63,992 bases of DNA. It comes from Pseudomonadota bacterium (lineage in GTDB: Bacteria; Pseudomonadota; Gammaproteobacteria; Acidiferrobacterales; UBA6901). The position numbers were made by a program, and so were the translations under genes. Shown here in pieces: positions 1 through 63,992 of this stretch. Within the stretch, counting starts at the first letter, position 1. Each line of letters starts with the position of its first letter. The notes beneath the pieces are model-generated. The model was not told where the DNA came from. It did not search any database and worked only from the letters and a program-made list of their open reading frames with translations. The stretch is from NCBI GenBank assembly GCA_021785515.1, contig JAJYEX010000011.1, positions 1 to 63,992 of the forward strand. Direction: 5' to 3'.

Positions 1-93
1 TGTTGCGCGACAGACTTGTGCCGCGCGCTGAATCTCGCTGATCGTGAGATGCTCGCGGAAATACATCCGCCTGATCTTTGCGTACATGGCCAT
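1..93 (-). CDS. istA: IS21-family transposase IstA, N-terminal fragment
   Basis: Only the first 31 codons lie in the window; the gene runs off the left edge. The start reads MAMYAKIRRMYFREHL and continues into a TISEIQ helix-turn-helix segment, the usual N-terminus of IS21-family IstA proteins, which bind the element ends and catalyse transposition with the helper ATPase IstB. An AAGGAG ribosome site sits nine bases before the ATG at 91-93; a second in-frame ATG at 85-87 is possible. Whether the element is intact cannot be seen here. Family membership is inferred from this short stretch only. Confidence 0.6.
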   Translation of the reverse strand, partial: MAMYAKIRRMYFREHLTISEIQRAAQVCRAT

Positions 94-200
94 GGTAATC
101 ACTCCTTTGTCCTCCTGCCCAACAAACAGGCAGGATACGGGGATTACCTGGTCAAAATTAAGCCAGCATAACTGGCTTCAGATGGTCAAAAGTTTTTAGC
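94..200. mobile_element. Probable terminal region of the IS21-like element
   Basis: The segment between the istA start and the J-domain gene contains two copies of TGGTCAAAA (149-157 and 183-191) and a small inverted repeat GCCAG/CTGGC (162-166 and 172-176). IS21-family elements carry several short transposase-binding repeats near each end, so this is the likely outer end. The exact boundary and target duplication cannot be set without the other end. Confidence 0.4.
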
Positions 201-308
201 GCCAACATCTGGTGCTTCTTCGGGGCATGCACGATAATGCGGTCCATACCCTTGTAAACCCGATTACTCCGTGGGCTGTCGCAGTATCCGGCTGGGGGAC
301 GGTAAACG

Positions 309-1196
309 CTACCGCTTCACCTTGAGCGGGGCGAACGGAGAGCTATACCAGCCGCTGACGTGCCCGCCGGAAAAGTAGACTCTAGATACGCCGTAATCCC
401 ATGTCTGGTCGGTTTCCAGTAGCGGCGGCCCTTGAACGGCCAGAACCTCGGATCTTGTGGCACCGATGGTAAAGGTGGTCTGTAACCGGTGTTGTCGTGG
501 TTCGCCAAATGCGACGTGTAGAGGGTGCGACGGATCGTTTACCCATCGCTGGACCATGCCGTCTGTGAAGTAGATCCGTGATTTTCCGTAGTACCAGACG
601 TCACCTCTGATACGCTCTGGCAGTCCTTCCGCGGCCTGTACCTGGTTCGGGCTGGAGCCGACCGTAAAAACCCCCTCATCGTCCGCTGCCTCGTCTGCGC
701 CGTGGTCGGCAACCGGCCCGATTGGTACAGCTACTTTAGCCGGATGGGGTTCATGCCACGTCGGGATCGTTGCAGCTGGCTGCCACAGTGTATAGGTCAT
801 CCAGGCCGCAAACCCCATCAGGGCCAACGGCAGCAACCGCGTAGACCGGCCGCGGCGTATTGTCCGCGTGTCCGTTGCCCATTCCGGTTCTGCGACCATA
901 CCGACCGGCGCCTGGGGGCGCTGCGGGTAATGCGGTGCGTTCGCCGGATGTGGTTCCGGTCTGCTGATCACGTCGGGGAGACGGCCGTGGCGCTCTTGGT
1001 AATCTGAAAGCACCTGATAGGCCCGGTTGATCTCTTTGGTCTTCTCCTCAGCCAGGATTCTTCTTTCGGGATCCTGGTCGAAGCGGTCCGGATGCCAGGT
1101 ACGTACCAGCCGCCGGTAGGCCGCGCGCAGTTGGGTCCAGGTGCACCCGGGTGCCACATCAAGGGCGCGATAATAGCTGCGGTAATCTGGATTCAT
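309..1196 (-). CDS. Membrane-anchored J-domain protein with two C-terminal repeats
   Basis: A 295-residue protein. Residues 6-70 form a J domain with the HPD motif at 35-37, which stimulates Hsp70 ATPase activity. A Pro-rich linker (80-105) leads to one hydrophobic segment at about 120-138, preceded by basic residues, so the J domain should face the cytoplasm and the C-terminus the periplasm. Residues 176-228 and 241-293 are tandem copies of one module (FTVGSSPNQV... and FTIGATRSEV..., with SRIYFTDG and SRVYFSGG near their ends), resembling SmpA/OmlA-like or short beta modules. It lies divergent from the exopolysaccharide block, separated by 829 bases. The J-domain call is firm; the role of the repeats is unknown. 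Confidence 0.85.
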   Translation of the reverse strand: MNPDYRSYYRALDVAPGCTWTQLRAAYRRLVRTWHPDRFDQDPERRILAEEKTKEINRAYQVLSDYQERHGRLPDVISRPEPHPANAPHYPQRPQAPVGMVAEPEWATDTRTIRRGRSTRLLPLALMGFAAWMTYTLWQPAATIPTWHEPHPAKVAVPIGPVADHGADEAADDEGVFTVGSSPNQVQAAEGLPERIRGDVWYYGKSRIYFTDGMVQRWVNDPSHPLHVAFGEPRQHRLQTTFTIGATRSEVLAVQGPPLLETDQTWDYGVSRVYFSGGHVSGWYSSPFAPLKVKR

Positions 1197-2025
1197 ACGG
1201 TGAAACCGGTCGTGTCAGTTCGATTCCGCATGCCCTTAGAGCCTCCGGCATCTGGCTCGCGCAGCCGGGCTTGGTGCCGAGAGCATCGTGCGGACGGCAT
1301 ACGGCATACAATATCCTGCCACGGAAGCCGGAAGCTAGCGGAAACGTGGCGTATTCCGTACGCGGCATACTGGAGCTGAGGCAACTTGGACACCAGATGA
1401 TTGCCCGCTCCCGGGTTGATCCGACGACGGCCATGCGTTCGTCTGGTCGTGGCCCACAACCTGGCCTTGGTGCGGACGGGTAACTTACAAGCAGTTTCGA
1501 TGGTAGGTTTGAGATCGACACGAGCCGCTCGCCGGGGTTCGGATCGGGGCTGCAGCGTAGAGGCAGAATACGTTGATCCGCCACTGATTCTTCGTTGTTT
1601 TGTCATGGATTTCCACTATCTTGCCCCGGTGTTTGGGTCATCACCACCGTTTATCCGCCACGTACTATCGCCTGTCGGTTAGAAGGGGTAAAATTAGCAA
1701 ATTGCTTAATTCTTAAGGTGGCAACCGGTTGATATTGTTATTTCTGTTGCCTGCAATCCGCTTTGTATTGACCGTTTGCGGAGAATTCAACCGGTCACCG
1801 ATTTCAGTTCCAATTTGAAAACGTGACTGTTATTACGAACTAGTATTATTACCAATCTAAGGGCTTATGGATGTCGAAATGCTCGCTTTCAGTTGAAACG
1901 GACCATGGTGACTGATTACAAATATCAACCCAAACCTGTCCCAACGGAACCAATGGGGCCTAATAAAACTCGAAACGGCTAGAATTTTTAAAGACCTATA
2001 AAGTATTTAGACTGAGGGGGCATTT
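1197..2025. other. Non-coding region ahead of the exopolysaccharide block
   Basis: No convincing gene; small ORFs here lack ribosome sites and family resemblance. The left half is GC-rich. From about 1690 it becomes AT-rich, as expected for a promoter and leader region, with a CAACCGGTTG palindrome at 1722-1731, a related CAACCGGT at 1788-1795 and an imperfect inverted repeat near 1692-1711. I could not assign a sigma-70 or sigma-54 promoter with confidence. Confidence 0.5.
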
Positions 2026-2655
2026 GTGGGTGCAATCCGTTCCTTGATCGTATTAGGCCTGCTGCTGATGCTGACCGCTTGTGCCAGCGGGCCGCAGGTG
2101 GTCCAACCTTCGGCGCTTACCAGTGGCGACAAGGCCTTTACCCAAAGCGGGGTGTATAAGATCGGCATAGCCGACCGGCTCGAGGTCTCGGTGTGGAGAA
2201 ACCCCGATCTGTCGGTTACGGTACCGGTCCGCCCCGACGGGAAGATTTCGGTACCACTGATCGGGGATGTGCAGGCCAGTGGACTGACGGCTCAGCAGGT
2301 AGCCGGCGTGATCCAGCAAAAACTGTCCTATTACATCCGCGAGCCGAACGTTACCGTGATCGTGGTCGGTCTAAAGAGCCACGAATATCTCTCGCGGGTG
2401 CGCGTCACGGGTGCGGTCCTCAAACCGGAGTCCATTCCTTGGAGGGAGGGTATGACGGTTCTTGACGCCATTCTGGAGGCTGGCGGACCGAACCAGTTCG
2501 CTGCGCAGGATCGCACCAAGATCTATCGCCAGGTGGGCACCAGAACGATCGTTATCCCGATCGATCTCGGTGCGATCCTGAATGACGGCGACCTGGCGAC
2601 CAATATCGATCTTGATCCAGGGGATGTGATCACCGTTCCGCAAAGGCTCTTCTAG
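2026..2655 (+). CDS. XrtA-type exopolysaccharide export lipoprotein (Wza-like)
   Basis: A 209-residue polysaccharide export protein expected to form the periplasmic/outer-membrane channel. The GTG start at 2026 is supported by GAGGGGG at 2014-2020. The signal peptide ends in lipobox LTAC, with Cys19 as lipidation site. A poly-export domain follows at about 44-115 (YKIGIADRLEVSVWRNPDL) and an SLBB domain at about 125-175. The length fits the short export proteins of XrtA/PEP-CTERM-associated loci rather than the roughly 380-residue Wza. It is the first gene of a same-strand run of five. Family call firm; subgroup inferred from the neighbours. Confidence 0.9.
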   Translation: MGAIRSLIVLGLLLMLTACASGPQVVQPSALTSGDKAFTQSGVYKIGIADRLEVSVWRNPDLSVTVPVRPDGKISVPLIGDVQASGLTAQQVAGVIQQKLSYYIREPNVTVIVVGLKSHEYLSRVRVTGAVLKPESIPWREGMTVLDAILEAGGPNQFAAQDRTKIYRQVGTRTIVIPIDLGAILNDGDLATNIDLDPGDVITVPQRLF

Positions 2656-2691
2656 TTTTGCGGCGCTGAACCTGCCGATCGGATACCGAAC

Positions 2692-4242
2692 ATGGAACTC
2701 CCTAACGATCAATTCATTCACGTGCTGGCCCGCGAGGCATTTCTGCGCCGGAAAGTAGTAGTGGCGCTGTTTGTCATTGTTAGCCTGGGTACGCTGGTTC
2801 TGGGCCTGTTCTCGCAGAAACACTATACCTCCGGGACCACGATCCTGGTCCAGGACAAGAACGTGATACAGCCGCTCATGAAGGGAACGGCCGTCGATGC
2901 TGGTGAGACCAGTAGGGCGAGCGTTGCGCGGGCGATGATACACGGGCATCACTTTATGGCCCGGATCGCGCGTGATGCCGGCCTGATCAACGCGCGGACT
3001 ACGCCGAAACAGGAATCAGCCATTATCCACCAAATGCTTATTCCGCACATCCGCGTCACGCACGTCGGAGACAATCGCAACCTGATCCGGATTCAGTATA
3101 CCGATACCAATCCCAAAAGGACCTATTTCATCGCCCGGGACCTGACAGACCGGTTCATTGCGACCACGCTGGCGGATAAGGCCAAGCAAAGCCAGAATGC
3201 ATTCGATTTCATCAACCAGCAGGTGCTGCAGTACCGGGCCAAGCTTACGGAGGTTGAGAATTCGCTGAAGAAGTTCCAGTCGGCCAATCTGACGACCAGA
3301 CCTGGCAGCGAGACCCAGATCGGCAAGAGACTGAACCATCTTCAGGACGAGATCGACAGAACCAGCGAGCAACTTAGGGAGACCGAGATCAAGCGGAGCT
3401 CGCTTAGGAGACAGCTCAACGGGGAAGCGCGGGCGACCGCAGAGTTTGCGCTCGAGGGTCAGTATGCAGCGCGTATTGCCCGTCTCCAGACGCAGCTCGC
3501 CACCCTCAGACTTAACTACCGCGATACCTACCCCGATATCGTGCAGATCAAGCACGAAATTGCCGACCTCAGGCTCGATATCGCTAAGGCTCGCGAACGG
3601 GCGAAGGCAGCCAAATCGGGGAAAGAGCCGGCCCTCAGCGAGAGCTTGGTTCTCAATCCGCTCTACCAGCATCTGCGCCAGGAGCTGTCCCAGACACAGA
3701 CCCTGATTGCCACGCTGGAAGTGCGTCTGGCAGATTACCGCTCGCTGCTGGCCGAGGAGCTTAAGCGCGGACGGGAGGTGCACAGCGGTGAGGCAACCCT
3801 GGCAGAACTGACCCGTGACTACAACGTCAATCGTGACATCTACCAGGATCTCCTGCGTCGCCGCGAGAACGCACGTGTGACCATGAATCTCGACAAGCAG
3901 CGCGAAGGCCTGAGCTTCCAGATTCAGAGCCAGGCGGAGTTGCCGCATGTGCCGGAAGGCCTGCGGTTTGCCGACTTTCTCCTGGGCAGCCTGTTCCTGG
4001 GGCTGGGGTTGCCATTGGCGCTGGTGTACGCCAAGGTCAAGTTTGACCCACGCGTCTGTGCCGGACCGGCTCTTTCCGAAAGGCTGAAGCTGCCACTCAT
4101 GGCGGTTATTCCGCATCTTTCTACGCCACTCGAGAGCGAGGCAACGGTTCGCAGCGTGCGTCTGCTCGGTGTAGTGGTCGCGGGGGATCTGATGTTGATC
4201 GTGACCATATCAGCGCTGAAGTTGGCAGGGGTGCTTAAATAA
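2692..4242 (+). CDS. XrtA-type polysaccharide chain-length determinant (Wzz/GNVR)
   Basis: A 516-residue inner-membrane polysaccharide co-polymerase. There is a transmembrane helix at about 24-42, a Wzz domain, a long coiled-coil region at about 170-390, a second helix near 424-445 and a third hydrophobic segment at the C-terminus (about 487-512). It sets polymer length and links the synthesis machinery to the outer-membrane exporter. No kinase domain is fused; the separate ATPase follows with a one-base overlap at 4242 (TAATG). The size and three-helix layout match the chain-length proteins of XrtA-associated clusters. Confidence 0.88.
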   Translation: MELPNDQFIHVLAREAFLRRKVVVALFVIVSLGTLVLGLFSQKHYTSGTTILVQDKNVIQPLMKGTAVDAGETSRASVARAMIHGHHFMARIARDAGLINARTTPKQESAIIHQMLIPHIRVTHVGDNRNLIRIQYTDTNPKRTYFIARDLTDRFIATTLADKAKQSQNAFDFINQQVLQYRAKLTEVENSLKKFQSANLTTRPGSETQIGKRLNHLQDEIDRTSEQLRETEIKRSSLRRQLNGEARATAEFALEGQYAARIARLQTQLATLRLNYRDTYPDIVQIKHEIADLRLDIAKARERAKAAKSGKEPALSESLVLNPLYQHLRQELSQTQTLIATLEVRLADYRSLLAEELKRGREVHSGEATLAELTRDYNVNRDIYQDLLRRRENARVTMNLDKQREGLSFQIQSQAELPHVPEGLRFADFLLGSLFLGLGLPLALVYAKVKFDPRVCAGPALSERLKLPLMAVIPHLSTPLESEATVRSVRLLGVVVAGDLMLIVTISALKLAGVLK

Positions 4243-5153
4243 TGAGCAAGATCGAGGAAGCGTTGCGCCACGCCAACAATATGCGGCGCCCGCAAGGCGC
4301 GCAGCCGCAGTCTCTGGCGGGTCGGGGACTGATGCGCGCTCCGGGCTCCGCTGTGACAGATATCGAGAGTCGTCAGCATGCGCGTGACGAGATTGCGCGC
4401 ATGACCGATAAGGAGCGCATAAGCGGCAAGGAGCTGGCCGACAGCCGGATCATCTATCCGGACATGCGTGATGGCCGGATCGTGGACGCGTTCCGCAATT
4501 TGCGCACTAGACTGATCCAGAAGGGGGGCGCTGGCAACATGGTGTTGATGGTGACCTCGGTGACTCGCGGTGACGGATCTACCTTCGTAGCGCGCAATCT
4601 GGCGGTATCGTTCGCGTTTGACGAAAGCAAGACCGCGCTGCTGGTGGACTGCAATCTGCGCAACCCCGGGCTGATGGGGAGAAACGGCACGCCGCTGCAA
4701 CGAGGCCTCACTGATTATCTGGAATCGGGGGATCTTCCGGTAGAGGATATCATCTACAGTGTGGGGATACCGCGGTTACGGATGATCCCATCTGGGGCGC
4801 GTCGTGAGGTCCCCGCGGAATACTTTACCTCGCTCAAGATGCGACAGCTGCTGGATGCGTTGAAGGCGCGTTATGCGGAACGCTACGTTGTGCTCGATGC
4901 GCCGGCGGTGACCGAATCGGCGGACAGCCGGATTCTCGCGGAACTGGCGGACCACGTATTGCTAGTAGTGCCGTACGGCCGGGTCAGCGAATCCCAGATC
5001 ATGGCGGCGGCCAGGGCGATCGGGGCGCAGAAACTCTTCGGGGTTGTCTTCAACAATGAGCCCTCGGTGTCCGGTGTGTGGCGCGACATCTGCACCGGTA
5101 GTGGCGTTCTGTCGGCGCTGGGACGGTTGTTCGGGCGACGGGCTGGGGCGTGA
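4242..5153 (+). CDS. CpsD/BY-kinase-like ATPase lacking the Walker A lysine
   Basis: A 303-residue protein of the MinD/CpsD fold that partners the chain-length protein in Wzx/Wzy-type export. The Walker A region reads TSVTRGDGSTFVARNLA; bacterial tyrosine kinases normally have GEGKT/S, so the invariant lysine is replaced by serine. Walker A' is LLVDCNLRNP and a Walker B-like VVLDAPAV is present near residue 220. The C-terminus (GVLSALGRLFGRRAGA) has no tyrosine cluster, the usual autophosphorylation target. It may therefore be a regulatory pseudokinase. Start set by translational coupling to the upstream stop. The N-terminal 85 residues are a linker typical of XrtA-associated tyrosine autokinases. 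Confidence 0.82.
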   Translation: MSKIEEALRHANNMRRPQGAQPQSLAGRGLMRAPGSAVTDIESRQHARDEIARMTDKERISGKELADSRIIYPDMRDGRIVDAFRNLRTRLIQKGGAGNMVLMVTSVTRGDGSTFVARNLAVSFAFDESKTALLVDCNLRNPGLMGRNGTPLQRGLTDYLESGDLPVEDIIYSVGIPRLRMIPSGARREVPAEYFTSLKMRQLLDALKARYAERYVVLDAPAVTESADSRILAELADHVLLVVPYGRVSESQIMAAARAIGAQKLFGVVFNNEPSVSGVWRDICTGSGVLSALGRLFGRRAGA

Positions 5154-5181
5154 CGCAGTGCCAAGAGCCGCAAGGCAGGTG

Positions 5182-6534
5182 ATGCGCAGAAGTTGGCGGC
5201 TGGTGGCAGCGGTGCTGGCCCTGCTGCTACCAGGCGTATCGACTGCGACCGAGTTCGGATATGGTCTGGGTTACAGCGCTACGCACAGCAATAATATTAC
5301 GCTGTCGAACACTAACCCGCAGGCGGACTGGCTGAGTATAGCTAAGGGCCAGCTTGCCCTGGAAGAAGACGGGCTGCGGAATTTCGGTGCGCGTGTCTAT
5401 TCGCAGCTGGAATATGACCATTACCAGCACCAGATTTTCAGCAACCAGACGATGTTTACCCTTAATTCGGCCGCTACTTGGGCGATGAGGCCGCGGGTGC
5501 TGAGTTGGACGGCGGAAGACTACTATGGACAGGTTCCGATAGTGCCTTTCGCGTCTGTCACGCCCAGCAACATGCAGAGCGTCAATGTGCTCACCACGGG
5601 TCCGACCGCGTTGGCCCGCATCGATCCGCTGAACACGCTGGAGCTCGGAATGCGCTACGACAATTTTCATTCCAGCGTTGCAAACAATGACTCCTACCGT
5701 GTCGGCGGTTTCGCTGGCTGGTTGTATCAGTACTCGCCGGTCACGGTGTTCTCCCTGAACTACCATGGGCAGAACGCGCGGTACATGCAGAATGTGTTGG
5801 CTTCAGGTTACGACCGGCAGGATATGTTCCTGCGTATGGATACGCGTTTCCCGACGACGGCATGGGTCGTGGATCTAGGCGATACGTGGCTGCACCAGAG
5901 CGTGCTTGGCAGAGTAAGCGGACTGTATGCGCGACTGCTGATGTCACGACAGATCACCAAGGACACGGCGCTTAGCGTCACGGCGATATCGACGATCACG
6001 GATGTCGAGGATCAGGTCCTGTCGGCGGAATCGACGAGCGGAATCGTCGGTGGTAGCAGCGTTGGTACGGATATCTATCGGCAGGACAGCGTGGATGCAG
6101 CCTATTCGGTCGCCGGGCCCTTGGGCATGGATTCGGTCGATTTGTTCGACCAGAAGCTGAAGTATTACACTTCCCCCCTCAGCCAGGAACAGGCGGGAGT
6201 CGGTGTTCAGTTTGGCTACCAGTTTTCCGGCACGCTGCTCGGTTCGCTTTTCGGTGGCTATTCGCGGACCCGGTTTTACGACAACTCCGTCATCAATCGT
6301 GATGGAAACGAGGGCGTGGGTCTGACCTACGAAGCCCGCCCCAGCATCTTCGTCGGGTTGAAGGGGCAGATATCGCGACAGCAGAGCACCTCCGCCGCGA
6401 ATTCGTATACCGAAAAGCAGATCGTGTTGAGTGTATCGTATTATAGCAACTTTACATTCGTGAACGCGGGGACTGTGGTTCCGCCGCTGACGGAACAGGA
6501 CAATATAACAAGGGACATCATGTACGGCCGGTGA
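5182..6534 (+). CDS. XrtA-associated outer-membrane beta-barrel protein
   Basis: 450 residues from the ATG at 5182, chosen because AAGGCAGG at 5172-5179 precedes it and a signal peptide begins there (MRRSWRLVAAVLALLLPGVS, cleavage probably after STA). An upstream in-frame start at 5044 would lie inside the previous gene. The mature protein alternates polar and aromatic residues and ends in strands rich in Tyr/Phe, as outer-membrane barrels do (VLSVSYYSNFTF near the end). Its place between the kinase-like gene and the ExeA-like ATPase is the standard position of the TIGR03016-type barrel in XrtA loci. Its molecular role is not established. Confidence 0.8.
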   Translation: MRRSWRLVAAVLALLLPGVSTATEFGYGLGYSATHSNNITLSNTNPQADWLSIAKGQLALEEDGLRNFGARVYSQLEYDHYQHQIFSNQTMFTLNSAATWAMRPRVLSWTAEDYYGQVPIVPFASVTPSNMQSVNVLTTGPTALARIDPLNTLELGMRYDNFHSSVANNDSYRVGGFAGWLYQYSPVTVFSLNYHGQNARYMQNVLASGYDRQDMFLRMDTRFPTTAWVVDLGDTWLHQSVLGRVSGLYARLLMSRQITKDTALSVTAISTITDVEDQVLSAESTSGIVGGSSVGTDIYRQDSVDAAYSVAGPLGMDSVDLFDQKLKYYTSPLSQEQAGVGVQFGYQFSGTLLGSLFGGYSRTRFYDNSVINRDGNEGVGLTYEARPSIFVGLKGQISRQQSTSAANSYTEKQIVLSVSYYSNFTFVNAGTVVPPLTEQDNITRDIMYGR

Positions 6535-6540
6535 ACGATC

Positions 6541-7629
6541 ATGTATCTCGAATTCTTCAAGCTGCACGAGCATCCGTTCCAGCTGACGCCGGATTCGGAT
6601 TTTCTCTATATGAGCGAGTCCCATGCGCGGGCCAAGGCCTACATGGACTACACCATCTGGAACCGCGACGGCTTTGTGGTCGTAACGGGGGAGATTGGCG
6701 CTGGCAAGACCACACTTCTGCAGAAGCTGCTGTCCGAGTTTGATGACACCGTGTCGGTGGCAAAGATCTACCAGACGCAGCTCGATGAGATCCAGTTTCT
6801 GCAAGCGGTGCTCGTGGAGTTCGGGCTGAAGCCCTTCAATGCGAAGAAGGTCGAGCTCATGGATATGCTGAGCACCTTCCTGATAGACAGTTTTTTGCAG
6901 TCCAAACAGCTGGTGCTTATTGTGGACGAGGCCCAGAATCTCGGCCCCAAGGTGCTGGAGGAGATCCGGATGCTTTCTGGTCTGGAAACGCAGAAAGAAA
7001 AGATACTGCACGTGGTTCTGGTGGGACAGCCGGAGCTCAACGACATTCTGGATTCTCCCGAAATGGAGCAGTTGCTGCAGCGGGTGCGCCTGCGCTGCCA
7101 CATTTCGGCGCTGTCGGAGCAGGAGACGGGCGATTACGTCCGCCACCGGATGCGGGTGGCAGGCTTGCGAGAATCCAAGATTTTCGAGCCTGACACCTTG
7201 CCGATCATCTACGAATACGGTGGTGGCATACCGCGGCTGACTAATGTGCTGTGCGACATGGCGCTCACCTGCGCCTTCACCGACAAGAGTCCGACTGTAA
7301 CAGCCACCATCATGAAGACAGCGATCGGGGAACTGCAGTGGAAGCCTTACACCGAGCGGGTGCTGGCGCGGAACCGGTTAAAGCAGGAGTCTCAAAGAAG
7401 CCGGGGGCTGCGGCATTTTATCGAGGAGAATTCCAAGCGTCTGCTGGAACTTAACGAGCATATCGCCCGGATGGGCGAAGTGACCCCGCTGCTGATGCGG
7501 ATGGCTGACAGCGTCGCGAACATCGAGCAGGTGCTTAGACGTCTGACGATGTCTGAGAATCCGAGGCTCAACCGGCAGAGACCGGCGGAGACCGCGCCAC
7601 CGAAGAAAGGATCGACTAAGCCCTTTTGA
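6541..7629 (+). CDS. XrtA-associated ExeA/MshM-like AAA+ ATPase
   Basis: A 362-residue cytoplasmic ATPase. Walker A is GEIGAGKTT at about residues 51-59 and Walker B is LVLIVDEAQ near 122-130, followed by GVIPRL-like sensor sequence (GGGIPRLTNVLCD). The N-terminus YLEFFKLHEHPFQLTPD is typical of the ExeA/GspA-like group that serves secretion and exopolysaccharide systems. The C-terminal 80 residues are charged and probably helical. It is the last gene of the intact export block; recognisable coding sequence stops for about 1.5 kb after it, where such loci usually continue. Confidence 0.85.
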   Translation: MYLEFFKLHEHPFQLTPDSDFLYMSESHARAKAYMDYTIWNRDGFVVVTGEIGAGKTTLLQKLLSEFDDTVSVAKIYQTQLDEIQFLQAVLVEFGLKPFNAKKVELMDMLSTFLIDSFLQSKQLVLIVDEAQNLGPKVLEEIRMLSGLETQKEKILHVVLVGQPELNDILDSPEMEQLLQRVRLRCHISALSEQETGDYVRHRMRVAGLRESKIFEPDTLPIIYEYGGGIPRLTNVLCDMALTCAFTDKSPTVTATIMKTAIGELQWKPYTERVLARNRLKQESQRSRGLRHFIEENSKRLLELNEHIARMGEVTPLLMRMADSVANIEQVLRRLTMSENPRLNRQRPAETAPPKKGSTKPF

Positions 7630-8429
7630 CGGGTGCGATAAGGATGCCGGGCTCGATAGTGTGCCGTATGTGCGCTCTGGCCAACACCAAACGTGACGAA
7701 GCTTCCAGATGCACGTTCCCGCAATCAGGCCGTAACTGCAATGGCACTGATCTGTACGGGTCGGATACCGATGACCCGCAACATGTCGGGGAACTGCGTG
7801 GATCTCGGTGCAATGATCCCGCATCCAAGTGCCTGTGCGGGTTCTCCCGACGCTGGCTGTTCCGCTGCGTCGTCCACTCCCCATGCCCGAGTAGCCGCGC
7901 TGCGCCTCGCGCCGACTCCGCTGCGTCGTCCAGACGATGCCCTTGACGGGTATGCACGTGCGCCGCTTCAGTATGCATGCTTACGCGCCGGGTTCTGCCC
8001 TGTGTCGTGGGTGGCTATCGTGCAAGGTGCACATGGAGTCGCCAAATCGCCCCGATAGGCGATGAGGATTTATCCTTTTTTATTCAATGGTCTGCTAGAG
8101 CGGATTGCCTGCTAACGAATCAGTAATGTAGGCGACACGTCAGTGCTTGAAGAACGGACGCACCAAGGCGGGTGTCCTGCTGGTGTCGGGCCAGTAGGCA
8201 GCGGCGCGTTGCTCCAACTTGTCACCCGCTGGCAATTGGCCAGGACGCGTTGCCTGTCCGCTTGGCAGCGGGTCCATGTCCGTTCATTTAGATTCAACTT
8301 TGGCGTATATCCCAGCAGAACAGCATGCTGTGCTGCATGACGACTCTGAAGACGGCTTCGTGGAGCTTGCGGAAGATGAGGTTTGAGTGACAGCCGGCAT
8401 GTCAGGCGGCGTGCTCACCGATACGGGAT
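7630..8429. other. Non-coding, apparently degraded region
   Basis: No gene could be supported. ORFs up to 121 codons exist on both strands, but they overlap one another, lack ribosome sites and resemble no family I know. The segment contains a short exact direct repeat (separate entry) and leads into a transposase fossil. It is probably eroded DNA between the export block and later insertions. Confidence 0.5.
7861..7932. repeat. 16-bp exact direct repeat, two copies
   Basis: TCCGCTGCGTCGTCCA occurs at 7861-7876 and again at 7917-7932, 56 bases apart. The repeat is imbedded in non-coding sequence and may be the remnant of a small duplication or deletion scar. Confidence 0.6.
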
Positions 8430-8930
8430 CTTCAGTTTGTGGGGTAATGTGCGGCGTAACAAGGATTTTCGGGCAGTGAGCTACAAAGGGCGTGGCATCA
8501 TAGGCCTGGTCGGTGCCGATCATTTTGCTGGCTTCCCAGTAGCTTTTGGAACTCACGAATGGCAGCGACGCTGCGCGCTTCAGTGAGGCGCTCATCGACC
8601 ATGAGGCCGTATCCGTTCTCGACGAGCATTTGAGTGCAAGATAAGCCGGGATCGCAACTACCGTCTTGTCACGTTTAGAGTGTTTTGCATCCCGGGCTGC
8701 CGGTGTCGGGGTGCGCATCATTGCTACCAAGCCTTTTGTAAAAAGTCGACCTCGGCGTCGCTGCGGGAGCTGCGCGTGATCTCGATGGCCCGTCCGTATG
8801 ACACGAAGATTTCATTTGTGTGCAGCCTGCGCGTCGACAGCATGCTGTCGATTGAGAAGGGCTCGCAGGAGAGCAGTTGCCGCGCCTGATCGGGCGTCCG
8901 CCCGACGAGTTGTCGTACACCTTCACCCGC
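8430..8930 (-). pseudogene. Fossil of an IS5-family (COG3039-type) transposase
   Basis: Reading the minus strand with frame changes recovers, in order, the landmarks of an IS5-family DDE transposase: EPFSIDSML (compare FSVDGT), AEVDFLQK followed by SNDAHPDT (compare DFHGQKRSNDTH), ENGYGLMVDERLTEA (compare ENRHGLVVDARLT) and IGTDQAYDATPFV...VTPH (compare GADKAYDT..FV...VTPH). Several frameshifts separate the pieces and the C-terminal part is not recognisable, so the gene is dead. Recognition rests on motif order and spacing seen by eye. Confidence 0.7.
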
Positions 8931-9123
8931 GATCAATCTGCCGCGGGTAGTGTAGGTCAGGCTATCCCGAGAATTGTTGTTCGATCTTAAGTGTACAAAC
9001 CGGCGAATCCGCGTGGTTGCCGCGCATCTTATTTGCTCCGCCGCATATCGGTTATTTCATGCGAATCATTTGTCGTCACCCTAGAATCCTCAATTACGTT
9101 AATTCCTGTGTTGGTGGCCAAAG

Positions 9124-10935
9124 ATGACAAATCGCGAATGGAAGAAGGAAAATGGAGTGTGGCGTAGACGTCTGGCCGTGGGCTGGACCGTCATCGCGCT
9201 GTTGGCGTTAGCGGGCTGCGGCGGCGGAGGAGGCGGGTCCGGCGGTAATGCCAGTTCCGATATTTCAGGCAGCAGCAGCGTCGTCGGAATCAGTTCCGAC
9301 CCCTCCATCCCCACCTTCTCCGGAGCCCCTGAGGACCAGAGCTTCATCAATGCGGCCCTGGCCGGCGCCGGCATGAGTCTGACGCCACCGGCTGCCACCG
9401 AGACGGTGTACGTGGCCCCGCCAACAAGCTACACACCAAGCGGCGCTACCCAGATCGGCAATGGCACCCAGGCCAGTCCCTACCAGAACCTCATTGCGGT
9501 GGTCGACAGTGCCGTGCCCGGTGAACATATCTATCTCGAACCCGGCACCTATGAGATGTACAACATGGCCCAGGCGTTTGGTCTGGCGCAGAGCTGGCTT
9601 GTGCCGACAACCGCCGGCACCCAGGCTGACCCGATCGTCATCGAGACCGATCCGGCGGCATTGAGCTGGCCGAACAAGCTTGTGGCCACGCTTGATTTCC
9701 AGCTCATGCCCGCCGCCCCGAGCACCAGCCGCTCCATGGCGATCGATCTGCCCGACTGGTGGGATTTCGATAATATCGAGGTGAAAAACGCGCTCGACCG
9801 CATCTTCTGGGTGGACAGCGCGCATGATCTCATCTACCACAATGACCTGCACCACGTGCAGCTCACCGAGACCCAGGATAACGTCGGTATCGTCGATATC
9901 ATGCGGCGCGGGGGCGGTGATTATGAGGATTTTATCATCGGCAACAACATTCACGACTTCAATCCGGATGGTGCGAGCGGACCGCTCGGGCAGACCATAA
10001 ACGAGGGCTGCACCTACAGCGAGACCAACCAGTATTACACGACCTACAGCAACCTCTCGGCTTCCGGCATCGCCAACGTCAACAGCCTCACCCAATCGCA
10101 GCTTGCCACCTATACCACTGCGCCGGATAACAACGTCTATTTCTACGCCAATCTGCTGCACAACTGTCAAGACGGCATCGGTACCAAGATCCCTGAGTTC
10201 GGTCCCTGGTATGTGCTGTCCAACATGATCTATGGGGTCCAGAACGGCATCAAGTTCACGATGTCCGGCACCGTCGGCAATCCCTCCCTCGTGCGCAACA
10301 ACATCATCTATAACGCCCCTGTAAGCGGCGGCTACCAGCTTCAAAATGGCATGATCATCGGCTGGCCGATGACCGACCGTAATCTGGGCAATGCCGACAA
10401 CATGACCATCACGAACAACACCATCATCAACGCCAACAACGCCGATACCGCCCTCTATGGCGGCTTCAACGACGTGATCGACAACAACGTCTTCGTTACG
10501 ACCAGTTCGGGCTACGCCCACTATGTCTACGGTGGCGGCTACAGCGGCGGGTCCGGCATCGGCAATGGCAGCGGTGTCAACTCTGCCGGCCAGTACTTCG
10601 ACGGCGGTGGTGTCTGGCCCGGTGTCGAGGGCGAATACCTCTTCCCGGTCAATTCTACCAACCCCTATTACGCCTCGATGCCGGACTATCTGCAGGAGAC
10701 CGGATGGGGGGCGGAGACGTTTAGCGGGAATCTCTATGTAAGCACGCCGATCGTCCATTTCGCCGGCACACCTGCCGGAATCAGTCCGAACCTGAACGGC
10801 ACTGATATCGATACCAACGCCACGGTGATGTCCTGGGCCAATCTATCGCCGCTGTTCCGCGATGCATCGACCGATGACTTCCGAGCGGGCACGTCGCCGG
10901 GGATATTAGCGACCGTGGGGTCGCAGATTCCGTAG
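9124..10935 (+). CDS. Right-handed beta-helix lipoprotein, copy 1
   Basis: A 603-residue predicted lipoprotein. The N-terminus has a hydrophobic stretch ending in LALAGC, with Cys at about 33, followed by a Gly-rich spacer. The central region carries PGEHIYLEPGTYEM and repeated N-N-I/V-turn motifs such as IIGNNIHDF, VRNNIIYNAP and ITNNTIINANN, typical of parallel beta-helices found in polysaccharide lyases, epimerases and surface adhesins. No catalytic residues can be assigned by eye. Residues 59-538 are encoded by DNA with no difference found from copy 2; the last 65 residues are only related. No ribosome site is clear ahead of the ATG. Its setting suggests action on, or attachment to, the exopolysaccharide. 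Confidence 0.8.
   Translation: MTNREWKKENGVWRRRLAVGWTVIALLALAGCGGGGGGSGGNASSDISGSSSVVGISSDPSIPTFSGAPEDQSFINAALAGAGMSLTPPAATETVYVAPPTSYTPSGATQIGNGTQASPYQNLIAVVDSAVPGEHIYLEPGTYEMYNMAQAFGLAQSWLVPTTAGTQADPIVIETDPAALSWPNKLVATLDFQLMPAAPSTSRSMAIDLPDWWDFDNIEVKNALDRIFWVDSAHDLIYHNDLHHVQLTETQDNVGIVDIMRRGGGDYEDFIIGNNIHDFNPDGASGPLGQTINEGCTYSETNQYYTTYSNLSASGIANVNSLTQSQLATYTTAPDNNVYFYANLLHNCQDGIGTKIPEFGPWYVLSNMIYGVQNGIKFTMSGTVGNPSLVRNNIIYNAPVSGGYQLQNGMIIGWPMTDRNLGNADNMTITNNTIINANNADTALYGGFNDVIDNNVFVTTSSGYAHYVYGGGYSGGSGIGNGSGVNSAGQYFDGGGVWPGVEGEYLFPVNSTNPYYASMPDYLQETGWGAETFSGNLYVSTPIVHFAGTPAGISPNLNGTDIDTNATVMSWANLSPLFRDASTDDFRAGTSPGILATVGSQIP
9298..10737 (+). repeat. 1,440-bp direct repeat, copy A
   Basis: This block matches 14223-15662 at a constant offset of 4,925 bases. 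The encoded 480 residues are the same and I found no nucleotide difference where I compared lines. Identity begins at the GAC codon at 9298 and stops abruptly after the TAT codon at 10735-10737. Confidence 0.93.
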
Positions 10936-11365
10936 GCGGCTAGTGCCGGATTTCCGGCGCTGATGTTTGCTGAATTGGCGCTGTGACCGGCTGGCATCAT
11001 CGCACTGCGCGCCGGACGCGCGCGGTCCTTGAGGGCCGAAGCGCAGGTATTCCTAACGGGCGGCCGTGAGGCCGCCTCGGTCCAAAAAACAACCGAAACG
11101 CCGTCCTGCCATGACGTAAGTGAGTGTCGGCAAGGTTGCGGCACTTTATCGGCGTGCATCACACCCGCTAGAGCGGGACCTGTTTAGAATTTCCCTAAGA
11201 GGTGGTACTCTGTCTGACCTCACCGTCAGATTTACGCAGGAATGAACCGCCATTAGTAAAGTGCGGGGGTTCCAGCGTATTTCGGTGTCGGCAGCTGTCG
11301 TGGGCTAGACGGGTAAGCTGGTTATTGTCAGGTAAATCCGCGAAGCAATAATTCGAGTCGGGCCC
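10936..11365. other. Intergenic region with a strong hairpin
   Basis: No gene is supported in these 430 bases. A GCCGG/CCGGC hairpin follows the beta-helix stop (945-958 of the same kilobase) and a perfect 7-bp stem GGCGGCC-GTGA-GGCCGCC sits at 11059-11076, without a T-run on the plus strand. The last 200 bases are moderately AT-rich and presumably carry the promoter of the following glycosyltransferase. Confidence 0.45.
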
Positions 11366-12301
11366 ATGGCGCCATTGGATCCACTGGTATCAGTAATAAT
11401 TCCCTGTCACAACTATGGACGCTTTCTGTCAGAAGCGATCGATAGTGTCTTGCAGCAGAAGATCGATTCGATCGAGATCATCGTTGTTAACGATGGCAGT
11501 ACCGATGATACCCACGATGTGGCCGAGCGCTATCAGCATAGCGGCGTGCAGGAGGTCAGGAGAACGCACCCGGCAGGAGTATCGGCTGCGCGTAATGCGG
11601 GTCTTGAGCTAGCGCGCGGCAAATACGTCGCATTTCTCGACGCAGACGATCGCTGGAAACCGAAAAAACTAGAAACCTGCCTGTCCTTGTTCGACCACAA
11701 GCCCGAACTCGCGGGCGTATTTACCGATTTCGTGCGATTTTCCGAAGCTGAAGGCTATTTCGGCATGACGCAATTTGCCTTCGTTCCGGAGCTGAGTCAG
11801 CTTGCGCGATCCAGTATTCCGGGGGTCGCAAATGGATGGTTCTGGACTCATGATGCATTCTGCTGCCTGCTTGCGTGTTCGGAACTGCCGGCTTGGCCGT
11901 CGACGTGGGTATTGCGGGGCGAAGTTGCCAGATCCGAACGTTTTGATGAGCGTTTGCGAATAGGCGAAGACCTGCAGTACCTGCTAAAGATAGGACTTAA
12001 GGCCCCGCTGGGATATATCGATGCGCCCTTGTCTGAACTCCGGCGTCACGAGTCCAACGTCACGCTGCAGTATCGGGCACATTGTACGCCCGGATTAAAT
12101 ATCCCGTCACTAAAAACCCTCCGCGCGGTGCCGTTGTTGCCGCGACAGCAGCGGGCGTTGAACAAGCGATTGGTGCGAGAGTGGAGGAACGTCGGGAGCA
12201 GCGGACTGCATTCCAGGAATATTACGGATTTTTTGAAAGGTTACATGTGTGCACTTTTTTCAAAAATAAATCATGGTGTTGCGGATATTCTGCGGCGTTG
12301 A
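11366..12301 (+). CDS. Family 2 glycosyltransferase
   Basis: 311 residues with a GT-A fold. VSVIIPCHNYGRF begins near residue 9, NDGSTDDT near 47, the donor/metal DxD-type motif DADDRW near 94-99, and GEDLQYLLK near 203, which supplies the acidic acceptor-site residue. There are no membrane helices, so it is cytoplasmic or peripheral and would add a sugar during repeat-unit assembly. The gene stands alone between long non-coding stretches, unlike the packed gene order of normal polysaccharide clusters. The sugar specificity cannot be read from sequence. Confidence 0.88.
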   Translation: MAPLDPLVSVIIPCHNYGRFLSEAIDSVLQQKIDSIEIIVVNDGSTDDTHDVAERYQHSGVQEVRRTHPAGVSAARNAGLELARGKYVAFLDADDRWKPKKLETCLSLFDHKPELAGVFTDFVRFSEAEGYFGMTQFAFVPELSQLARSSIPGVANGWFWTHDAFCCLLACSELPAWPSTWVLRGEVARSERFDERLRIGEDLQYLLKIGLKAPLGYIDAPLSELRRHESNVTLQYRAHCTPGLNIPSLKTLRAVPLLPRQQRALNKRLVREWRNVGSSGLHSRNITDFLKGYMCALFSKINHGVADILRR

Positions 12302-12602
12302 ATTAGGATGGCCCGCAGACCACGCCCGCGTAACCGTAACCGGCGGCCCAACGTATGGGCGCTAGCTCTCGATTCAGGCGCGACGCCCATGCCAAGCAGA
12401 CGGCGCATTTCAAGATTATGCACGTCGCTGGAAGTGAGTTTGCATTAACCTCGCCTCATCGTTCATCACAGTCTGTGTCTGGGTCTCGACAAGCTGTTGA
12501 TTGCCGCTGTTTTTCTCGTTAGGTGTTTGCGGGTGAACCGCACCAGACGCCCGTCGGAATCAATGTTGCCCGGAAAACTCCGGCGTGCAGATTCGTGAAG
12601 TG

Positions 12603-13080
12603 GTCGATTTGTACCCAAACATCATTGGATTTGGCGCACCGGTGATCCTGCGGCTCTTCGGCAGAGGCCGCAAAGAGCGCATTCGTTCCTAGTGGCTCGA
12701 GAACATGGTGATTTTGTGGGCACCCGTGAGTCATCACCGCGCCCTGGTTACGAGCTAGTGGTTGCAACTGCCACGGCCAGTCGCTGGCTGCGTCCGGCGT
12801 GCGATTACTCTGACGCCGTACGTCAAGACAGCGAGGCAACCTGGCAAAAACAAACGTCGTGGCGCACATTTCGCCATGCCGCGGCACTTGCCTCGGATGC
12901 CGCTGGCGTCGATATTGTGGTTATCCGCAGCGGACACGGACATGTGGGCATGGATACCACAGGGTTGCGCCCAAGCTGAGTTCACCACCAAACGCACCGC
13001 CCTGGCACAGCTTGCGCCGCCGACGCAGGGCGTACGTGAGCTCCCTGGCGGAAGAACGACGACGTTTCGAGCCGGCTTGA
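12603..13080 (+). pseudogene. Fossil of an IS110-family transposase
   Basis: Forward translation with frame changes recovers pieces in the order of the IS110 DEDD domain: VDLYPNIIGFGAPVILRLF (compare IDLAKN.....G.GAPVLRRKF), then GYELVVATATASRWLR (compare CLVALEACATAHHWAR), then ITLTPYVKTARQPGKNKRR (compare RLI.PQYVKPFVKRQKND), then TTKRTALAQLA and RELPGGRTTTFRAGL (compare RTALINQLR and LPQGR..LR..L). Stops and frameshifts show that it is inactive. No C-terminal half was found. The call rests on by-eye motif order. Confidence 0.6.
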
Positions 13081-14015
13081 TTCTCTGTGTACCGTGCCGG
13101 GTAATGCGCAGGATGGTCATTGCGAATAATGCCGTCGCAGGAAAATCCGGGGATTTCCTGTGTATTACTCGGTACCGTTGATTGCTCCACTGGCTGATTC
13201 ATTGCCGATGTCAGATTGCGCCCAAGGGTGAACCGTTGCGGACACGCAAAAACAAGTTGACGGCGGAACAGCATACACAGTAAAACGCTCAGAAACCCCG
13301 GCGTCGCGATGCTCCGATGGCGCTGATCCATGCACAGTGGACCGGGTGTTCCGGCTGCAATGGATTAAGTGTCCGGATTCGGCGGAATGCGCGTTTGCGA
13401 TGCTGAAACAATGGATTACATAGAAAAGCAGGGTTCAATCCACGTTTTCTGGGATAATATAAATTTTAGTGGTACACATTCAAAATACTACCGGGATAGT
13501 TAACGCGAGGCGGCACCAGGCGCATCGGGCTCACAATACGGTTGGGGATTTTATGCGGTGGACGGGACACTGGTCGGGATAATCCGAATTGCGGTTCATC
13601 GGGTGCGGTACCTGTTTGCGATGGATTCGGAGTATCGGGGATGGGTGTGCATCAGCGCGTGGTTTTGAGGGATGCGCAAGAGCTGAAAATCCTGATGTGG
13701 CATGGTCGATCGTGTTGACGGCGACAGGTTCGCGGCGGTGTCAGATGTCCGACCGTGCGGTGTGTCGTTCAGGAGTCAGGCATAGGAGCGCGGGATTAAT
13801 GACCTACCAACAACATCGTCACCGAGAGCGCTATCAGCGTTCCTGGGCTGGTGGTTTGCGTCAACGAGAGTTCTCGGCCATGGGCATTATCCTAATGAGT
13901 CAAACGTCCGACGGATTGGGTCAGTTGCAGCTGCTGCAGATAGCTCGGCGGTGGATGACTGTTCTGGTGATGCGCGCGCCAGTATCGAACTTTTTCCCAT
14001 CGCGTTGTCAGGTCG
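13081..14015. other. Non-coding region before beta-helix copy 2
   Basis: No supportable gene. A 147-codon ORF at 13589-14032 has no ribosome site and looks compositionally random. An AT-rich patch with GATAATATAAAT at about 13452-13463 is a possible promoter element, but it is more than 500 bases from the next start. The segment before the IS110 fossil (12302-12602) is likewise empty, apart from an ATGGGCG/CGCCCAT inverted repeat at 12355-12361 and 12384-12390. Confidence 0.45.
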
Positions 14016-15860
14016 TTGATTGCAGTGCGTGATATCTTGCGTAAACGACGGTGGTGGGGCAGCTTGCTTGTAGCAGGCCTTGTGTTGCTTGTGACACCGA
14101 TATTCTCGACTTGCTCATGGGTGGGGTTTGTCAAAGGAACCACGCACAGGGTCGCCAGGGGCGCTGCCAGCGGAAGTACAGGTGGTAGCCAGGGACAGCC
14201 GCCATCGGTTTTTGCAGGGCGAGACCCCTCCATCCCCACCTTCTCCGGAGCCCCTGAGGACCAGAGCTTCATCAATGCGGCCCTGGCCGGCGCCGGCATG
14301 AGTCTGACGCCACCGGCTGCCACCGAGACGGTGTACGTGGCCCCGCCAACAAGCTACACACCAAGCGGCGCTACCCAGATCGGCAATGGCACCCAGGCCA
14401 GTCCCTACCAGAACCTCATTGCGGTGGTCGACAGTGCCGTGCCCGGTGAACATATCTATCTCGAACCCGGCACCTATGAGATGTACAACATGGCCCAGGC
14501 GTTTGGTCTGGCGCAGAGCTGGCTTGTGCCGACAACCGCCGGCACCCAGGCTGACCCGATCGTCATCGAGACCGATCCGGCGGCATTGAGCTGGCCGAAC
14601 AAGCTTGTGGCCACGCTTGATTTCCAGCTCATGCCCGCCGCCCCGAGCACCAGCCGCTCCATGGCGATCGATCTGCCCGACTGGTGGGATTTCGATAATA
14701 TCGAGGTGAAAAACGCGCTCGACCGCATCTTCTGGGTGGACAGCGCGCATGATCTCATCTACCACAATGACCTGCACCACGTGCAGCTCACCGAGACCCA
14801 GGATAACGTCGGTATCGTCGATATCATGCGGCGCGGGGGCGGTGATTATGAGGATTTTATCATCGGCAACAACATTCACGACTTCAATCCGGATGGTGCG
14901 AGCGGACCGCTCGGGCAGACCATAAACGAGGGCTGCACCTACAGCGAGACCAACCAGTATTACACGACCTACAGCAACCTCTCGGCTTCCGGCATCGCCA
15001 ACGTCAACAGCCTCACCCAATCGCAGCTTGCCACCTATACCACTGCGCCGGATAACAACGTCTATTTCTACGCCAATCTGCTGCACAACTGTCAAGACGG
15101 CATCGGTACCAAGATCCCTGAGTTCGGTCCCTGGTATGTGCTGTCCAACATGATCTATGGGGTCCAGAACGGCATCAAGTTCACGATGTCCGGCACCGTC
15201 GGCAATCCCTCCCTCGTGCGCAACAACATCATCTATAACGCCCCTGTAAGCGGCGGCTACCAGCTTCAAAATGGCATGATCATCGGCTGGCCGATGACCG
15301 ACCGTAATCTGGGCAATGCCGACAACATGACCATCACGAACAACACCATCATCAACGCCAACAACGCCGATACCGCCCTCTATGGCGGCTTCAACGACGT
15401 GATCGACAACAACGTCTTCGTTACGACCAGTTCGGGCTACGCCCACTATGTCTACGGTGGCGGCTACAGCGGCGGGTCCGGCATCGGCAATGGCAGCGGT
15501 GTCAACTCTGCCGGCCAGTACTTCGACGGCGGTGGTGTCTGGCCCGGTGTCGAGGGCGAATACCTCTTCCCGGTCAATTCTACCAACCCCTATTACGCCT
15601 CGATGCCGGACTATCTGCAGGAGACCGGATGGGGGGCGGAGACGTTTAGCGGGAATCTCTATAACAAGCCGCCGCGGGTGGTGTTTGCGGGAATCCCGAG
15701 GATGATTCGGATGCGGAACGGCGCCGATATCGACCATAGCAAGGTCGTTATGGGTTGGCGGGAACTGAAACAATTGTTCCGCAATCCTGGGGTGGGCGAT
15801 TATCGTCAGAACACTTCTTTTTCTGGTGTTTTGGCGCACGTTGGATCAAAAATCCCGTAG
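14016..15860 (+). CDS. Right-handed beta-helix protein, copy 2
   Basis: 614 residues if the TTG at 14016 is used; a GTG at 14025 in the same frame is equally plausible. The N-terminus (RKRRWWGSLLVAGLVLLV) is a signal or anchor unrelated to that of copy 1, with a weak lipobox-like FSTC. Residues 70-549 match residues 59-538 of copy 1 exactly. The last 65 residues (from NKPPRVVFAG) are homologous to the copy 1 tail at only about 45-50% by hand alignment, both ending VGS(Q/K)IP. Same beta-helix fold and likely the same substrate as copy 1, with a different export or anchoring signal. Confidence 0.8.
   Translation: MIAVRDILRKRRWWGSLLVAGLVLLVTPIFSTCSWVGFVKGTTHRVARGAASGSTGGSQGQPPSVFAGRDPSIPTFSGAPEDQSFINAALAGAGMSLTPPAATETVYVAPPTSYTPSGATQIGNGTQASPYQNLIAVVDSAVPGEHIYLEPGTYEMYNMAQAFGLAQSWLVPTTAGTQADPIVIETDPAALSWPNKLVATLDFQLMPAAPSTSRSMAIDLPDWWDFDNIEVKNALDRIFWVDSAHDLIYHNDLHHVQLTETQDNVGIVDIMRRGGGDYEDFIIGNNIHDFNPDGASGPLGQTINEGCTYSETNQYYTTYSNLSASGIANVNSLTQSQLATYTTAPDNNVYFYANLLHNCQDGIGTKIPEFGPWYVLSNMIYGVQNGIKFTMSGTVGNPSLVRNNIIYNAPVSGGYQLQNGMIIGWPMTDRNLGNADNMTITNNTIINANNADTALYGGFNDVIDNNVFVTTSSGYAHYVYGGGYSGGSGIGNGSGVNSAGQYFDGGGVWPGVEGEYLFPVNSTNPYYASMPDYLQETGWGAETFSGNLYNKPPRVVFAGIPRMIRMRNGADIDHSKVVMGWRELKQLFRNPGVGDYRQNTSFSGVLAHVGSKIP
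14223..15662 (+). repeat. 1,440-bp direct repeat, copy B
   Basis: Matches copy A at 9298-10737, offset 4,925. Upstream bases (GGGCGA versus AGTTCC) and downstream bases (AACAAG versus GTAAGC) differ at once, so the edges are sharp on both sides. Confidence 0.93.
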
Positions 15861-15891
15861 CTGCAACGACCGCATCGCGCACACGAACCCA

Positions 15892-15919
15892 TCACTGCGG
15901 ATCGGCCCCTTCGCAGTGA
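15892..15919 (+). terminator. Hairpin after beta-helix copy 2
   Basis: TCACTGCG (15892-15899) pairs with CGCAGTGA (15912-15919) across a 12-base loop, 32 bases after the stop codon. There is no adjacent T-run, so termination is only a guess. Confidence 0.35.
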
Positions 15920-16100
15920 CCATTGCCGCCTTTTCGGGTTGTACGATTGTCGGGCAGGAATGGTCGTTCCATTTTGGCGCAACGGGCTAAAGTCCGTCTG
16001 AATTGGGTCTCGCGGGGCAGGATATCCAGCAACCGACGCAGCCGCGGCATCGAGATCGAAACGGCAGTTACCGCAGTGTAGTAAATGGTGCTTACTTTAC

Positions 16101-17114
16101 ATGACTCCATCATCAATTGTGACGGAAGATCCTCGGGTGAAAACACGGATCTCTTTCATTATCCCTGCCTTTAACGAAGAGCATAATATAGCGCAGACCA
16201 TTGCGGCCATTCATCGTTATGGTGGTGACCCGGCAGACTATGAGATTTTGGTGATTGACCATGGCTCCGGAGACCGGACCGAAGCAGTAGCACAGGACCT
16301 GGGCGCAACGGTATACCGACGCCCTGGAGGCACGATCGCATCACTGCGCAATTTTGGCGCCGGACGGGCAACAGGCGAGATTATCGTTTTTCTCGATGCT
16401 GACGTGGATCTCACTGCGGAATGGAATAAACATTTTCCAGAGATCGAACGCGAACTAAAGCGGAATTCGCAGCTAGTTACCGGGTCGCATTGCAGTGCAC
16501 CTCCAGATGGAACTTGGATCGAGCGATTCTGGTTCAGAAACTTCGCGACACAGCGTCATGCCAGTCATATCGGGTCTGGTCATCTGATCATACGTCGCGA
16601 CTTCTTTTTGGAACTCAATGGTTTCGATAGTGATCTTCGAACCGGGGAAGACTACGAATTTAGTCGACGTGCCCTGTCGTCTGGCGCCAAGATTGTCAAT
16701 GACCTGAGGTTGGAAGTAATCCATCGAGGGTTTCCGAAGACCGTAGGGGGCTTAATCCGCCGCGAGGCGTGGCATGGACAGGGTGATCTCGTCTCAGTGC
16801 GTGCGTTTGTCCAGTCCAAGGTAGCGGTCGCATCGGCGATCTTTCTTTTGCTTAACGTGGTGACAGTGATGTCGTTGGTTCTGCAGATAGGTTTATGGAA
16901 AGTTCCCGCAATCAGCTTGGCGATCCTGCTGGGCATGTTGGTTGCCTCTTCGCTGCACAGGTTTCGCCATTGTGCTCTGCGTGTAGTGGCTGTCAATGCG
17001 CTGATTTTCTACTTTTACTACACGGGCCGCAGCATTGCATTGTTTCGCCGGTCCTCATGGTGGCGCGACAAGGGGACGGTCAAGAGTGCGGACTCGGGGC
17101 GTCGATCTGCCTAG
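16101..17114 (+). CDS. Membrane-associated family 2 glycosyltransferase
   Basis: 337 residues. The catalytic domain opens with ISFIIPAFNEEHNIA near residue 17, followed by IDHGSGDRT near 52, LDADVDL near 95 and GEDYEFSRRA near 177. Three hydrophobic segments follow at about 232-256, 258-279 and 286-304, so the C-terminus anchors it in the inner membrane. A glycosyltransferase of this layout commonly adds a sugar to a lipid-linked acceptor. No clear ribosome site precedes the ATG at 16101; a second in-frame start is not obvious. It is separated from the following minus-strand epimerase by 728 non-coding bases. Confidence 0.87.
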   Translation: MTPSSIVTEDPRVKTRISFIIPAFNEEHNIAQTIAAIHRYGGDPADYEILVIDHGSGDRTEAVAQDLGATVYRRPGGTIASLRNFGAGRATGEIIVFLDADVDLTAEWNKHFPEIERELKRNSQLVTGSHCSAPPDGTWIERFWFRNFATQRHASHIGSGHLIIRRDFFLELNGFDSDLRTGEDYEFSRRALSSGAKIVNDLRLEVIHRGFPKTVGGLIRREAWHGQGDLVSVRAFVQSKVAVASAIFLLLNVVTVMSLVLQIGLWKVPAISLAILLGMLVASSLHRFRHCALRVVAVNALIFYFYYTGRSIALFRRSSWWRDKGTVKSADSGRRSA

Positions 17115-17842
17115 AGTGCCTCGCTCGATCCGGCAAATTACGTGTCGTTGAGTTTGCCCAAACGCAGCGCGGGTCGCTGTGTCAAGTGTTCGCCCGCACA
17201 CGGACTGTTTTCAAGCGGGATCCCGCAATGGCGCTTCTTAACTGTCCTGGGTCCGTCAATTGCGTATCAGGCCTCTGGCGTTTTGTAGCGTTAGTTAGGC
17301 GCGCGCACCGCAAGCAAGCGGCTCGTTGCGAAAGACGGGTGACAACCTCGACACAGACGTCGGCCCCTTCATCGTGGTGGCGTACCGGTTTGAGCGGCAC
17401 GCATTACCCGGAACTGCGCCTAGTATTACCACCTTTTATCCTGCGAAGACTAGCCCACCCCTGGCGCGATCGTACAGGCGGATTGGCGCAAGAGCCGCAG
17501 CCCATCCGGCGCTGTGGTAGCGATACTGCCTGGCCGGACGCCGACCGAGGCGTGAAATGCGCGCAGAAGGCCCAGGGTCGCGGACAGATCCGGAAGATCC
17601 GGGTGCGCTCAGCGCTGTCATGGCGCATCACAAGCTGTGCCACGACCGGTGCGGCGGTAGATTGCTCTGCCGCGGGTGGCTCGGTCCGTAGGATCGGTCT
17701 GAAGAAAAGCAAGCACAATGTCTTCAGGACCCGTTGCCAGATGACGCAAGACCATCGCCGACGCAAACCTTAATAAAAAGATGCAATGATTCCAGTACAG
17801 ATCCGGAGCGACGCGCGCGGGGCGCAACCGCCGGTGATCCGG
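17115..17842. other. Gene-free stretch between convergent genes
   Basis: Overlapping ORFs up to about 290 codons occur on the plus strand but begin inside the glycosyltransferase gene in another frame, and none resembles a known protein. I looked for transposase motifs like those found at 8.4-8.9 and 12.6-13.1 kb and saw none convincing. Best read as decayed DNA. Confidence 0.45.
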
Positions 17843-18850
17843 TCATGCCTTGTAGTATTCACGGTACCAGCGCACGAAGCGCGAAATCCCCACGTCGACC
17901 GGGGTTGCGGGCCTGAAGCCGACTGCCGCAGCGAGTTCACTCACATCGGCGACGGTCGCCGGTACGTCACCGTCCTGCATCGGCAATAGCTCCAGGATAG
18001 CCTCACGGCCGAGCTCTTTTTCCAAAATGCGGATGTAACGCATCAGTTCCACCGGGCTGTTGTTGCCGATATTGAATATGCGGTACGGAGCACGGCTGGT
18101 GGCGGGATCTGGCCGCTCTCCAGACCAGTCAGCATTGGGTGTTGCCGGCTGGTCTATAACGCGAATCACACCCTCGACGATGTCGTCGATATAGGTGAAA
18201 TCGCGCACCATCTGTCCACGGTTGAATACAGGGATGGGTTTCCCCTCCAGGATTCCCTTGGTGAACAGAAACAGCGCCATATCCGGGCGCCCCCAGGGAC
18301 CGTAAACGGTAAAGAAGCGCAATCCCGTGCACGGCAGGGAAAACAGGTGGGCATAACTATGCGCCATGAGTTCGTTGGCCTTCTTGCTCGCAGCATAGAG
18401 CGACAGCGGATGATCAACGTTGTCGTGCTCCGAGAAGGGCTGCTTGGTATTGGCCCCGTAGACCGAGCTGGAGGATGCAAATACGAAATGGCCGACCCGG
18501 GAATGGCGACATCCTTCAAGCAGGTTGGCAAAGCCAACAAGGTTGGCATCGATATAGGCATGCGGATTCTTGAGGGAATAGCGCACGCCGGCCTGGGCTG
18601 CGAGGTTCATTACGGCATCGAATTGCAGGTCACGAAAGAGTTTTGCGACAGCTTCACGCTCGGCAATGTCGAGCCGCACAAAGCGAAAGTTCCGGTAGGC
18701 AGACAGCCGGGCGAGGCGCGATTCTTTCAGCGCCACCGAGTAGTAATCATTCAGATTGTCGATTCCGACGACCTCGTCGCCGCGCTCAAGTAGCCGTATG
18801 GCAAGGCTCGATCCGATAAATCCGGCAGCGCCGGTGATCATGATGCGCAT
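17843..18850 (-). CDS. UDP-glucuronate 4-epimerase-type extended SDR
   Basis: 335 residues. The NAD-binding motif [11 protein letters not shown] lies at residues 7-17, the catalytic region has SSSSVYGAN near 125 and the YxxxK pair as YAASKK near 152-157. The sequence [14 protein letters not shown] after the Rossmann strand is characteristic of the UDP-GlcA 4-epimerase (CapI/LspL) group, which makes UDP-galacturonate. A GAGAGG ribosome site precedes the ATG. It is transcribed with the dehydrogenase upstream, 77 bases away. Together they would supply acidic sugars to a polysaccharide. Exact substrate (GlcA or GlcNAcA) is inferred. Confidence 0.87.
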
Positions 18851-18927
18851 GGTATGCTTCGTCCTCTCAATTCAGGGTGGTTACTCGGCCATCTGGCGGA
18901 TATGCTCTGTTGGCTAGAGGGCGTACC

Positions 18928-20208
18928 CTACAGGCGCCACGAGGCAATCCCGGCAGCGCTGAGAGCGTGCGGGTTGAACTGGGATTTCACGTCAATGAAG
19001 CAGCCTGTGGTCTTGAGTTTTGCGCGGTAGTCGGCGAGTGTACGGTTCCGGAACGGCGTATGGGCGACCGCCAGCACGATCGCGTCGGCGACCGGCAGGG
19101 CGTCGAAATCGACGAGCTCGATACCATATTCGTGGTGGGCCTCGGCAGCAAGCGGCACTGGATCGTGGACATGAACTTCAACCCCGTAGGATCTGAGCTC
19201 CTCGATCACGTCGATTACCCGCGAGTTGCGCAGGTCGGGGCAGTTCTCCTTGAATGTCAATCCAAGCACGTTGACCCGGGCGCCCTTGATCGGATTGCCC
19301 AGCCGGATCATCTGCTTGATGGTCTGTTCGGCGATGAACTTACCCATGTGATCGTTGATCCGCCGTCCGGCGAGGATTACTTCCGGGTGGTATCCGATCA
19401 TTTCCGCCTTATGTGTGAGGTAATACGGATCGACCCCGATGCAATGTCCACCCACCAGCCCCGGGCGGAAAGGAAGGAAGTTCCACTTGGTCCCGGCCGC
19501 CTCAAGAACTTCTATGGTATCGATACCGAGCTTGTCAAAGATGATGGCAAGCTCATTCATCAGAGCGATATTGAGGTCGCGCTGGGTGTTCTCGATCACC
19601 TTGGCAGCCTCAGCCACCTTGACGCTCGAGGCGCGGTGCACGCCGGCAGTAATGACTGAGCCGTAAAGAGCCGCGACTGCATCAAGCGTTGCGGCATCAT
19701 CACCGGAGACCACCTTCACGATGGCGGGGAGGGTATGCTCGCGGTCTCCCGGGTTGATGCGTTCCGGCGAATAGGCGACATGAAAATCCTGCTTCCACTT
19801 CAGTCCCGAGTGCTGTTCGAGTACCGGTACGCAGACCTCTTCGGTGGCGCCCGGGTAGACCGTGGATTCATAGATGATGATGGCGCCACGCTTCATGTGC
19901 TGTCCGACCGTCTGGCTGGCACTCACCAGTGGCGAGAAGTCGGGCTGGTGCGCGCCATCGATCGGCGTGGGAACGGCGACGATGATGAAGTCGGCCGACG
20001 CGAGTTCGTGCGCGTCGATAGTTGGGTGAAGTTTATCAGCCGCGCGCAGATCAGCACCAGACAGTTCTCCTGTGGGGTCCACGAACCGCCGGTAGCTCTC
20101 CACCTTGGCCGCGCTCAGATCGAATCCGATGGTTTGGTATTTCTTGCCGAACTCGACGGCGAGCGGTAGCCCGACATATCCGAGACCAACGACTGCTACG
20201 ACGCTCAT
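18928..20208 (-). CDS. tviB: UDP-N-acetylglucosamine 6-dehydrogenase (TviB/WbpA type)
   Basis: 426 residues from the ATG at 20206-20208, which has GAGAGG just ahead of it; the longer reading frame upstream is rejected. It has GLGYVGLPLAVEFGKKYQ at the N-terminus, VPTPID with an E-STVYPG loop near 115, the catalytic cysteine in GGHCIGVDPYYLTHK near 270, and KENCPDLRNS in the C-terminal domain. The sequence is strikingly close to Vi-antigen TviB, which oxidises UDP-GlcNAc to UDP-GlcNAcA with two NAD+. It forms a two-gene operon with the 4-epimerase. Confidence 0.88.
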   Translation of the reverse strand: MSVVAVVGLGYVGLPLAVEFGKKYQTIGFDLSAAKVESYRRFVDPTGELSGADLRAADKLHPTIDAHELASADFIIVAVPTPIDGAHQPDFSPLVSASQTVGQHMKRGAIIIYESTVYPGATEEVCVPVLEQHSGLKWKQDFHVAYSPERINPGDREHTLPAIVKVVSGDDAATLDAVAALYGSVITAGVHRASSVKVAEAAKVIENTQRDLNIALMNELAIIFDKLGIDTIEVLEAAGTKWNFLPFRPGLVGGHCIGVDPYYLTHKAEMIGYHPEVILAGRRINDHMGKFIAEQTIKQMIRLGNPIKGARVNVLGLTFKENCPDLRNSRVIDVIEELRSYGVEVHVHDPVPLAAEAHHEYGIELVDFDALPVADAIVLAVAHTPFRNRTLADYRAKLKTTGCFIDVKSQFNPHALSAAGIASWRL

Positions 20209-20382
20209 GCTGTTCCTCTCAGTTGGTGATTGCCAAAGAATATCGCTGTAGCCGGGCAGTGGTCCGGAAACGCCGTGGCGGCAGAGGTCCGCAGGTGCAG
20301 GCGCCCGGAACCGTTCCGACCGTTGTGCCACTGTCTCATCCCTGACTGCGGTCGTGCCGCCGCCAGCGGTGCTGGTGACCCT

Positions 20383-20411
20383 CTTTTGTTATTCGGGCCG
20401 AACGCTATAAT
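20383..20411 (+). promoter_or_regulatory. Sigma-70-like promoter for the 20553 epimerase
   Basis: A perfect -10 TATAAT lies at 20406-20411, with CTTTTG (20383-20388) 17 bases upstream as a poor -35. The transcript would start near 20418 and have a leader of about 135 bases. The rest of the 344-base divergent region (20209-20552) holds no gene. Confidence 0.45.
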
Positions 20412-20552
20412 CGCACAAAGACGTCCCGGTTTTCCACGAGACGTCGCATTTGCGCACAGTTCCTTGCAGATTGCGATGCCGCATATCTTAAGGACGGTGT
20501 GCGGCATTGTGGCGCCGCTGGGCCGAAACAACCAAGGAGAAGGATCCGGCAT

Positions 20553-21476
20553 ATGAAGGTGTTGATCACGGGAGGGGCAGGGTTCATTGGATCACACCTT
20601 ACGGACCGGCTGCTGGCCGCGGGAAATTCGGTCCGGGTGCTGGACAATCTTTCCACGGGCAAACGTGCCAATCTGCCGGACTCCGCTCCGGGGTTCGAGT
20701 TTATTGCAGACGATATCGCCAATCCGGATGCAGTCCGCAGCGGTATGCGCGACGCCGATGCCGTGGTCCATTTGGCCGCCGTGGCCTCGGTTCAGGCCAG
20801 TATCGATGACCCAATCGCAACCCACCGGAGCAATTTCGATGGTACCCTGAACCTGCTGGAGGCGGCGCGGGCACAGGGTGTGAATCGTTTCCTGTACGCC
20901 AGTTCGGCAGCGGTCTACGGTGACACGGCACGGCTGCCGGTCGCGGAAGCGGGCAGTCTCCAGCCGCTTTCTCCCTATGCAGCGGACAAGTTGGCCGGTG
21001 AGCATTATCTTTACTATTATTTTATCAAGCATGGTTTGGCCGCGACAGCGTTCCGTTTCTTCAACATCTACGGGCCGCGGCAGGATCCGTCGTCGCCGTA
21101 TTCGGGAGTCATAAGCATTTTTGTCGAGCGGGCGCGGGCGGGTGAACCCGTCACTGTTTTTGGGGACGGACGGCAGACGCGCGATTTCGTGTTCGTGGGC
21201 GATCTCGTGACCCTGCTGGCCGCAGCGCTGGTGCGCAGCGGTCTTGAAGGGAAGACCGTCAATGTCGGTACCGGCATTGAATCGTCACTGCTGGAACTGA
21301 TCGATGCGATGGAGGGCCTGCTAGGACGGCCCATACCGCGTAATCATCGCGAGGCGCGCGTCGGTGACATCCTGAGGTCGTGCGCGGATGTGACGTGGCT
21401 CAGGGAGTGTTTCGGGACAGTTCCATCCACACCGATTCGGGAGGGTCTGCGAACGCTGATTCCTTCGCCAGGTTAG
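20553..21476 (+). CDS. NAD-dependent epimerase/dehydratase (UDP-glucose 4-epimerase-like)
   Basis: 307 residues. The ATG at 20553 is chosen because AAGGAGAAGG ends eight bases before it and the Rossmann motif MKVLITGGAGFIGSH starts there. It has SSAAVYGD near 124 and YAADK near 148-152 as the Ser/Tyr/Lys catalytic set, and RFFNIYGPRQDP as a substrate loop. The family interconverts nucleotide sugars at C4. It is divergent from the dehydrogenase/epimerase pair and completes the sugar-nucleotide part of the locus. Substrate not predictable from sequence alone. Confidence 0.87.
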   Translation: MKVLITGGAGFIGSHLTDRLLAAGNSVRVLDNLSTGKRANLPDSAPGFEFIADDIANPDAVRSGMRDADAVVHLAAVASVQASIDDPIATHRSNFDGTLNLLEAARAQGVNRFLYASSAAVYGDTARLPVAEAGSLQPLSPYAADKLAGEHYLYYYFIKHGLAATAFRFFNIYGPRQDPSSPYSGVISIFVERARAGEPVTVFGDGRQTRDFVFVGDLVTLLAAALVRSGLEGKTVNVGTGIESSLLELIDAMEGLLGRPIPRNHREARVGDILRSCADVTWLRECFGTVPSTPIREGLRTLIPSPG

Positions 21477-21552
21477 TGTCGGCGGTCCGGTTGCCGGTGG
21501 CGGGAGGCGTTGGCGAAACAGGCAAGTTGCCGGGCAACACGGACTGACCTAA

Positions 21553-21933
21553 ATGGAATCCGAGAACAAACGTCCGATCTATCTTGATCTTCTGAAGATC
21601 CGCCTGCCCATTGGCGGGGTAGTTTCTATCATTCACCGCGCCAGTGGCGTGTTGCTGGTGGCGCTGCTGCCCGTGTCGGTCTACCTGCTGCAGCGCACGC
21701 TCGAGAGCCAGGCTGCATTCGTGCGGGTTCTGGCGGCGGTACATGAGACTTTCGCCAGGTCCGCAATGCTGGTGGTGCTGTGGTTCTTCTGCCAGCATTT
21801 GTTTGCCGGTATCCGCCACCTGCTGATGGACATGGATATCGGTACCAGCCGCAGGGCCGGTCGTGCCGGGGCGTGGCTGGTGTTCGCCGCCACCGCGGCC
21901 GTCGTTCTGTATGCCGCAGCGAGGATCCTGTGA
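21553..21933 (+). CDS. sdhC: Succinate dehydrogenase cytochrome b556 subunit
   Basis: 126 residues with three transmembrane helices. [10 protein letters not shown] near residue 28 is the quinone-site/haem motif of SdhC, and the second helix ends in [17 protein letters not shown], whose His residues ligate haem b. It anchors SdhAB to the inner membrane and passes electrons to ubiquinone. First gene of sdhC-sdhD-sdhA-sdhB-sdhE, all overlapping or closely spaced. The stop overlaps the sdhD start by four bases (GTGA). Confidence 0.93.
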
Positions 21934-22286
21934 TCGTATCGCGCCCAGCAGGCAGCGCCCACCGCGGCCTCGGCGAGTGGATCTTGCAGCGTTTGACTGC
22001 CATCTACATCGCCGGCTATGTGGTCGTGCTGGCGCTGCACTGGATCATTGCACCAGTGGCGGACTACGACGGATGGCGGCAATGGACGGGTGCGGTTTCA
22101 GTGCGGGTATCCGCGACCCTGTTTTTTGTCAGCGTGGTCATCCACGCCTGGATCGGGATGCGCAGCGTATACATGGACTATTTGCACACATTGTGGCTGC
22201 GACTTGCGGTCGTGATAGCGACGGCGGTCATGCTGGCGGGGCTGCTGACATGGGCGCTTGCCGTGGTTTGGGGAGCCGGCGCATGA
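21930..22286 (+). CDS. sdhD: Succinate dehydrogenase membrane anchor subunit
   Basis: 118 residues from the GTG at 21930, which overlaps the sdhC stop; the longer upstream frame is a shadow of sdhC. There are three transmembrane helices. [14 protein letters not shown] begins the first, and [15 protein letters not shown] carries the haem-ligand histidine and the conserved Asp-Tyr pair. It pairs with SdhC around haem b and the quinone site. Translationally coupled to sdhA (ATGA at 22283-22286). Confidence 0.92.
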
Positions 22287-24046
22287 GCATTGCTCGTCGC
22301 CGGTTTGACTGTCTGGTGATCGGAGCCGGGGGCGGGGGCTTGCGGGCGGCACTGCAGCTGGCGCAGGCTGATGCACGGGTGGCGGTGGTATCCAAGGTTT
22401 TTCCTACGCGGTCACATACCGTTGCGGCGCAGGGGGGCATGAACGCAGCGCTGGCAAACGTGCTTCCGGACAACTGGCTGTGGCACATGTATGACACCGT
22501 CAAGGGCGGTGATTATCTGGGAGATCAGGACGCAATCGAGCACATGTGTCAGATGGCGCCGCGCCTGGTAGTTGAGCTCGAGCACTATGGAGTGCCCTTT
22601 ACGCGTCTGGCCAACGGACGTATCTATCAGCGCAAGTTCGGCGGTCAGAGTCAGAATTTCGGGGGTGAGCAGGCGGCGCGGACCTGTGCGGCCGCCGATC
22701 GCACCGGTCACGCGATTCTGCACGCGCTGTACCAGCAGAACATACGGGCCCGCACGCATTTTTTCGATGAGTTTTTCGCGGTTGACCTGCTGCGCGATGG
22801 CGATGGATATGTGCTCGGCGCACTGGTTCTGGAGATCGAGACCGGCGAGCTGCTGATCATCGAAGCTCGCGCCACGCTCATTGCGACGGGTGGGGCAGGC
22901 CGCATTTACCGCACGGGTACCAATGCCCTGATCAATACCGGCGACGGGATGGGGATGGCGCTGCGGGCGGGAATTCCGCTTGAGGACATGGAATTCATCC
23001 AGTTTCATCCCACCGGCATTGCAGGTTTCGGGATGCTGATCACGGAAGGCGCCCGCGGCGAGGGCGGCTACCTGATCAACGCGGACGGAGAGCGGTTCAT
23101 GGAGCGCTATGCGCCGCATGCCAAGGACCTGGCGAGCCGCGATGTCGTCAGCCGCGCAATTGCCATCGAGGTGCGGGAGGGACGCGGCTGCGGCCCACAC
23201 AAAGATCACGTGCTGCTCAAACTTGATCATCTGCCGGCAGATATTATTAAAAGTCGCCTCCCCGGAATCCGGGAGACGGCGATGCGGTTTGCGCACGTCG
23301 ATCCCGTGGAAAAACCGATCCCGGTATCGCCGTCGCTGCATTACATGATGGGCGGCATACCCACGAATCGTTTCGGACAGGTCGTGGCGCCCGAGCATCA
23401 TGGTCCGGAGGAGCCGGTGCCGGGACTATATGCGGCCGGAGAATGCGCATGTGTCTCGATCCACGGTGCCAACCGCCTCGGCGGCAACTCGCTGCTGGAC
23501 ATCGTGGTCTTCGGGCGGGCAGCCGGCGAGCATATGGTGCAGTATCTGGCAGAAAACCCGTATCACCGCCCTTTCGATGCTCAGGGGGTCGAACGGGCGA
23601 CAGAACGGATCGCGCGCTGGGACCGGCAGGGCGATGGCGAATCGGTTGATGTCCTGGGCGAGGAGCTGCGCCATACCATGGAAGAATACTGCGGGGTGTT
23701 CCGTACCCAGGACGTGCTGGACGAGGGGGTGCGCAGAATCATCAGCATCGAGCAGCGCCTGTCGGACGTGCGCCTGCGGGATCACAGCCGCGTGTTCAAT
23801 ACCGCGCGCATTGAGGCGCTGGAACTGGAGAATTTGGTGGATGTAGCGCTAGCCACTGTGGTATCGGCCGCGGCGCGTACCGAAAGCCGCGGTGCCCACA
23901 GCCGCGAGGATTTTCCGGAGCGTGACGATCTGCGCTGGCTCCGGCACAGCCTGTTCCACAAGGAAGGACGGCGCATGGACTACAAGCCCGTGCGCATGAA
24001 GCCGCTAACGGTCGACAGTTTCCCGCCCAAGCCGCGGGTCTACTGA
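22283..24046 (+). CDS. sdhA: Succinate dehydrogenase flavoprotein subunit
   Basis: 587 residues. The FAD-binding GAGGGG lies at 14-19, and [10 protein letters not shown] follows with His45 as the expected covalent FAD attachment site. FHPTGIAG and [12 protein letters not shown] near 240-270 line the dicarboxylate site, and [13 protein letters not shown] near 400 is the C-terminal FAD motif. It oxidises succinate to fumarate in the TCA cycle and respiratory chain. The ATG at 22283 is coupled to sdhD; the frame extends further upstream only as a shadow. Full-length. Confidence 0.96.
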
Positions 24047-24071
24047 CAGACCGCTGAACGGGGCAAGCGCG

Positions 24072-24767
24072 ATGAAATTCAGGATATACCGGTACAATCC
24101 CCAGACCGACGCCAAGCCGTACCTGCAGGACTTTGAGCTCGAAGATGGCCACGGTGCGGTCATGCTGCTCGATGCATTGCTGCTCATCAAGCGGCAGGAT
24201 GACAGCCTGAGTTTTCGCCGCTCTTGCCGCGAGGGTGTTTGCGGTTCTGACGCGATGAACATCAACGGCCGCAACGGCCTGGCCTGCATTACGCCCCTGC
24301 ACACGCTGGCCGAGCCGGTGACGCTGCGTCCGCTGCCCGGTATGCCGGTGATACGCGACCTGATCGTCGACCTGAGTCAGTTTTACAGGCAGTACCGCGA
24401 GGTCAGGCCCTGGCTCATCAATGACGACCCGGAGCCGGAAATCGAACGGCTGCAGACGCCGGAAGAACGGGCGCGGCTCGATGGTCTGTATGAATGCATC
24501 CTGTGTGCCTGCTGCTCCACTGCGTGTCCGTCCTTCTGGTGGAATCCTGACCGGTTCCTTGGTCCGGCCGCGCTGCTTCAGGCATGGCGTTTCCTGGCCG
24601 ATAGCCGTGATCAGGCGACGGGCATGCGCCTCGATGCCCTTGAGGATCCGTATCGTCTGTTCCGCTGTCACACCATCATGAACTGCACGGATGTCTGTCC
24701 CAAAGGACTCAATCCGAGCGGTGCGATTGGCCACATCCGGCAGATGCTCCTCAAGCGCGTCTTATGA
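24072..24767 (+). CDS. sdhB: Succinate dehydrogenase iron-sulfur subunit
   Basis: 231 residues carrying three clusters. The [2Fe-2S] ligands are Cys52, Cys57, Asp60 and Cys72 in CREGVCGSDAMN...LAC, the same Cys/Asp pattern as E. coli SdhB. CILCACCSTACPSFWW provides the [4Fe-4S] site and part of the [3Fe-4S] site, which CHTIMNCTDVCPKGLNP completes. It carries electrons from SdhA FAD to the quinone. The stop overlaps the sdhE start (ATGA). Confidence 0.96.
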   Translation: MKFRIYRYNPQTDAKPYLQDFELEDGHGAVMLLDALLLIKRQDDSLSFRRSCREGVCGSDAMNINGRNGLACITPLHTLAEPVTLRPLPGMPVIRDLIVDLSQFYRQYREVRPWLINDDPEPEIERLQTPEERARLDGLYECILCACCSTACPSFWWNPDRFLGPAALLQAWRFLADSRDQATGMRLDALEDPYRLFRCHTIMNCTDVCPKGLNPSGAIGHIRQMLLKRVL

Positions 24768-25009
24768 CAGATTCCCAGAATCTCAATCGGGTACGCTGGC
24801 GCTGCCGCCGCGGTACGCTGGAGCTCGATACCATACTCGGGGGATTTTTCCGGCACCGCTATACCGGACTGTCGGTGGCGGAGCAGGCCGATTTCGAACG
24901 GCTGCTGGCGCAGCCCGATCACCTGCTCGGCGCGTGGCTGGAACAGGGACTTCCGGCCCCCGACGATCTCAGGGAGATCGTCAGCAAGATCCGCTGGGCG
25001 TCCGGCTAA
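24764..25009 (+). CDS. sdhE: FAD assembly factor SdhE
   Basis: 81 residues with the conserved RRGTLELD (RGxxE) motif that contacts SdhA, and a second helix pair ending EIVSKIRWASG. The family promotes covalent flavinylation of SdhA. Its coupling to sdhB by a four-base overlap supports that job. Length matches the family. Confidence 0.9.
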   Translation: MTDSQNLNRVRWRCRRGTLELDTILGGFFRHRYTGLSVAEQADFERLLAQPDHLLGAWLEQGLPAPDDLREIVSKIRWASG

Positions 25010-25022
25010 CCGTGACGGTCGG

Positions 25023-25042
25023 GGCGCGGCGGGTGCCGCGCC
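25023..25042. terminator. GC-rich hairpin between convergent sdhE and nadB
   Basis: A perfect 8-bp stem, GGCGCGGC-GGGT-GCCGCGCC, fills the 33-base gap between the two stop codons. It has no T-run on either strand, so it may slow or block read-through in both directions rather than act as a textbook terminator. Confidence 0.55.
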
Positions 25043-26677
25043 TCAGGCGGCGCTGCCCGGCTCCGGTGCGAGCACGGTGTCGTGCGCCGATCCGGCGGCG
25101 GTTCCCGGATAGTCGCGGGTGTAATGCAGCCCGCGGCTCTCGTGACGGGAAAGCGCCGAGCGGATGATGAGTTCGGCGACCATGGCCAGGTTGCGCAGTT
25201 CGATCAGATCGCTATGGATGCGGAAATTGCTGTAATACTCCCGGATCTCCTCCTGCAGCAGGTTTGCGCGATGACGCGCCCGCTCAAGGCGTTTGGTGGT
25301 GCGCACGATACCGACGTAGTCCCACATGAAGCGGCGCAGCTCGTCCCAGTTATGAGACACCACCACCAGCTCATCCGCATCGGACACGCGGCTCTCGTCC
25401 CAGGGTGGCAGGCCGTGCGGTGTTAGCGCCTGGTCGATCCGGGGTGCCATATCGGCTGCGGCAGCAGCAGCAAATACCACGCACTCAAGGAGTGAGTTGC
25501 TGGCCAGCCGGTTGGCGCCGTGCAGGCCGGTAAAAGCGCATTCGCCAACGGCGTACAGTCCGTCCAGATCGGTTCTCGCGTTCAGGTCCGTCATGACGCC
25601 GCCGCAGGTATAGTGGGCTGCAGGCACCACCGGGATCGGCTGGCGGGTCATGTCGAATCCGAGCTCCAGGCAGCGCTGGTAGATGTTGGGAAAATGGGCG
25701 CGTATGAAGTCGGCCGGCTTGTGGCTGATGTCGAGGTATACGCAGTCCAGCCCCCGGCGTTTCATCTCGAAATCGATCGCTCTTGCCACAATGTCTCGTG
25801 GCGCCAGTTCGGCACGTGCGTCGTGCTCGGGCATGAAGCGCGTACCATCGGGTAGCACCAGTATGCCTCCCTCGCCGCGAACTGCCTCCGAAACGAGGAA
25901 GGACTTGGCGTGGGGATGGTACAGGCAGGTGGGGTGAAATTGGATGAATTCCATGTTGGCAACCCGGCATCCGGCACGCCAGGCCATCGCGATTCCGTCT
26001 CCGGTCGAAGTGTCGGGGTTGCTGGTATAGAGGTAGACTTTGCATGCACCGCCGGTGGCCAGCACCACGAACCGCGCGCCAAATACCCGGATTTCGCCGC
26101 TTGTCTTGTCCAGGACGTAGGCGCCCAGACAACGATTTGGTCCCGGCCGCCCCAGTTTGCCGCGGGTGATCAGGTCGACCGCGATATGGTGCTCATAGAG
26201 CCGGATGTTGGGGTGGCGGCGGACCTGGGATTCGAGCGTGGTCTCGAGCGCCTGTCCCGTAGCATCCGCCGCGTGTATCACACGGCGGTGGCTGTGCCCC
26301 CCTTCCCGGGTCAGATGATAGGGGTTACCGGCTGGACCCGGCTCGCGGGTGAAATCCACCCCTTGGGCGATCAGCCAGTCTATGGCCGGAGGGCCCTGCC
26401 GAACCACGAATTCGACCGTATCCGGATGACACAGCCCCGCACCCGCCTGCAGGGTGTCGGAAATGTGAGCCGAGTAGGAGTCGCTTTCGTTGAGTACCGC
26501 CGCGACCCCCCCTTGGGCGTAGAGACTGGAACCCTGGGTCAGGTCGGCCTTTGCAATGACCGCGACCTGCGCGCTGGAGGCGAGCCGCAGCGCCACACTG
26601 AGGCCGGCGGTTCCGGCCCCAAGGATCAGGACGTCTGCCGTGATTTCCCGGGAATTGGCGGTAATTTCAGTTGGCAT
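25043..26677 (-). CDS. nadB: L-aspartate oxidase
   Basis: 544 residues. It has [15 protein letters not shown] near residue 18 for [24 protein letters not shown] near 44, [12 protein letters not shown] with the substrate-site His near 245, and [17 protein letters not shown] near 390. It makes iminoaspartate for NAD synthesis with NadA, which is not in the window. It is a fumarate-reductase-type flavoprotein related to the neighbouring SdhA, but the ASNSLLE signature identifies NadB. Convergent with the sdh operon. Confidence 0.95.
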
Positions 26678-26825
26678 AGATGGGGTTTTACGTCGCCTGG
26701 GCCCGCGCAGGAAGGCGTCAGTTGTGGTTTTGCGTTATGATGCTGCGCAGTTTGGTCCAGTGCTGACGTGCCGGCAACCGCTGGTTTGGTAACGATAACT
26801 ATAACCACGATCGGCTCGGCAACGC

Positions 26826-26852
26826 GAACTTTATTTTGCAGCTATGGTCTTT
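26826..26852 (+). promoter_or_regulatory. Sigma-E (RpoE) promoter of rpoE
   Basis: GAACTT at 26826-26831, a 16-base spacer, then TCTTT at 26848-26852. Sigma-E promoters read GAACTT-N16-TCTGA/TCAAA, so the -35 is perfect and the spacing exact. Transcription would begin about 45 bases before the rpoE ATG, giving the autoregulation usual for this operon. Confidence 0.7.
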
Positions 26853-26904
26853 GGAAGTAGAGACCGCGCTGCGTTTGCCTTCACGGTAAAGGGGATGTAC
26901 AGGC

Positions 26905-27486
26905 ATGGTGGAGCGCAGTGTCGATCAGGAATTGGTGGCACGGGTCCAGAAAGGAGACAAGGCCGCCTTCGACCTGCTCGTGCGGAAGTACCAGCACCGG
27001 ATCGCCAAGCTGGTATCCCGATATGTATCAGACCGGGCCGAGGTTGAGGATGTAACTCAGGAGGCCTTTATCAAGGCTTTCCGCGCCATCGGCGGGTTTC
27101 GCGGCGAAAGTGCGTTCTATACTTGGCTGTACAGGATTGCTATCAACACCGCGAAGAACTATCTCGTGTCCCAGGGGCGGCGACCGCCGGCATCGGACAT
27201 GGAGACCGAGGATGCCGAGCTGACCGAGGCCGGAGCGGGGCTGCGGGATGTGACCACGCCCGAGCGGCACCTGCTGGCGGATGAGATTGCGCGGACGGTG
27301 GAACGGGCGATTGATGCGTTACCGGAGGATCTGCGTACCGCCATCACGCTACGCGAGATCGATGGGCTGAGCTACGACGAGATTGCGGTGGTGATGGATT
27401 GTCCGATCGGTACGGTGCGCTCACGCATATTCCGGGCGCGCGAGGCCATAGATTCGGAGTTGCGGCCGCTCCTGGAAGAGGACTGA
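26905..27486 (+). CDS. rpoE: RNA polymerase sigma-E factor
   Basis: 193 residues. Region 2 has DLLVRKYQHRI, DVTQEAFIKAFRAI and FYTWLYRIAINTAKNYL; region 4 has LREIDGLSYDEIAVVMDCPIGTVRSRIFRARE, the -35 binding helix-turn-helix. This is the envelope-stress sigma factor, held at the membrane by RseA, the next gene. AAAGGGG ends about 11 bases before the ATG. Preceded by a sigma-E promoter. Confidence 0.96.
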   Translation: MVERSVDQELVARVQKGDKAAFDLLVRKYQHRIAKLVSRYVSDRAEVEDVTQEAFIKAFRAIGGFRGESAFYTWLYRIAINTAKNYLVSQGRRPPASDMETEDAELTEAGAGLRDVTTPERHLLADEIARTVERAIDALPEDLRTAITLREIDGLSYDEIAVVMDCPIGTVRSRIFRAREAIDSELRPLLEED

Positions 27487-27592
27487 TCGGGGTTGGTGCC
27501 GGAATCAGGTTCGGGGTGATCGGAATCGCCGGGTTTTCCGGTGTCCGTGAGGGTGGTTTGGAAGAGTCTGGAGTTGCAGTGGTGGAGCACCG

Positions 27593-28168
27593 ATGAAGCA
27601 GAAAATCTCAGAATTGCTGGACGAAGAGCTGCCTGATGGCGACCGCCGTCAAGTGCTGCATGATATGGCGGGTGACCGCGAACTGCGTGGAACCTGGGAG
27701 CGTTACCACCTCATCCGCGCCGCGCTGCGCAAGGAACTGGGGGTGATCGTGCATCCTGGGGTCGCGGATCAGATTGGTGCTGTACTCGCCGCGGAGAATA
27801 TCGTACCCATGCGGCGTCGGTCGTATCAGGACGCAATCCCGCGCGTGGCAAAATTGGCAGCCGGCTTGGCCATCGCAGCATCGGTGGCGACGGTGGCGGT
27901 GATCAGCCTGCAGCCGAAGGCACAGATGCAGACTGCGGCGCGGGCCGAGATTCAGGCGGGCCGGGCTGCCGATCACCGGATCGCGGCAGCGTCCCTGGCA
28001 GCCGGCGTCGCGCCTGCGGCGCGGGCACAGACGGAACCTGCCGCCTATCAGGATGCTCTTAATGCCTTTCTCGTGGAACATGGCGAGGTGACACCTCCCG
28101 CTGGGATGGGGGGCATGATGTCATTTGTGCGCCTTGTCGGGTACCGCAACGAATATTCCCATCGATGA
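27593..28168 (+). CDS. rseA: Anti-sigma-E factor RseA
   Basis: 191 residues. The N-terminal cytoplasmic domain (MKQKISELLDEELPDGDRRQ, then WERYHLIRAALRKE) binds RpoE. A single transmembrane helix lies at about 84-102, and the periplasmic part has an Ala/Gln-rich stretch and a conserved-looking C-terminus (PPAGMGGMMSFVRLVGY). It releases sigma-E after regulated proteolysis. It lies 106 bases after rpoE and overlaps rseB by four bases. Confidence 0.9.
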   Translation: MKQKISELLDEELPDGDRRQVLHDMAGDRELRGTWERYHLIRAALRKELGVIVHPGVADQIGAVLAAENIVPMRRRSYQDAIPRVAKLAAGLAIAASVATVAVISLQPKAQMQTAARAEIQAGRAADHRIAAASLAAGVAPAARAQTEPAAYQDALNAFLVEHGEVTPPAGMGGMMSFVRLVGYRNEYSHR

Positions 28169-29160
28169 GTATTCGACCCTCGTCCATCGGTTGGGCGCCG
28201 ATCGCCATGCTTCTGGTTGTGCATGTTGCCAGTGCCCGCACCGGAAACGGTAGCGAGAGCGCCGAACGGCTGATCCGGCAGATGAACCAGGCGGCACATA
28301 CCCTCAATTACCAGGGTACGTTCATCTACCAGCATGGCGATCAGATCGATACCATGCACATCTTCCATCAGGTAGAGAACGGCGCGACGCGTGAACGCCT
28401 GGTGTCGCTCAACGGCGCGGCGCGCGAGGTCATACGCAACAGGCAGGAAGTCGAATGCTATCTGCCGGATGAGAATTCTGTCCTGGTCGAGCATCGTAGC
28501 CTGAGTATGCGCAGCTTTCCGGCGGTGATCCCCCGGTCCCTGAATCGGTTGGAAAAGTACTACCTGATCAGGCCGGATGGTGCCGGGCGGGTGGCGGGAC
28601 ACAGAGTCCGAACGGTGCTTATTACCCCCAGGGATTCGTACCGGTATGGCTACCAGCTTTGGGCCGATCGCAGGACCAATCTGCTGTTAAAGTCGACCCT
28701 GTTCAATGAGCGCAATCACGTTGTCGAACGCTTCATGTTTACGAACGTGAAGATCGGGGGGCCAATTCCGGATTCGGAACTGAGACCGGAGAAGCCGCAC
28801 AAAGGTGCGGTCTGGTACCGCGAGGGCAGCGGGGTGGAGGAACCGATCAACGGCAAGCTGGACTGGAAGGTCGAGCGCTTGCCGCCGGGGTTCCGGCTGT
28901 CCCTGAGGATGGTCCGCGTATCGCCACGGTTCGGTCATCGGGTCGAGCACTTCGTCTATTCGGACGGGCTCGCGGTGGTGTCAGTGTTTATCGGGCCCGT
29001 CAGACAGGGTTCGTCTCAGGACCGGATCCGGGGGCTGACACATGTGGGGGCTGTCCATGTGTTCGGCAAGATCATCGGCGATCATCAGATCACGGTGATC
29101 GGAGAGGTGCCAGCGAAGACCGTCGACATGATGGGTACATCGGTGGTGCGGGTCCACTAG
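28165..29160 (+). CDS. rseB: Sigma-E regulatory protein RseB/MucB
   Basis: 331 residues with a cleavable signal peptide (to about VASA at residue 24). The N-terminal LolA-like lobe starts NQAAHTLNYQGTFIYQHGDQ and the C-terminal lobe includes VFSD-like VEHFVYSDGLAVVSVFI. The family sits in the periplasm on RseA and shields it until it senses mislocalised lipid or LPS intermediates. Coupled to rseA. The usual next genes rseC and mucD/degP are absent here; a terminator-like region follows. Confidence 0.92.
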   Translation: MSIRPSSIGWAPIAMLLVVHVASARTGNGSESAERLIRQMNQAAHTLNYQGTFIYQHGDQIDTMHIFHQVENGATRERLVSLNGAAREVIRNRQEVECYLPDENSVLVEHRSLSMRSFPAVIPRSLNRLEKYYLIRPDGAGRVAGHRVRTVLITPRDSYRYGYQLWADRRTNLLLKSTLFNERNHVVERFMFTNVKIGGPIPDSELRPEKPHKGAVWYREGSGVEEPINGKLDWKVERLPPGFRLSLRMVRVSPRFGHRVEHFVYSDGLAVVSVFIGPVRQGSSQDRIRGLTHVGAVHVFGKIIGDHQITVIGEVPAKTVDMMGTSVVRVH

Positions 29161-29229
29161 GCGCCAGGGCTGTGCGGCATCGCGGGATCATGGGCTTGTT
29201 CAGGCCTGTGCGTGGCCATTGTCCCGGCC

Positions 29230-29260
29230 GCCACCGCAGCGGCCGGTTGCGGTGGCCGTT
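29230..29260 (+). terminator. Hairpin after rseB
   Basis: GCCACCGCA (29230-29238) pairs with TGCGGTGGC (29248-29256) across a nine-base loop, followed by CGTTTATG. Stem strong, T-tract weak; it probably ends or attenuates the rpoE-rseA-rseB transcript 70 bases after the stop. Confidence 0.5.
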
Positions 29261-29314
29261 TATGTCTGTACCGGGCCTAGAATCCGTGCCTTTCTCCGGT
29301 TTGCGAAAAAAGGG

Positions 29315-29399
29315 TATTATTCATCCAACGAACGGCCGGCAGCGGATCCGGCCCGATCCATCGGATTCACGTGACCGGGGCGCCTAAGGCGCCCTTTTG
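29315..29399 (+). ncRNA. Possible short structured leader or small RNA before lepA
   Basis: A -10-like TATTAT at 29315-29320 is followed by a hairpin GGCCGG/CCGGCC (29334-29339 and 29348-29353) and then a textbook terminator: GGGCGCC (29378-29384), loop TAA, GGCGCCC (29388-29394) and TTTTG. The terminator lies 57 bases before the lepA start. The region could be an attenuated lepA leader or a free-standing RNA of about 70 bases. The -35 is poor, so the promoter is uncertain; the terminator itself is convincing. Confidence 0.4.
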
Positions 29400-29455
29400 T
29401 TGCCGGGTCCGGGGCGGGCGTACGGACTGCGGGCGCGTAGGCAAGAGAATACCTG

Positions 29456-31264
29456 ATGACCGCGTGGGACAGGCAGCTGATCCGGAATTTCTCGATCATT
29501 GCTCATATAGATCATGGCAAATCAACGCTGGCGGACCGCTTTATTCAGCAGTGCGGCGGTCTTGAAGCGCGTGAAATGGAGAACCAGGTCCTGGATTCCA
29601 TGGACCTTGAGCGTGAGCGGGGGATCACGATCAAATCCCAGACCGTGGCCCTCGATTACCGGGCACGGGATGGTCGGACCTACCGGCTGAACCTCATCGA
29701 TACACCCGGACACGTGGACTTTTCGTACGAAGTGTCACGTTCGCTCACGGCCTGCGAGGGTGCGTTGCTGGTGGTTGATGCGGCGCAGGGCGTGCAGGCC
29801 CAGACCGTCGCCAACTGCTATACCGCGGCTGAGCTTGATCTGGTGATTGTGCCGGTTCTCAACAAGATCGATTTGCCGCAGGCCGATCCGGAGCGGGTGA
29901 TCCGGGAGATCGCGGACATTATTGGCATCGATGCCTCCGGGGCCGTCCGGGCGAGCGCCAAAACCGGCGAGGGGATCGTTGATATCCTGGAATCGGTGAT
30001 CGACCAGGTGCCGCCGCCGAAGGGCGATCCGCAGGCCCCGTTGCAGGCGTTGATCATTGATTCCTGGTTCGACAACTATCTCGGGACGGTGTCGTTGGTG
30101 CGGGTTATGCAGGGTACTCTCAGTTCCGGACAGAAGATCCGCCTGATGGCCAGTGGCCGGGAGTATTATGCGGAGCAGATCGGGATCTTCACGCCCAAAC
30201 GCAAGATCATCCCGGAGCTGGGAGTAGGTGAAGTCGGCTATGTGATAGCCGGTATCAAGGATGTTCGGGGCGCGCGTGTTGGTGACACCATCACCGGCGC
30301 CGACCGCCAGGCGGCGATGCCGCTGCCGGGTTTCAAGGAGATCAAGCCGCGGGTGTTCGCAGGCCTTTACCCGGTTGACGCCGCTGACTACGACGCATTC
30401 CGCACGGCCCTGGAGAAGCTGAGTCTCAACGACGCCTCGCTGCATTTCGAGCCCGAGACCTCGCAGGCGCTGGGATTCGGATTCCGCTGCGGATTCCTCG
30501 GGATGCTCCACATGGAGATCATCCAGGAGCGTTTGGAGCGGGAGTACGGCCTGAATCTGATTACCACGGCGCCGACGGTGGTCTATGAGGTGCTCACCAC
30601 ACGGGGCGAGATCGTGGCGGTGGAGAATCCGGCCAGACTGCCCGATGCCGGGCAGATCGAGGAGATCCGCGAGCCAATCATACGGGCAAGCATCCTGGTA
30701 CCGCAGGAGTTCGTGGGTGCGGTGATGGGCCTTTGCATGGAGAAGCGCGGCATTCAGCGCAACATGCAATATGTGGGCCGCCAGGTCATGCTCACCTACG
30801 AGCTGCCGCTCAACGAGGTGGTGCTCGATTTCTTCGACCGGCTGAAATCGGTCAGTCGCGGATACGGGTCTTTGGACTATGATTTCCTGGAGTTCCGGGC
30901 TTCGAACCTGGTGCGACTGGACGTGCTGATCAACGGCGAGAAGGTCGACGCCCTGTCGATCATTGTGCACCAGGATCAGAGCCAGTACCGGGGTCAGGAG
31001 CTGGCGCGGCGCATGAAGGAGCTGATTCCGCGTCAGATGTTCGATGTGGCGATCCAGGCGGCGATCGGCTCGCGCATCGTTGCGCGCGAAACGGTCAAGG
31101 CGCTACGCAAGAACGTCACTGCGAAATGCTACGGCGGGGACATTACCCGCAAACGAAAACTACTCGAGAAACAAAAGGCAGGAAAGAAGCGCATGAAACA
31201 GCTCGGATCAGTCGAAATTCCGCAGGAAGCCTTTCTGGCGGTACTGCGGGTTGGCGAGAAATAG
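29456..31264 (+). CDS. lepA: Elongation factor 4
   Basis: 602 residues. GTPase motifs are AHIDHGKST near residue 20, [13 protein letters not shown] near 50, DTPGHVDF near 84 and NKID near 138. LepA-specific C-terminal features include QRNMQYVG and the Lys-rich tail [19 protein letters not shown]. It is a ribosomal back-translocase-type GTPase acting under stress conditions. Head of the lepA-lepB-DUF4845-rnc-era-recO-pdxJ-acpS run. Full length. Confidence 0.96.
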
Positions 31265-31267
31265 CCC

Positions 31268-32086
31268 ATGCCGTTCGCTCTCATATTATTGATCGCGTTG
31301 GTTGTGACCGGGCTTATTTGGGCCATGGACCGTGTTCTGCTGGCACCGTCACGACGCCAGACAGTGCTGTCACTGGAGCAGACCGGGGCCGCCGCGGACG
31401 CGGTGGATCATGCGCGGAAGGAGCCGCTGGTCGTGGAGTACGCGCGCGCCTTCTTTCCGGTCATCCTTGTGGTGTTCCTGATACGGGCCTTCGTGGTCGA
31501 ACCGTTCCGCATTCCATCGGGATCGATGGAGCCGACCTTGCGGATCGGGGACTTCATTCTGGTGAACAAGTTCATCTACGGCTTGCGCCTGCCGGTGCTC
31601 AACCGCAAGATCGTGTCCGTGGAAGAGCCCAAGCGTGGCGATGTGATGGTCTTCCGCTACCCCGGAAATCCCTCAGTTGACTACATTAAGCGCGTAATCG
31701 GCCTGCCCGGTGATCATATCGTCTATGCTGATAAGAAGCTTTACATCAACGGAAAGCTGATGCCCCAGACGCCCGATGGCCAGTTCGTCTACAGCGAGGG
31801 CCAGCAGCATGGCATCGTATCGCAGAAGGTTAAGGAGAATCTGGATGGTGTGGTGCACGACCTGCTGCTCAGCAGCCGGCCGGCAGCCGCGCCCATGGAA
31901 TTCACGGTCCCGCCAGGACAGTATTTTGTTATGGGCGACAACCGCGACCGAAGCTGGGACAGCCGTTACTGGGGGACGGTACCGGAGAAGAATATCGTCG
32001 GCAAGGCGTTTCTGATCTGGTTCAGCTGGGATTCGGTGAGCGATGGTGGCGTTCGCTGGAACAGGATCGGGGACGCAATCCGCTGA
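31268..32086 (+). CDS. lepB: Signal peptidase I
   Basis: 272 residues. Two N-terminal transmembrane helices (about 3-20 and 58-76) are followed by the periplasmic catalytic domain. The nucleophile Ser lies in RIPSGSMEPTL, the general-base Lys in KRVIGLPGDH, and GDNRDRSWDSRYWG is the conserved box E. It cleaves secretory signal peptides at the outer face of the inner membrane. It starts three bases after the lepA stop. Confidence 0.95.
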   Translation: MPFALILLIALVVTGLIWAMDRVLLAPSRRQTVLSLEQTGAAADAVDHARKEPLVVEYARAFFPVILVVFLIRAFVVEPFRIPSGSMEPTLRIGDFILVNKFIYGLRLPVLNRKIVSVEEPKRGDVMVFRYPGNPSVDYIKRVIGLPGDHIVYADKKLYINGKLMPQTPDGQFVYSEGQQHGIVSQKVKENLDGVVHDLLLSSRPAAAPMEFTVPPGQYFVMGDNRDRSWDSRYWGTVPEKNIVGKAFLIWFSWDSVSDGGVRWNRIGDAIR

Positions 32087-32119
32087 TGCGTTCGGCTTGA
32101 TGTCAACTGCACGGAGACA

Positions 32120-32509
32120 ATGACGATGCATACGGGCTATAGGCAGTCCGGTATCACGATGTGGGGGCTCATGGTTGTAGCGGCGGTGGCGGCGTTCTTC
32201 GTCTTCCTGGCGCTGAAGCTGATGCCGGCGTACATCAACAACGCTGACGTCAAGACCGATATGGCGAGTCTGGCGAGCCAGCCCAATGCTGATAGGATGA
32301 CGCCCGAAGAGATTCACGGCTCCCTCTCCCGGCGTTTTGAGATCGATAGCGTTAGCCACGTCAACCTCCGGACCGATCTGCGCGTTTCGCGGCCTGACCC
32401 GGGCGGCCCGCAGGTCGTCGAGATTGCCTACGAGGTGCGTGTGCCGCTAATGTACAACGTGACCGCACTGCTGGATTTTGACGATACGGTCCAGCTGGGA
32501 GCAAAGTGA
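32120..32509 (+). CDS. DUF4845 membrane protein
   Basis: 129 residues with one transmembrane helix at about 11-32 (TMWGLMVVAAVAAFFVFLALK) and an extracytoplasmic domain. DUF4845 proteins occur between lepB and rnc in many beta- and gammaproteobacteria; their function is unknown. The stop overlaps the rnc GTG start. Confidence 0.87.
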   Translation: MTMHTGYRQSGITMWGLMVVAAVAAFFVFLALKLMPAYINNADVKTDMASLASQPNADRMTPEEIHGSLSRRFEIDSVSHVNLRTDLRVSRPDPGGPQVVEIAYEVRVPLMYNVTALLDFDDTVQLGAK

Positions 32510-33201
32510 CCGGTGACTATCGGCGTTTGTCGGCGCGGCTCGGTTATGCATTTTCCGATCCGGAACTGCTCCGGCGCGCCCTGACGCACCGCAGCAAGGG
32601 TGGCAAGAACTACGAACGGCTGGAATTTCTTGGCGACAGTGTCCTCGGCCTGATTGTCGCAGATGCTCTGTACCGTCGTTTCCCCGGGTTGTCCGAAGGT
32701 GAACTGACCCGGGTGCGGGCCGGACTTGTGCGCCGTGAGACCTTGGCGCGACTGGGGCGTGAGGTCGAGATCGGGGATTTTCTGCAGCTTGGCGAAGGCG
32801 AACTGAAAAGCGGCGGCTATGACCGCGACTCGATCTTGGCGGATGCCCTGGAGGCGGTGTTCGGCGCGGTATTTGTCGATGGTGGTTTTGGAAAGGCGCG
32901 GGATGTCATTGAGTGCCTATACCGGTCGCTTCTGGAGGCGGTCGATCCGACGGTCATCCTGAAGGATGCCAAGACGCGCCTGCAGGAATTCTTGCAGAAG
33001 CAATCCCTCGGCGTTCCAACCTACAATACGCTCGAGATCACGGGCGAACCTCATCAACAGCATTTCGTGGTGGAGTGCATGGCCACCGGCCTGCTGCGGC
33101 CCGTGCGCGGCGAGGGCACCAGCCGCCGTATTGCTGAGCAGGAAGCCGCGGCCCGTGCCTATGCGATTCTCGCCGGCCGGACGGACTCTGCACATGGCTG
33201 A
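32506..33201 (+). CDS. rnc: Ribonuclease III
   Basis: 231 residues from a GTG coupled to the preceding stop. The catalytic signature ERLEFLGDSVLG lies near residue 38, and a second acidic site is at DALEAVFGAVFVDGG near 115. The C-terminal double-stranded RNA-binding domain (DAKTRLQEFLQK to AARAYAIL) is complete. It processes rRNA precursors and structured mRNAs. Overlaps era by eight bases. Confidence 0.96.
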   Translation: MTGDYRRLSARLGYAFSDPELLRRALTHRSKGGKNYERLEFLGDSVLGLIVADALYRRFPGLSEGELTRVRAGLVRRETLARLGREVEIGDFLQLGEGELKSGGYDRDSILADALEAVFGAVFVDGGFGKARDVIECLYRSLLEAVDPTVILKDAKTRLQEFLQKQSLGVPTYNTLEITGEPHQQHFVVECMATGLLRPVRGEGTSRRIAEQEAAARAYAILAGRTDSAHG

Positions 33202-34090
33202 GTTCCGCAGCGGATTCGTGGCGGTTTGCGGGCGTCCGAACGTGGGCAAGTCCACGCTCGTGAACCGCATGGTGGGTCAGAAGGTCAGCATCACCTCGCG
33301 TCGGCCGCAGACGACCCGCCACCGTATTCTCGGCATCAAGACCACGGCTGAGGCGCAGGTCATCTACGTCGATGTTCCGGGGGTGCTGCCGGGGGGCGGC
33401 GGTGGCCTGAATCAGTATCTGAGCCGGGCTGCGGCCGGTGGCGTCGAGGGCGTGGACTGCGTGCTGCTTGTCATCAGTGTGCCCGGGTGGACGAAGGCCG
33501 ACATGCCGGCGCTTGCGCTGGCACAGCGCCAGAATAGCCCGGTGGTGCTGGTCATCAACAAGATCGACCGGCTGGCTGATCGCGCGGCACTGCTGCCGCT
33601 GATCGACATGTCGCGCGAGAAGATGGCTTTTGCCGGGGTTGTTCCCGTGTCGGCGCGCACCGGAGATGGCGTTTCGGCACTGGAGGCGGCTGCGCTGGCA
33701 TGCCTGCCGGTTCATCCGGCACAGTTTCCGTCCGACCAGGTGAGTGATCGCGGCGACCGTTTCATGGCGGCAGAACTGGTGCGAGAGCAGATCTTCCGCA
33801 GTTTCGGCCAGGAAATCCCCTATGCCGTAACGGTCACGATTGATAGTTTTCGTCAAGAGCCGCGTCTCATCCGGATCGAGGCAACGATTCTGGTGGAAAA
33901 GGATGGCCAGAAGGCGATTCTTCTCGGTACCAGCGGATTGCGCCTGAAGGAGATCGGCCGGCGCTCGCGTCTGGAGATGCAGAAGCTTTTTGGCTCCAAG
34001 GTCTACCTGGGGTTGTGGATCAAGGTACGCGAAGGCTGGTCGGATGATGCCCGTGCGCTGCGCAACTTCGGCTACGGGGAGGATGGCTGA
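33194..34090 (+). CDS. era: GTPase Era
   Basis: 298 residues from the ATG at 33194, which overlaps the rnc end. It has G1 GRPNVGKST, G3 DVPG (Val where DTPG is commoner), G4 NKID and G5 SART. The C-terminal KH domain contains RIEATILVEKDGQKAILLG and LWIKVREGW, which bind the 3' end of 16S rRNA for 30S maturation. A longer upstream frame is a shadow of rnc. Confidence 0.95.
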   Translation: MAEFRSGFVAVCGRPNVGKSTLVNRMVGQKVSITSRRPQTTRHRILGIKTTAEAQVIYVDVPGVLPGGGGGLNQYLSRAAAGGVEGVDCVLLVISVPGWTKADMPALALAQRQNSPVVLVINKIDRLADRAALLPLIDMSREKMAFAGVVPVSARTGDGVSALEAAALACLPVHPAQFPSDQVSDRGDRFMAAELVREQIFRSFGQEIPYAVTVTIDSFRQEPRLIRIEATILVEKDGQKAILLGTSGLRLKEIGRRSRLEMQKLFGSKVYLGLWIKVREGWSDDARALRNFGYGEDG

Positions 34091-34092
34091 GC

Positions 34093-34830
34093 GTGCGCGT
34101 GCAGCAGCAGGCTGCATTTGTCCTGCATCATGGTCATTATGGCGAGAGCAGCCTGCTGGTTGAGGTGTTTGCGCGTGGCTACGGACGTCTGGGGCTGATC
34201 GCCCGTGGAGCGCGCCGCCCGCGTTCGGGTCTGCGCACGCTGCTGGCGCCGTTCCAGCCGCTGCTTGTCAGCTGGAGCGGCCGGGGCGAACTCGGTACCC
34301 TGACGTCAGCGGAGGCGGCGGAGGGCGCGATCGATCTGTCGGGCGAGCAGGCGTATTGCGGTCTGTATCTCAATGAGCTTCTGGTGCGACTGCTGCACCG
34401 GCATGATCCGCACGAGAATCTGTTTGACATCTACGGCCGCTCACTGCGGCGATTGCAGCAGCCAGGGGGCAGTGAAGTGGTGTTGCGCCTGTTTGAGAAA
34501 CACCTGCTTCAGGACCTGGGGTACGGCCTGGTGCTCGACCGTGAGGTGTGCGGCAATTCTCCTATTGTCCCGGATGCGGATTATGATTACGTTCTCGATC
34601 GCGGGCCCATGCCGGCTCCGGCAGCCGAAAGCGGCGTGCGCCTCAAGGGGGCAAGCCTGCTCGCCCTTGCGTGCGAGCAGTTCCCGGATGCCGTGGCGCT
34701 GCGCGACAGCAAGTTGCTGACGCGCGCCTGTCTTGCCCGTCATCTCGGCGGGCGACCGTTGCACAGCCGTTCGTTGTTCCGACTCGGGCGCCGCCCGGCC
34801 GGATCTGCAGGAAAAGGACAGATCTCATGA
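34093..34830 (+). CDS. recO: DNA repair protein RecO
   Basis: 245 residues with an OB-fold N-terminus ([24 protein letters not shown]) and a helical C-terminal domain ([23 protein letters not shown]). It works with RecF and RecR to load RecA on gapped DNA. It starts with GTG two bases after era; GTG at 34099 is a second option. Stop overlaps pdxJ (ATGA). Confidence 0.9.
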
Positions 34831-35552
34831 TCAGATTGGGTGTCAATATCGACCATGTTGCCACGTTGCGCCAGGCGCGCGGTACGCGATACCCCGATCC
34901 CGTCCAGGCCGCGATCGAGGTCGAGCAGGCCGGGGCTGACGCCGTGACCCTGCATCTGCGCGAGGACCGGCGTCACATTCAAGAACGGGATGTGTTGATA
35001 CTGCGAGACGTTCTGCAGACGCGCATGAACCTGGAGATGGCGGTGACTGGCGAGATGGTTGAGCTTGCGGTACGTCTGCGTCCGCAGGACTGCTGTCTCG
35101 TTCCCGAACGCCGCGCGGAGCTTACCACCGAAGGCGGACTTGATGTGCTATCGCATCACGAACGTATCACCTCTGCCTGTGCGCAGCTGGGCACAGCGGG
35201 CGTGCGGGTATCGCTATTCATCGACCCGGACCTGTCCCAGATCGAGGCGGCAGCCTCGACTGGCGCGCCGGTGATAGAGATCCATACCGGCCACTATGCG
35301 GACACCGTGACCAGCACGGAGCGCAATGAGGAATTCGGCCGCATCGCGCTCGCTGTTGAGCGTGGCCGGGAACTGGGTTTGCAGGTGAATGCCGGTCACG
35401 GACTCAGTTATCAGAATGTGCAGTCCATTGCGGCCATTCCCGATATCGCAGAACTGAACATCGGACACGCGATCGTTGCGCGGGCAGTGTTCATCGGTCT
35501 GCAGCCGGCGGTGCGGGAAATGAAGCGGCTGATGCTTGAGGCGCGACGGTGA
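34827..35552 (+). CDS. pdxJ: Pyridoxine 5'-phosphate synthase
   Basis: 241 residues. [18 protein letters not shown] opens the TIM barrel; [38 protein letters not shown] and [11 protein letters not shown] are family landmarks, and [13 protein letters not shown] closes it. It condenses 3-amino-2-oxopropyl phosphate with deoxyxylulose 5-phosphate. The ATG at 34827 is coupled to recO; the upstream extension is rejected. Confidence 0.96.
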
Positions 35553-35929
35553 TCGTAGGCATCGGTACCGACATCGTGCGGGTCGCACGCATGCAGAGCA
35601 ATATCGAGCGCTACGGGGAACGGTTTGCCCAGCGGATCCTGACGAGCGCCGAGATGGATGACTACCGCAGGGAAGGACGCAAAGCGCATTTCCTGGCCAA
35701 GCGCTTTGCCGCGAAGGAAGCGGCAGCCAAGGCGCTTGGCACGGGCTTCAGCGGTGGCCTCGGTTACCGCGACATCGGGGTATCACACGACCCGACGGGC
35801 CAGCCCGCGCTCGAATTCAGCGGGACGGCAGCACAGTTCATACACAGTCGTGGAATCAACAGTGCCCACATCAGTTTGGCCGACGAGGACGACTACGCGG
35901 TCGCGTTTGTCACCCTGGCACGGGACTGA
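35549..35929 (+). CDS. acpS: Holo-[acyl-carrier-protein] synthase
   Basis: 126 residues. [12 protein letters not shown] near residue 4 and [14 protein letters not shown] near 52 (as [13 protein letters not shown]) are the Mg2+/CoA-binding motifs. It transfers phosphopantetheine to ACP. The GTG start overlaps the pdxJ stop. Last gene of the operon, convergent with yggX nine bases away. Confidence 0.94.
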
Positions 35930-35938
35930 GCGCAGGGG

Positions 35939-36223
35939 CTATTTCTTCGCGCCCGGTGGACGGAAGCCAGGCGGCAGTTTGCCGTAATCCCCTTCGCCGA
36001 ACAGAAAACCCTGCATGTGGTTTTCGATGACCGCGATGGTGTCGGGATCCGCAGTGCTGAGGTGGTTCTCGTTGATGATGATCGCCAGGCGCTGAAGCCA
36101 TTGGTTCCAGCCTTCGCGCGATACGTTCTGAAAGATCCGCGCACCGAGTTCACCCGGATGCGGTGGGCGGTCTAAGCCTTCCGCTTCGCGCTTGAGGACC
36201 TGACAATAGACAATTCGTGACAT
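35939..36223 (-). CDS. yggX: Fe(II)-trafficking / oxidative-damage protection protein
   Basis: 94 residues beginning MSRIVYCQVLKREAEGLDRP and containing LGARIFQNVSREGWNQWL and the F-x-GEGDY tail. This matches YggX, a small cytoplasmic protein that protects iron-sulfur enzymes and is linked to iron handling. It is divergent from erpA, another iron-sulfur gene. Confidence 0.94.
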   Translation of the reverse strand: MSRIVYCQVLKREAEGLDRPPHPGELGARIFQNVSREGWNQWLQRLAIIINENHLSTADPDTIAVIENHMQGFLFGEGDYGKLPPGFRPPGAKK

Positions 36224-36253
36224 TGCACCGTACCGGGATTATGGAGAAGCATC

Positions 36254-36259
36254 ATTATA
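36254..36259 (-). promoter_or_regulatory. -10 element for yggX
   Basis: On the minus strand this reads TATAAT, 31 bases before the yggX ATG. No good -35 is seen at the proper distance, so an activator may be needed. Confidence 0.4.
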
Positions 36260-36365
36260 AACCCTTGACGCGGCGATGTATTGTGCAGCGTAGTGCGCAC
36301 TGTTCGCCGTGGCGGACCGGTCTGGGTTAGAATTGACGCATTGTGGCAGACCTCGGGGAGGACCC

Positions 36366-36752
36366 ATGGCAACACCGGCTAGCGAGCTGTTTTTGCAGGA
36401 GATAGGCGAGGCGGACGTGCGGGTCACGGGTGCCGCCGGGGCCAAGCTGGCGGAACTGCAGGGCCAGGCGGAGGATGAGGTGGCGGCCATCCGTGTGTTT
36501 GTTTCGGGAGGAGGCTGCGGGGGCATGACTTACGGCATGACCTACACCGACCGCATAACGCCCTATGATTGTGTCGTGAGCGGGCAGGGGTTTACGCTCG
36601 CGGTCGATGCTGTCGCGCTCAATTATCTGCGCGGCTGCGAGATCGACTTCCGAAGCGATACCCTCAATCCGAGCTTCGTGTTTAATAACGTCTTTCAGAG
36701 CGTGGGTGGTTCCGGTACCTGTGGCGGTTGCGGCGGCGGCGGCCGGTTCTGA
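36366..36752 (+). CDS. erpA: A-type iron-sulfur carrier, ErpA-like
   Basis: 128 residues. The ATG at 36366 follows GGGGAGG by five bases. The HesB/IscA fold is marked by FVSGGGCGGMTYGMTYTD, with the first cluster cysteine near 51, and the C-terminal pair in SGTCGGCGGGGRF, a slightly extended form of the usual TCGCGSSF. It delivers [Fe-S] clusters to target enzymes. The following ATP-grasp gene overlaps its last 30 or so bases. ErpA rather than IscA is inferred from its solitary setting outside an isc operon. Confidence 0.85.
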   Translation: MATPASELFLQEIGEADVRVTGAAGAKLAELQGQAEDEVAAIRVFVSGGGCGGMTYGMTYTDRITPYDCVVSGQGFTLAVDAVALNYLRGCEIDFRSDTLNPSFVFNNVFQSVGGSGTCGGCGGGGRF

Positions 36753-38001
36753 CGGTCCGACAGCCCGGCTGCTGCTGATTGCCCCTCACGGCAGCTATCG
36801 CACGGCGCCGTTTCTAGAAGCGGCGGCGGCGCAGGGTGTCGAGGTGCTGATCGCCTCGCAGAGCAGGCATTCCCTGGTCAGCGCCGGTGCCCGCGGACTG
36901 CACGTCGACTTCGCCGATTCCGAAAATGCGGTACGCCTTCTTCTTGAGGAGGCGCGGCATCATCCTTTCACGGCGGTCATCGGCACCGACGATTCCAGCA
37001 CCGAACTTGCCTCGCAGGTGTGTCAGGCCATGGGTCTGCGCCACAACGCCGCAGAGGCCGTACGCGTAGCACGACGCAAGGATCTGGCGCGGGCCCGTTT
37101 GGCGCAGAGCGGCGTACCGGTGCCGTGGCACCGGCGCGTGGACCTCGAGCGCCCGCTGGCGCCACAGCTGGACGGCATCCCGTATCCCTGTGTCCTGAAG
37201 CCGGTCGCCCTGGCGGCCAGTCGGGGCGTGATCCGCGCCGACGATCCGCAGGGGCTGCGCAAGGCGTTAACGCGCATCGGCGCGATCATCCAGGATGCCC
37301 CGAATCGCGAAGAGCGGTGTTACGTCCTGGTCGAACAGTTCATACCCGGGTCGGAGGTGGCGGTCGAGGGGCTTCTGACTGACGGCCGTCTGCAGGTACT
37401 CGCGGTGTTTGACAAGCCGGATCCGCTCGATGGTCCGTTTTTCGAGGAAACCTATTACGTCACGCCCAGCCGGCTAAGCGCGGCGGTCCAGAACCTGTTG
37501 CGCCAGCGGCTGGACGAGGCGTGTCGTGCCTACGGATTGCGCGAGGGGCCGGTGCACGCCGAGTGCCGGGTCAACGAGCAGGGCATCTGGATTCTGGAAG
37601 TGGCGGCACGCACCATTGGCGGTCTGTGCGGACGATTGCTGCGCTTCGGCACCGGGCGCAGTCTGGAACAGCTTGTTCTGGACCATGCTCTGGGAAATGT
37701 CACCGACATCCGCTCCCAGGAGGGCAGTGCCGGGGTGCTGATGATTCCGATTCCGCAGGCCGGCATACTGCGGCGCGTGGAGGGCGTGTTGGCCGCAAGC
37801 CGCGTACCTTTTATCGAGGACGTCGTTATTGACGTCCGCGAAGGATACGAGCTGGTGCCGCTTCCCGAAGGATCCAATTACCTGGGGTTCATTTTTGCCC
37901 GGGCGCCAGGCCCGGCTGCCGCGGAAGCGGCGCTGCGTGCCGCTCATGCCTGTCTTAATGTTGTTGTGGCGCCGCTGTGGAAAGGTTCGGTGACCGGCTG
38001 A
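36721..38001 (+). CDS. ATP-grasp domain protein
   Basis: About 426 residues from a GTG at 36721; GTG at 36706 is also possible, and both lie inside erpA. The N-terminal Rossmann-like lobe (ARLLLIAPHGSYRTAPFLEAA) leads to ATP-grasp: YPCVLKPVALAASRGVIR (phosphate loop), YVLVEQFIPGSEVAVEGLL and HAECRVNEQGIWILEVAARTIGG (Mg2+ site). It resembles carbamoyl-phosphate-synthase/PurK-like ligases that join a carboxylate to an amine or thiol through an acyl phosphate. The 3' end reaches the kdp promoter. Substrate unknown; coupling to erpA is suggestive only. Confidence 0.82.
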   Translation: MAVAAAAAGSDGPTARLLLIAPHGSYRTAPFLEAAAAQGVEVLIASQSRHSLVSAGARGLHVDFADSENAVRLLLEEARHHPFTAVIGTDDSSTELASQVCQAMGLRHNAAEAVRVARRKDLARARLAQSGVPVPWHRRVDLERPLAPQLDGIPYPCVLKPVALAASRGVIRADDPQGLRKALTRIGAIIQDAPNREERCYVLVEQFIPGSEVAVEGLLTDGRLQVLAVFDKPDPLDGPFFEETYYVTPSRLSAAVQNLLRQRLDEACRAYGLREGPVHAECRVNEQGIWILEVAARTIGGLCGRLLRFGTGRSLEQLVLDHALGNVTDIRSQEGSAGVLMIPIPQAGILRRVEGVLAASRVPFIEDVVIDVREGYELVPLPEGSNYLGFIFARAPGPAAAEAALRAAHACLNVVVAPLWKGSVTG

Positions 38002-38011
38002 GCGGCGGGTA

Positions 38012-38029
38012 TTTTTACGCCGTTTTTAC
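38012..38029 (+). promoter_or_regulatory. KdpE-like operator: two TTTTTAC direct repeats
   Basis: TTTTTAC occurs at 38012-38018 and 38023-38029, an 11-base period typical of OmpR/PhoB-family response regulators and close in base composition to the E. coli KdpE site. A -10-like TATAGT is at 38073-38078, which places the repeats at about -73 to -56 from the predicted start, like the E. coli arrangement. No good -35 is present, as expected for an activated promoter. Confidence 0.65.
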
Positions 38030-38115
38030 ATCGCTGATGCGAATCTCCACAGGTTTTTGATTGTCCCTGCCTTATAGTTGGAAGCTTAATGAATCCCTCT
38101 ATGGGGGCTAATACG

Positions 38116-38214
38116 ATGCCGGACCTTGTCTTTCTTGCGCTTATCGTCGGGTTTTTCGCGGCTACCGTCGCGCTGGTCCACGCCTTCGACTGGCTCCTGA
38201 AGAGGGGGTCATGA
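38116..38214 (+). CDS. Small membrane protein upstream of kdpF
   Basis: A 32-residue ORF, MPDLVFLALIVGFFAATVAL then VHAFDWLLKRGS, with one predicted helix and a basic C-terminus. GGGGG lies ten bases before the ATG. Its stop overlaps the kdpF ATG (ATGA at 38211-38214), so translation is coupled. Similar tiny single-helix ORFs precede kdpF in other genomes, but no function is established. The coupling and hydrophobic composition argue that it is real. Confidence 0.6.
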   Translation: MPDLVFLALIVGFFAATVALVHAFDWLLKRGS

Positions 38215-38300
38215 ACGGACTTTACCTGCTCTGTCTGATTCTGGCAGTGGCCGTGTTCGTCTATCTCGTGATTGCATTGTTCTTTCCGGAGCAATTCTAG
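38211..38300 (+). CDS. kdpF: K(+)-transporting ATPase small subunit KdpF
   Basis: 29 residues: one transmembrane helix (LYLLCLILAVAVFVYLVIAL) ending in FFPEQF, the typical KdpF tail. It stabilises the KdpABC complex. kdpA starts immediately after its stop. Confidence 0.85.
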   Translation: MNGLYLLCLILAVAVFVYLVIALFFPEQF

Positions 38301-40109
38301 ATGACCGGAAACGACTATCTGCAGGTCGCGCTCCTTCTCGGGGTGCTGGCGCTTCTGGTAAAACCTCTGGGCGGGTACATGGCGGGGGTTTACGAAGGGC
38401 GCATCGCGTTCTTGAATCGTTTTGCCGCGCCGGTTGAAAACCGGATCTACCGGCTCTGCGGGGTGGATCCCGCCGAGGAGATGCACTGGACGCGCTATGC
38501 GCTGGCCATGCTTAGCTTCAATCTTCTGGGAATGCTGGCGGTATACGCGCTTCAGCGTGTCCAGGCACATCTGCCGCTCAATCCGGAGGCATTTCCGGCA
38601 GTCAGCCCGGGTTCCTCGTTCAACACCGCGGTGAGCTACGCGACCAACACGAACTGGCAGGACTACAGCGGTGAGGCCACGATGAGCTATCTCACCCAGA
38701 TGGCCGGACTCACGGTGCAGAACTTCGTATCGGCGGCGAGCGGCATGGCGGTGCTGGTAGCCATGATCAGGGGGTTTGCGCGCGACGCAGCGGCGACCAT
38801 CGGCAACTTCTGGGTGGATATGACGCGGTCCACGCTCTATATCCTGTTGCCGCTGTCGCTGCTGCTGGCCCTGGTGCTGGTTTCACAGGGTGTGGTGCAG
38901 ACGTTTTCCGCCTACAGGACGGTGCCGCTGCTCCAGCCGCTACACTACCGGGCCGTGAGGCAGAGCGGAGCCGGCCAGCGTATCACCGATGCCGGAGACA
39001 ATCCGGTTACCGAAAAGCTGGTCCGCAAGAATCAGCTGATCGCGGTCGGACCGGCTGCGTCTCAGGTTGCGATCAAGCAGATCGGTACCAACGGCGGCGG
39101 GTTCTTCAATGCCAATTCAGCGCACCCCTTTGAGAATCCGACACCGCTTTCCGATTTCCTGGAAATGATCGCCATCGTGCTGATTCCCGCTGCGCTCTGT
39201 TACACCTTCGGGTCCATGGTCGGCGATCGACGTCAGGGCCGGGCCATTTTTGCAGCCATGGCCATCATGTTCGTGGCGATGCTGGTGCCGGTGGAACATT
39301 TCGAGCAGGCGGGCAATCCGCTTCTCGCAAAGACCGGTGTCAGCCAGACCGCGAACGCTCTGCAATCGGGCGGCAATATGGAGGGCAAGGAGGTGCGTTT
39401 CGGAGTCGTGAACTCGGCGCTCTGGGCCACGCTCACGACGACGACGTCGAACGGTTCGGTCAATTCCGCACTGGATTCCTTTACGCCATTGGCGGGCATG
39501 GTGCCGATGGGGGCTTTGCAGCTCGGCGAGGTCGTATTTGGCGGAGTGGGTTCGGGTCTGTACGGAATGCTCGTCTTCGCCATCATTGCCGTGTTCGTAG
39601 CGGGACTGATGATCGGGCGCACGCCGGAGTATCTCGGCAAGAAGATCCAGGCGTTCGAGATGAAGATGGCGGCCGTGGTGATTCTGATTCCGCCGTTTCT
39701 CATTCTGGTCGGTACCGCAATTGCCGTGATGATTCCCGCCGGCAGGGTCGCTGCCGCAAATCCTGGACCACACGGGTTTTCCGAGATCCTGTATGCCTTT
39801 TCCTCGGCGGCCGCCAACAACGGAAGCGCGTTCGCCGGCCTGTCTTCGAACACGCCCTTCTACAATACTGCGCTGGGGCTGGTCATGCTGTTCGGGCGTT
39901 ACTGGCTGATGGTGCCGGTGCTGGCCATCGCGGGTGCGCTCGTGAGGAAGAAGAAGGTTCCGGTGAGCGCCGGGACGATGCCCACGCATACGCCGCTGTT
40001 TGTGATATTGCTGATCGGGACCATCTTCATTGTGGGCGCGCTGGCCTTTTTCCCGGTGCTTGCATTGGGCCCAATCGCCGAATATCTGAAGATGGTCGCC
40101 GTACACTAG
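38301..40109 (+). CDS. kdpA: K(+)-transporting ATPase subunit A
   Basis: 602 residues with about ten transmembrane helices. KdpA selectivity-filter loops can be seen as TNTNWQDYSGE, GTNGGGFFNANSAHPFENP, TTTSNGSVNSA and SAAANNGSAFAGL. It is the K+ channel-like subunit of the high-affinity Kdp pump. Full length. Confidence 0.96.
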   Translation: MTGNDYLQVALLLGVLALLVKPLGGYMAGVYEGRIAFLNRFAAPVENRIYRLCGVDPAEEMHWTRYALAMLSFNLLGMLAVYALQRVQAHLPLNPEAFPAVSPGSSFNTAVSYATNTNWQDYSGEATMSYLTQMAGLTVQNFVSAASGMAVLVAMIRGFARDAAATIGNFWVDMTRSTLYILLPLSLLLALVLVSQGVVQTFSAYRTVPLLQPLHYRAVRQSGAGQRITDAGDNPVTEKLVRKNQLIAVGPAASQVAIKQIGTNGGGFFNANSAHPFENPTPLSDFLEMIAIVLIPAALCYTFGSMVGDRRQGRAIFAAMAIMFVAMLVPVEHFEQAGNPLLAKTGVSQTANALQSGGNMEGKEVRFGVVNSALWATLTTTTSNGSVNSALDSFTPLAGMVPMGALQLGEVVFGGVGSGLYGMLVFAIIAVFVAGLMIGRTPEYLGKKIQAFEMKMAAVVILIPPFLILVGTAIAVMIPAGRVAAANPGPHGFSEILYAFSSAAANNGSAFAGLSSNTPFYNTALGLVMLFGRYWLMVPVLAIAGALVRKKKVPVSAGTMPTHTPLFVILLIGTIFIVGALAFFPVLALGPIAEYLKMVAVH

Positions 40110-40145
40110 GCGGGGACTGTGCCTGACCGACTGGAGATGCCTGAC

Positions 40146-42233
40146 ATGACAACCGCATCGGCCGCTACCCGCTCGCCACGCCACGCGCTTGTGACCAGGA
40201 GCATTCTCCGTCGGGCGTTGATCGATGCGTGCGCCAAGCTGCTGCCCCAGCATCAGTGGCGGAACCCGGTGATGTTCGTGGTGTACCTTGGCAGCATTCT
40301 TACGACTGTCCTGTGGATACAGGCGTTGGCCGGTCATGGCGAGGCGCCGGCCGGGTTTATTCTTGCCGTCACGCTTTGGCTGTGGTTTACAGTGCTTTTC
40401 GCCAATTTTGCCGAGGCCATTGCTGAAGGTCGCAGCAAAGCACAGGCGGCGGCACTGCGCAGCGTAAAGCGCGATGTCCTCGCCAAGAAATTAGCGGCGC
40501 CCAAATACGGGTCAACGACGACGACAGTGGGGTCGTCACAGCTGCATAAGGGGGATGTTCTGCTGGTAGAGGCGGGGGATGTGATTCCCGCCGATGGCGA
40601 GGTCATCGAAGGGGTAGCCTCGGTCGATGAGAGTGCCATAACCGGAGAGTCGGCGCCGGTCATCCGGGAGGCAGGCGGCGATTTTTCCTCGGTAACCGGA
40701 GGCACCCGGGTGCTGTCAGACTGGCTGGTCGTGCGCGTTACCTCAGACCCAGGTCACACCTTCATTGATCGCATGATCGCCATGGTGGAAAGCGCGCGCC
40801 GCCAGAAGACCCCAAACGAGATCGCGCTGTTGATTTTGCTGGTCGGGTTTACGCTTGTCTTTCTCAAGACCACGGCGACGCTGCTGCCGTATTCGCTCTA
40901 CAGCGTGCGGGTGGCAAAGGCCGGAACGCCCGTGACCATTACCGTACTGGTGGCGTTGCTGGTGTGCCTGATCCCGACAACCATCGGGGCGCTGCTGTCG
41001 GCCATCGGACTGGCCGGTATCGGCCGGATGCTGCGGGCGAATATCATCGCCACATCCGGTCGGGCAGTCGAGGCGGCGGGCGACGTTGATACGCTGTTGC
41101 TCGATAAGACCGGCACGATCACCCTGGGGAACCGCCAGGCGACCGGAATTCATCCGGCACCGAAGGTAAGCGAGCATGAGCTGGCCGATGCCGCGCAGCT
41201 TGCCTCGCTGGCGGATGAAACACCAGAAGGCCGCAGCATTGTCGTGCTGGCGAAGCAGCGGTACGGGCTGCGGGAACGCGATGTGCACGCGCTTGGCGCC
41301 ACATTCGTGCATTTCAGCGCCAAGACCAGGATGAGCGGCGTTGACCTCAATGGCCGCCAGATCCGCAAGGGCGCCGCAGACGCGATGCAGGCCTGGGTGG
41401 AGGACAGGGGCGCGCAGTACCCGCCGGAGGTAACCCGGCTGGTGAATGACATTGCGCGCCGCGGGAGCACGCCGCTGGTCGTCGCCGTCGACAGCAGGAT
41501 TCTGGGGGTGATCGAGCTCAAGGACGTGGTCAAAGGTGGAATCAGGGAACGGTTTTCGGAACTGCGCCGCATGGGAATTCGGACCGTCATGATCACCGGG
41601 GACAACAAGCTCACCGCTGCAGCCATCGCTGCGGAAGCTGGTGTCGATGACTTTCTGGCCGAAGCGACGCCGGAGGCCAAGCTTGCGCTGATTCGCGAAC
41701 ACCAGAAACAGGGGCGCCTCGTTGCGATGACCGGGGACGGCACTAACGATGCGCCGGCACTGGCTCAGGCGGATGTCGCGGTGGCGATGAACACCGGTAC
41801 CCAGGCCGCCAAGGAAGCGGGGAACCTGGTGGACCTCGACTCCAATCCGACCAAGCTCATTGAAATCGTGGAAACCGGAAAGCAGCTGCTGATCACGCGC
41901 GGCGCGCTGACGACGTTCTCGATTGCCAACGACGTGTCGAAATATTTTGCTGTGGTTCCGGCGGCATTCGCGACCACATATCCCCAGCTTGGTGCGCTCA
42001 ATATCATGCATCTGGCAACGCCGCAGAGCGCGATTTTGTCAGCCGTGATTTTTAACGCGCTCATCATTGTCGCGCTGATTCCGCTTGCGCTCAGAGGCGT
42101 TCGCTATCGTGCAGTTGGTGCGGCACGGTTGCTGCGTGACAACCTGCTGATCTACGGTGTCGGCGGCGTCATCGCGCCATTCATCGGCATCAAGCTGATT
42201 AACATGGCTTTGGTCTGGCTGAGGCTGGCTTAG
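40146..42233 (+). CDS. kdpB: K(+)-transporting P-type ATPase subunit B
   Basis: 695 residues from the ATG at 40146, chosen because GGAG at 40133-40136 is well spaced; GTG 40119 and ATG 40137 are in the same frame. The phosphorylation motif is [13 protein letters not shown], with ESAP (TGESAPV) in the actuator domain, [19 protein letters not shown] in the hinge, and [10 protein letters not shown]-like [14 protein letters not shown]. It is the catalytic subunit that hydrolyses ATP to drive K+ through KdpA. Confidence 0.95.
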
Positions 42234-42245
42234 ACGGAGAGAGAC

Positions 42246-42818
42246 ATGTGGAGCCAAATAAAAACGGCGTTTTCGATGCTGGCTGTATTCACGGTTCTCA
42301 CGGGACTCATTTATCCCGCCCTGGTCACCGGTCTGGCCCAGGAATGCTTTCCGCGGCAGGCGAACGGCAGCATGATCCGGCGCGCAGGGAAAGTTGTTGG
42401 ATCGGGGCTGATCGGCCAGCCATTCAGCGATCCGAAATATTTTTGGGGACGGCCGTCGGCGACTCTTCCCTATCCCTATAACGCGGCTAATTCCGGCGCC
42501 TCAAATCTCGGCCCCAGCAATCCGGTTCTCTTGTCTGAGGTAAGGGCGCGGGTGCAGGCGTTGCGTGCCGCGGACCCGGAGGACAGGGCGGATGTCCCGG
42601 TCGATCTCGTCACGGCCTCCGGCAGTGGTCTGGATCCTGACATCAGTCCCGCAGCAGCCTTTTATCAGGCAGCACGGGTCGCGCGAGCCAGGCATTTGAA
42701 GCTCAGTCGTGTGCGCCGCTTGATTGCCAGGCATGTGACGGGACGACAGTTTGGAATTCTGGGCGAGCCGCGGGTCAACGTCCTGAAACTCAATCTGGCG
42801 CTGGACCGCATGCGCTGA
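42246..42818 (+). CDS. kdpC: K(+)-transporting ATPase subunit C
   Basis: 190 residues with one N-terminal transmembrane helix (about 8-28) and a soluble domain with [35 protein letters not shown] and [15 protein letters not shown], all KdpC hallmarks. GGAGAGAG precedes the ATG. It helps assemble or tune the KdpAB complex. Confidence 0.95.
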
Positions 42819-43087
42819 CAAGGCGTCCGGTTCATATAGAGGGACTCGCAGCGACAGAGGATTTGCGGTTATTTGTGGAGTAAGTTGAGTGTTCTGTTGG
42901 AGGTATGCCATTTGCCTAAACGCGGCGTATGAAAATCGTATCGCTGCAGACGCGATCGCTGGACGGACGATGAGCGCCGCCGGCGCCCGTTGCCCGTTGG
43001 CTGCGGCCATGCGGGGTCACTGTCATTCTGATGTCGGACCGAATGGCTGTGGCTGCGGGATTTTTTATTTCTGAAAGGACGGATCCG

Positions 43088-45829
43088 ATGAATGATCAGC
43101 GCCCTGATCCGGACCGCCTGCTCGAGCGGGTCCGCAAAGAGGACACGCAGCGGCAGCGCGGCCGGCTGAAGATTTTTTTCGGGGCCTGCGCGGGGGTTGG
43201 CAAGACGTTTGCCATGCTTTCCGCTGCGCACGGGCTGAAGGCCCAGGGCGTGGATGTCGTGGTGGGCGTGGCGGAAACTCATGGACGGGTGGATACGGCC
43301 GGGCTGCTGACGGGGCTGGAGGTGCTTCCGCTGAAAGCGGTCGAATATCAAGGCCGGCAGTTGACCGAGTTCGATCTGGATCGGACGCTTGCGCGCAAAC
43401 CGGAAACGGTGATCGTCGACGAGCTTGCGCATTCCAACCTGCCGGGGAGCCGTCACGCCAAGCGCTGGCAGGATGTCGAGGAACTTCTCGACGCGGGTAT
43501 CGGTGTGTATACGACCGTCAATGTCCAGCACCTTGAGACCCTGAATGACGTCGTGGGCCAGATTACGGGAATCCGGGTCTGGGAAACAATTCCCGATACC
43601 GTATTTGATCGGGCCGATGAGGTCACGGTCGTCGATCTGCCGCCGGACGAACTGCTGCAGCGGCTCAAGGAGGGAAAGGTCTATGTGTCCGAGCAGATCG
43701 AGCGGGCCGCCCAAAATTTCTTTCGGAAGGGCAATCTTATTGCGCTGCGCGAACTGGCACTGCGCCGGACTGCGGACCGGGTGGACGCGCAGATGCGTGA
43801 GTACCGGGAGGACCGGTCGATCCGCAGTGTGTGGCAGGCGAAGGAGCGGCTGCTTGTGTGTGTAGGGCCAGGTCCGGATGGCGGAAGACTGGTGCGGGGT
43901 GCAGCCCGGTTTGCGGCCAATCTGCGCGCGGACTGGATTGCCATCTATGTGGAAACACCGCGTCTGCAGCGCCTGTCGGGCAATGACCGGGACCGGATCC
44001 TCAGGACTTTGCAGCTGGCGCGCGACCTGGGGGCGGAGACGGTTACCATGGGCGGATCGCATGTTGCCGCCACGCTGCTCAGCTATGCCCGCAGCCGAAA
44101 CGTTTCCAAGCTGGTCGTCGGGCGGACTTCACGTCCGCTGTGGCGGCGGTTCGCAACCTCTGTTGCAGAACAGCTCTCGCTGATGGCCCCGGAGGTCGGC
44201 GTCTACGTTGTCGGCTATGAACCGGATGTTCATGGCGCGGGGGGCAGCAGCGGTTTGGCACAGGAGCGCCGTGTCATTGCCGGCGGCCGGCGGCACAACA
44301 GCACACGCGGTTATGTCGTCGCGGTGGCCGCGTGTGCGGGTACCACGGCGCTCGCCATGCTGCTGGCGAACCGCGTGTCCCTCACCAACATTGCCATGCT
44401 CTACCTGTTGAGCGTAATGCTGGTGGCGTTCCGCTACAGACGCGGACCCGCGGTGCTGAGTGCGGTGCTGGCGGTGCTGGCATTCGATTTTTTTCTGGTG
44501 CCACCGAAGCTGTCCTTTTCGGTGTCAGATGCCCAGTATGTCATCACGTTTGTGGTCATGCTGGCGATGGCGCTTGTGATCAGCAATCTGGCCCATAACC
44601 TGCGCTACCAGGCAAGGGTCGCCACGTTGCGCGAGCGCCGGGCAAGGTCGCTGTATGAAGCCGCACGGGAATTGAGCGGGGCAGTGCAAACCGAACAGAT
44701 TGTGGAAATCGCCCGGCGCAACATTCAAGGTGTCTTTCAGGCGGAAACGGCGGTGCTGCTTCCGGACCGTGCAGAGCGGATCGTTGATTCGTCACCGGCG
44801 GGCGAGGCGTCGAACGCGCCGCGTACCGACACGGCCGTCGCGCAGTGGGTCTTCGATCATCAGCAGCCGGCAGGCTGCGGTACCGATACCCTGGCAGCGA
44901 GTGCCTTCTATTATCTGCCCCTCAAGGCGCCCATCCGTTCGCGTGGAGTGCTGGCACTTGCCCCGCGCAACCCGCGTCTGGTGTTCGTTCCGGAGCAGCA
45001 CCGGCTGCTTGAGACATTTGCCTCGCAGATCGCGCTGGCGCTTGAGCGTGTGCATTTTGTGCGCGTGGCGCAGGAGGCGTTGATGAAGATTGAATCGGAG
45101 CGGTTGCGCAATTCACTGCTCAGCGCGATTTCGCATGATCTGCGTACACCTCTTACGGCGCTGGTCGGTCTGACGAGCACGCTCGCGGGCGGTACCGAAC
45201 TGCCGGAACACAGCCGCCGGGAGCTTGCGCAGGCCGCCGCTGATGAGGCGATGCGGATGAGCAGTCTTGTTGCGAATCTGCTGGACATGGCGAGGCTGCA
45301 AGCGGAAGGGGTTCAGCTCAACCGCCAGTGGCACGTGCTTGAGGAGATCGCCGGGTCTGCACTGCGGGCGCTTAGCAAATCATTGGCAGGTCGCGACGTT
45401 CGCGTATCGCTGGATGCCGGGCTTCCTTTGATCTATGTCGACGGTGTGCTGATCGAGCGGGTACTGTACAATCTGGTTGAGAACGCCGTGAAATACGCTC
45501 GCGCAGGGAGCAGCATCCGCATTGCCGGATGGATCCGCGAGGGCGAGCTGGCAGTATCGGTCGAGGACGATGGGCCAGGGCTTCCACCTGGCATGCTGGA
45601 GAGCGTGTTTGACAAATTTACCCGCGGGCAGCGGGAGTCGTCGACCTCGGGAGTGGGCCTGGGGTTGGCCATCTGCAAGACCATCATTCAGGCGCATGAC
45701 GGCCGGATCTGGGCAGAGAACGCGCGCGGAGGTGGTGCGCGGTTCATCTTTACGCTGCCGCTGCTCGAGCCGCCGGAGGTGCCGGAGCAGTTCGACGCAG
45801 GCGTCGACGGGGCACCGGGTGGGAAATGA
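43088..45829 (+). CDS. kdpD: Sensor histidine kinase KdpD
   Basis: 913 residues from the ATG at 43088, preceded by AAAGGACGG; an earlier in-frame ATG at 43031 lacks support. Order: KdpD domain with Walker A GACAGVGKT near 37, a USP-like domain (about 255-375), a four-helix DUF4118 region (about 405-500), GAF-like domain, HisKA with SAISHDLRTPL and its phosphoacceptor His near 685, and HATPase with N, G1 and G2 boxes (NLVENAVKYA, DDGPGLPP, GVGLGLAICK). It senses K+ limitation. Separated from kdpC by a 269-base gap; coupled to kdpE by four bases. Confidence 0.95.
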   Translation: MNDQRPDPDRLLERVRKEDTQRQRGRLKIFFGACAGVGKTFAMLSAAHGLKAQGVDVVVGVAETHGRVDTAGLLTGLEVLPLKAVEYQGRQLTEFDLDRTLARKPETVIVDELAHSNLPGSRHAKRWQDVEELLDAGIGVYTTVNVQHLETLNDVVGQITGIRVWETIPDTVFDRADEVTVVDLPPDELLQRLKEGKVYVSEQIERAAQNFFRKGNLIALRELALRRTADRVDAQMREYREDRSIRSVWQAKERLLVCVGPGPDGGRLVRGAARFAANLRADWIAIYVETPRLQRLSGNDRDRILRTLQLARDLGAETVTMGGSHVAATLLSYARSRNVSKLVVGRTSRPLWRRFATSVAEQLSLMAPEVGVYVVGYEPDVHGAGGSSGLAQERRVIAGGRRHNSTRGYVVAVAACAGTTALAMLLANRVSLTNIAMLYLLSVMLVAFRYRRGPAVLSAVLAVLAFDFFLVPPKLSFSVSDAQYVITFVVMLAMALVISNLAHNLRYQARVATLRERRARSLYEAARELSGAVQTEQIVEIARRNIQGVFQAETAVLLPDRAERIVDSSPAGEASNAPRTDTAVAQWVFDHQQPAGCGTDTLAASAFYYLPLKAPIRSRGVLALAPRNPRLVFVPEQHRLLETFASQIALALERVHFVRVAQEALMKIESERLRNSLLSAISHDLRTPLTALVGLTSTLAGGTELPEHSRRELAQAAADEAMRMSSLVANLLDMARLQAEGVQLNRQWHVLEEIAGSALRALSKSLAGRDVRVSLDAGLPLIYVDGVLIERVLYNLVENAVKYARAGSSIRIAGWIREGELAVSVEDDGPGLPPGMLESVFDKFTRGQRESSTSGVGLGLAICKTIIQAHDGRIWAENARGGGARFIFTLPLLEPPEVPEQFDAGVDGAPGGK

Positions 45830-46524
45830 CTGCCAGCCAGCGCGTTGTGATCCTTGTCGAGGACGAGAAACAGATCCGCAAGTTTCTGCGGACCTCGCTT
45901 GAAAGCGAAGGATTCACGGTGTATGCCGCGGACGGTGGTCGCCAGGGGCTGGTCGAGGCGGCAACGCGCAAACCGGATCTGCTGATCCTCGACCTTGGTC
46001 TGCCCGACGTGGACGGTGTCGACGTCATCCGCGATCTGCGAGCTTGGTCGGATGTGCCGATCATCGTGCTGTCGGCGCGTACGGGCGAGGCGGCCAAGAT
46101 CGATGCGCTGGATGCGGGTGCAGATGATTATCTCACCAAGCCGTTCGGCGTGGGGGAACTGCTGGCGCGCATACGGGTTGTGCTGCGCCGGTTCAGCACG
46201 CTCCCAGGTGACTGCGACCGCGGCGATTTCCGTTTCGGGTCAGTCCATGTTGATTTTCACAAGCGCCGGGTGTTCCGGGCTGGCGCCGAGATTCATCTGA
46301 CCGCGACGGAATACCGGCTGCTGGGCATGCTGATCCGTAACGCCGGTAAGGTGTTAACGCACCGGCAGCTGCTGAGGGAAGTCTGGGGTCCGGCTCATAT
46401 CGAGAGCAGTCACTATTTGCGTACCTATATGGCACACCTGCGCCAGAAGCTGGAATCCGATCCGGCGCGACCGAAGCATCTCATTACGGAAACTGGAGTG
46501 GGTTACCGTCTCGTAGTGGAATGA
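45826..46524 (+). CDS. kdpE: Response regulator KdpE
   Basis: 232 residues. The receiver domain has EDEKQIR, the phosphoacceptor Asp in LILDLGLPDVDG near 56, and KPF near 105. The OmpR-type winged-helix domain reads HLTATEYRLLGMLIRNAGKVLTHRQLL and ends with GVGYRLV. It activates kdpFABC; the TTTTTAC repeats at 38012-38029 are the likely target. Confidence 0.95.
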   Translation: MTASQRVVILVEDEKQIRKFLRTSLESEGFTVYAADGGRQGLVEAATRKPDLLILDLGLPDVDGVDVIRDLRAWSDVPIIVLSARTGEAAKIDALDAGADDYLTKPFGVGELLARIRVVLRRFSTLPGDCDRGDFRFGSVHVDFHKRRVFRAGAEIHLTATEYRLLGMLIRNAGKVLTHRQLLREVWGPAHIESSHYLRTYMAHLRQKLESDPARPKHLITETGVGYRLVVE

Positions 46525-46696
46525 TGTCGGCCGCTGCGGACGGGGATGGTCTGGGCATTTGCGACATGGTGGCAGCACCGTCCGGACAGAGCGCCCGGCT
46601 GCCCCGGATTGCATCGTATGTCAGGACTGCGTCACGCGGGCTGGGGATTGCAGGACAGATCCGGGCACCCGCTTCAATCAATGTCAGATTCGGATA

Positions 46697-47215
46697 ATGT
46701 CGATGGCAGATAAGGTCCCGCTGTGGAAGCCGGTGCTGCGAAGTCCGGCGCTGTTTGTGGCCACCGGCTTCGGGGCGGGGCTTTCGCCGCTTGCGCCGGG
46801 CACGGTGGGCAGCCTGATGGGCTGGCTGACCTACGACGCTATTATCAGACGTCTGTTCCTGCCGTGGCGAGCCGCCGTGGTCGGCGTCAGTTTTGTTTTG
46901 GGGGTATGGGTGTGCGGGCGTGGCGCGCGCCTGCTGCAGCAGGCGGACCCGCCGCAGCTTGCATTCGATGAAGTGGTTGCCATGTGGCTCGTACTGTGTG
47001 TTGTCGACTGGTTGCCCCCTCGGCCGGCAGACTGGCTTACCCAGCTTGCCGCATTCGCGCTCTTCCGCTTGTTTGATATCGTCAAACGTGGACCGGTCGG
47101 ATGGGCAGATCGCCATGTCAAAGGCGGGTTCGGCATCATGCTTGATGATGTCGTGGCGGCGGCGTTGGCGCTGGCTGTTCTCTGCGTGTCTGCGACAGTG
47201 ATATCGCGGATTTGA
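46697..47215 (+). CDS. pgpA: Phosphatidylglycerophosphatase A
   Basis: 172 residues with the PgpA signature GFGAGLSPLAPGTVGSLMGW near 24 and several transmembrane segments; VAMWLVLC and KGGFGIMLDDVVAA are further conserved stretches. It dephosphorylates phosphatidylglycerol phosphate. The ATG at 46697 fits the family N-terminus; the longer upstream frame is rejected. Confidence 0.9.
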   Translation: MSMADKVPLWKPVLRSPALFVATGFGAGLSPLAPGTVGSLMGWLTYDAIIRRLFLPWRAAVVGVSFVLGVWVCGRGARLLQQADPPQLAFDEVVAMWLVLCVVDWLPPRPADWLTQLAAFALFRLFDIVKRGPVGWADRHVKGGFGIMLDDVVAAALALAVLCVSATVISRI

Positions 47216-47393
47216 CGCGGCCGTAGGGTGTGGGTGCCATTCGAAAGTAATGTCGGGCGGATCCTGTGGCAGCGGAAAATGCCTGGACCTCTCCGTAAGC
47301 CGGTGGTGCGGGCAGCATCCGCTGATCGGGTACCGATAGCTTTCGACCCGGGAAATCCGGATAATCTGCACCGGATACGACGCATTTTGCGCT

Positions 47394-47420
47394 GCCACCC
47401 GGCAGACAGACCCGGGTGGC
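47394..47420 (+). promoter_or_regulatory. Hairpin in the opgH leader
   Basis: GCCACCCGG (47394-47402) pairs with CCGGGTGGC (47412-47420), a 9-bp stem with a nine-base loop, 41 bases before the opgH ATG. It could affect translation or mRNA stability; nothing more can be said. Confidence 0.35.
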
Positions 47421-47460
47421 GCGGAGTTTCCCGTAATACCTGTGTCCGCAGCGGTGTACC

Positions 47461-49965
47461 ATGCCCCATGACCCCAAACAGGAACCTATAGGCACGACAA
47501 GGTTGCGTATCGAAGAGTGTGAACTGATCAGGATACGCATGCAGTCGTATCTGGAATTGCTCGGGGTTCCGCGGGAACTTGCCTCATCCTGGATTGCCGA
47601 TGCGCAGAAAGATGCCGCCGACGGGAACGAGGCGTTCGCGCTCCTGGACGGGATCTTGGCGCGCCGGATGACGGCCGACGGCCTTTGTCCGGCGGACGCA
47701 GGCGAGCGCGTCCGCCTGGCCCAGTGGCTGGCGGAAACCGGAGATGGAAGGGCCATCGGCAACTTCACTGCTGTGCCGCAGCTGTCCCGTCAGTCCATGG
47801 TATCGGAACGGTGGCGGTCGCATGCCAGGATAATCCCGGCTATTCCCTGGCGCGGCGCGCTGCTGGCATTGCTTGTACTGATTCCAAGCTATGTGGCCAG
47901 TCAGTTCATGTTCCAGGTGTTGCCGCATCCGGGCGTGGACTGGCTGAACATCAGCCTGGCGATCGTGTTCGGGCTTCTGTTCGGATGGATCTCCATCGGT
48001 CTGTGGATTTCGCTTGCGGGTGCGGCGGTGCTGGCCCTCGGGCGGCGCGCGCGGCCTTCTGACCGACCCCATGCGCCGGAGCAGGGCCGCCGGTCGCGGA
48101 CTGCCGTGGTGATGCCTGTGTACCGGGAAAACCCGGTGCGCATCTGCGCCGGCATGGAAACAATTTATCGCTCGCTCGCCGACACCGGTTGCCTGGAACA
48201 GTTCGATTTCTTCCTGCTGAGTGACAGCGACAACGCCGATGCCTGGGTGGAAGAGGAACGGGCATGGGCGATGCTGCGTCACCGGCTGGGTCCGCAGGCG
48301 CGCCTCTTTTACCGCCGTCGCCGCAGCAACATCAAGCGCAAAAGCGGCAATATTGCCGATTTCTGTCGCCGTTTCGGCGGTCAATACCGCTACATGGTGG
48401 TGTTGGATGCGGACAGCCTCATGAGCGGCCAGACGCTGGTGCGTTTGGTCGAAACCATGGAGGCCAATCCGGATGTGGGCCTGATCCAGACGCTGCCTGC
48501 TGCCATACGCCAGCGTACCCTGTTCGGGCGGGTCCAGCAGTTTGCGAACCGCCTTTACAGCCCGGTATTCGCTGCCGGTCTTCATTTCTGGCACATGGGT
48601 GAAGGCCACTACTGGGGACACAATGCCATCATCCGAATTGCGCCGTTCATGCGTCATTGCGCGTTGCCGCGTTTGCCGGGTCGCGGGGCGCTCGGCGGCG
48701 AGATTACGAGCCATGATTTTGTGGAGGCAGCGCTCCTGCGCCGGGCCGGCTGGGGCGTGTGGCTCGAGCCGTGGCTCGAGGGCAGCTACGAGGAAGTCCC
48801 GCCGACACTGCGGGATGAGCTCAAGCGCGACCGACGTTGGGCGCAGGGCAACCTTCAGCACACACGACTCATGTTCGTGCGCGGCATCGCCTTTGCTCAC
48901 CGGGCGGTCTTTCTGAGCGGCATCATGTCATACGTCTCTTCGCTGCTGTGGCTGGCGTTTCTGGTGCTGTCGAGCATGGAGGTGCTGGCGCACCAGTTCG
49001 TGACGCCCCAGTATTTCCCGAGGCACCGGATGCTGTTCCCGGCCTGGCCGGTATGGCACCCCCTTTGGGCGCTTGGGCTGTTCTGGTTTACGATGTCGGT
49101 TCTCTTTCTGCCAAAACTGTTGGCGCTCCTGCTGGTGGTTATGCGCCGACGCGCACGTCAGTTCGGCGGCGTTCTGCGCCTCGTTAGCAGCGTCGTGCTG
49201 GAATCGGTGGTGTCGGCCCTGCTGGCGCCGGTGCGCATGCTGACCCACTCCCTGTTTGTGGTTTCCATTCTGTCGGGGCGCAAGGTCAACTGGGGACCGC
49301 AGGTGCGCGGTGACGGCAGTACATCCTGGCGCGAAGCGCTGCGCCAGCACGCCACCGGTGTTGTTCTGGCCGTCGTCTGGGGTGGTGGGATCTATTTGCT
49401 GAATCCGGACTATTTCTGGTGGCTGACCCCCATCATTGCCGCCTGGTTAGTGGCTGTCCCGCTGTCGGTATGGCTGAGCCGTACGGGTCCAGGCCTGGCG
49501 GCGCGCAGGCTGGGGTTGTTTCTAACCCCCGAGGAGATCCGCCAGCCGCCGCTGCTGCGCCTGTACGAACAAGTCCGGCAGAGGCCGCCAGGGCGCGGTT
49601 GCACGGCCACACGGGGCTTTGTCGCGGCGGTGGTTGATCCCGCTGTCAACGCGCTGCACTGCCTGCTTCTTGGACGCCGTAAAGCGCCCGGTGAGGCCGT
49701 GGCCCTGGAACGCCAGCTGGTGCTGGCACGTGCCTGGAGAAACGGGCCGGAGGCGCTCCATCCGAGCGACCGGCTGCGCCTGCTGGGTGATCGCGATACC
49801 CTGGTGGCACTGCACCGGCGGATCTGGGGGCAGGCAGGCTCGTGCGCAGCGACCTGGCTGCAGGGCATCGTTCCTGCTCCGCCGGCGCCGGCGGGACTGG
49901 TGGAGCGGTCCGTCCACGGGGGATGGGCAGCCGGTATCGGAACCTACGGGGTAGTCCGGGAATGA
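47461..49965 (+). CDS. opgH: Osmoregulated periplasmic glucan glucosyltransferase
   Basis: 834 residues. Two transmembrane helices lie at about 125-146 and 161-190, and three or more follow the catalytic domain. The GT2 domain has VVMPVYRENPVRIC, LSDSDNADAW, VVLDADSLMSG (DxD) and the processive-enzyme motif RDRRWAQGNLQH. It polymerises beta-1,2-glucose from UDP-glucose and moves it to the periplasm. The N-terminal 120 residues include a variable cytoplasmic region. opgG follows with a four-base overlap, the reverse of the usual opgGH order. Confidence 0.93.
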   Translation: MPHDPKQEPIGTTRLRIEECELIRIRMQSYLELLGVPRELASSWIADAQKDAADGNEAFALLDGILARRMTADGLCPADAGERVRLAQWLAETGDGRAIGNFTAVPQLSRQSMVSERWRSHARIIPAIPWRGALLALLVLIPSYVASQFMFQVLPHPGVDWLNISLAIVFGLLFGWISIGLWISLAGAAVLALGRRARPSDRPHAPEQGRRSRTAVVMPVYRENPVRICAGMETIYRSLADTGCLEQFDFFLLSDSDNADAWVEEERAWAMLRHRLGPQARLFYRRRRSNIKRKSGNIADFCRRFGGQYRYMVVLDADSLMSGQTLVRLVETMEANPDVGLIQTLPAAIRQRTLFGRVQQFANRLYSPVFAAGLHFWHMGEGHYWGHNAIIRIAPFMRHCALPRLPGRGALGGEITSHDFVEAALLRRAGWGVWLEPWLEGSYEEVPPTLRDELKRDRRWAQGNLQHTRLMFVRGIAFAHRAVFLSGIMSYVSSLLWLAFLVLSSMEVLAHQFVTPQYFPRHRMLFPAWPVWHPLWALGLFWFTMSVLFLPKLLALLLVVMRRRARQFGGVLRLVSSVVLESVVSALLAPVRMLTHSLFVVSILSGRKVNWGPQVRGDGSTSWREALRQHATGVVLAVVWGGGIYLLNPDYFWWLTPIIAAWLVAVPLSVWLSRTGPGLAARRLGLFLTPEEIRQPPLLRLYEQVRQRPPGRGCTATRGFVAAVVDPAVNALHCLLLGRRKAPGEAVALERQLVLARAWRNGPEALHPSDRLRLLGDRDTLVALHRRIWGQAGSCAATWLQGIVPAPPAPAGLVERSVHGGWAAGIGTYGVVRE

Positions 49966-51686
49966 GGGCCGGGGGCGCAGTAATCGCGGTAGTAGTGACC
50001 GCCGCCCTGGCCGCCTGTGCGCCACCGGCATTGGTGAAACGTGCAAACAGACACGCGCAAGAGGCGCTCCGGCAGAGCCAGCAGGCGCTGGCGGTGGCCC
50101 GCGAGGAGGCTGCGCGGCGCAGGCTGGCCGTAAACGAACTCCAGAGTCGTGTGTCCGAACTGGAAGCGCATGAAGCCGCGCTCGCGCAGGCGGTGTACGC
50201 TCGCCAGGCGGGTGCGGCGGTCGCCAAGGCGCCGGCCGCCTGGGGTCAGACGCGACAGCGGACAGACAGGGTGTTCCGGGACATTGTGACGCAGGCAAAA
50301 GCGCTCGCATCCCGTCCGTACCGGGCGCCTAGCGCCATCGATCCTGTCCTGCGATCGCTAAGCTACGACGACTACGGGAAGATCAGCTTTCCTGGCCGGC
50401 TCCCAGGGTGGCCCAAGGAGATGCCCTTTCATGTCAGCCTGTATCCCGCCGGGTACCTGTTTACATGGCCGGTCGCCATCCATGTCGTCCGTGGCCAGCG
50501 CATGTTTCGTGCCCGGATAGCGGCTGCCGTGCACGGGGATCCGCGGCTCGCGCAGCGCCTGCCTGCCGTGGTGCCGACCGCTGGCTTCAGCGTCTATCAT
50601 CACGCTGCCGGCACCCCGCTGGTCGATGAATTCCTGTCTTTTCTCGGAGCCAGCTATTTCCGTGCTGTGGGGCTGGGTGAGGCCTGGGGCTCGTCGGCGC
50701 GCGGTGTTGCGGTGGACACGGCGCTACCCTACCATCGGGAGGAGTTTCCGTATTTTCGTGCGTTCTGGATCGTGACACCCGGGCCGAACGCGCGCCACCT
50801 CGGGATATGCGCTTTGCTCGACAGTCCGTCGCTCACCGGCGCCTATCGGTTTATCGTGCGCCCCGGGACAAGCACCGTCATGGAGGTGAAGGCGGTCTTG
50901 TTCCAGCGTCGCAAGGTGCGCAGGCTGGGCATCGCGCCGCTCACCAGCATGTACCTGCAGGGCCGGTTCAGCGCCCACCGCTATAACCGGCTCATTCGCG
51001 GTGCCCATGATTCTGACGGGCTGTTGATCGATACCGGTCGGGGGAAGCGGCTGTGGAGGCCGCTGCGCAATCCGCGCCGGCTGGCCGTCACGCGGTTTGC
51101 GCTGCGCGATCCCCGCGGCTACGGTCTCATGCAGCGCGCGCGCCGCGCGCAGGACTACCGCGCGCTTGGCATGCATTACGAGAACCGGCCGAGCGTCTGG
51201 GTCAGCCCTGAGGGCGACTGGGGCAATGGGCATCTGCTGTTGGTGGAGCTGCCCACCGACTCGCAGTCGAATGACAATATCAGCGTATTCTGGGTCCCTG
51301 ACCGCCAGACCCCTCCCGGCCAGCCGGCCACATTCCGCTACCGTATCGTATGGACGGGCGCGACCCCGTTCGATACCAAGCTCGGCTATGTCTCATCGAG
51401 CCGCTACAGCTACAATGCGCGGCTGCATCGCGAGACCTACATCGTGGACTTTCGTGGCAAGCGTTTGGCAGACCCGGTGCTGACCCAGGTCACCCCCCGG
51501 GTGTCCATCCGGGGTCCGGCCCGGGTGAGCGGTGCCTGGGCGACCCGCAGTGGCGAACCCGGGCGCTGGCGGCTGCAGTTCACCGTGGAACGCACCGGCC
51601 CCGGGCCGGCCACCATCGAGGCGGCGCTGACCGGGCATGGCAAGCGCCTGACGGAAATCTGGACCGGAGACTTTCCGCTGCACTAG
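49962..51686 (+). CDS. opgG: Glucan biosynthesis protein OpgG, lipoprotein-like with N-terminal coiled coil
   Basis: 574 residues from the ATG at 49962, coupled to opgH. The signal peptide ends LAACAPP, a good lipobox with Cys20, whereas classical OpgG has an ordinary cleavable signal. Residues 28-95 are Ala/Gln/Glu/Arg-rich heptads, probably coiled coil, not usual for the family. The core then matches OpgG: SYDDYGKISFPG, FHVSLYPAGYLF, FLGASYFRAVGLGEAWGSSARGVA, EGDWGNGHLLLVELPTDSQSNDNI. The family shapes or branches periplasmic glucans. Lipid anchoring is inferred. Confidence 0.9.
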   Translation: MRAGGAVIAVVVTAALAACAPPALVKRANRHAQEALRQSQQALAVAREEAARRRLAVNELQSRVSELEAHEAALAQAVYARQAGAAVAKAPAAWGQTRQRTDRVFRDIVTQAKALASRPYRAPSAIDPVLRSLSYDDYGKISFPGRLPGWPKEMPFHVSLYPAGYLFTWPVAIHVVRGQRMFRARIAAAVHGDPRLAQRLPAVVPTAGFSVYHHAAGTPLVDEFLSFLGASYFRAVGLGEAWGSSARGVAVDTALPYHREEFPYFRAFWIVTPGPNARHLGICALLDSPSLTGAYRFIVRPGTSTVMEVKAVLFQRRKVRRLGIAPLTSMYLQGRFSAHRYNRLIRGAHDSDGLLIDTGRGKRLWRPLRNPRRLAVTRFALRDPRGYGLMQRARRAQDYRALGMHYENRPSVWVSPEGDWGNGHLLLVELPTDSQSNDNISVFWVPDRQTPPGQPATFRYRIVWTGATPFDTKLGYVSSSRYSYNARLHRETYIVDFRGKRLADPVLTQVTPRVSIRGPARVSGAWATRSGEPGRWRLQFTVERTGPGPATIEAALTGHGKRLTEIWTGDFPLH

Positions 51687-51718
51687 CTACACCCTCACCG
51701 GGCCGGCTGTCTGGCCGT

Positions 51719-54103
51719 CTACTTGAACTCGATAAACAGCGCCGAGGTCCAGATTTTGGCATCGTCCACCTGGCGCGCCAGCAGATATACCGGACGGAAG
51801 CCATGCGGTCCGTTCTTCGGTTCGACGTCGAAGTGTCCCGACACCTCGCGTGGCGGCGGTATCTCGCTGATCCGTTCGAATGCCAGGAACATTTCGACGC
51901 CCGGCAGGTCGCGGCGCAATCGGCCATGTTCCAGCAGTTCCTGGCCGGTGATCTCCCACGAGAAAGTGGGGCAGTGTACAAACGGATTGCCCAGGGTCGG
52001 ATCACCGACCTTGACGTAGCCGTCGATAGTCCCTTCCACCCGCAGCACGGCATGGGCGAGATCGGACACATCGATCTCTATGGTATCGACATCGCCGTAG
52101 GTATCGCTGTGGAAGCCGATCTTGGTGGCGCTTTCCCGCCAGCAGGTCTCCTCGACATGTTCGAAACCCGTGCCGACGAAGTCGTTGATGACGCCGCTAA
52201 GAACCGTAATCGTTCCTTTCCAGGTTGCCGCCCGGTAACGGTCCTTCACGCGTGCCCCGCCCCAGCGCAGCCGGATCCGGCGCGGAGAATAGCCCAGCTC
52301 ATGCTGCAGGTCACGGCGCCAGATGGCGCCTCCATGATCATAGGCGACGATCTCGTCCCAGCCGGCGTCGCCCAGAAACCGGTACTCTATTGTGGCCTTG
52401 CCCGTGTGCGGAAACTCATCGCCCATGATGTAGGCGCCGCAACGCGTGAGGCCAAAGCTGCGTTCGCCAGTCGAGGCAAAGGTGTGCCGCGCCCGCAGCG
52501 CCTGGGCGATATCCTTGCGTGTCAGCCCCGGGGAGATCACCCCGGAAATGCCGCCCTTGGTTCCGAAAACGGCGGTGCCGGGCACACCGCCCCCACAGCG
52601 CCCACGGTGTTCGTCCCCGGCCATCGACGCCCCAATCTTGTAGCCGCGTTCCATGGCGTCCTGATACAGCCACCCGAAGTGGCCCCAGGATGAGCCGATC
52701 TCGATGAGCCGTTCGAGTTTCGGGTGGTGCCAGTCGAGAATGCAGCGCCGCCCGCCGACGTGCGGAATCAGCAGATGCCCCTCGGGGTCCTTGGCATACG
52801 CGGCCCAGAGCTCCTCGAGCGGCCAGGCCCCGGGTTCGGCGCGGCTGCCTTTGGTGTCCTCGTTCCAGTCCACTGAACGTACGTGCTCGCCGCTCTTCAG
52901 AAACGGAAACTCCGGTTCGCCGTCGTGGAGGAATACGACATTATGGTCACCGCCGGCGCAGGAGCTGCCGCACCACTCGGTACCGGGGTAGGCGACGAAC
53001 GAGCCGTCGGTGCTGATCTCCCGGATCAGCTTCACAGTCTCCTGCCACCGCTCTGTGGTGATGTTGAAATCGTTGTGTGCGAACGCCAGTACGTCGAGAC
53101 CGGTCACATCGCGCCCGTAGGTCAGGTTGTAGCGCGTGCTGTTGGTGCCGATGGTATCCTCGGAGTGCACGTGCAGGTCGGTATAGTAGATACGGGGCAT
53201 ATCGAGCTTCTTGTCGACAGTGACGTGGAAGGTCTTTGGCTTGACCCGCGGGTGGCCGGACAGGCGGGCAGTTACCGCAAGCTCCCCGGCTTCACGGGTC
53301 GGGAGATCTTCCAGCAACAACACGGCCCAGCCCTTTTTGGCCAGCACAGTCTCCTTTTCGTATGCAAGGTGGCCGTTCAGGGTGGCGCTGATCTCGATCT
53401 GCTCGCCCTGATCCCAGCAGGTATTGCCCCATGCATCTTCAGCCCGCACGCGCAGCGGGAGAGGCTCGCCCGCCCGGACCAGACGCGATCCGGCCCACTG
53501 CAGCTGCGCAGGTGCGCCGGGGACGATCTGGATCACCAGGTCAGGCTGGACAGCCGCGAACCGCGATGTACCGAGCGGGTCGACGTAGCAGCGGATGCGG
53601 AAATTCTCCTCGACGAAGGTCTGCACCCGCGTTCCCGACCCGCCAAAGCGGCGGTCGCCAAGGCGAATGATGATGTGGTCGCCGGCCTTGATATAGCCGT
53701 CGAATGTGTCGACGATCACCGCCTTCTGAAATGGCCGTTCGTGGCCTTTCTGGTCGAACCGGACCTTGATAGCCTGGACGGTCGCGGGGGACTGGCCTGG
53801 AACGAGAGCGCCGGCATGATATTCGGCCGAGATGTAGTTTGCGCCCTTCGGGTTGGTAGTCTGGAACAGGGCCCAGTCAGAGTAGAACCGGAATGTTGCC
53901 TTGAACCAGGAACCGTCTGCCATCCCCGAGGCGCCGACTTCGTAGTCGATGATGATCTCCTGCCAGCTGCCGGCGACGATCTTCTCGACGTTGCACTGAA
54001 CGGTTCCGAGGAACGGCATATCCTTGGTTTTGGCGTACAGCCCTGCAGGGGCGATGTAGCGGCCCAGGCGCTTTTCGAGTTCTGCATCAGTCATTTTTTT
54101 CAT
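51719..54103 (-). CDS. DUF3604 (PHP-like) protein
   Basis: 794 residues. The start at 54103 is chosen because GGAG lies ten bases ahead; an upstream ATG at 54136 has no site. There is no signal peptide, so it is cytoplasmic. The N-terminal half contains beta-sandwich segments; the C-terminal half is PHP-like, with metal-ligand motifs DLHVHSEDTIGT, AFAHNDFN, YPGTEW, LIPHVGGRR and ASMAGDEHRGR. DUF3604 proteins are thought to be metal-dependent hydrolases, but no substrate is known to me. It lies 60 bases downstream of the anion transporter on the same strand, suggesting joint uptake and use of an anionic compound. Confidence 0.8.
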   Translation of the reverse strand: MKKMTDAELEKRLGRYIAPAGLYAKTKDMPFLGTVQCNVEKIVAGSWQEIIIDYEVGASGMADGSWFKATFRFYSDWALFQTTNPKGANYISAEYHAGALVPGQSPATVQAIKVRFDQKGHERPFQKAVIVDTFDGYIKAGDHIIIRLGDRRFGGSGTRVQTFVEENFRIRCYVDPLGTSRFAAVQPDLVIQIVPGAPAQLQWAGSRLVRAGEPLPLRVRAEDAWGNTCWDQGEQIEISATLNGHLAYEKETVLAKKGWAVLLLEDLPTREAGELAVTARLSGHPRVKPKTFHVTVDKKLDMPRIYYTDLHVHSEDTIGTNSTRYNLTYGRDVTGLDVLAFAHNDFNITTERWQETVKLIREISTDGSFVAYPGTEWCGSSCAGGDHNVVFLHDGEPEFPFLKSGEHVRSVDWNEDTKGSRAEPGAWPLEELWAAYAKDPEGHLLIPHVGGRRCILDWHHPKLERLIEIGSSWGHFGWLYQDAMERGYKIGASMAGDEHRGRCGGGVPGTAVFGTKGGISGVISPGLTRKDIAQALRARHTFASTGERSFGLTRCGAYIMGDEFPHTGKATIEYRFLGDAGWDEIVAYDHGGAIWRRDLQHELGYSPRRIRLRWGGARVKDRYRAATWKGTITVLSGVINDFVGTGFEHVEETCWRESATKIGFHSDTYGDVDTIEIDVSDLAHAVLRVEGTIDGYVKVGDPTLGNPFVHCPTFSWEITGQELLEHGRLRRDLPGVEMFLAFERISEIPPPREVSGHFDVEPKNGPHGFRPVYLLARQVDDAKIWTSALFIEFK

Positions 54104-54163
54104 TCGACGAATCTCCTGCGTGAGTCTCTGACACAACCGACCGCGTGCACGCTACCCCCAGTG

Positions 54164-55621
54164 CTACATCGGAAGTCCGATCAGCTTCAGCCACACCGGC
54201 TGGACAAGTATCACGTAGACATTGGCGATGATGGTCAGCGGCGCACCAAATTTGACCGCGTCCCAGCCGGAAGTCCCGGAAGCGCTCCAGGCGATCAGAA
54301 ACGCCGTTATGGAAATAGGCAGAAAGAAGGCGTATTGCATGCAGTTTATGACGACCAGTGAAAAGGGCAGTACATGGACATGCAGCGCGCTGGCCAGCCC
54401 GACCGCCAGGGGCACAAATGCCGCGCCGGCCGCCACCGCGCTGACGATTCCGGCCCGGGGAATGTGAAAGCTGAATATCAGCAGAAACAGCACCGCCAGA
54501 ATCGGTAGGCTGGTGTGATGGAACGGGATGAGCACGCCGTGTGCCACCCAGGTAACCGTGCCCGCCGAATAGAGCGCCATGCCGAGTGAAATTGCGCCGC
54601 CCAGCAGCATGAGCACGTCCCACAGCATGTATTTGTTGATGTCGTCGTACTTGATCCCGCTCCATGGCACGAACATAAGGGACGCCGCCAGTATCGCTGT
54701 CATGCCGGGCTTGATCCAGCCGCCGATCCAGAATGTCATGCCGACGGCGAGGCAGATCAGCGTCCAGATTTCCGGCCAGGTTATGCGTCCCAGCTCCTTT
54801 TTCGTGGCGGCCATGCCCGCCTCGAGACCGGGTATGTCCAGGTTCTTAAGCTTGAAGTAACGGATTACGTAGAGATAGACGATCGGCAGCAGGCCCCAAA
54901 GCGGGAGATTGAGCCAGAACCAGCGTCCCCACGAGATGGTGATATGCTGGGTTGCCTTGAGGTAGGCAGTGAGTATCAGGTTTGGAAACGCACTCGTCAG
55001 CATCAGTGGTCCGATGAACAGCGGGACCAGCCCCGCTATCAGATACATCACGGCGGTATTGATGCGCTTGACCTCCGGCAGGTGTTCCTTCCCTTCAGTC
55101 AGGGATGAGATGCCCTTGCACATGGGCAGAAACAGGGCGCTTTCGTTGACGACTGGAAGAAAGGGTTGTGTGGCCATTTCTGCCAGCATCAACCCCAGCA
55201 GCACCCGGGTTACGCGGTTCGATCGCATCGCAGACGCAACCGAGCAGGTGATTCTTTTCCCGAGCGGTGTGCCCATCATGACAGCCGCGATGGCGAAGGC
55301 GCCGGCGGCGAGAAAGAAGATGTCGGTGTTGAACGCCTTGAAGGCAACGGGGATCTTTGTGCGCGTGAATATCACCAGCAGCAGCGGCGAGGCCAGCCCG
55401 ACCATGGCTTTGGGCAGGGCGCCGGTGACCATGCATAGGATGAACCAGAGAAACACGCCCAGCACCGTCTGTCCTTCAGGCGTCAGGCCCGGGATCGCCG
55501 GACCGTAATGCAACCCGAGCAAGATGGCGAAGGCGGCAAGGAGCCCCATCACTTGCCGCGTACGGGCGCTGGATGTGGCTGACCCGACCGGTGGTGTGGC
55601 ATTGGCTGCTGCAGTATCCAT
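54164..55621 (-). CDS. DASS/SLC13-family anion:Na+ symporter
   Basis: 485 residues with about twelve hydrophobic segments. Near the N-terminus is VLGVFLWFILCMVTGALP, and the substrate-loop signatures appear as PVVNESALFLPMCKG and SASGTSGWDAVKFGAP. The family imports sulfate, di- or tricarboxylates or related anions. It is divergent from the Crp/Fnr regulator and upstream of the DUF3604 gene. Substrate not predictable; a sulfonate, phosphonate or organic acid are all possible. Confidence 0.85.
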   Translation of the reverse strand: MDTAAANATPPVGSATSSARTRQVMGLLAAFAILLGLHYGPAIPGLTPEGQTVLGVFLWFILCMVTGALPKAMVGLASPLLLVIFTRTKIPVAFKAFNTDIFFLAAGAFAIAAVMMGTPLGKRITCSVASAMRSNRVTRVLLGLMLAEMATQPFLPVVNESALFLPMCKGISSLTEGKEHLPEVKRINTAVMYLIAGLVPLFIGPLMLTSAFPNLILTAYLKATQHITISWGRWFWLNLPLWGLLPIVYLYVIRYFKLKNLDIPGLEAGMAATKKELGRITWPEIWTLICLAVGMTFWIGGWIKPGMTAILAASLMFVPWSGIKYDDINKYMLWDVLMLLGGAISLGMALYSAGTVTWVAHGVLIPFHHTSLPILAVLFLLIFSFHIPRAGIVSAVAAGAAFVPLAVGLASALHVHVLPFSLVVINCMQYAFFLPISITAFLIAWSASGTSGWDAVKFGAPLTIIANVYVILVQPVWLKLIGLPM

Positions 55622-55683
55622 GTCTTAATCCCCTGTGCGCTGTTGGGTCATTGCAAGTCTGCCCGCCTTGGATCTATTTCCTT

Positions 55684-55701
55684 GATACCGACATCAGTAT
55701 C
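55684..55701. promoter_or_regulatory. Palindrome upstream of the anion transporter
   Basis: GATAC-N8-GTATC, within the 267-base divergent region. A candidate operator for the neighbouring Crp/Fnr-type regulator; it does not fit the FNR consensus TTGAT-N4-ATCAA. Confidence 0.3.
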
Positions 55702-55745
55702 TAGAATGAGGATAGCGGAAGTCTTGATGACGGAATGTCGTGGGA

Positions 55746-55760
55746 GTGACAACCGGTCAC
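55746..55760. promoter_or_regulatory. Palindrome GTGAC-N5-GTCAC in the same divergent region
   Basis: A perfect 5-bp inverted repeat with a five-base centre, resembling half-sites of the CRP type (TGTGA/TCACA) with altered spacing. It lies 128 bases before the regulator start and 125 bases before the transporter start. Confidence 0.4.
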
Positions 55761-55888
55761 ATGGGCGCGGTATGCTGCTGCGGTGCGCAAGCAGCGGAGA
55801 TCTTGCGGAAAAATGTCGTGTGGCTGACAATCCTGTGCGCAGGGCCTGATCGATACTGGCAAAGGGACCGTACCCGGAGGGTTGCGCG

Positions 55889-56605
55889 ATGTTCGAAGGG
55901 CTTGATTCACCATGCGCGGCTGGCGACCCGGCCTTTACGGCGCCGTCGGACATTTTTTCCCGGATCAGTGCCGGGGATTTCGCCGATCTGCTGGCGCTTG
56001 CCACGGTTCGCCGTGTCGACAAGGGGGAGTTCATTTTCCGGGCGGGGGATGCAGGCCGGAATGTCTACTTTCTGCGCGAGGGGCGGGTCAAGATCTACCA
56101 GGCGTCGGCGCTTGGCCGGGAGGTAATCCTCTGGTTCTGTTTCCCGGGGGAGATTTTCGGGCTGACCGAGGTGGTGGAGGGTGGGGGCAGGGTGGTGAAC
56201 GCCCAGTCCTGCGAGCGGGCGGAAGTGCTGTGCATCGCGCGCACCCAGTTCAAGGATTACCTCGCCTCCCACAGCGCTGTATCGTTCGTGATCATGCAGG
56301 CGCTGTCGTGTCGAATGCGGGTTCTGGGCGACATGCTGGTCAACCTGATCGATGACGACGTGAACAGCCGTGTCACCAAGCTCATGTTGCGGCTGAGCGC
56401 CTGTCACGGAACCCGGGTCGGTGATGAGATTCATCTCAACATCCGCATGACGCACCAGGAGATCGCCGATATGGTGGGCACGGCCCGCCAGACGGTCACC
56501 AAGGTTCTCAGCGAACTAAAGCAGCAGGGATTGCTTAGCATAGAAAATCACCGCATCCGGATCCGCAGCCCGGAACTGCTGAACGAGCATTCGCGACCCA
56601 CCTGA
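55889..56605 (+). CDS. Crp/Fnr-family transcriptional regulator
   Basis: 238 residues. A cyclic-nucleotide-binding-like domain (about 25-140) has GEFIFRAGDAGRNVYFLREGRVKIY; a long dimer helix follows, then the winged helix MTHQEIADMVGTARQTVTKVLSEL. Only one Cys lies in the N-terminal region, so it is not an [4Fe-4S] FNR. The recognition helix has RQTVTK where CRP has RETVGR, so Glu is replaced by Gln and Arg by Lys: its target is probably neither a CRP nor an FNR box. GGAGGG precedes the ATG. Divergent from the transporter it may control. Confidence 0.9.
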   Translation: MFEGLDSPCAAGDPAFTAPSDIFSRISAGDFADLLALATVRRVDKGEFIFRAGDAGRNVYFLREGRVKIYQASALGREVILWFCFPGEIFGLTEVVEGGGRVVNAQSCERAEVLCIARTQFKDYLASHSAVSFVIMQALSCRMRVLGDMLVNLIDDDVNSRVTKLMLRLSACHGTRVGDEIHLNIRMTHQEIADMVGTARQTVTKVLSELKQQGLLSIENHRIRIRSPELLNEHSRPT

Positions 56606-56615
56606 GCTGGCGTTC

Positions 56616-57593
56616 CTATTCGTCCGGACGCAGAAGGCCGTGTCCGTGATAAATTTCCGTAACCCGAGAACTCATCATGTGGTCCAGCAGCAGCCGGCCC
56701 CAGCGCCCGCCATCGCCGACCATGCCGGCATGGAAGCGGCTTGTGACATTCCAGGGACTGGAGTCAGGTTGCGGGTTGCGGCCGTCGAGCGCGACAATCT
56801 CGAAGAACTTGGGAAAGATGCGCGTATAGCGCAGGGCGAGATGGTAATAAAGTATGGCCACATCGGCCTGCCCCGAGGCGATCGCCTGTGGCGCCTCGCG
56901 GTGATGGATCGTCTGTCCGTGCAGGACCTGCCCGTCGGTACCGAGCAGCCTCGCGGCCATCGCGGCCGCATCGAGTTTCCTTATCCGGCATAGCTGCAGC
57001 AACGTATCTCGGTAGACCGCGTGGCTCGCCGCCTCGGTATGCGGATTGGAAATGAACAGTCGCACGTCGTCGCGGCACAGCGCGCCGATGTCGTGGACCA
57101 GCTTCGGGTTTCCTTTCCGTACCAGCAGCACGTTCCCGCGGCTGCGCATGAAGGGCGCATGGCTGACCGGGCGACCGGACCGGGCCAGCTGATCGAAGAA
57201 TTCGGGTGGGCTGATCAGGAGCTGGGGGGTCAGCGGCAGACGCAGGTTTGCAAGGCGCAGGGCACCGTGCTGCAGGATCTGCAGCAGCAGCGGGGGTGGC
57301 AGGGTGGCGTAGAATACCCCGCCGCTGTCTGGGTGAGCACCTGTGAACTCCTGCAGCGCCTGTCCAAGCGCCATGTGGTGATTGCCGTCCGACAGGACGG
57401 TCACGCCGGCCTGTACCGGGTCGCCGTGGAAATCGAGCGCGATGTTCGAGCCGGGATGGAACCACAGCGCGTCATCGGGTGCGGTCGGCCAGGGGATTTC
57501 AGGTGGCCACGAAAGCCGGTCTGCTGTCATGAATGTGCGCGCGGAATCCGTGGATGCCGGCGCGGGCGGTTTTTTGCGGGGCTGATCGTTCAT
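56616..57593 (-). CDS. Substrate-binding-fold (PBP2-like) protein without signal peptide
   Basis: 325 residues from the ATG at 57591-57593 (another in-frame ATG 21 residues later is possible). GNVLLVRKGNPKLVHDI, DVRLFISNPHTEAASHAVYRD and HHREAPQAIASGQADVAILYYHLAL follow the order of ModA/AcfC-type periplasmic binding proteins. There is no hydrophobic signal, only a Pro-rich start, so it may act in the cytoplasm as a sensor or ligand-binding partner. No ABC permease adjoins it. The ligand is unknown; an oxyanion is a guess from the ModA likeness. Confidence 0.65.
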   Translation of the reverse strand: MNDQPRKKPPAPASTDSARTFMTADRLSWPPEIPWPTAPDDALWFHPGSNIALDFHGDPVQAGVTVLSDGNHHMALGQALQEFTGAHPDSGGVFYATLPPPLLLQILQHGALRLANLRLPLTPQLLISPPEFFDQLARSGRPVSHAPFMRSRGNVLLVRKGNPKLVHDIGALCRDDVRLFISNPHTEAASHAVYRDTLLQLCRIRKLDAAAMAARLLGTDGQVLHGQTIHHREAPQAIASGQADVAILYYHLALRYTRIFPKFFEIVALDGRNPQPDSSPWNVTSRFHAGMVGDGGRWGRLLLDHMMSSRVTEIYHGHGLLRPDE

Positions 57594-57609
57594 CGCAGGC
57601 GCCCTGTGC

Positions 57610-57942
57610 TCAGCGCGATTTTGCGCGCAGGGCCTCATCGTTGAAAGCGCCATCGATCGCATGGATGATTTGCTCAAGCATGCGGAACCCGTCCACCGGC
57701 GCATCGTCTTTCATGTACTGAAGCCGCAAAGGTCCCAGGGCTGTGATGCTGGCGGCACGATCTACCGTCGATTCCTCGCCGGAGCAGTGGTTGCCTTCGG
57801 CTATACCCCGGATGATGGCACCAGCCAGCGCGTTGCCGTGCCGGTCAGCGAGCGCCTTGGTCAGCGTGTCTCCTGGCGGGCCATCGAGGATGTCGAAGGC
57901 GGTGTTCCGGTCCAGATACTGCAGCAGCTCAGCAAGCGTCAT
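57610..57942 (-). CDS. Hypothetical 110-residue protein
   Basis: A soluble, acidic protein beginning MTLAELLQYLDRNTAFDILD, predicted mostly helical, with a single Cys near 53. GGTGGG precedes the ATG. It lies 16 bases ahead of the binding-fold gene on the same strand, so the two are probably co-transcribed. I recognise no family. Confidence 0.55.
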   Translation of the reverse strand: MTLAELLQYLDRNTAFDILDGPPGDTLTKALADRHGNALAGAIIRGIAEGNHCSGEESTVDRAASITALGPLRLQYMKDDAPVDGFRMLEQIIHAIDGAFNDEALRAKSR

Positions 57943-58154
57943 GGTCCCACCATCGGTGTGCCTGAGTGAGTTCGCGCAGGGCGGTACAGTGACCTGCCGT
58001 GTCCCGGCGCTATCCGGTTATTCCTAATGATACTCGAGTTCGCAGCGACCCGTGATGGCGCCTCCCTGTGCCCCGATCGGCCTGCCGGGACCCTCTGGCG
58101 GTGGTCACCGATCCGGGGGGGGCCATACCGTCGCGCCCAGGGGCAGCCGACATT

Positions 58155-58169
58155 TTTGCATTTCTTTAC
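58155..58169. promoter_or_regulatory. CpxR-box-like element
   Basis: Plus strand TTTGC-ATTTC-TTTAC; on the minus strand this is GTAAA-N5-GCAAA, one mismatch from the CpxR consensus GTAAA-N5-GTAAA. It lies about 130 bases before a gene of the CpxP/Spy family. The rest of the 358-base gap 57943-58300 shows no gene. Confidence 0.4.
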
Positions 58170-58250
58170 CAGATTTTGCCCGGTCTCGACGCAAGCTTGC
58201 GGACACTATGGCCATAATCTGCGGCACAGGAGCCCGATGTCCTGCAACTG

Positions 58251-58270
58251 CCGGCCGCAGCGGCCGGTTT
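58251..58270 (+). terminator. GC hairpin before the Spy-like gene
   Basis: CCGGCCG-CAG-CGGCCGG followed by TTT, 31 bases ahead of the GTG. With a short T-run it could attenuate the transcript or simply structure the leader. Confidence 0.35.
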
Positions 58271-58300
58271 CAACCCCGGATTTCCCAAAGGAGACCAAGC

Positions 58301-58762
58301 GTGAACCGACGTCATCTCATCATTGCCTCAGCCCTGGTTGTCGGCGTGGCCACCACCAGTTTAAACGCAGCCCTCGCAGCAAATATGCCCGGTTGCGGGT
58401 TCCGGTTATCCGGGCCCCCGGGCATGATGCACCGGCATGGTCCGTGGCACCACGGATTTCTGCGCGGTCTGGATCTCAGCCGCGTGCAACGCGACCGCAT
58501 TTTTCAGATCTTCTACGCCATAGAGCCGGCAATGCGGCAAAAACGGCTGGCGCTTCGGCACGATCGCAGGCAGTTGGCGACGGCGGCGATGTCCGATCCA
58601 TATGATGCCCGTCTGGTCCAAGTGCTGGCCAAGGCGCTCGCCAAAACGCAGGAGGACCTGACCGTGATCCGCAGCCAGGCGATCAACCGTGCCTACCGTG
58701 TACTCACTCCGCAGCAGCGGGCGGAGCTTGCGCGCTGGCGACAGGACCATGAACGGCACTAA
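58301..58762 (+). CDS. Periplasmic Spy/CpxP-like (LTXXQ) protein
   Basis: 153 residues from a GTG with AAAGGAG ending seven bases ahead; the longer frame upstream is rejected. The signal peptide is RRHLIIASALVVGVATTSLN to about ALA. The mature part is His/Met-rich at its start, then helical with LDLSRVQRDRIFQIF and VLTPQQRAEL, the LTxxQ motif of the Spy/CpxP family. These periplasmic dimers act as chaperones or as inhibitors of the CpxA sensor, and related proteins bind metals. No cpxAR genes lie nearby. Confidence 0.8.
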   Translation: MNRRHLIIASALVVGVATTSLNAALAANMPGCGFRLSGPPGMMHRHGPWHHGFLRGLDLSRVQRDRIFQIFYAIEPAMRQKRLALRHDRRQLATAAMSDPYDARLVQVLAKALAKTQEDLTVIRSQAINRAYRVLTPQQRAELARWRQDHERH

Positions 58763-58931
58763 GGACTGTTTCGTGTTGCCGTCCGCCGGCCGAGACAGTC
58801 CAGCTCGACTGGAGCGAATCACCAGTCGGGGCTTCCGTCGGCGTTCATATTGCAGAGCCTTTCCTGGCACGCGCGGCGGCGGATCGCATTGACACACCTT
58901 TACGCAATGTGTCGCAAACACCATACGGCGC

Positions 58932-58945
58932 TTGATTTGCGTCAA
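58932..58945 (+). promoter_or_regulatory. FNR/ANR-type box before the efflux operon
   Basis: TTGAT-TTGC-GTCAA matches the FNR/ANR/DNR consensus TTGAT-N4-(A/G)TCAA fully. A -10-like TATGGT at 58968-58973 puts the box centre (58938.5) at about -41.5, the class II activator position. The gap 58763-59122 holds no gene otherwise. Confidence 0.6.
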
Positions 58946-59122
58946 AGCTGGTCTGCCGTCGCCGTCGTATGGTGCCAGCATGACGCGCAGGTTGTCAGGC
59001 AAGCATAATTATCCAGCTGCGGATCGGGGGCACAGCGTGAAAGGTGTTTGTCTGCGCCCGGATCCGCAGAGACGGGCGACGCGCTGGGCTGACGCAGCGG
59101 TAACCGGCGGTAATACGCAGCC

Positions 59123-60652
59123 ATGAGGTGGCGTCGGCAGATTTGGCGAGCAGGATTGTACGCGGTCTGGGCCGGGCTCGCGGCCTGCAGTCTTGAGCCG
59201 CCGCTGCGTCTGCCGCAGATCGCATCCGGTCCCGGCTATACGGCTGGGGCACCACCGCAGCGTACCGGGGGTGTTCGGGTGTCGGGCGGCCAGGCCCAGA
59301 CGTTTGTGTACGGTCGCAACCTATCCCAGAAGTGGTGGGAGCTGTTTCATTCCCGGAAGCTCGATGCGGCTGTCAGGCGGGCGCTGCGTGACAGTCCCGG
59401 CATTGCCGCGGCCCAGGCGCAGCTGCGGCAGGCGAGGGCCAGCATGGAGGCCAGCGCCGGGATCTTTTATCCGCAGGTCGGCGCAACCCTGGGCGCGTCG
59501 AGGCAGAAAGTTTCTGGCGCAACCCTCGGCGGCCGAATCCCGGGATATACCTATTCCCTGTTCACCGGTGGTGTGAATGTCACATACTATCCCGACATCT
59601 TTGGACTTAACCGGCTTATTTACCGCGGCAGTCGCGCCCAGGTCGAGTATCAGCGCTACGAACTGGCTGCCGCCCGCCTGACCCTGAGCGGCAACGTGGT
59701 CAATGCCGCAATCGCCGAGGCAGCGACCGGAGCCCAGATTACCGCAACGCAGGACATCATTGCGCGTGAGCGCGAACTGCTTGCGCTCGTGCAGGTGCAG
59801 TACCGCAGCGGCGCATCGCCATATGCCAGCGTGCTCGCCCAGCGGGCGCAGCTGTTCGCCGAGGAGGCAACATTGCCGCCGCTGCAGCAGCAGCGCGCCG
59901 TGTACCGGCACCTGTTGGCTATCCTCAGCGGTGAAGCCCCAGACCGCCGGCACTCGCCACCGTTCGTGCTCGATGGCCTGGTTCTGCCGCAGAATATCCC
60001 CGTTTCGCTGCCATCGACCTTGCTGCGCCATCGCCCGGACATTCAGGCAGCAGTGCAGCAGATGCGCTACGCTCTGGCACAGATCGGTGTCGCCAAAGCC
60101 CAGTTCTATCCGCTTGTTACCCTGTCGGCTTCCGCAGGAACCAGCAGTCCGACCACGGGTGCCTATTTCGATTCATCCAGCAGCGTATGGGGTATCGCAG
60201 CCTCCCTGGCCCAGCCGATCTTTGAAGGTGGACGGCTCAAGGCGCAGGAGCGGGGGGCCTATGCGGCATACGACACCACGCTGGCGGTCTACAAGTCGAC
60301 TGTGCTGGCGGCGTTTCAGCAGGTTGCCGATGCGCTGCGTGCGCTGGAACATGATGCAGCGGCCGTGCAGGCCCAGTCCCGGGCGCTGCGCACCGCGCGC
60401 CAGGAGCTGAAGATCACCGGGGCCGGCTACCGTGCAGGCAGTAACGACTATCTTGCGTTGTTGAGCGCCGAGGTCGCCTTCCAGAACGCGCGCATTGCTG
60501 CGGTACGGGCGGTGGCGCAGCGCTACCAGGACACGGCGGCGCTGTTTGTAGCGCTGGGAGGATACTGGCAGCAAGGCAGAACTGATGAAGTTTCGAGCGC
60601 ATCGCATCAAGGGGCCACGGCGCGCAGTACCAGGACAGGAAAGTCGCCCTGA
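59123..60652 (+). CDS. NodT-family outer-membrane efflux lipoprotein
   Basis: 509 residues with lipobox LAAC (Cys22). Two OEP/TolC repeats follow (about 68-260 and 285-480), with KWWELFHSRKLDAAVRRAL, SLPSTLLRHRPDIQAAVQQM and SLAQPIFEGGRLKAQ as landmarks. It forms the outer-membrane duct of a tripartite pump. It starts an operon with a permease, an ATPase and a membrane-fusion protein, and overlaps the permease by one base. A 28-residue hydrophilic C-terminal tail is longer than usual. Confidence 0.9.
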   Translation: MRWRRQIWRAGLYAVWAGLAACSLEPPLRLPQIASGPGYTAGAPPQRTGGVRVSGGQAQTFVYGRNLSQKWWELFHSRKLDAAVRRALRDSPGIAAAQAQLRQARASMEASAGIFYPQVGATLGASRQKVSGATLGGRIPGYTYSLFTGGVNVTYYPDIFGLNRLIYRGSRAQVEYQRYELAAARLTLSGNVVNAAIAEAATGAQITATQDIIARERELLALVQVQYRSGASPYASVLAQRAQLFAEEATLPPLQQQRAVYRHLLAILSGEAPDRRHSPPFVLDGLVLPQNIPVSLPSTLLRHRPDIQAAVQQMRYALAQIGVAKAQFYPLVTLSASAGTSSPTTGAYFDSSSSVWGIAASLAQPIFEGGRLKAQERGAYAAYDTTLAVYKSTVLAAFQQVADALRALEHDAAAVQAQSRALRTARQELKITGAGYRAGSNDYLALLSAEVAFQNARIAAVRAVAQRYQDTAALFVALGGYWQQGRTDEVSSASHQGATARSTRTGKSP

Positions 60653-61788
60653 TGAACGGGCGACTGCGTCTTGCGCTCAAGCTGCTGCTCAGCGATCGTG
60701 GCAAGTTCGCCACGCTGGTGATCGGAATCACGTTCTCGGTCTTTCTCATGATGCTGATGACGTCGATGTTCTTCGGGATCATCCAGCACTCGGCGGCCAA
60801 CATCATCAATGTCGGTGCCAAGATGTGGGTGATGGATCCGGACGTACAGACGCCGCAAAACGCCATTCCCATGCCGGACTATGTGCTGGATGCGGTGCGG
60901 AGTATCCCCGGCGTGGAATACGCGATGCCTCTGTACGTGGGTTCTGGCCTGGTTCATCTCAACAATGGCAGCTATCAGGCGGCCACGGTCGTTGGTCTCG
61001 ATGACGCGACGCTCTTCGGGCGCCCGAACCTGATTCAAGGCAAGATAGTGGATATTTACAGAAACGATGGCTTCATCGTCGTGGATGACGGCAACTACGC
61101 GAAGCTCGACAGCCCGAAGATTGGTACGACTTTCGAAATCAACGATCACCGCGGAGTCATTACCGGTATCGCGCGAGTGTCCATCGGTGGACTGTTCGGC
61201 CTGCCCACCCTGTATACCACCTACACGCGGGCGACGCAGGATCTGCCGTCCACACGCTACCTGACGTCCTTTATCCTGGTGCAGCCGAAGTCCGACGGCG
61301 ATGTCGGGCCCATCGAGGGGGCGGTGAAGAAGCTCGGCTATCTCGCTGTCACAGACCAACAGTTTGTGCAGCGCAATGACCGGTTCTACGAATTCCAGAC
61401 TGCGCTCGGAACCAACATCCTGATCATGACGCTCATCAGCTTTATCGTGGGGCTGTCCATAGCCGGCGAGACTTTCTACATGTTCGTCCTGGACAATCTA
61501 GAGCGCTTCGGGGCGCTGAAAGCCATAGGCGCCAAGGGCGGGGAACTGGTGCAGATGATCTTCTTTCAGTCTCTGGTGGTCGGATTTCTCGGCTTCGGTT
61601 TGGGCGTGTTGCTGTCCTCGGCACTGATTGCCTTCGGCAAGTTCCGGATTCCCAACTACGCGGCGGTCATCACCTACCAGAATCTGCTCCTGGCGCTCGG
61701 CATGGTCCTGGTCATCTCCGTGTTCTCGGCCTATCTCGGCATCCGGAAAGTCATCCGCATCGATCCGTTCAGCGTGTTCCGGGGCTGA
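60652..61788 (+). CDS. FtsX/MacB-type ABC transporter permease (DevC-like)
   Basis: 378 residues. One N-terminal helix (about 18-40), a large extracytoplasmic domain and three C-terminal helices (about 262-284, 308-330, 345-368) make up the FtsX/MacB fold. ERFGALKAIGAKGGELVQMI is the coupling segment; IDPFSVFRG ends it. The four-gene layout with HlyD and TolC partners resembles DevBCA/MacAB exporters for glycolipids, peptides or drugs. Confidence 0.87.
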   Translation: MNGRLRLALKLLLSDRGKFATLVIGITFSVFLMMLMTSMFFGIIQHSAANIINVGAKMWVMDPDVQTPQNAIPMPDYVLDAVRSIPGVEYAMPLYVGSGLVHLNNGSYQAATVVGLDDATLFGRPNLIQGKIVDIYRNDGFIVVDDGNYAKLDSPKIGTTFEINDHRGVITGIARVSIGGLFGLPTLYTTYTRATQDLPSTRYLTSFILVQPKSDGDVGPIEGAVKKLGYLAVTDQQFVQRNDRFYEFQTALGTNILIMTLISFIVGLSIAGETFYMFVLDNLERFGALKAIGAKGGELVQMIFFQSLVVGFLGFGLGVLLSSALIAFGKFRIPNYAAVITYQNLLLALGMVLVISVFSAYLGIRKVIRIDPFSVFRG

Positions 61789-61789
61789 C

Positions 61790-62473
61790 ATGATTGTGGA
61801 TGTGCAGAAGGTGACTAAGTGGTTCGGAGACGAACCGGCCCGTACCTACGCGCTGCGGGACGTAAGTTTCGATGTGGACTTTGGTGAAATGCTCTATATC
61901 GTGGGTCCATCCGGATCCGGCAAGACCACTCTGCTCAGCGTCATCTCCGGAATTCTCCGTCCCAACGCGGGTAGCGTAATCGTCGACGGCAAGGATATCT
62001 GGACCCTGGACAGTGACGCGCTGGCGGACTTCCGGCTGCACGAGGTCGGCTTCGTCTTTCAGGACTACCATCTCTTTCCGCGGCTTACGGTCGTCGAGAA
62101 CATAGCCGTGCCGCTCATTTTGCGACGCGTAGATTGGGATGACAGCCTGCAGAAGGCGCGCACTGTTTTGGGGGTCGTGGGGCTCGAGGACAAGGCCGAT
62201 CTGCCGCCGCAAAAGCTAAGCGGTGGCGAGCAGCAGCGGGTGGCAATAGCCCGGGCCATCGTAGCGGAGCCGGACCTGCTGATCCTCGACGAGCCTACCG
62301 CATCCCTTGACGGGGATACCGGCAAGAAGATTCTGGCGTTCGTTAAGAGCAACATTCTGAATGAACGGCGGGCCATCATCGTTGTTACGCACGATGAACG
62401 GATCTACGAATACGCCTCGCGTATCGTTCATATGGAAGATGGGCGCGTTACTGACCATACGGGAGTCGGCTAA
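61790..62473 (+). CDS. ABC transporter ATP-binding protein (LolD/MacB/DevA type)
   Basis: 227 residues from the ATG at 61790, which overlaps no signal of the longer frame. Walker A is GPSGSGKTT near residue 39, the Q-loop is FQDYHLFPRL, the signature is LSGGEQQRVAIARAI, Walker B is LLILDEPTASLD and the switch His is in VVTHDER. It powers the adjacent permease. Overlaps the next gene by one base. Confidence 0.95.
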   Translation: MIVDVQKVTKWFGDEPARTYALRDVSFDVDFGEMLYIVGPSGSGKTTLLSVISGILRPNAGSVIVDGKDIWTLDSDALADFRLHEVGFVFQDYHLFPRLTVVENIAVPLILRRVDWDDSLQKARTVLGVVGLEDKADLPPQKLSGGEQQRVAIARAIVAEPDLLILDEPTASLDGDTGKKILAFVKSNILNERRAIIVVTHDERIYEYASRIVHMEDGRVTDHTGVG

Positions 62474-63405
62474 TGAAGCACAGGATCCTATTCGCAGTGG
62501 CTTTCCTCGGGATTATCGTCGGGCTGGCAAGCGCCTACTTCTACCAGCAGAAGCTGCCGGTGCATGCCCCCCTGGCACCCAGTCGCGATCCGTATACCGA
62601 CGGCATTTATGCCGAAGGCATAATCCAGAGCCCTCAGAAAAGCGGCGAGAACATCAACATCTATCCGGACGTTGCCGGTACCGTTACACACATATTCGTG
62701 CAGGACGGCCAGACCGTGGATCGGGGCGCGCCGCTGCTGGCGATCGATGATTCCGTGCAAAAGGAGATCGTGGCCGAGGATCGGGCCAAAATCGGTGCGG
62801 CGCAGGCCGCTCTCGTCTATCAGCGCGATCAGCTGGCGATCTTCGAAAAAGAGATTGCCATCGACCCCAGGGCTGTGAGTCGGATGACACTGGTGAGCGC
62901 CCGGGACAATGTGCTCGTGGCCAGGCAGAATCTCAAAGTAGCAGTCAGCACCCATGCTGCAGACCGGGCCCTGCTCGAGAAGTATCTGGTGCGCGCCCTT
63001 GTTCCGGGTACGGTGCTGCGGGTGTGGGTTGGAGTGGGCGGCTACGTTTCGGCGCAAGGTGTCTACGGCACCTATTCACAGGGCATGGACCCCGTGATAA
63101 CCATGGGAAGAGGAAGCGCTTATTTGCAGGTGCAATGCTACCTCGATGAAATTCTCGTGCCGCGGTTGCCGCCGGCCCGGGACATAGCCGCGAAGATGTT
63201 TGTCCGGGGCGCCAATCATGTCAGCATTCCGCTGCGCTTTGTCAGGATACTGCCCTACGTGATCCCGAAGATCGAGCTATCGGACCAGAGAACGGAGAAG
63301 GTGGACGTGCGGGTGTTGCCGGTCATCTTCCAGTTTCAGGTCCCGAAGAACGTCAATCTGTACCCAGGCGAACTGGTGGATGTCTATATAGGAACGAAAA
63401 CCTGA
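62473..63405 (+). CDS. HlyD-family membrane-fusion protein
   Basis: 310 residues with an N-terminal anchor (about 5-24), the lipoyl half-motif NIYPDVAGTVTHIFVQDGQTVDRGAPLLAID, a short coiled-coil hairpin (about 95-165) and LVRALVPGTVLRVWVGVGGYV as the second lipoyl half. It bridges the permease to the NodT duct. The beta-barrel domain includes YLQVQCYLDEILV. Last gene of the operon. Confidence 0.88.
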   Translation: MKHRILFAVAFLGIIVGLASAYFYQQKLPVHAPLAPSRDPYTDGIYAEGIIQSPQKSGENINIYPDVAGTVTHIFVQDGQTVDRGAPLLAIDDSVQKEIVAEDRAKIGAAQAALVYQRDQLAIFEKEIAIDPRAVSRMTLVSARDNVLVARQNLKVAVSTHAADRALLEKYLVRALVPGTVLRVWVGVGGYVSAQGVYGTYSQGMDPVITMGRGSAYLQVQCYLDEILVPRLPPARDIAAKMFVRGANHVSIPLRFVRILPYVIPKIELSDQRTEKVDVRVLPVIFQFQVPKNVNLYPGELVDVYIGTKT

Positions 63406-63526
63406 ATACAAACCGCCTGCTTGGGTGTGGTGCGCCGCAACGGGCCAATGCCGATCTCCGGAGGTATCGTGATGCCGTCCGCAGTCCCGGCGCGGATTTC
63501 GCCGGGCTTGGCATGAATCGTTGAAA

Positions 63527-63751
63527 TCAGGCTTCGAGCGGACGCACCCGGGCGATCATCGCATTCCAGGCCTCGACCGCTGCGGCGATGGCCCCGGCCT
63601 CGTCGTAACCCTCCGTCGGAATGGCCGGACCGATCTGTCCGCACACCGGACAGACCACGCGGTAGACGATCTCTTCGCGCCCGCTTTCAGTGCGGCGGGT
63701 TTCGCGGCGCACATCGGCTTCAGCGCCACAGGTACAGTGTCGGGTTCGCAT
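63527..63751 (-). CDS. Lar-like zinc-ribbon protein
   Basis: 74 residues with a Cys pair CTCG near the start, a second pair in VCPVCGQIGP near 35, and the tail EAGAIAAAVEAWNAM. This matches the restriction-alleviation (Lar) family, usually phage- or element-borne zinc ribbons. No ribosome site is clear. Small size lowers certainty. Confidence 0.6.
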   Translation of the reverse strand: MRTRHCTCGAEADVRRETRRTESGREEIVYRVVCPVCGQIGPAIPTEGYDEAGAIAAAVEAWNAMIARVRPLEA

Positions 63752-63849
63752 GGCTGCGGGGCGGTTACCGGATCTGACAATCGGGACGGGTAGTGTACTG
63801 TACCGGGCGGCCAGCGTGAATCAGCGCCGACTTTTTGCCGCCATAGCGC

Positions 63850-63992
63850 TCACGACTGCGGGTGTTCCCGCACCCTCCTCACCGCCCTCAGCTGGGCCAC
63901 CGCCTGGGCGAGTTCGGCCTGGGCCCGGGCGTAGTCGAGGTCGGACTGGCGGTGTTTCATCGCCTCCTCGGCAGCGGCCTTGGCCTTGAGGG
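63850..63992 (-). CDS. atpC: ATP synthase epsilon subunit, C-terminal fragment
   Basis: The last 46 codons of a gene that continues past the right edge. The reading [20 protein letters not shown] followed by [17 protein letters not shown] is the two-helix C-terminal domain of F1 epsilon, which regulates ATP hydrolysis. The stop lies at 63850-63852. atpC is normally the last gene of the atp operon, so that operon should lie to the right on this strand. Confidence 0.85.

Follow-up and report, generated by a model that had tools for sequence, protein, structure and literature searches.

A putative acid uptake and processing module built around a PHP-fold enzyme in sulfur-oxidising Proteobacteria

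Five genes lie side by side in a 63,992-nucleotide stretch of gammaproteobacterial DNA (the window, i.e. the whole stretch analysed), and the question that they raise is whether their products work together and, if so, on what type of compound. An earlier note on this DNA had taken them for an undescribed pathway for the uptake and degradation of an anionic metabolite. All five genes are present where the note placed them, with the transporter gene adjacent to and on the same strand as that for a PHP-like hydrolase (60 bp from the ATG at 54103 of the latter), and with the regulator gene divergent from both. The ATG at 54103 is the most likely start of the PHP-like gene, because its relatives begin MKKxTxxEL in the alignment consensus. 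The features are as follows.

51719..54103, (-): gene for the PHP-fold metalloenzyme, ~794 aa; weak DUF3604 member with N-terminal beta-sandwich domains, no signal peptide seen
51719-54136, (-): full extent of the open frame of the PHP/DUF3604-like gene
54164..55621, (-): gene for a DASS-superfamily anion importer, the window's version of a swappable importer
55736..55751, no strand: operator TGTC-N8-GACA, copy 1, between the importer and regulator genes
55814..55829, no strand: operator TGTC-N8-GACA, copy 2 of the two that the window holds
55889..56605, (+): gene for a Crp/Fnr-type regulator, divergent; invariant Arg-Gln in the recognition helix, Cys84/Cys108 pair
56616..57593, (-): gene for an SBP_bac_11 cytosolic protein of type II periplasmic-binding fold (ModA, sulfate-binding, PEB3, AcfC-like)
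57610..57942, (-): 110-aa frame in front of the binding-protein gene, outside the wider module

Proteins encoded at the locus

The enzyme shares PHP-type metal motifs with the DUF3604 and CehA/McbA families, the latter being carbamate and ester hydrolases. It exceeds the gathering score of DUF3604 (PF12228; 23.2 bits versus 20.4), but only 34 residues align (526-559), and its score with the CehA/McbA profile (NF038032) is, at 27.2, far below the curated cut-off of 80. It differs from both families also in having large N-terminal beta domains and in that its carriers are sulfur oxidisers. A literature search on DUF3604 returned one match, a study of Chlamydia mutants. A PHP fold for the catalytic domain is supported by structural alignment of the predicted model (pLDDT 85.9), which matched 3e38 (Z 17.5, rmsd 3.5, 221 residues) and PsfC (7rty; Z 14.5, rmsd 3.4, 201 residues, 18% identity), the subsequent rows being other folds with Z ≤12.3. 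These PHP matches came from the second of two aligners; Foldseek, using the whole enzyme, had no PHP protein among the 50 matches listed. Searches of the PDB by sequence gave no match at E 1, and by profile a single weak match (E 0.81), PsfC not being matched in either. PsfC functions in fosfomycin biosynthesis in Pseudomonas and, according to a preprint, acts on a phosphonate acid via a dinuclear iron site (PMC12871164). Its catalytic-domain fold is common with that of the enzyme, but its genomic context is different and its reaction is not transferable.

The metal-site residues of the enzyme (numbers counted from TDAEL) are almost invariant in a 39-row alignment, i.e. H307 in 38 rows, H309 in 37, and E372, H444, D493 and H495 each in all 39; the motif suggests which of these six bind metal. 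Given the PHP fold and the conservation of these residues, degradation of an imported acid by the enzyme is plausible.

The importer of the window is a member of the DASS superfamily (Na_sulph_symp profile, 114 versus a cut-off of 27), scoring below the cut-off of the curated DASS subfamily TIGR00785 (145 versus 198.6). The regulator exceeds the cut-offs for cNMP_binding (74.6 bits) and HTH_Crp_2 (65.4 bits), and falls short of those for the named subfamilies CRP (74.4 versus 266), FNR (65.5 versus 228) and NtcA (89.7 versus 244.95). Its recognition helix is indeed unusual, as had been claimed: Arg200-Gln201 is invariant in 47/47 orthologues, the next residue being Thr in 40 and Ser in 7.

The earlier description of a ModA-like protein without a signal peptide also holds. 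The SBP_bac_11 profile (PF13531) scores 47.0 versus a cut-off of 25, and the model (pLDDT 87.8) aligns with 4kd5 (Z 20.8), ModA (6nio, Z 19.8) and a sulfate-binding protein (1sbp, Z 18.9). Judged by eye, a signal peptide is absent from this protein and from the rest of its 35-row alignment, in which a WPxE motif near the N-terminus is invariant, while five remote paralogues have a signal-like N-terminus. The 110-aa protein has no match in Pfam or NCBIfam at E 0.1 and, among the neighbourhoods fetched, has relatives only at two loci in genomes of the window's genus, and was therefore rejected as a module member. The adjoining NtrBC, UbiH-type, PepP, gyrase and topoisomerase-like genes, named by eye, were set aside as flanking genes on the basis of their spread.

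Recurrence, importer exchange and a common operator

Relatives of the enzyme were found using the protein itself as the query, in place of a search by the family name PF12228, which gave no match in the window's own genome, nor did its controls. The best 80 of 282 relatives were used; these are 61-83% identical to the enzyme and come from Alpha-, Beta- and Gammaproteobacteria, many of them from draft genomes with short contigs. In the 81 loci comprising these 80 and the window, the regulator is a partner in 47 and the binding protein in 46, such adjacency counts being approximate since genes in the fetched loci were called by our own codon-score script. Across 369 gammaproteobacterial genomes the enzyme occurs in 18, the cytosolic binding protein in 16 and both in 15 (Fisher 7e-23, uncorrected for kinship); in the lone genome with the binding protein but no enzyme, the contig ends after TctC (G241). 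Within the window's order (57 genomes), the enzyme has a match at E 1e-3 in 27 and none in 30; full-length copies at ≥68% identity are present in 21, including the window's own genome, with two further copies being split. The 27 neighbourhoods fetched from this order contain the binding protein in 9 cases, the regulator in 17 and a DASS family member in 17.

The gene arrangement is far beyond chance. The earlier note would have been refuted by a neighbourhood conserved in no other genome; in fact it clearly recurs, in three classes of Proteobacteria. As judged from sequence comparison, the enzyme, the cytosolic binding protein, the regulator and an importer recur together, so that four of the five families proposed to co-occur form a conserved module, to which the 110-residue protein does not belong.

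The identity of the importer, by contrast, is variable. Its slot in the module is held by three unrelated kinds, i.e. DASS (two groups), TctABC and Ssu/Tau-type ABC systems, with the window's kind of DASS at 8 of the 81 loci, other DASS at 33, Tct at 17, ABC at 14 (the label being weak in one case, L126) and none seen at 9. Mapped onto the enzyme tree (72 labelled rows), the importer kind changes at least 16 times. DASS and TctABC systems mostly transport carboxylates; the parts of one set of ABC importers (L044/L045) have their best scores with taurine/sulfonate models, though below the cut-offs of these. Because three alternative types of anion importer fill the same slot, the uptake of an anion, as first proposed, is well supported. 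That the importer is swapped under one conserved operator suggests that selection keeps the substrate, not the transporter.

This operator, TGTC-N8-GACA, lies between the regulator gene and its neighbour in 38 of the 44 related loci where that neighbour is divergent, versus 0.12 in simulations, though some loci are close kin (e.g. four Thiobacillus-like ones), so the 38 are not independent events. A site upstream of a module gene is absent in 23 of the 81 loci, in some owing to contig ends. The operator is the same as that published for CooA, a CO-sensing Crp/Fnr protein, for which the sources give the consensus TGTCGGCNNGCCGACA (PMC545781) and TGTC-N8-GACA (PMC7306483). The best sequence matches of the regulator, however, are to other Crp/Fnr proteins (3d0s, 90.9 bits, versus 46.9 for CooA-1, 2hkx), and CO genes were not recognised beside the module regulator, which probably binds TGTC-N8-GACA.

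That the regulon might extend further within the window's genome was considered and rejected, with the pattern TGTCRNYYNNNYGACA giving 6 matches versus 4 for a control pattern. An extra match ~25 bp upstream of a sensor-like gene (G000:C1:72144) was treated as chance, because none of 29 other loci of that gene's relatives (2-4 kb each) has TGTC-N8-GACA; a third TGTC-N8-GACA in the window (12476-12491) is a misfit to the wider consensus. The importer exchange and the common operator, together with a link to sulfur oxidation, go beyond the earlier note.

Distribution among sulfur oxidisers

Carriers of the enzyme are enriched in sulfur oxidation genes. dsrA is present in 15/18 gammaproteobacterial carriers versus 117/369 genomes overall (threshold E 1e-80; 112 over cut-off), and a SoeA-like oxidoreductase in 14/18 versus 106/369. 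Among 50 named carriers, dsrA was found in 41 (threshold E 1e-60; 40 over cut-off), a SoeA-like protein in 43, and one or other in 48. The 50 were drawn from 80 named loci, omitting 16 that were short, cut or closely related to a retained one and 14 from the window's order, the latter being covered by an order-wide dsrA scan. A SoeA-like protein is present in 7 of the 9 named carriers without dsrA, and in 4 of the 9 the module adjoins either SoeABC-like genes (3) or a pathway for taurine (1). Dsr alone was rejected as an explanation: in the window's order dsrA is near-universal (52/57 at E 1e-3, 43 over cut-off) and does not separate carriers from non-carriers.

Sulfur genes adjoin the module in few of the 81 loci, i.e. 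SoeABC-like genes in 3, xsc in 1 and a TsuA-like gene in 1, with TauE near in 2. The SoeABC-like genes are in L101, L122 and L127, the genomes of which have no dsrA match; the label is ours, the curated SoeA models being unmatched and only molybdopterin, FeS and DmsC-type families being matched. At L096, xsc, ald, an omega-aminotransferase gene and tauA, all over cut-off, are beside the module; neither dsrA nor a SoeA-like protein was found in this genome, and the short upstream stretch covered has no operator site. This taurine pathway appears complete, so taurine need not be a substrate of the enzyme. Members of the TauE family, described as a sulfite exporter (PMC5373536), are present in L127, L092 and L188, Sulf_transp plus rhodanese in L187, and rhodanese in L196. 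The TsuA-like neighbour in L079 is below cut-offs (124 versus 400), and in Rhodomicrobium (L095/L190) the module adjoins an NAD-type formate dehydrogenase (TIGR01591, 964 bits).

Known sulfonate dissimilation operons include those for taurine (tauR, tpa, ald, xsc, tauABC, tauE) and sulfolactate (slc, suy). Like the module, they combine a specific importer, a cytosolic enzyme and a regulator, in places with a sulfite exporter or oxidase, and it is such a taurine set that adjoins the module at L096. By contrast, the core enzyme of the module is PHP-fold, rather than Xsc, SuyAB or CuyA, and its regulator is Crp-type. The host range of the module also overlaps that of the Sox-Dsr-Soe core pathway, with SoeABC-like genes at three loci as described, but the module is optional and is absent among the components named in the account of that pathway (PMC6397845). 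The literature searches made found no publication on the enzyme and cluster, and no match for a PHP domain together with dsrAB and sulfur-oxidizing.

Likely substrates and role

As regards substrate and reaction, we infer that the module serves the uptake and processing of one class of small acids in sulfur-oxidising Proteobacteria, the likeliest candidate being a short-chain organosulfonate or a comparable organosulfur acid, a proposal to which a probability of roughly 0.4 is assigned. The importer would bring the acid into the cytoplasm, where the enzyme, via its PHP metal site, may hydrolyse or oxidatively cleave it. The sulfur of the acid would then pass to cytosolic sulfite, and on to SoeABC or other sulfite-oxidising enzymes, or be exported by a TauE-type protein. 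Since no export signal is visible, the binding protein may act in the cytosol as a sensor or buffer, binding the substrate or an anionic product. The regulator would switch the operon at the operator, its state possibly depending on a ligand bound in the Cys84/Cys108 region or on the redox state of that region. The pathway for an anionic metabolite that was first suggested thus stands as regards anion import, but without the 110-residue protein.

A more specific form of this proposal, which we consider rather unlikely, casts the PHP-fold protein as a novel metal-dependent enzyme that breaks the C-S bond of a C2-C4 sulfonate, or releases the sulfur of the latter in a single step. Such an enzyme would open a hitherto undescribed pathway for the oxidation of organosulfonates by Dsr/Soe chemolithotrophs, with a Crp-type regulator on CooA's operator and a cytosolic sensor of periplasmic-binding fold.

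It may instead be, though this appears somewhat unlikely, that the organic acid taken up and hydrolysed contains no sulfur (being a dicarboxylate, an ester, an amide or a carbamate) and gives sulfur oxidisers a side-income of carbon, the sulfur link reflecting no more than a common habitat. The carboxylates for which DASS and TctABC are best known, the formate dehydrogenase genes in Rhodomicrobium, and CehA/McbA as the nearest curated enzyme family, albeit sub-cut-off, are consistent with this. However, importers of the third type most closely resemble taurine/sulfonate systems, and the module has SoeABC-like, xsc, TauE and Sulf_transp genes among its neighbours and is enriched among dsrA and SoeA-like carriers.

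That same enrichment, the molybdate- and sulfate-binding proteins among the fold neighbours of the binding protein, and the sub-cut-off TsuA-like neighbour could also indicate a role in inorganic sulfur oxidation, in which the importer would carry an inorganic sulfur anion (sulfite, thiosulfate or a polythionate), while a by-product or thio-adduct arising from Dsr or Soe turnover would be the substrate of the enzyme. This is quite unlikely: inorganic sulfur anions are not known as TctABC substrates, dsrA was not found in 9/50 named carriers, and the enzyme is not needed for Dsr oxidation, because 30/57 genomes of an almost wholly dsrA-positive order have no match to it. Finally, although the importer (DASS) and the regulator belong to very large, widespread families, it is extremely improbable that chance or general synteny alone placed these genes together and that they have no joint function, an explanation that stands for the 110-aa frame but is refuted for the enzyme, binding protein, regulator and importer by the joint occurrence of enzyme and binding protein in 15/369 genomes (18 and 16 alone), by recurrence in three classes and by the persistence of the operator through importer exchange.

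The carriers include isolates, e.g. Thiobacillus thioparus DSM 505 and Rhodomicrobium sp. R_RK_3, making the module with its proposed organosulfur acid substrate testable. Descriptions of sulfur-oxidising bacteria are usually confined to inorganic sulfur pathways; an uptake module that is conserved and regulated, and the enzyme of which has 282 relatives in one scan, points to a substrate common to many of these bacteria that may have been missed.

Module conservation and importer exchange

The positions of all five genes claimed in the earlier note were borne out by a sequence check, and profile searches agreed that the importer belongs to the DASS superfamily, that the regulator is of the Crp/Fnr type and that the binding protein has an SBP_bac_11 fold. 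Its assignment of the large hydrolase (the PHP-fold enzyme) to DUF3604 was matched, but weakly; the start of this protein is most likely at 54103, as in its relatives. The 110-residue frame in front of the binding protein gave no family match in these searches.

An enzyme match at E 1e-3 or better is present in 27 of the 57 genomes of Acidiferrobacterales, the window's order; 21 of these 27, including the window's own genome, encode a full-length enzyme at 68% identity or more, and two further genomes a split one. Among 27 neighbourhoods, made up of the window and 26 others, 17 contain a member of the regulator family, 17 a DASS-family gene and nine the binding protein. Scanning one genome per species (84,980 species) gave 282 enzyme relatives, the best 80 of which (61-83% identical) come, by record title, from Acidiferrobacterales, Thiobacillus, Sulfuritalea, Rhodocyclales, Chromatiales, Ectothiorhodospiraceae, Arenicellales, Hyphomicrobiales and others. 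Of the 81 loci made up of these best 80 and the window, 47 contain the regulator family and 46 the binding protein; where at least 5 kb is available on each side (37 loci), the regulator is found within six genes in 29, the binding protein in 25 and both in 21. Co-occurrence is also apparent in 369 evenly drawn gammaproteobacterial genomes, with the enzyme (63% identity or more) in 18, the binding protein (>300 bits) in 16 and both in 15. In the single genome with the binding protein but without the enzyme (locus L197), the contig stops directly after TctC; three genomes (G089, G293 and G371) have the enzyme without a binding protein at this threshold, G089 having a weaker match of 192 bits. 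Bins named as Spirochaetia (L108) and Rhizobium (L078) both contain the module and dsrA, the L078 enzyme being almost identical to that of Thiobacillus; these records look mis-binned or misnamed.

In eight of the 81 loci, window counted, the importer near the enzyme is a DASS protein at least 65% identical to the window's; in 33 it is another DASS, just 25-33% identical to the window's, in 17 TctABC and in 14 an Ssu/Tau-type ABC system. No importer was seen near the enzyme in nine loci, some of them at contig ends. A quick maximum-likelihood enzyme tree (72 labelled rows) requires 16 or more switches of importer class. The ABC parts of two loci (L044, L045) score highest against taurine and sulfonate transport models, under the curated cut-offs. 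Thirteen of the 81 loci, largely from Betaproteobacteria, encode an exported-looking protein of 194 residues (family f8; L067:7814-8395), in most cases between regulator and DASS; a relative recognised by eye in L048 has a weak Cache match, below cut-off. A distant DUF3604 relative (27%) lies inside an ABC transporter cluster with metallophosphatase-family and sulfatase-family genes (L050:6418-10009).

The operator and its proposed regulator

The stretch separating the regulator from the gene divergent to it contains the palindrome TGTC-N8-GACA in 38 of 44 loci, twice in the window:

Operator copies in the window
55736-55751, TGTC-N8-GACA, copy 1
55814-55829, TGTC-N8-GACA, copy 2

First-order simulated sequences (200 rounds) gave a mean of 0.12 loci with the operator and a maximum of 1, and other spacings from 0 to 15 occur in at most four loci each. 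The site accompanies different divergent neighbours, i.e. DASS (14/14), f8 before DASS (10/12), TctC (7/7), the ABC system (2/2), the enzyme itself (4/7) and other cases (1/2); it is absent from this stretch in L058, L094, L111, L116, L117 and L121. Overall, 81 sites occur in 1.31 Mb, and 70 of these precede a module gene by no more than 400 bp; four further palindromes with matching base composition occur 6 to 15 times each. Counted by locus, such an upstream site is present in 58 of 81 and absent from 23. One chance-level hit in the window's genome (G000:C22:62459-65474, L150) lies between genes judged by eye to be of YeeE, TusA and DsrE type and a histidine-kinase-like gene.

All 47 regulator orthologues have Arg-Gln in the recognition helix; in CooA the same Gln probably sets TGTC-N8-GACA specificity. 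We infer that the module regulator binds this sequence. The motif is identical to the CooA operator given in two published accounts (PMC545781, PMC7306483). A sequence search against solved structures found another protein closer to the module regulator than CooA. Of the 47 orthologues, 37 have the cysteine pair C84/C108, three C84 alone and seven neither residue.

Structural features and the link to sulfur metabolism

In the structural model of the enzyme (mean pLDDT 85.9), N-terminal β-domains are combined with a PHP domain; the closest structural matches are a PHP-like protein (3e38, Z 17.5) and PsfC (7rty, Z 14.5). The metal-site residues of the enzyme are conserved in 37 to 39 of 39 aligned rows. 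PsfC turns over a phosphonate acid using a dinuclear iron site, according to a preprint (PMC12871164), showing only that this fold is able to act on acids of that kind. The binding-protein model (pLDDT 87.8) resembles ModA, sulfate-binding protein, AcfC and PEB3. No signal peptide was seen by eye in its aligned orthologues; the five remote paralogues inspected each have a signal-like N-terminal stretch. A paralogue in the window's genome (G000:C9:123859-124794; L138:9695-10810), with a signal-like N terminus, adjoins a PhnD-like (Phosphonate-bd) protein, and seven of the 81 module loci likewise encode between one and three lone PhnD-like proteins.

Among the 369 genomes, 117 have dsrA (E 1e-80) and 106 a SoeA-like protein (E 1e-180); for the 18 enzyme carriers these counts are 15 and 14. 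At least one of the two is present in 16 carriers, the exceptions being G233 (72% complete) and G371 (79% complete). Fifty of the 80 named carriers were examined: dsrA is present in 41, a SoeA-like protein in 43 and one or both in 48, the genomes of L096 and L126 having neither. Since dsrA is nearly universal in the window's order it is uninformative there. Among the named carriers, those without dsrA are telling. Two full-length dsrA copies above the family cut-off are present in the window's genome (G000:C18:45309-46493 and G000:C11:636750-637937), as in some other genomes of the order, e.g. G050 and G041.

In three dsrA-negative genomes (L101, L122, L127) the module adjoins a three-gene molybdopterin oxidoreductase set, which we read as SoeABC, the order in L127 being binding protein, TauE-family protein, three-gene set, regulator, DASS and enzyme. 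In L096 it adjoins xsc, ald, an omega-aminotransferase gene and tauA, all above curated cut-offs; thus four of nine dsrA-negative genomes have such a neighbour. Further neighbours are a TauE-family protein in each of L092 and L188, both Sulf_transp and rhodanese proteins in L187, and a rhodanese in L196 (L187, L188 and L196 being fetched outside the 81 loci); L079 has a TsuA-like protein, below its cut-offs. However, in most loci no sulfur gene was recognised beside the module, and the Rhodomicrobium copy adjoins formate dehydrogenase genes.

Every part of the module belongs to known families; no description of the combination, the enzyme subfamily or the operator-regulator pairing was found in the literature searched. 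Probably, a small acid would enter the cytoplasm via any of several kinds of importer and be cleaved by the PHP enzyme, the cytosolic binding protein may act as a sensor of, or buffer for, substrate or product, and the regulator, acting from the operator, would control importer and enzyme. Because Soe-like genes, TauE, a taurine pathway and Dsr/Soe-like carriers accompany the module, the substrate would most likely be a short sulfonate, with sulfite the most likely fate of its sulfur.
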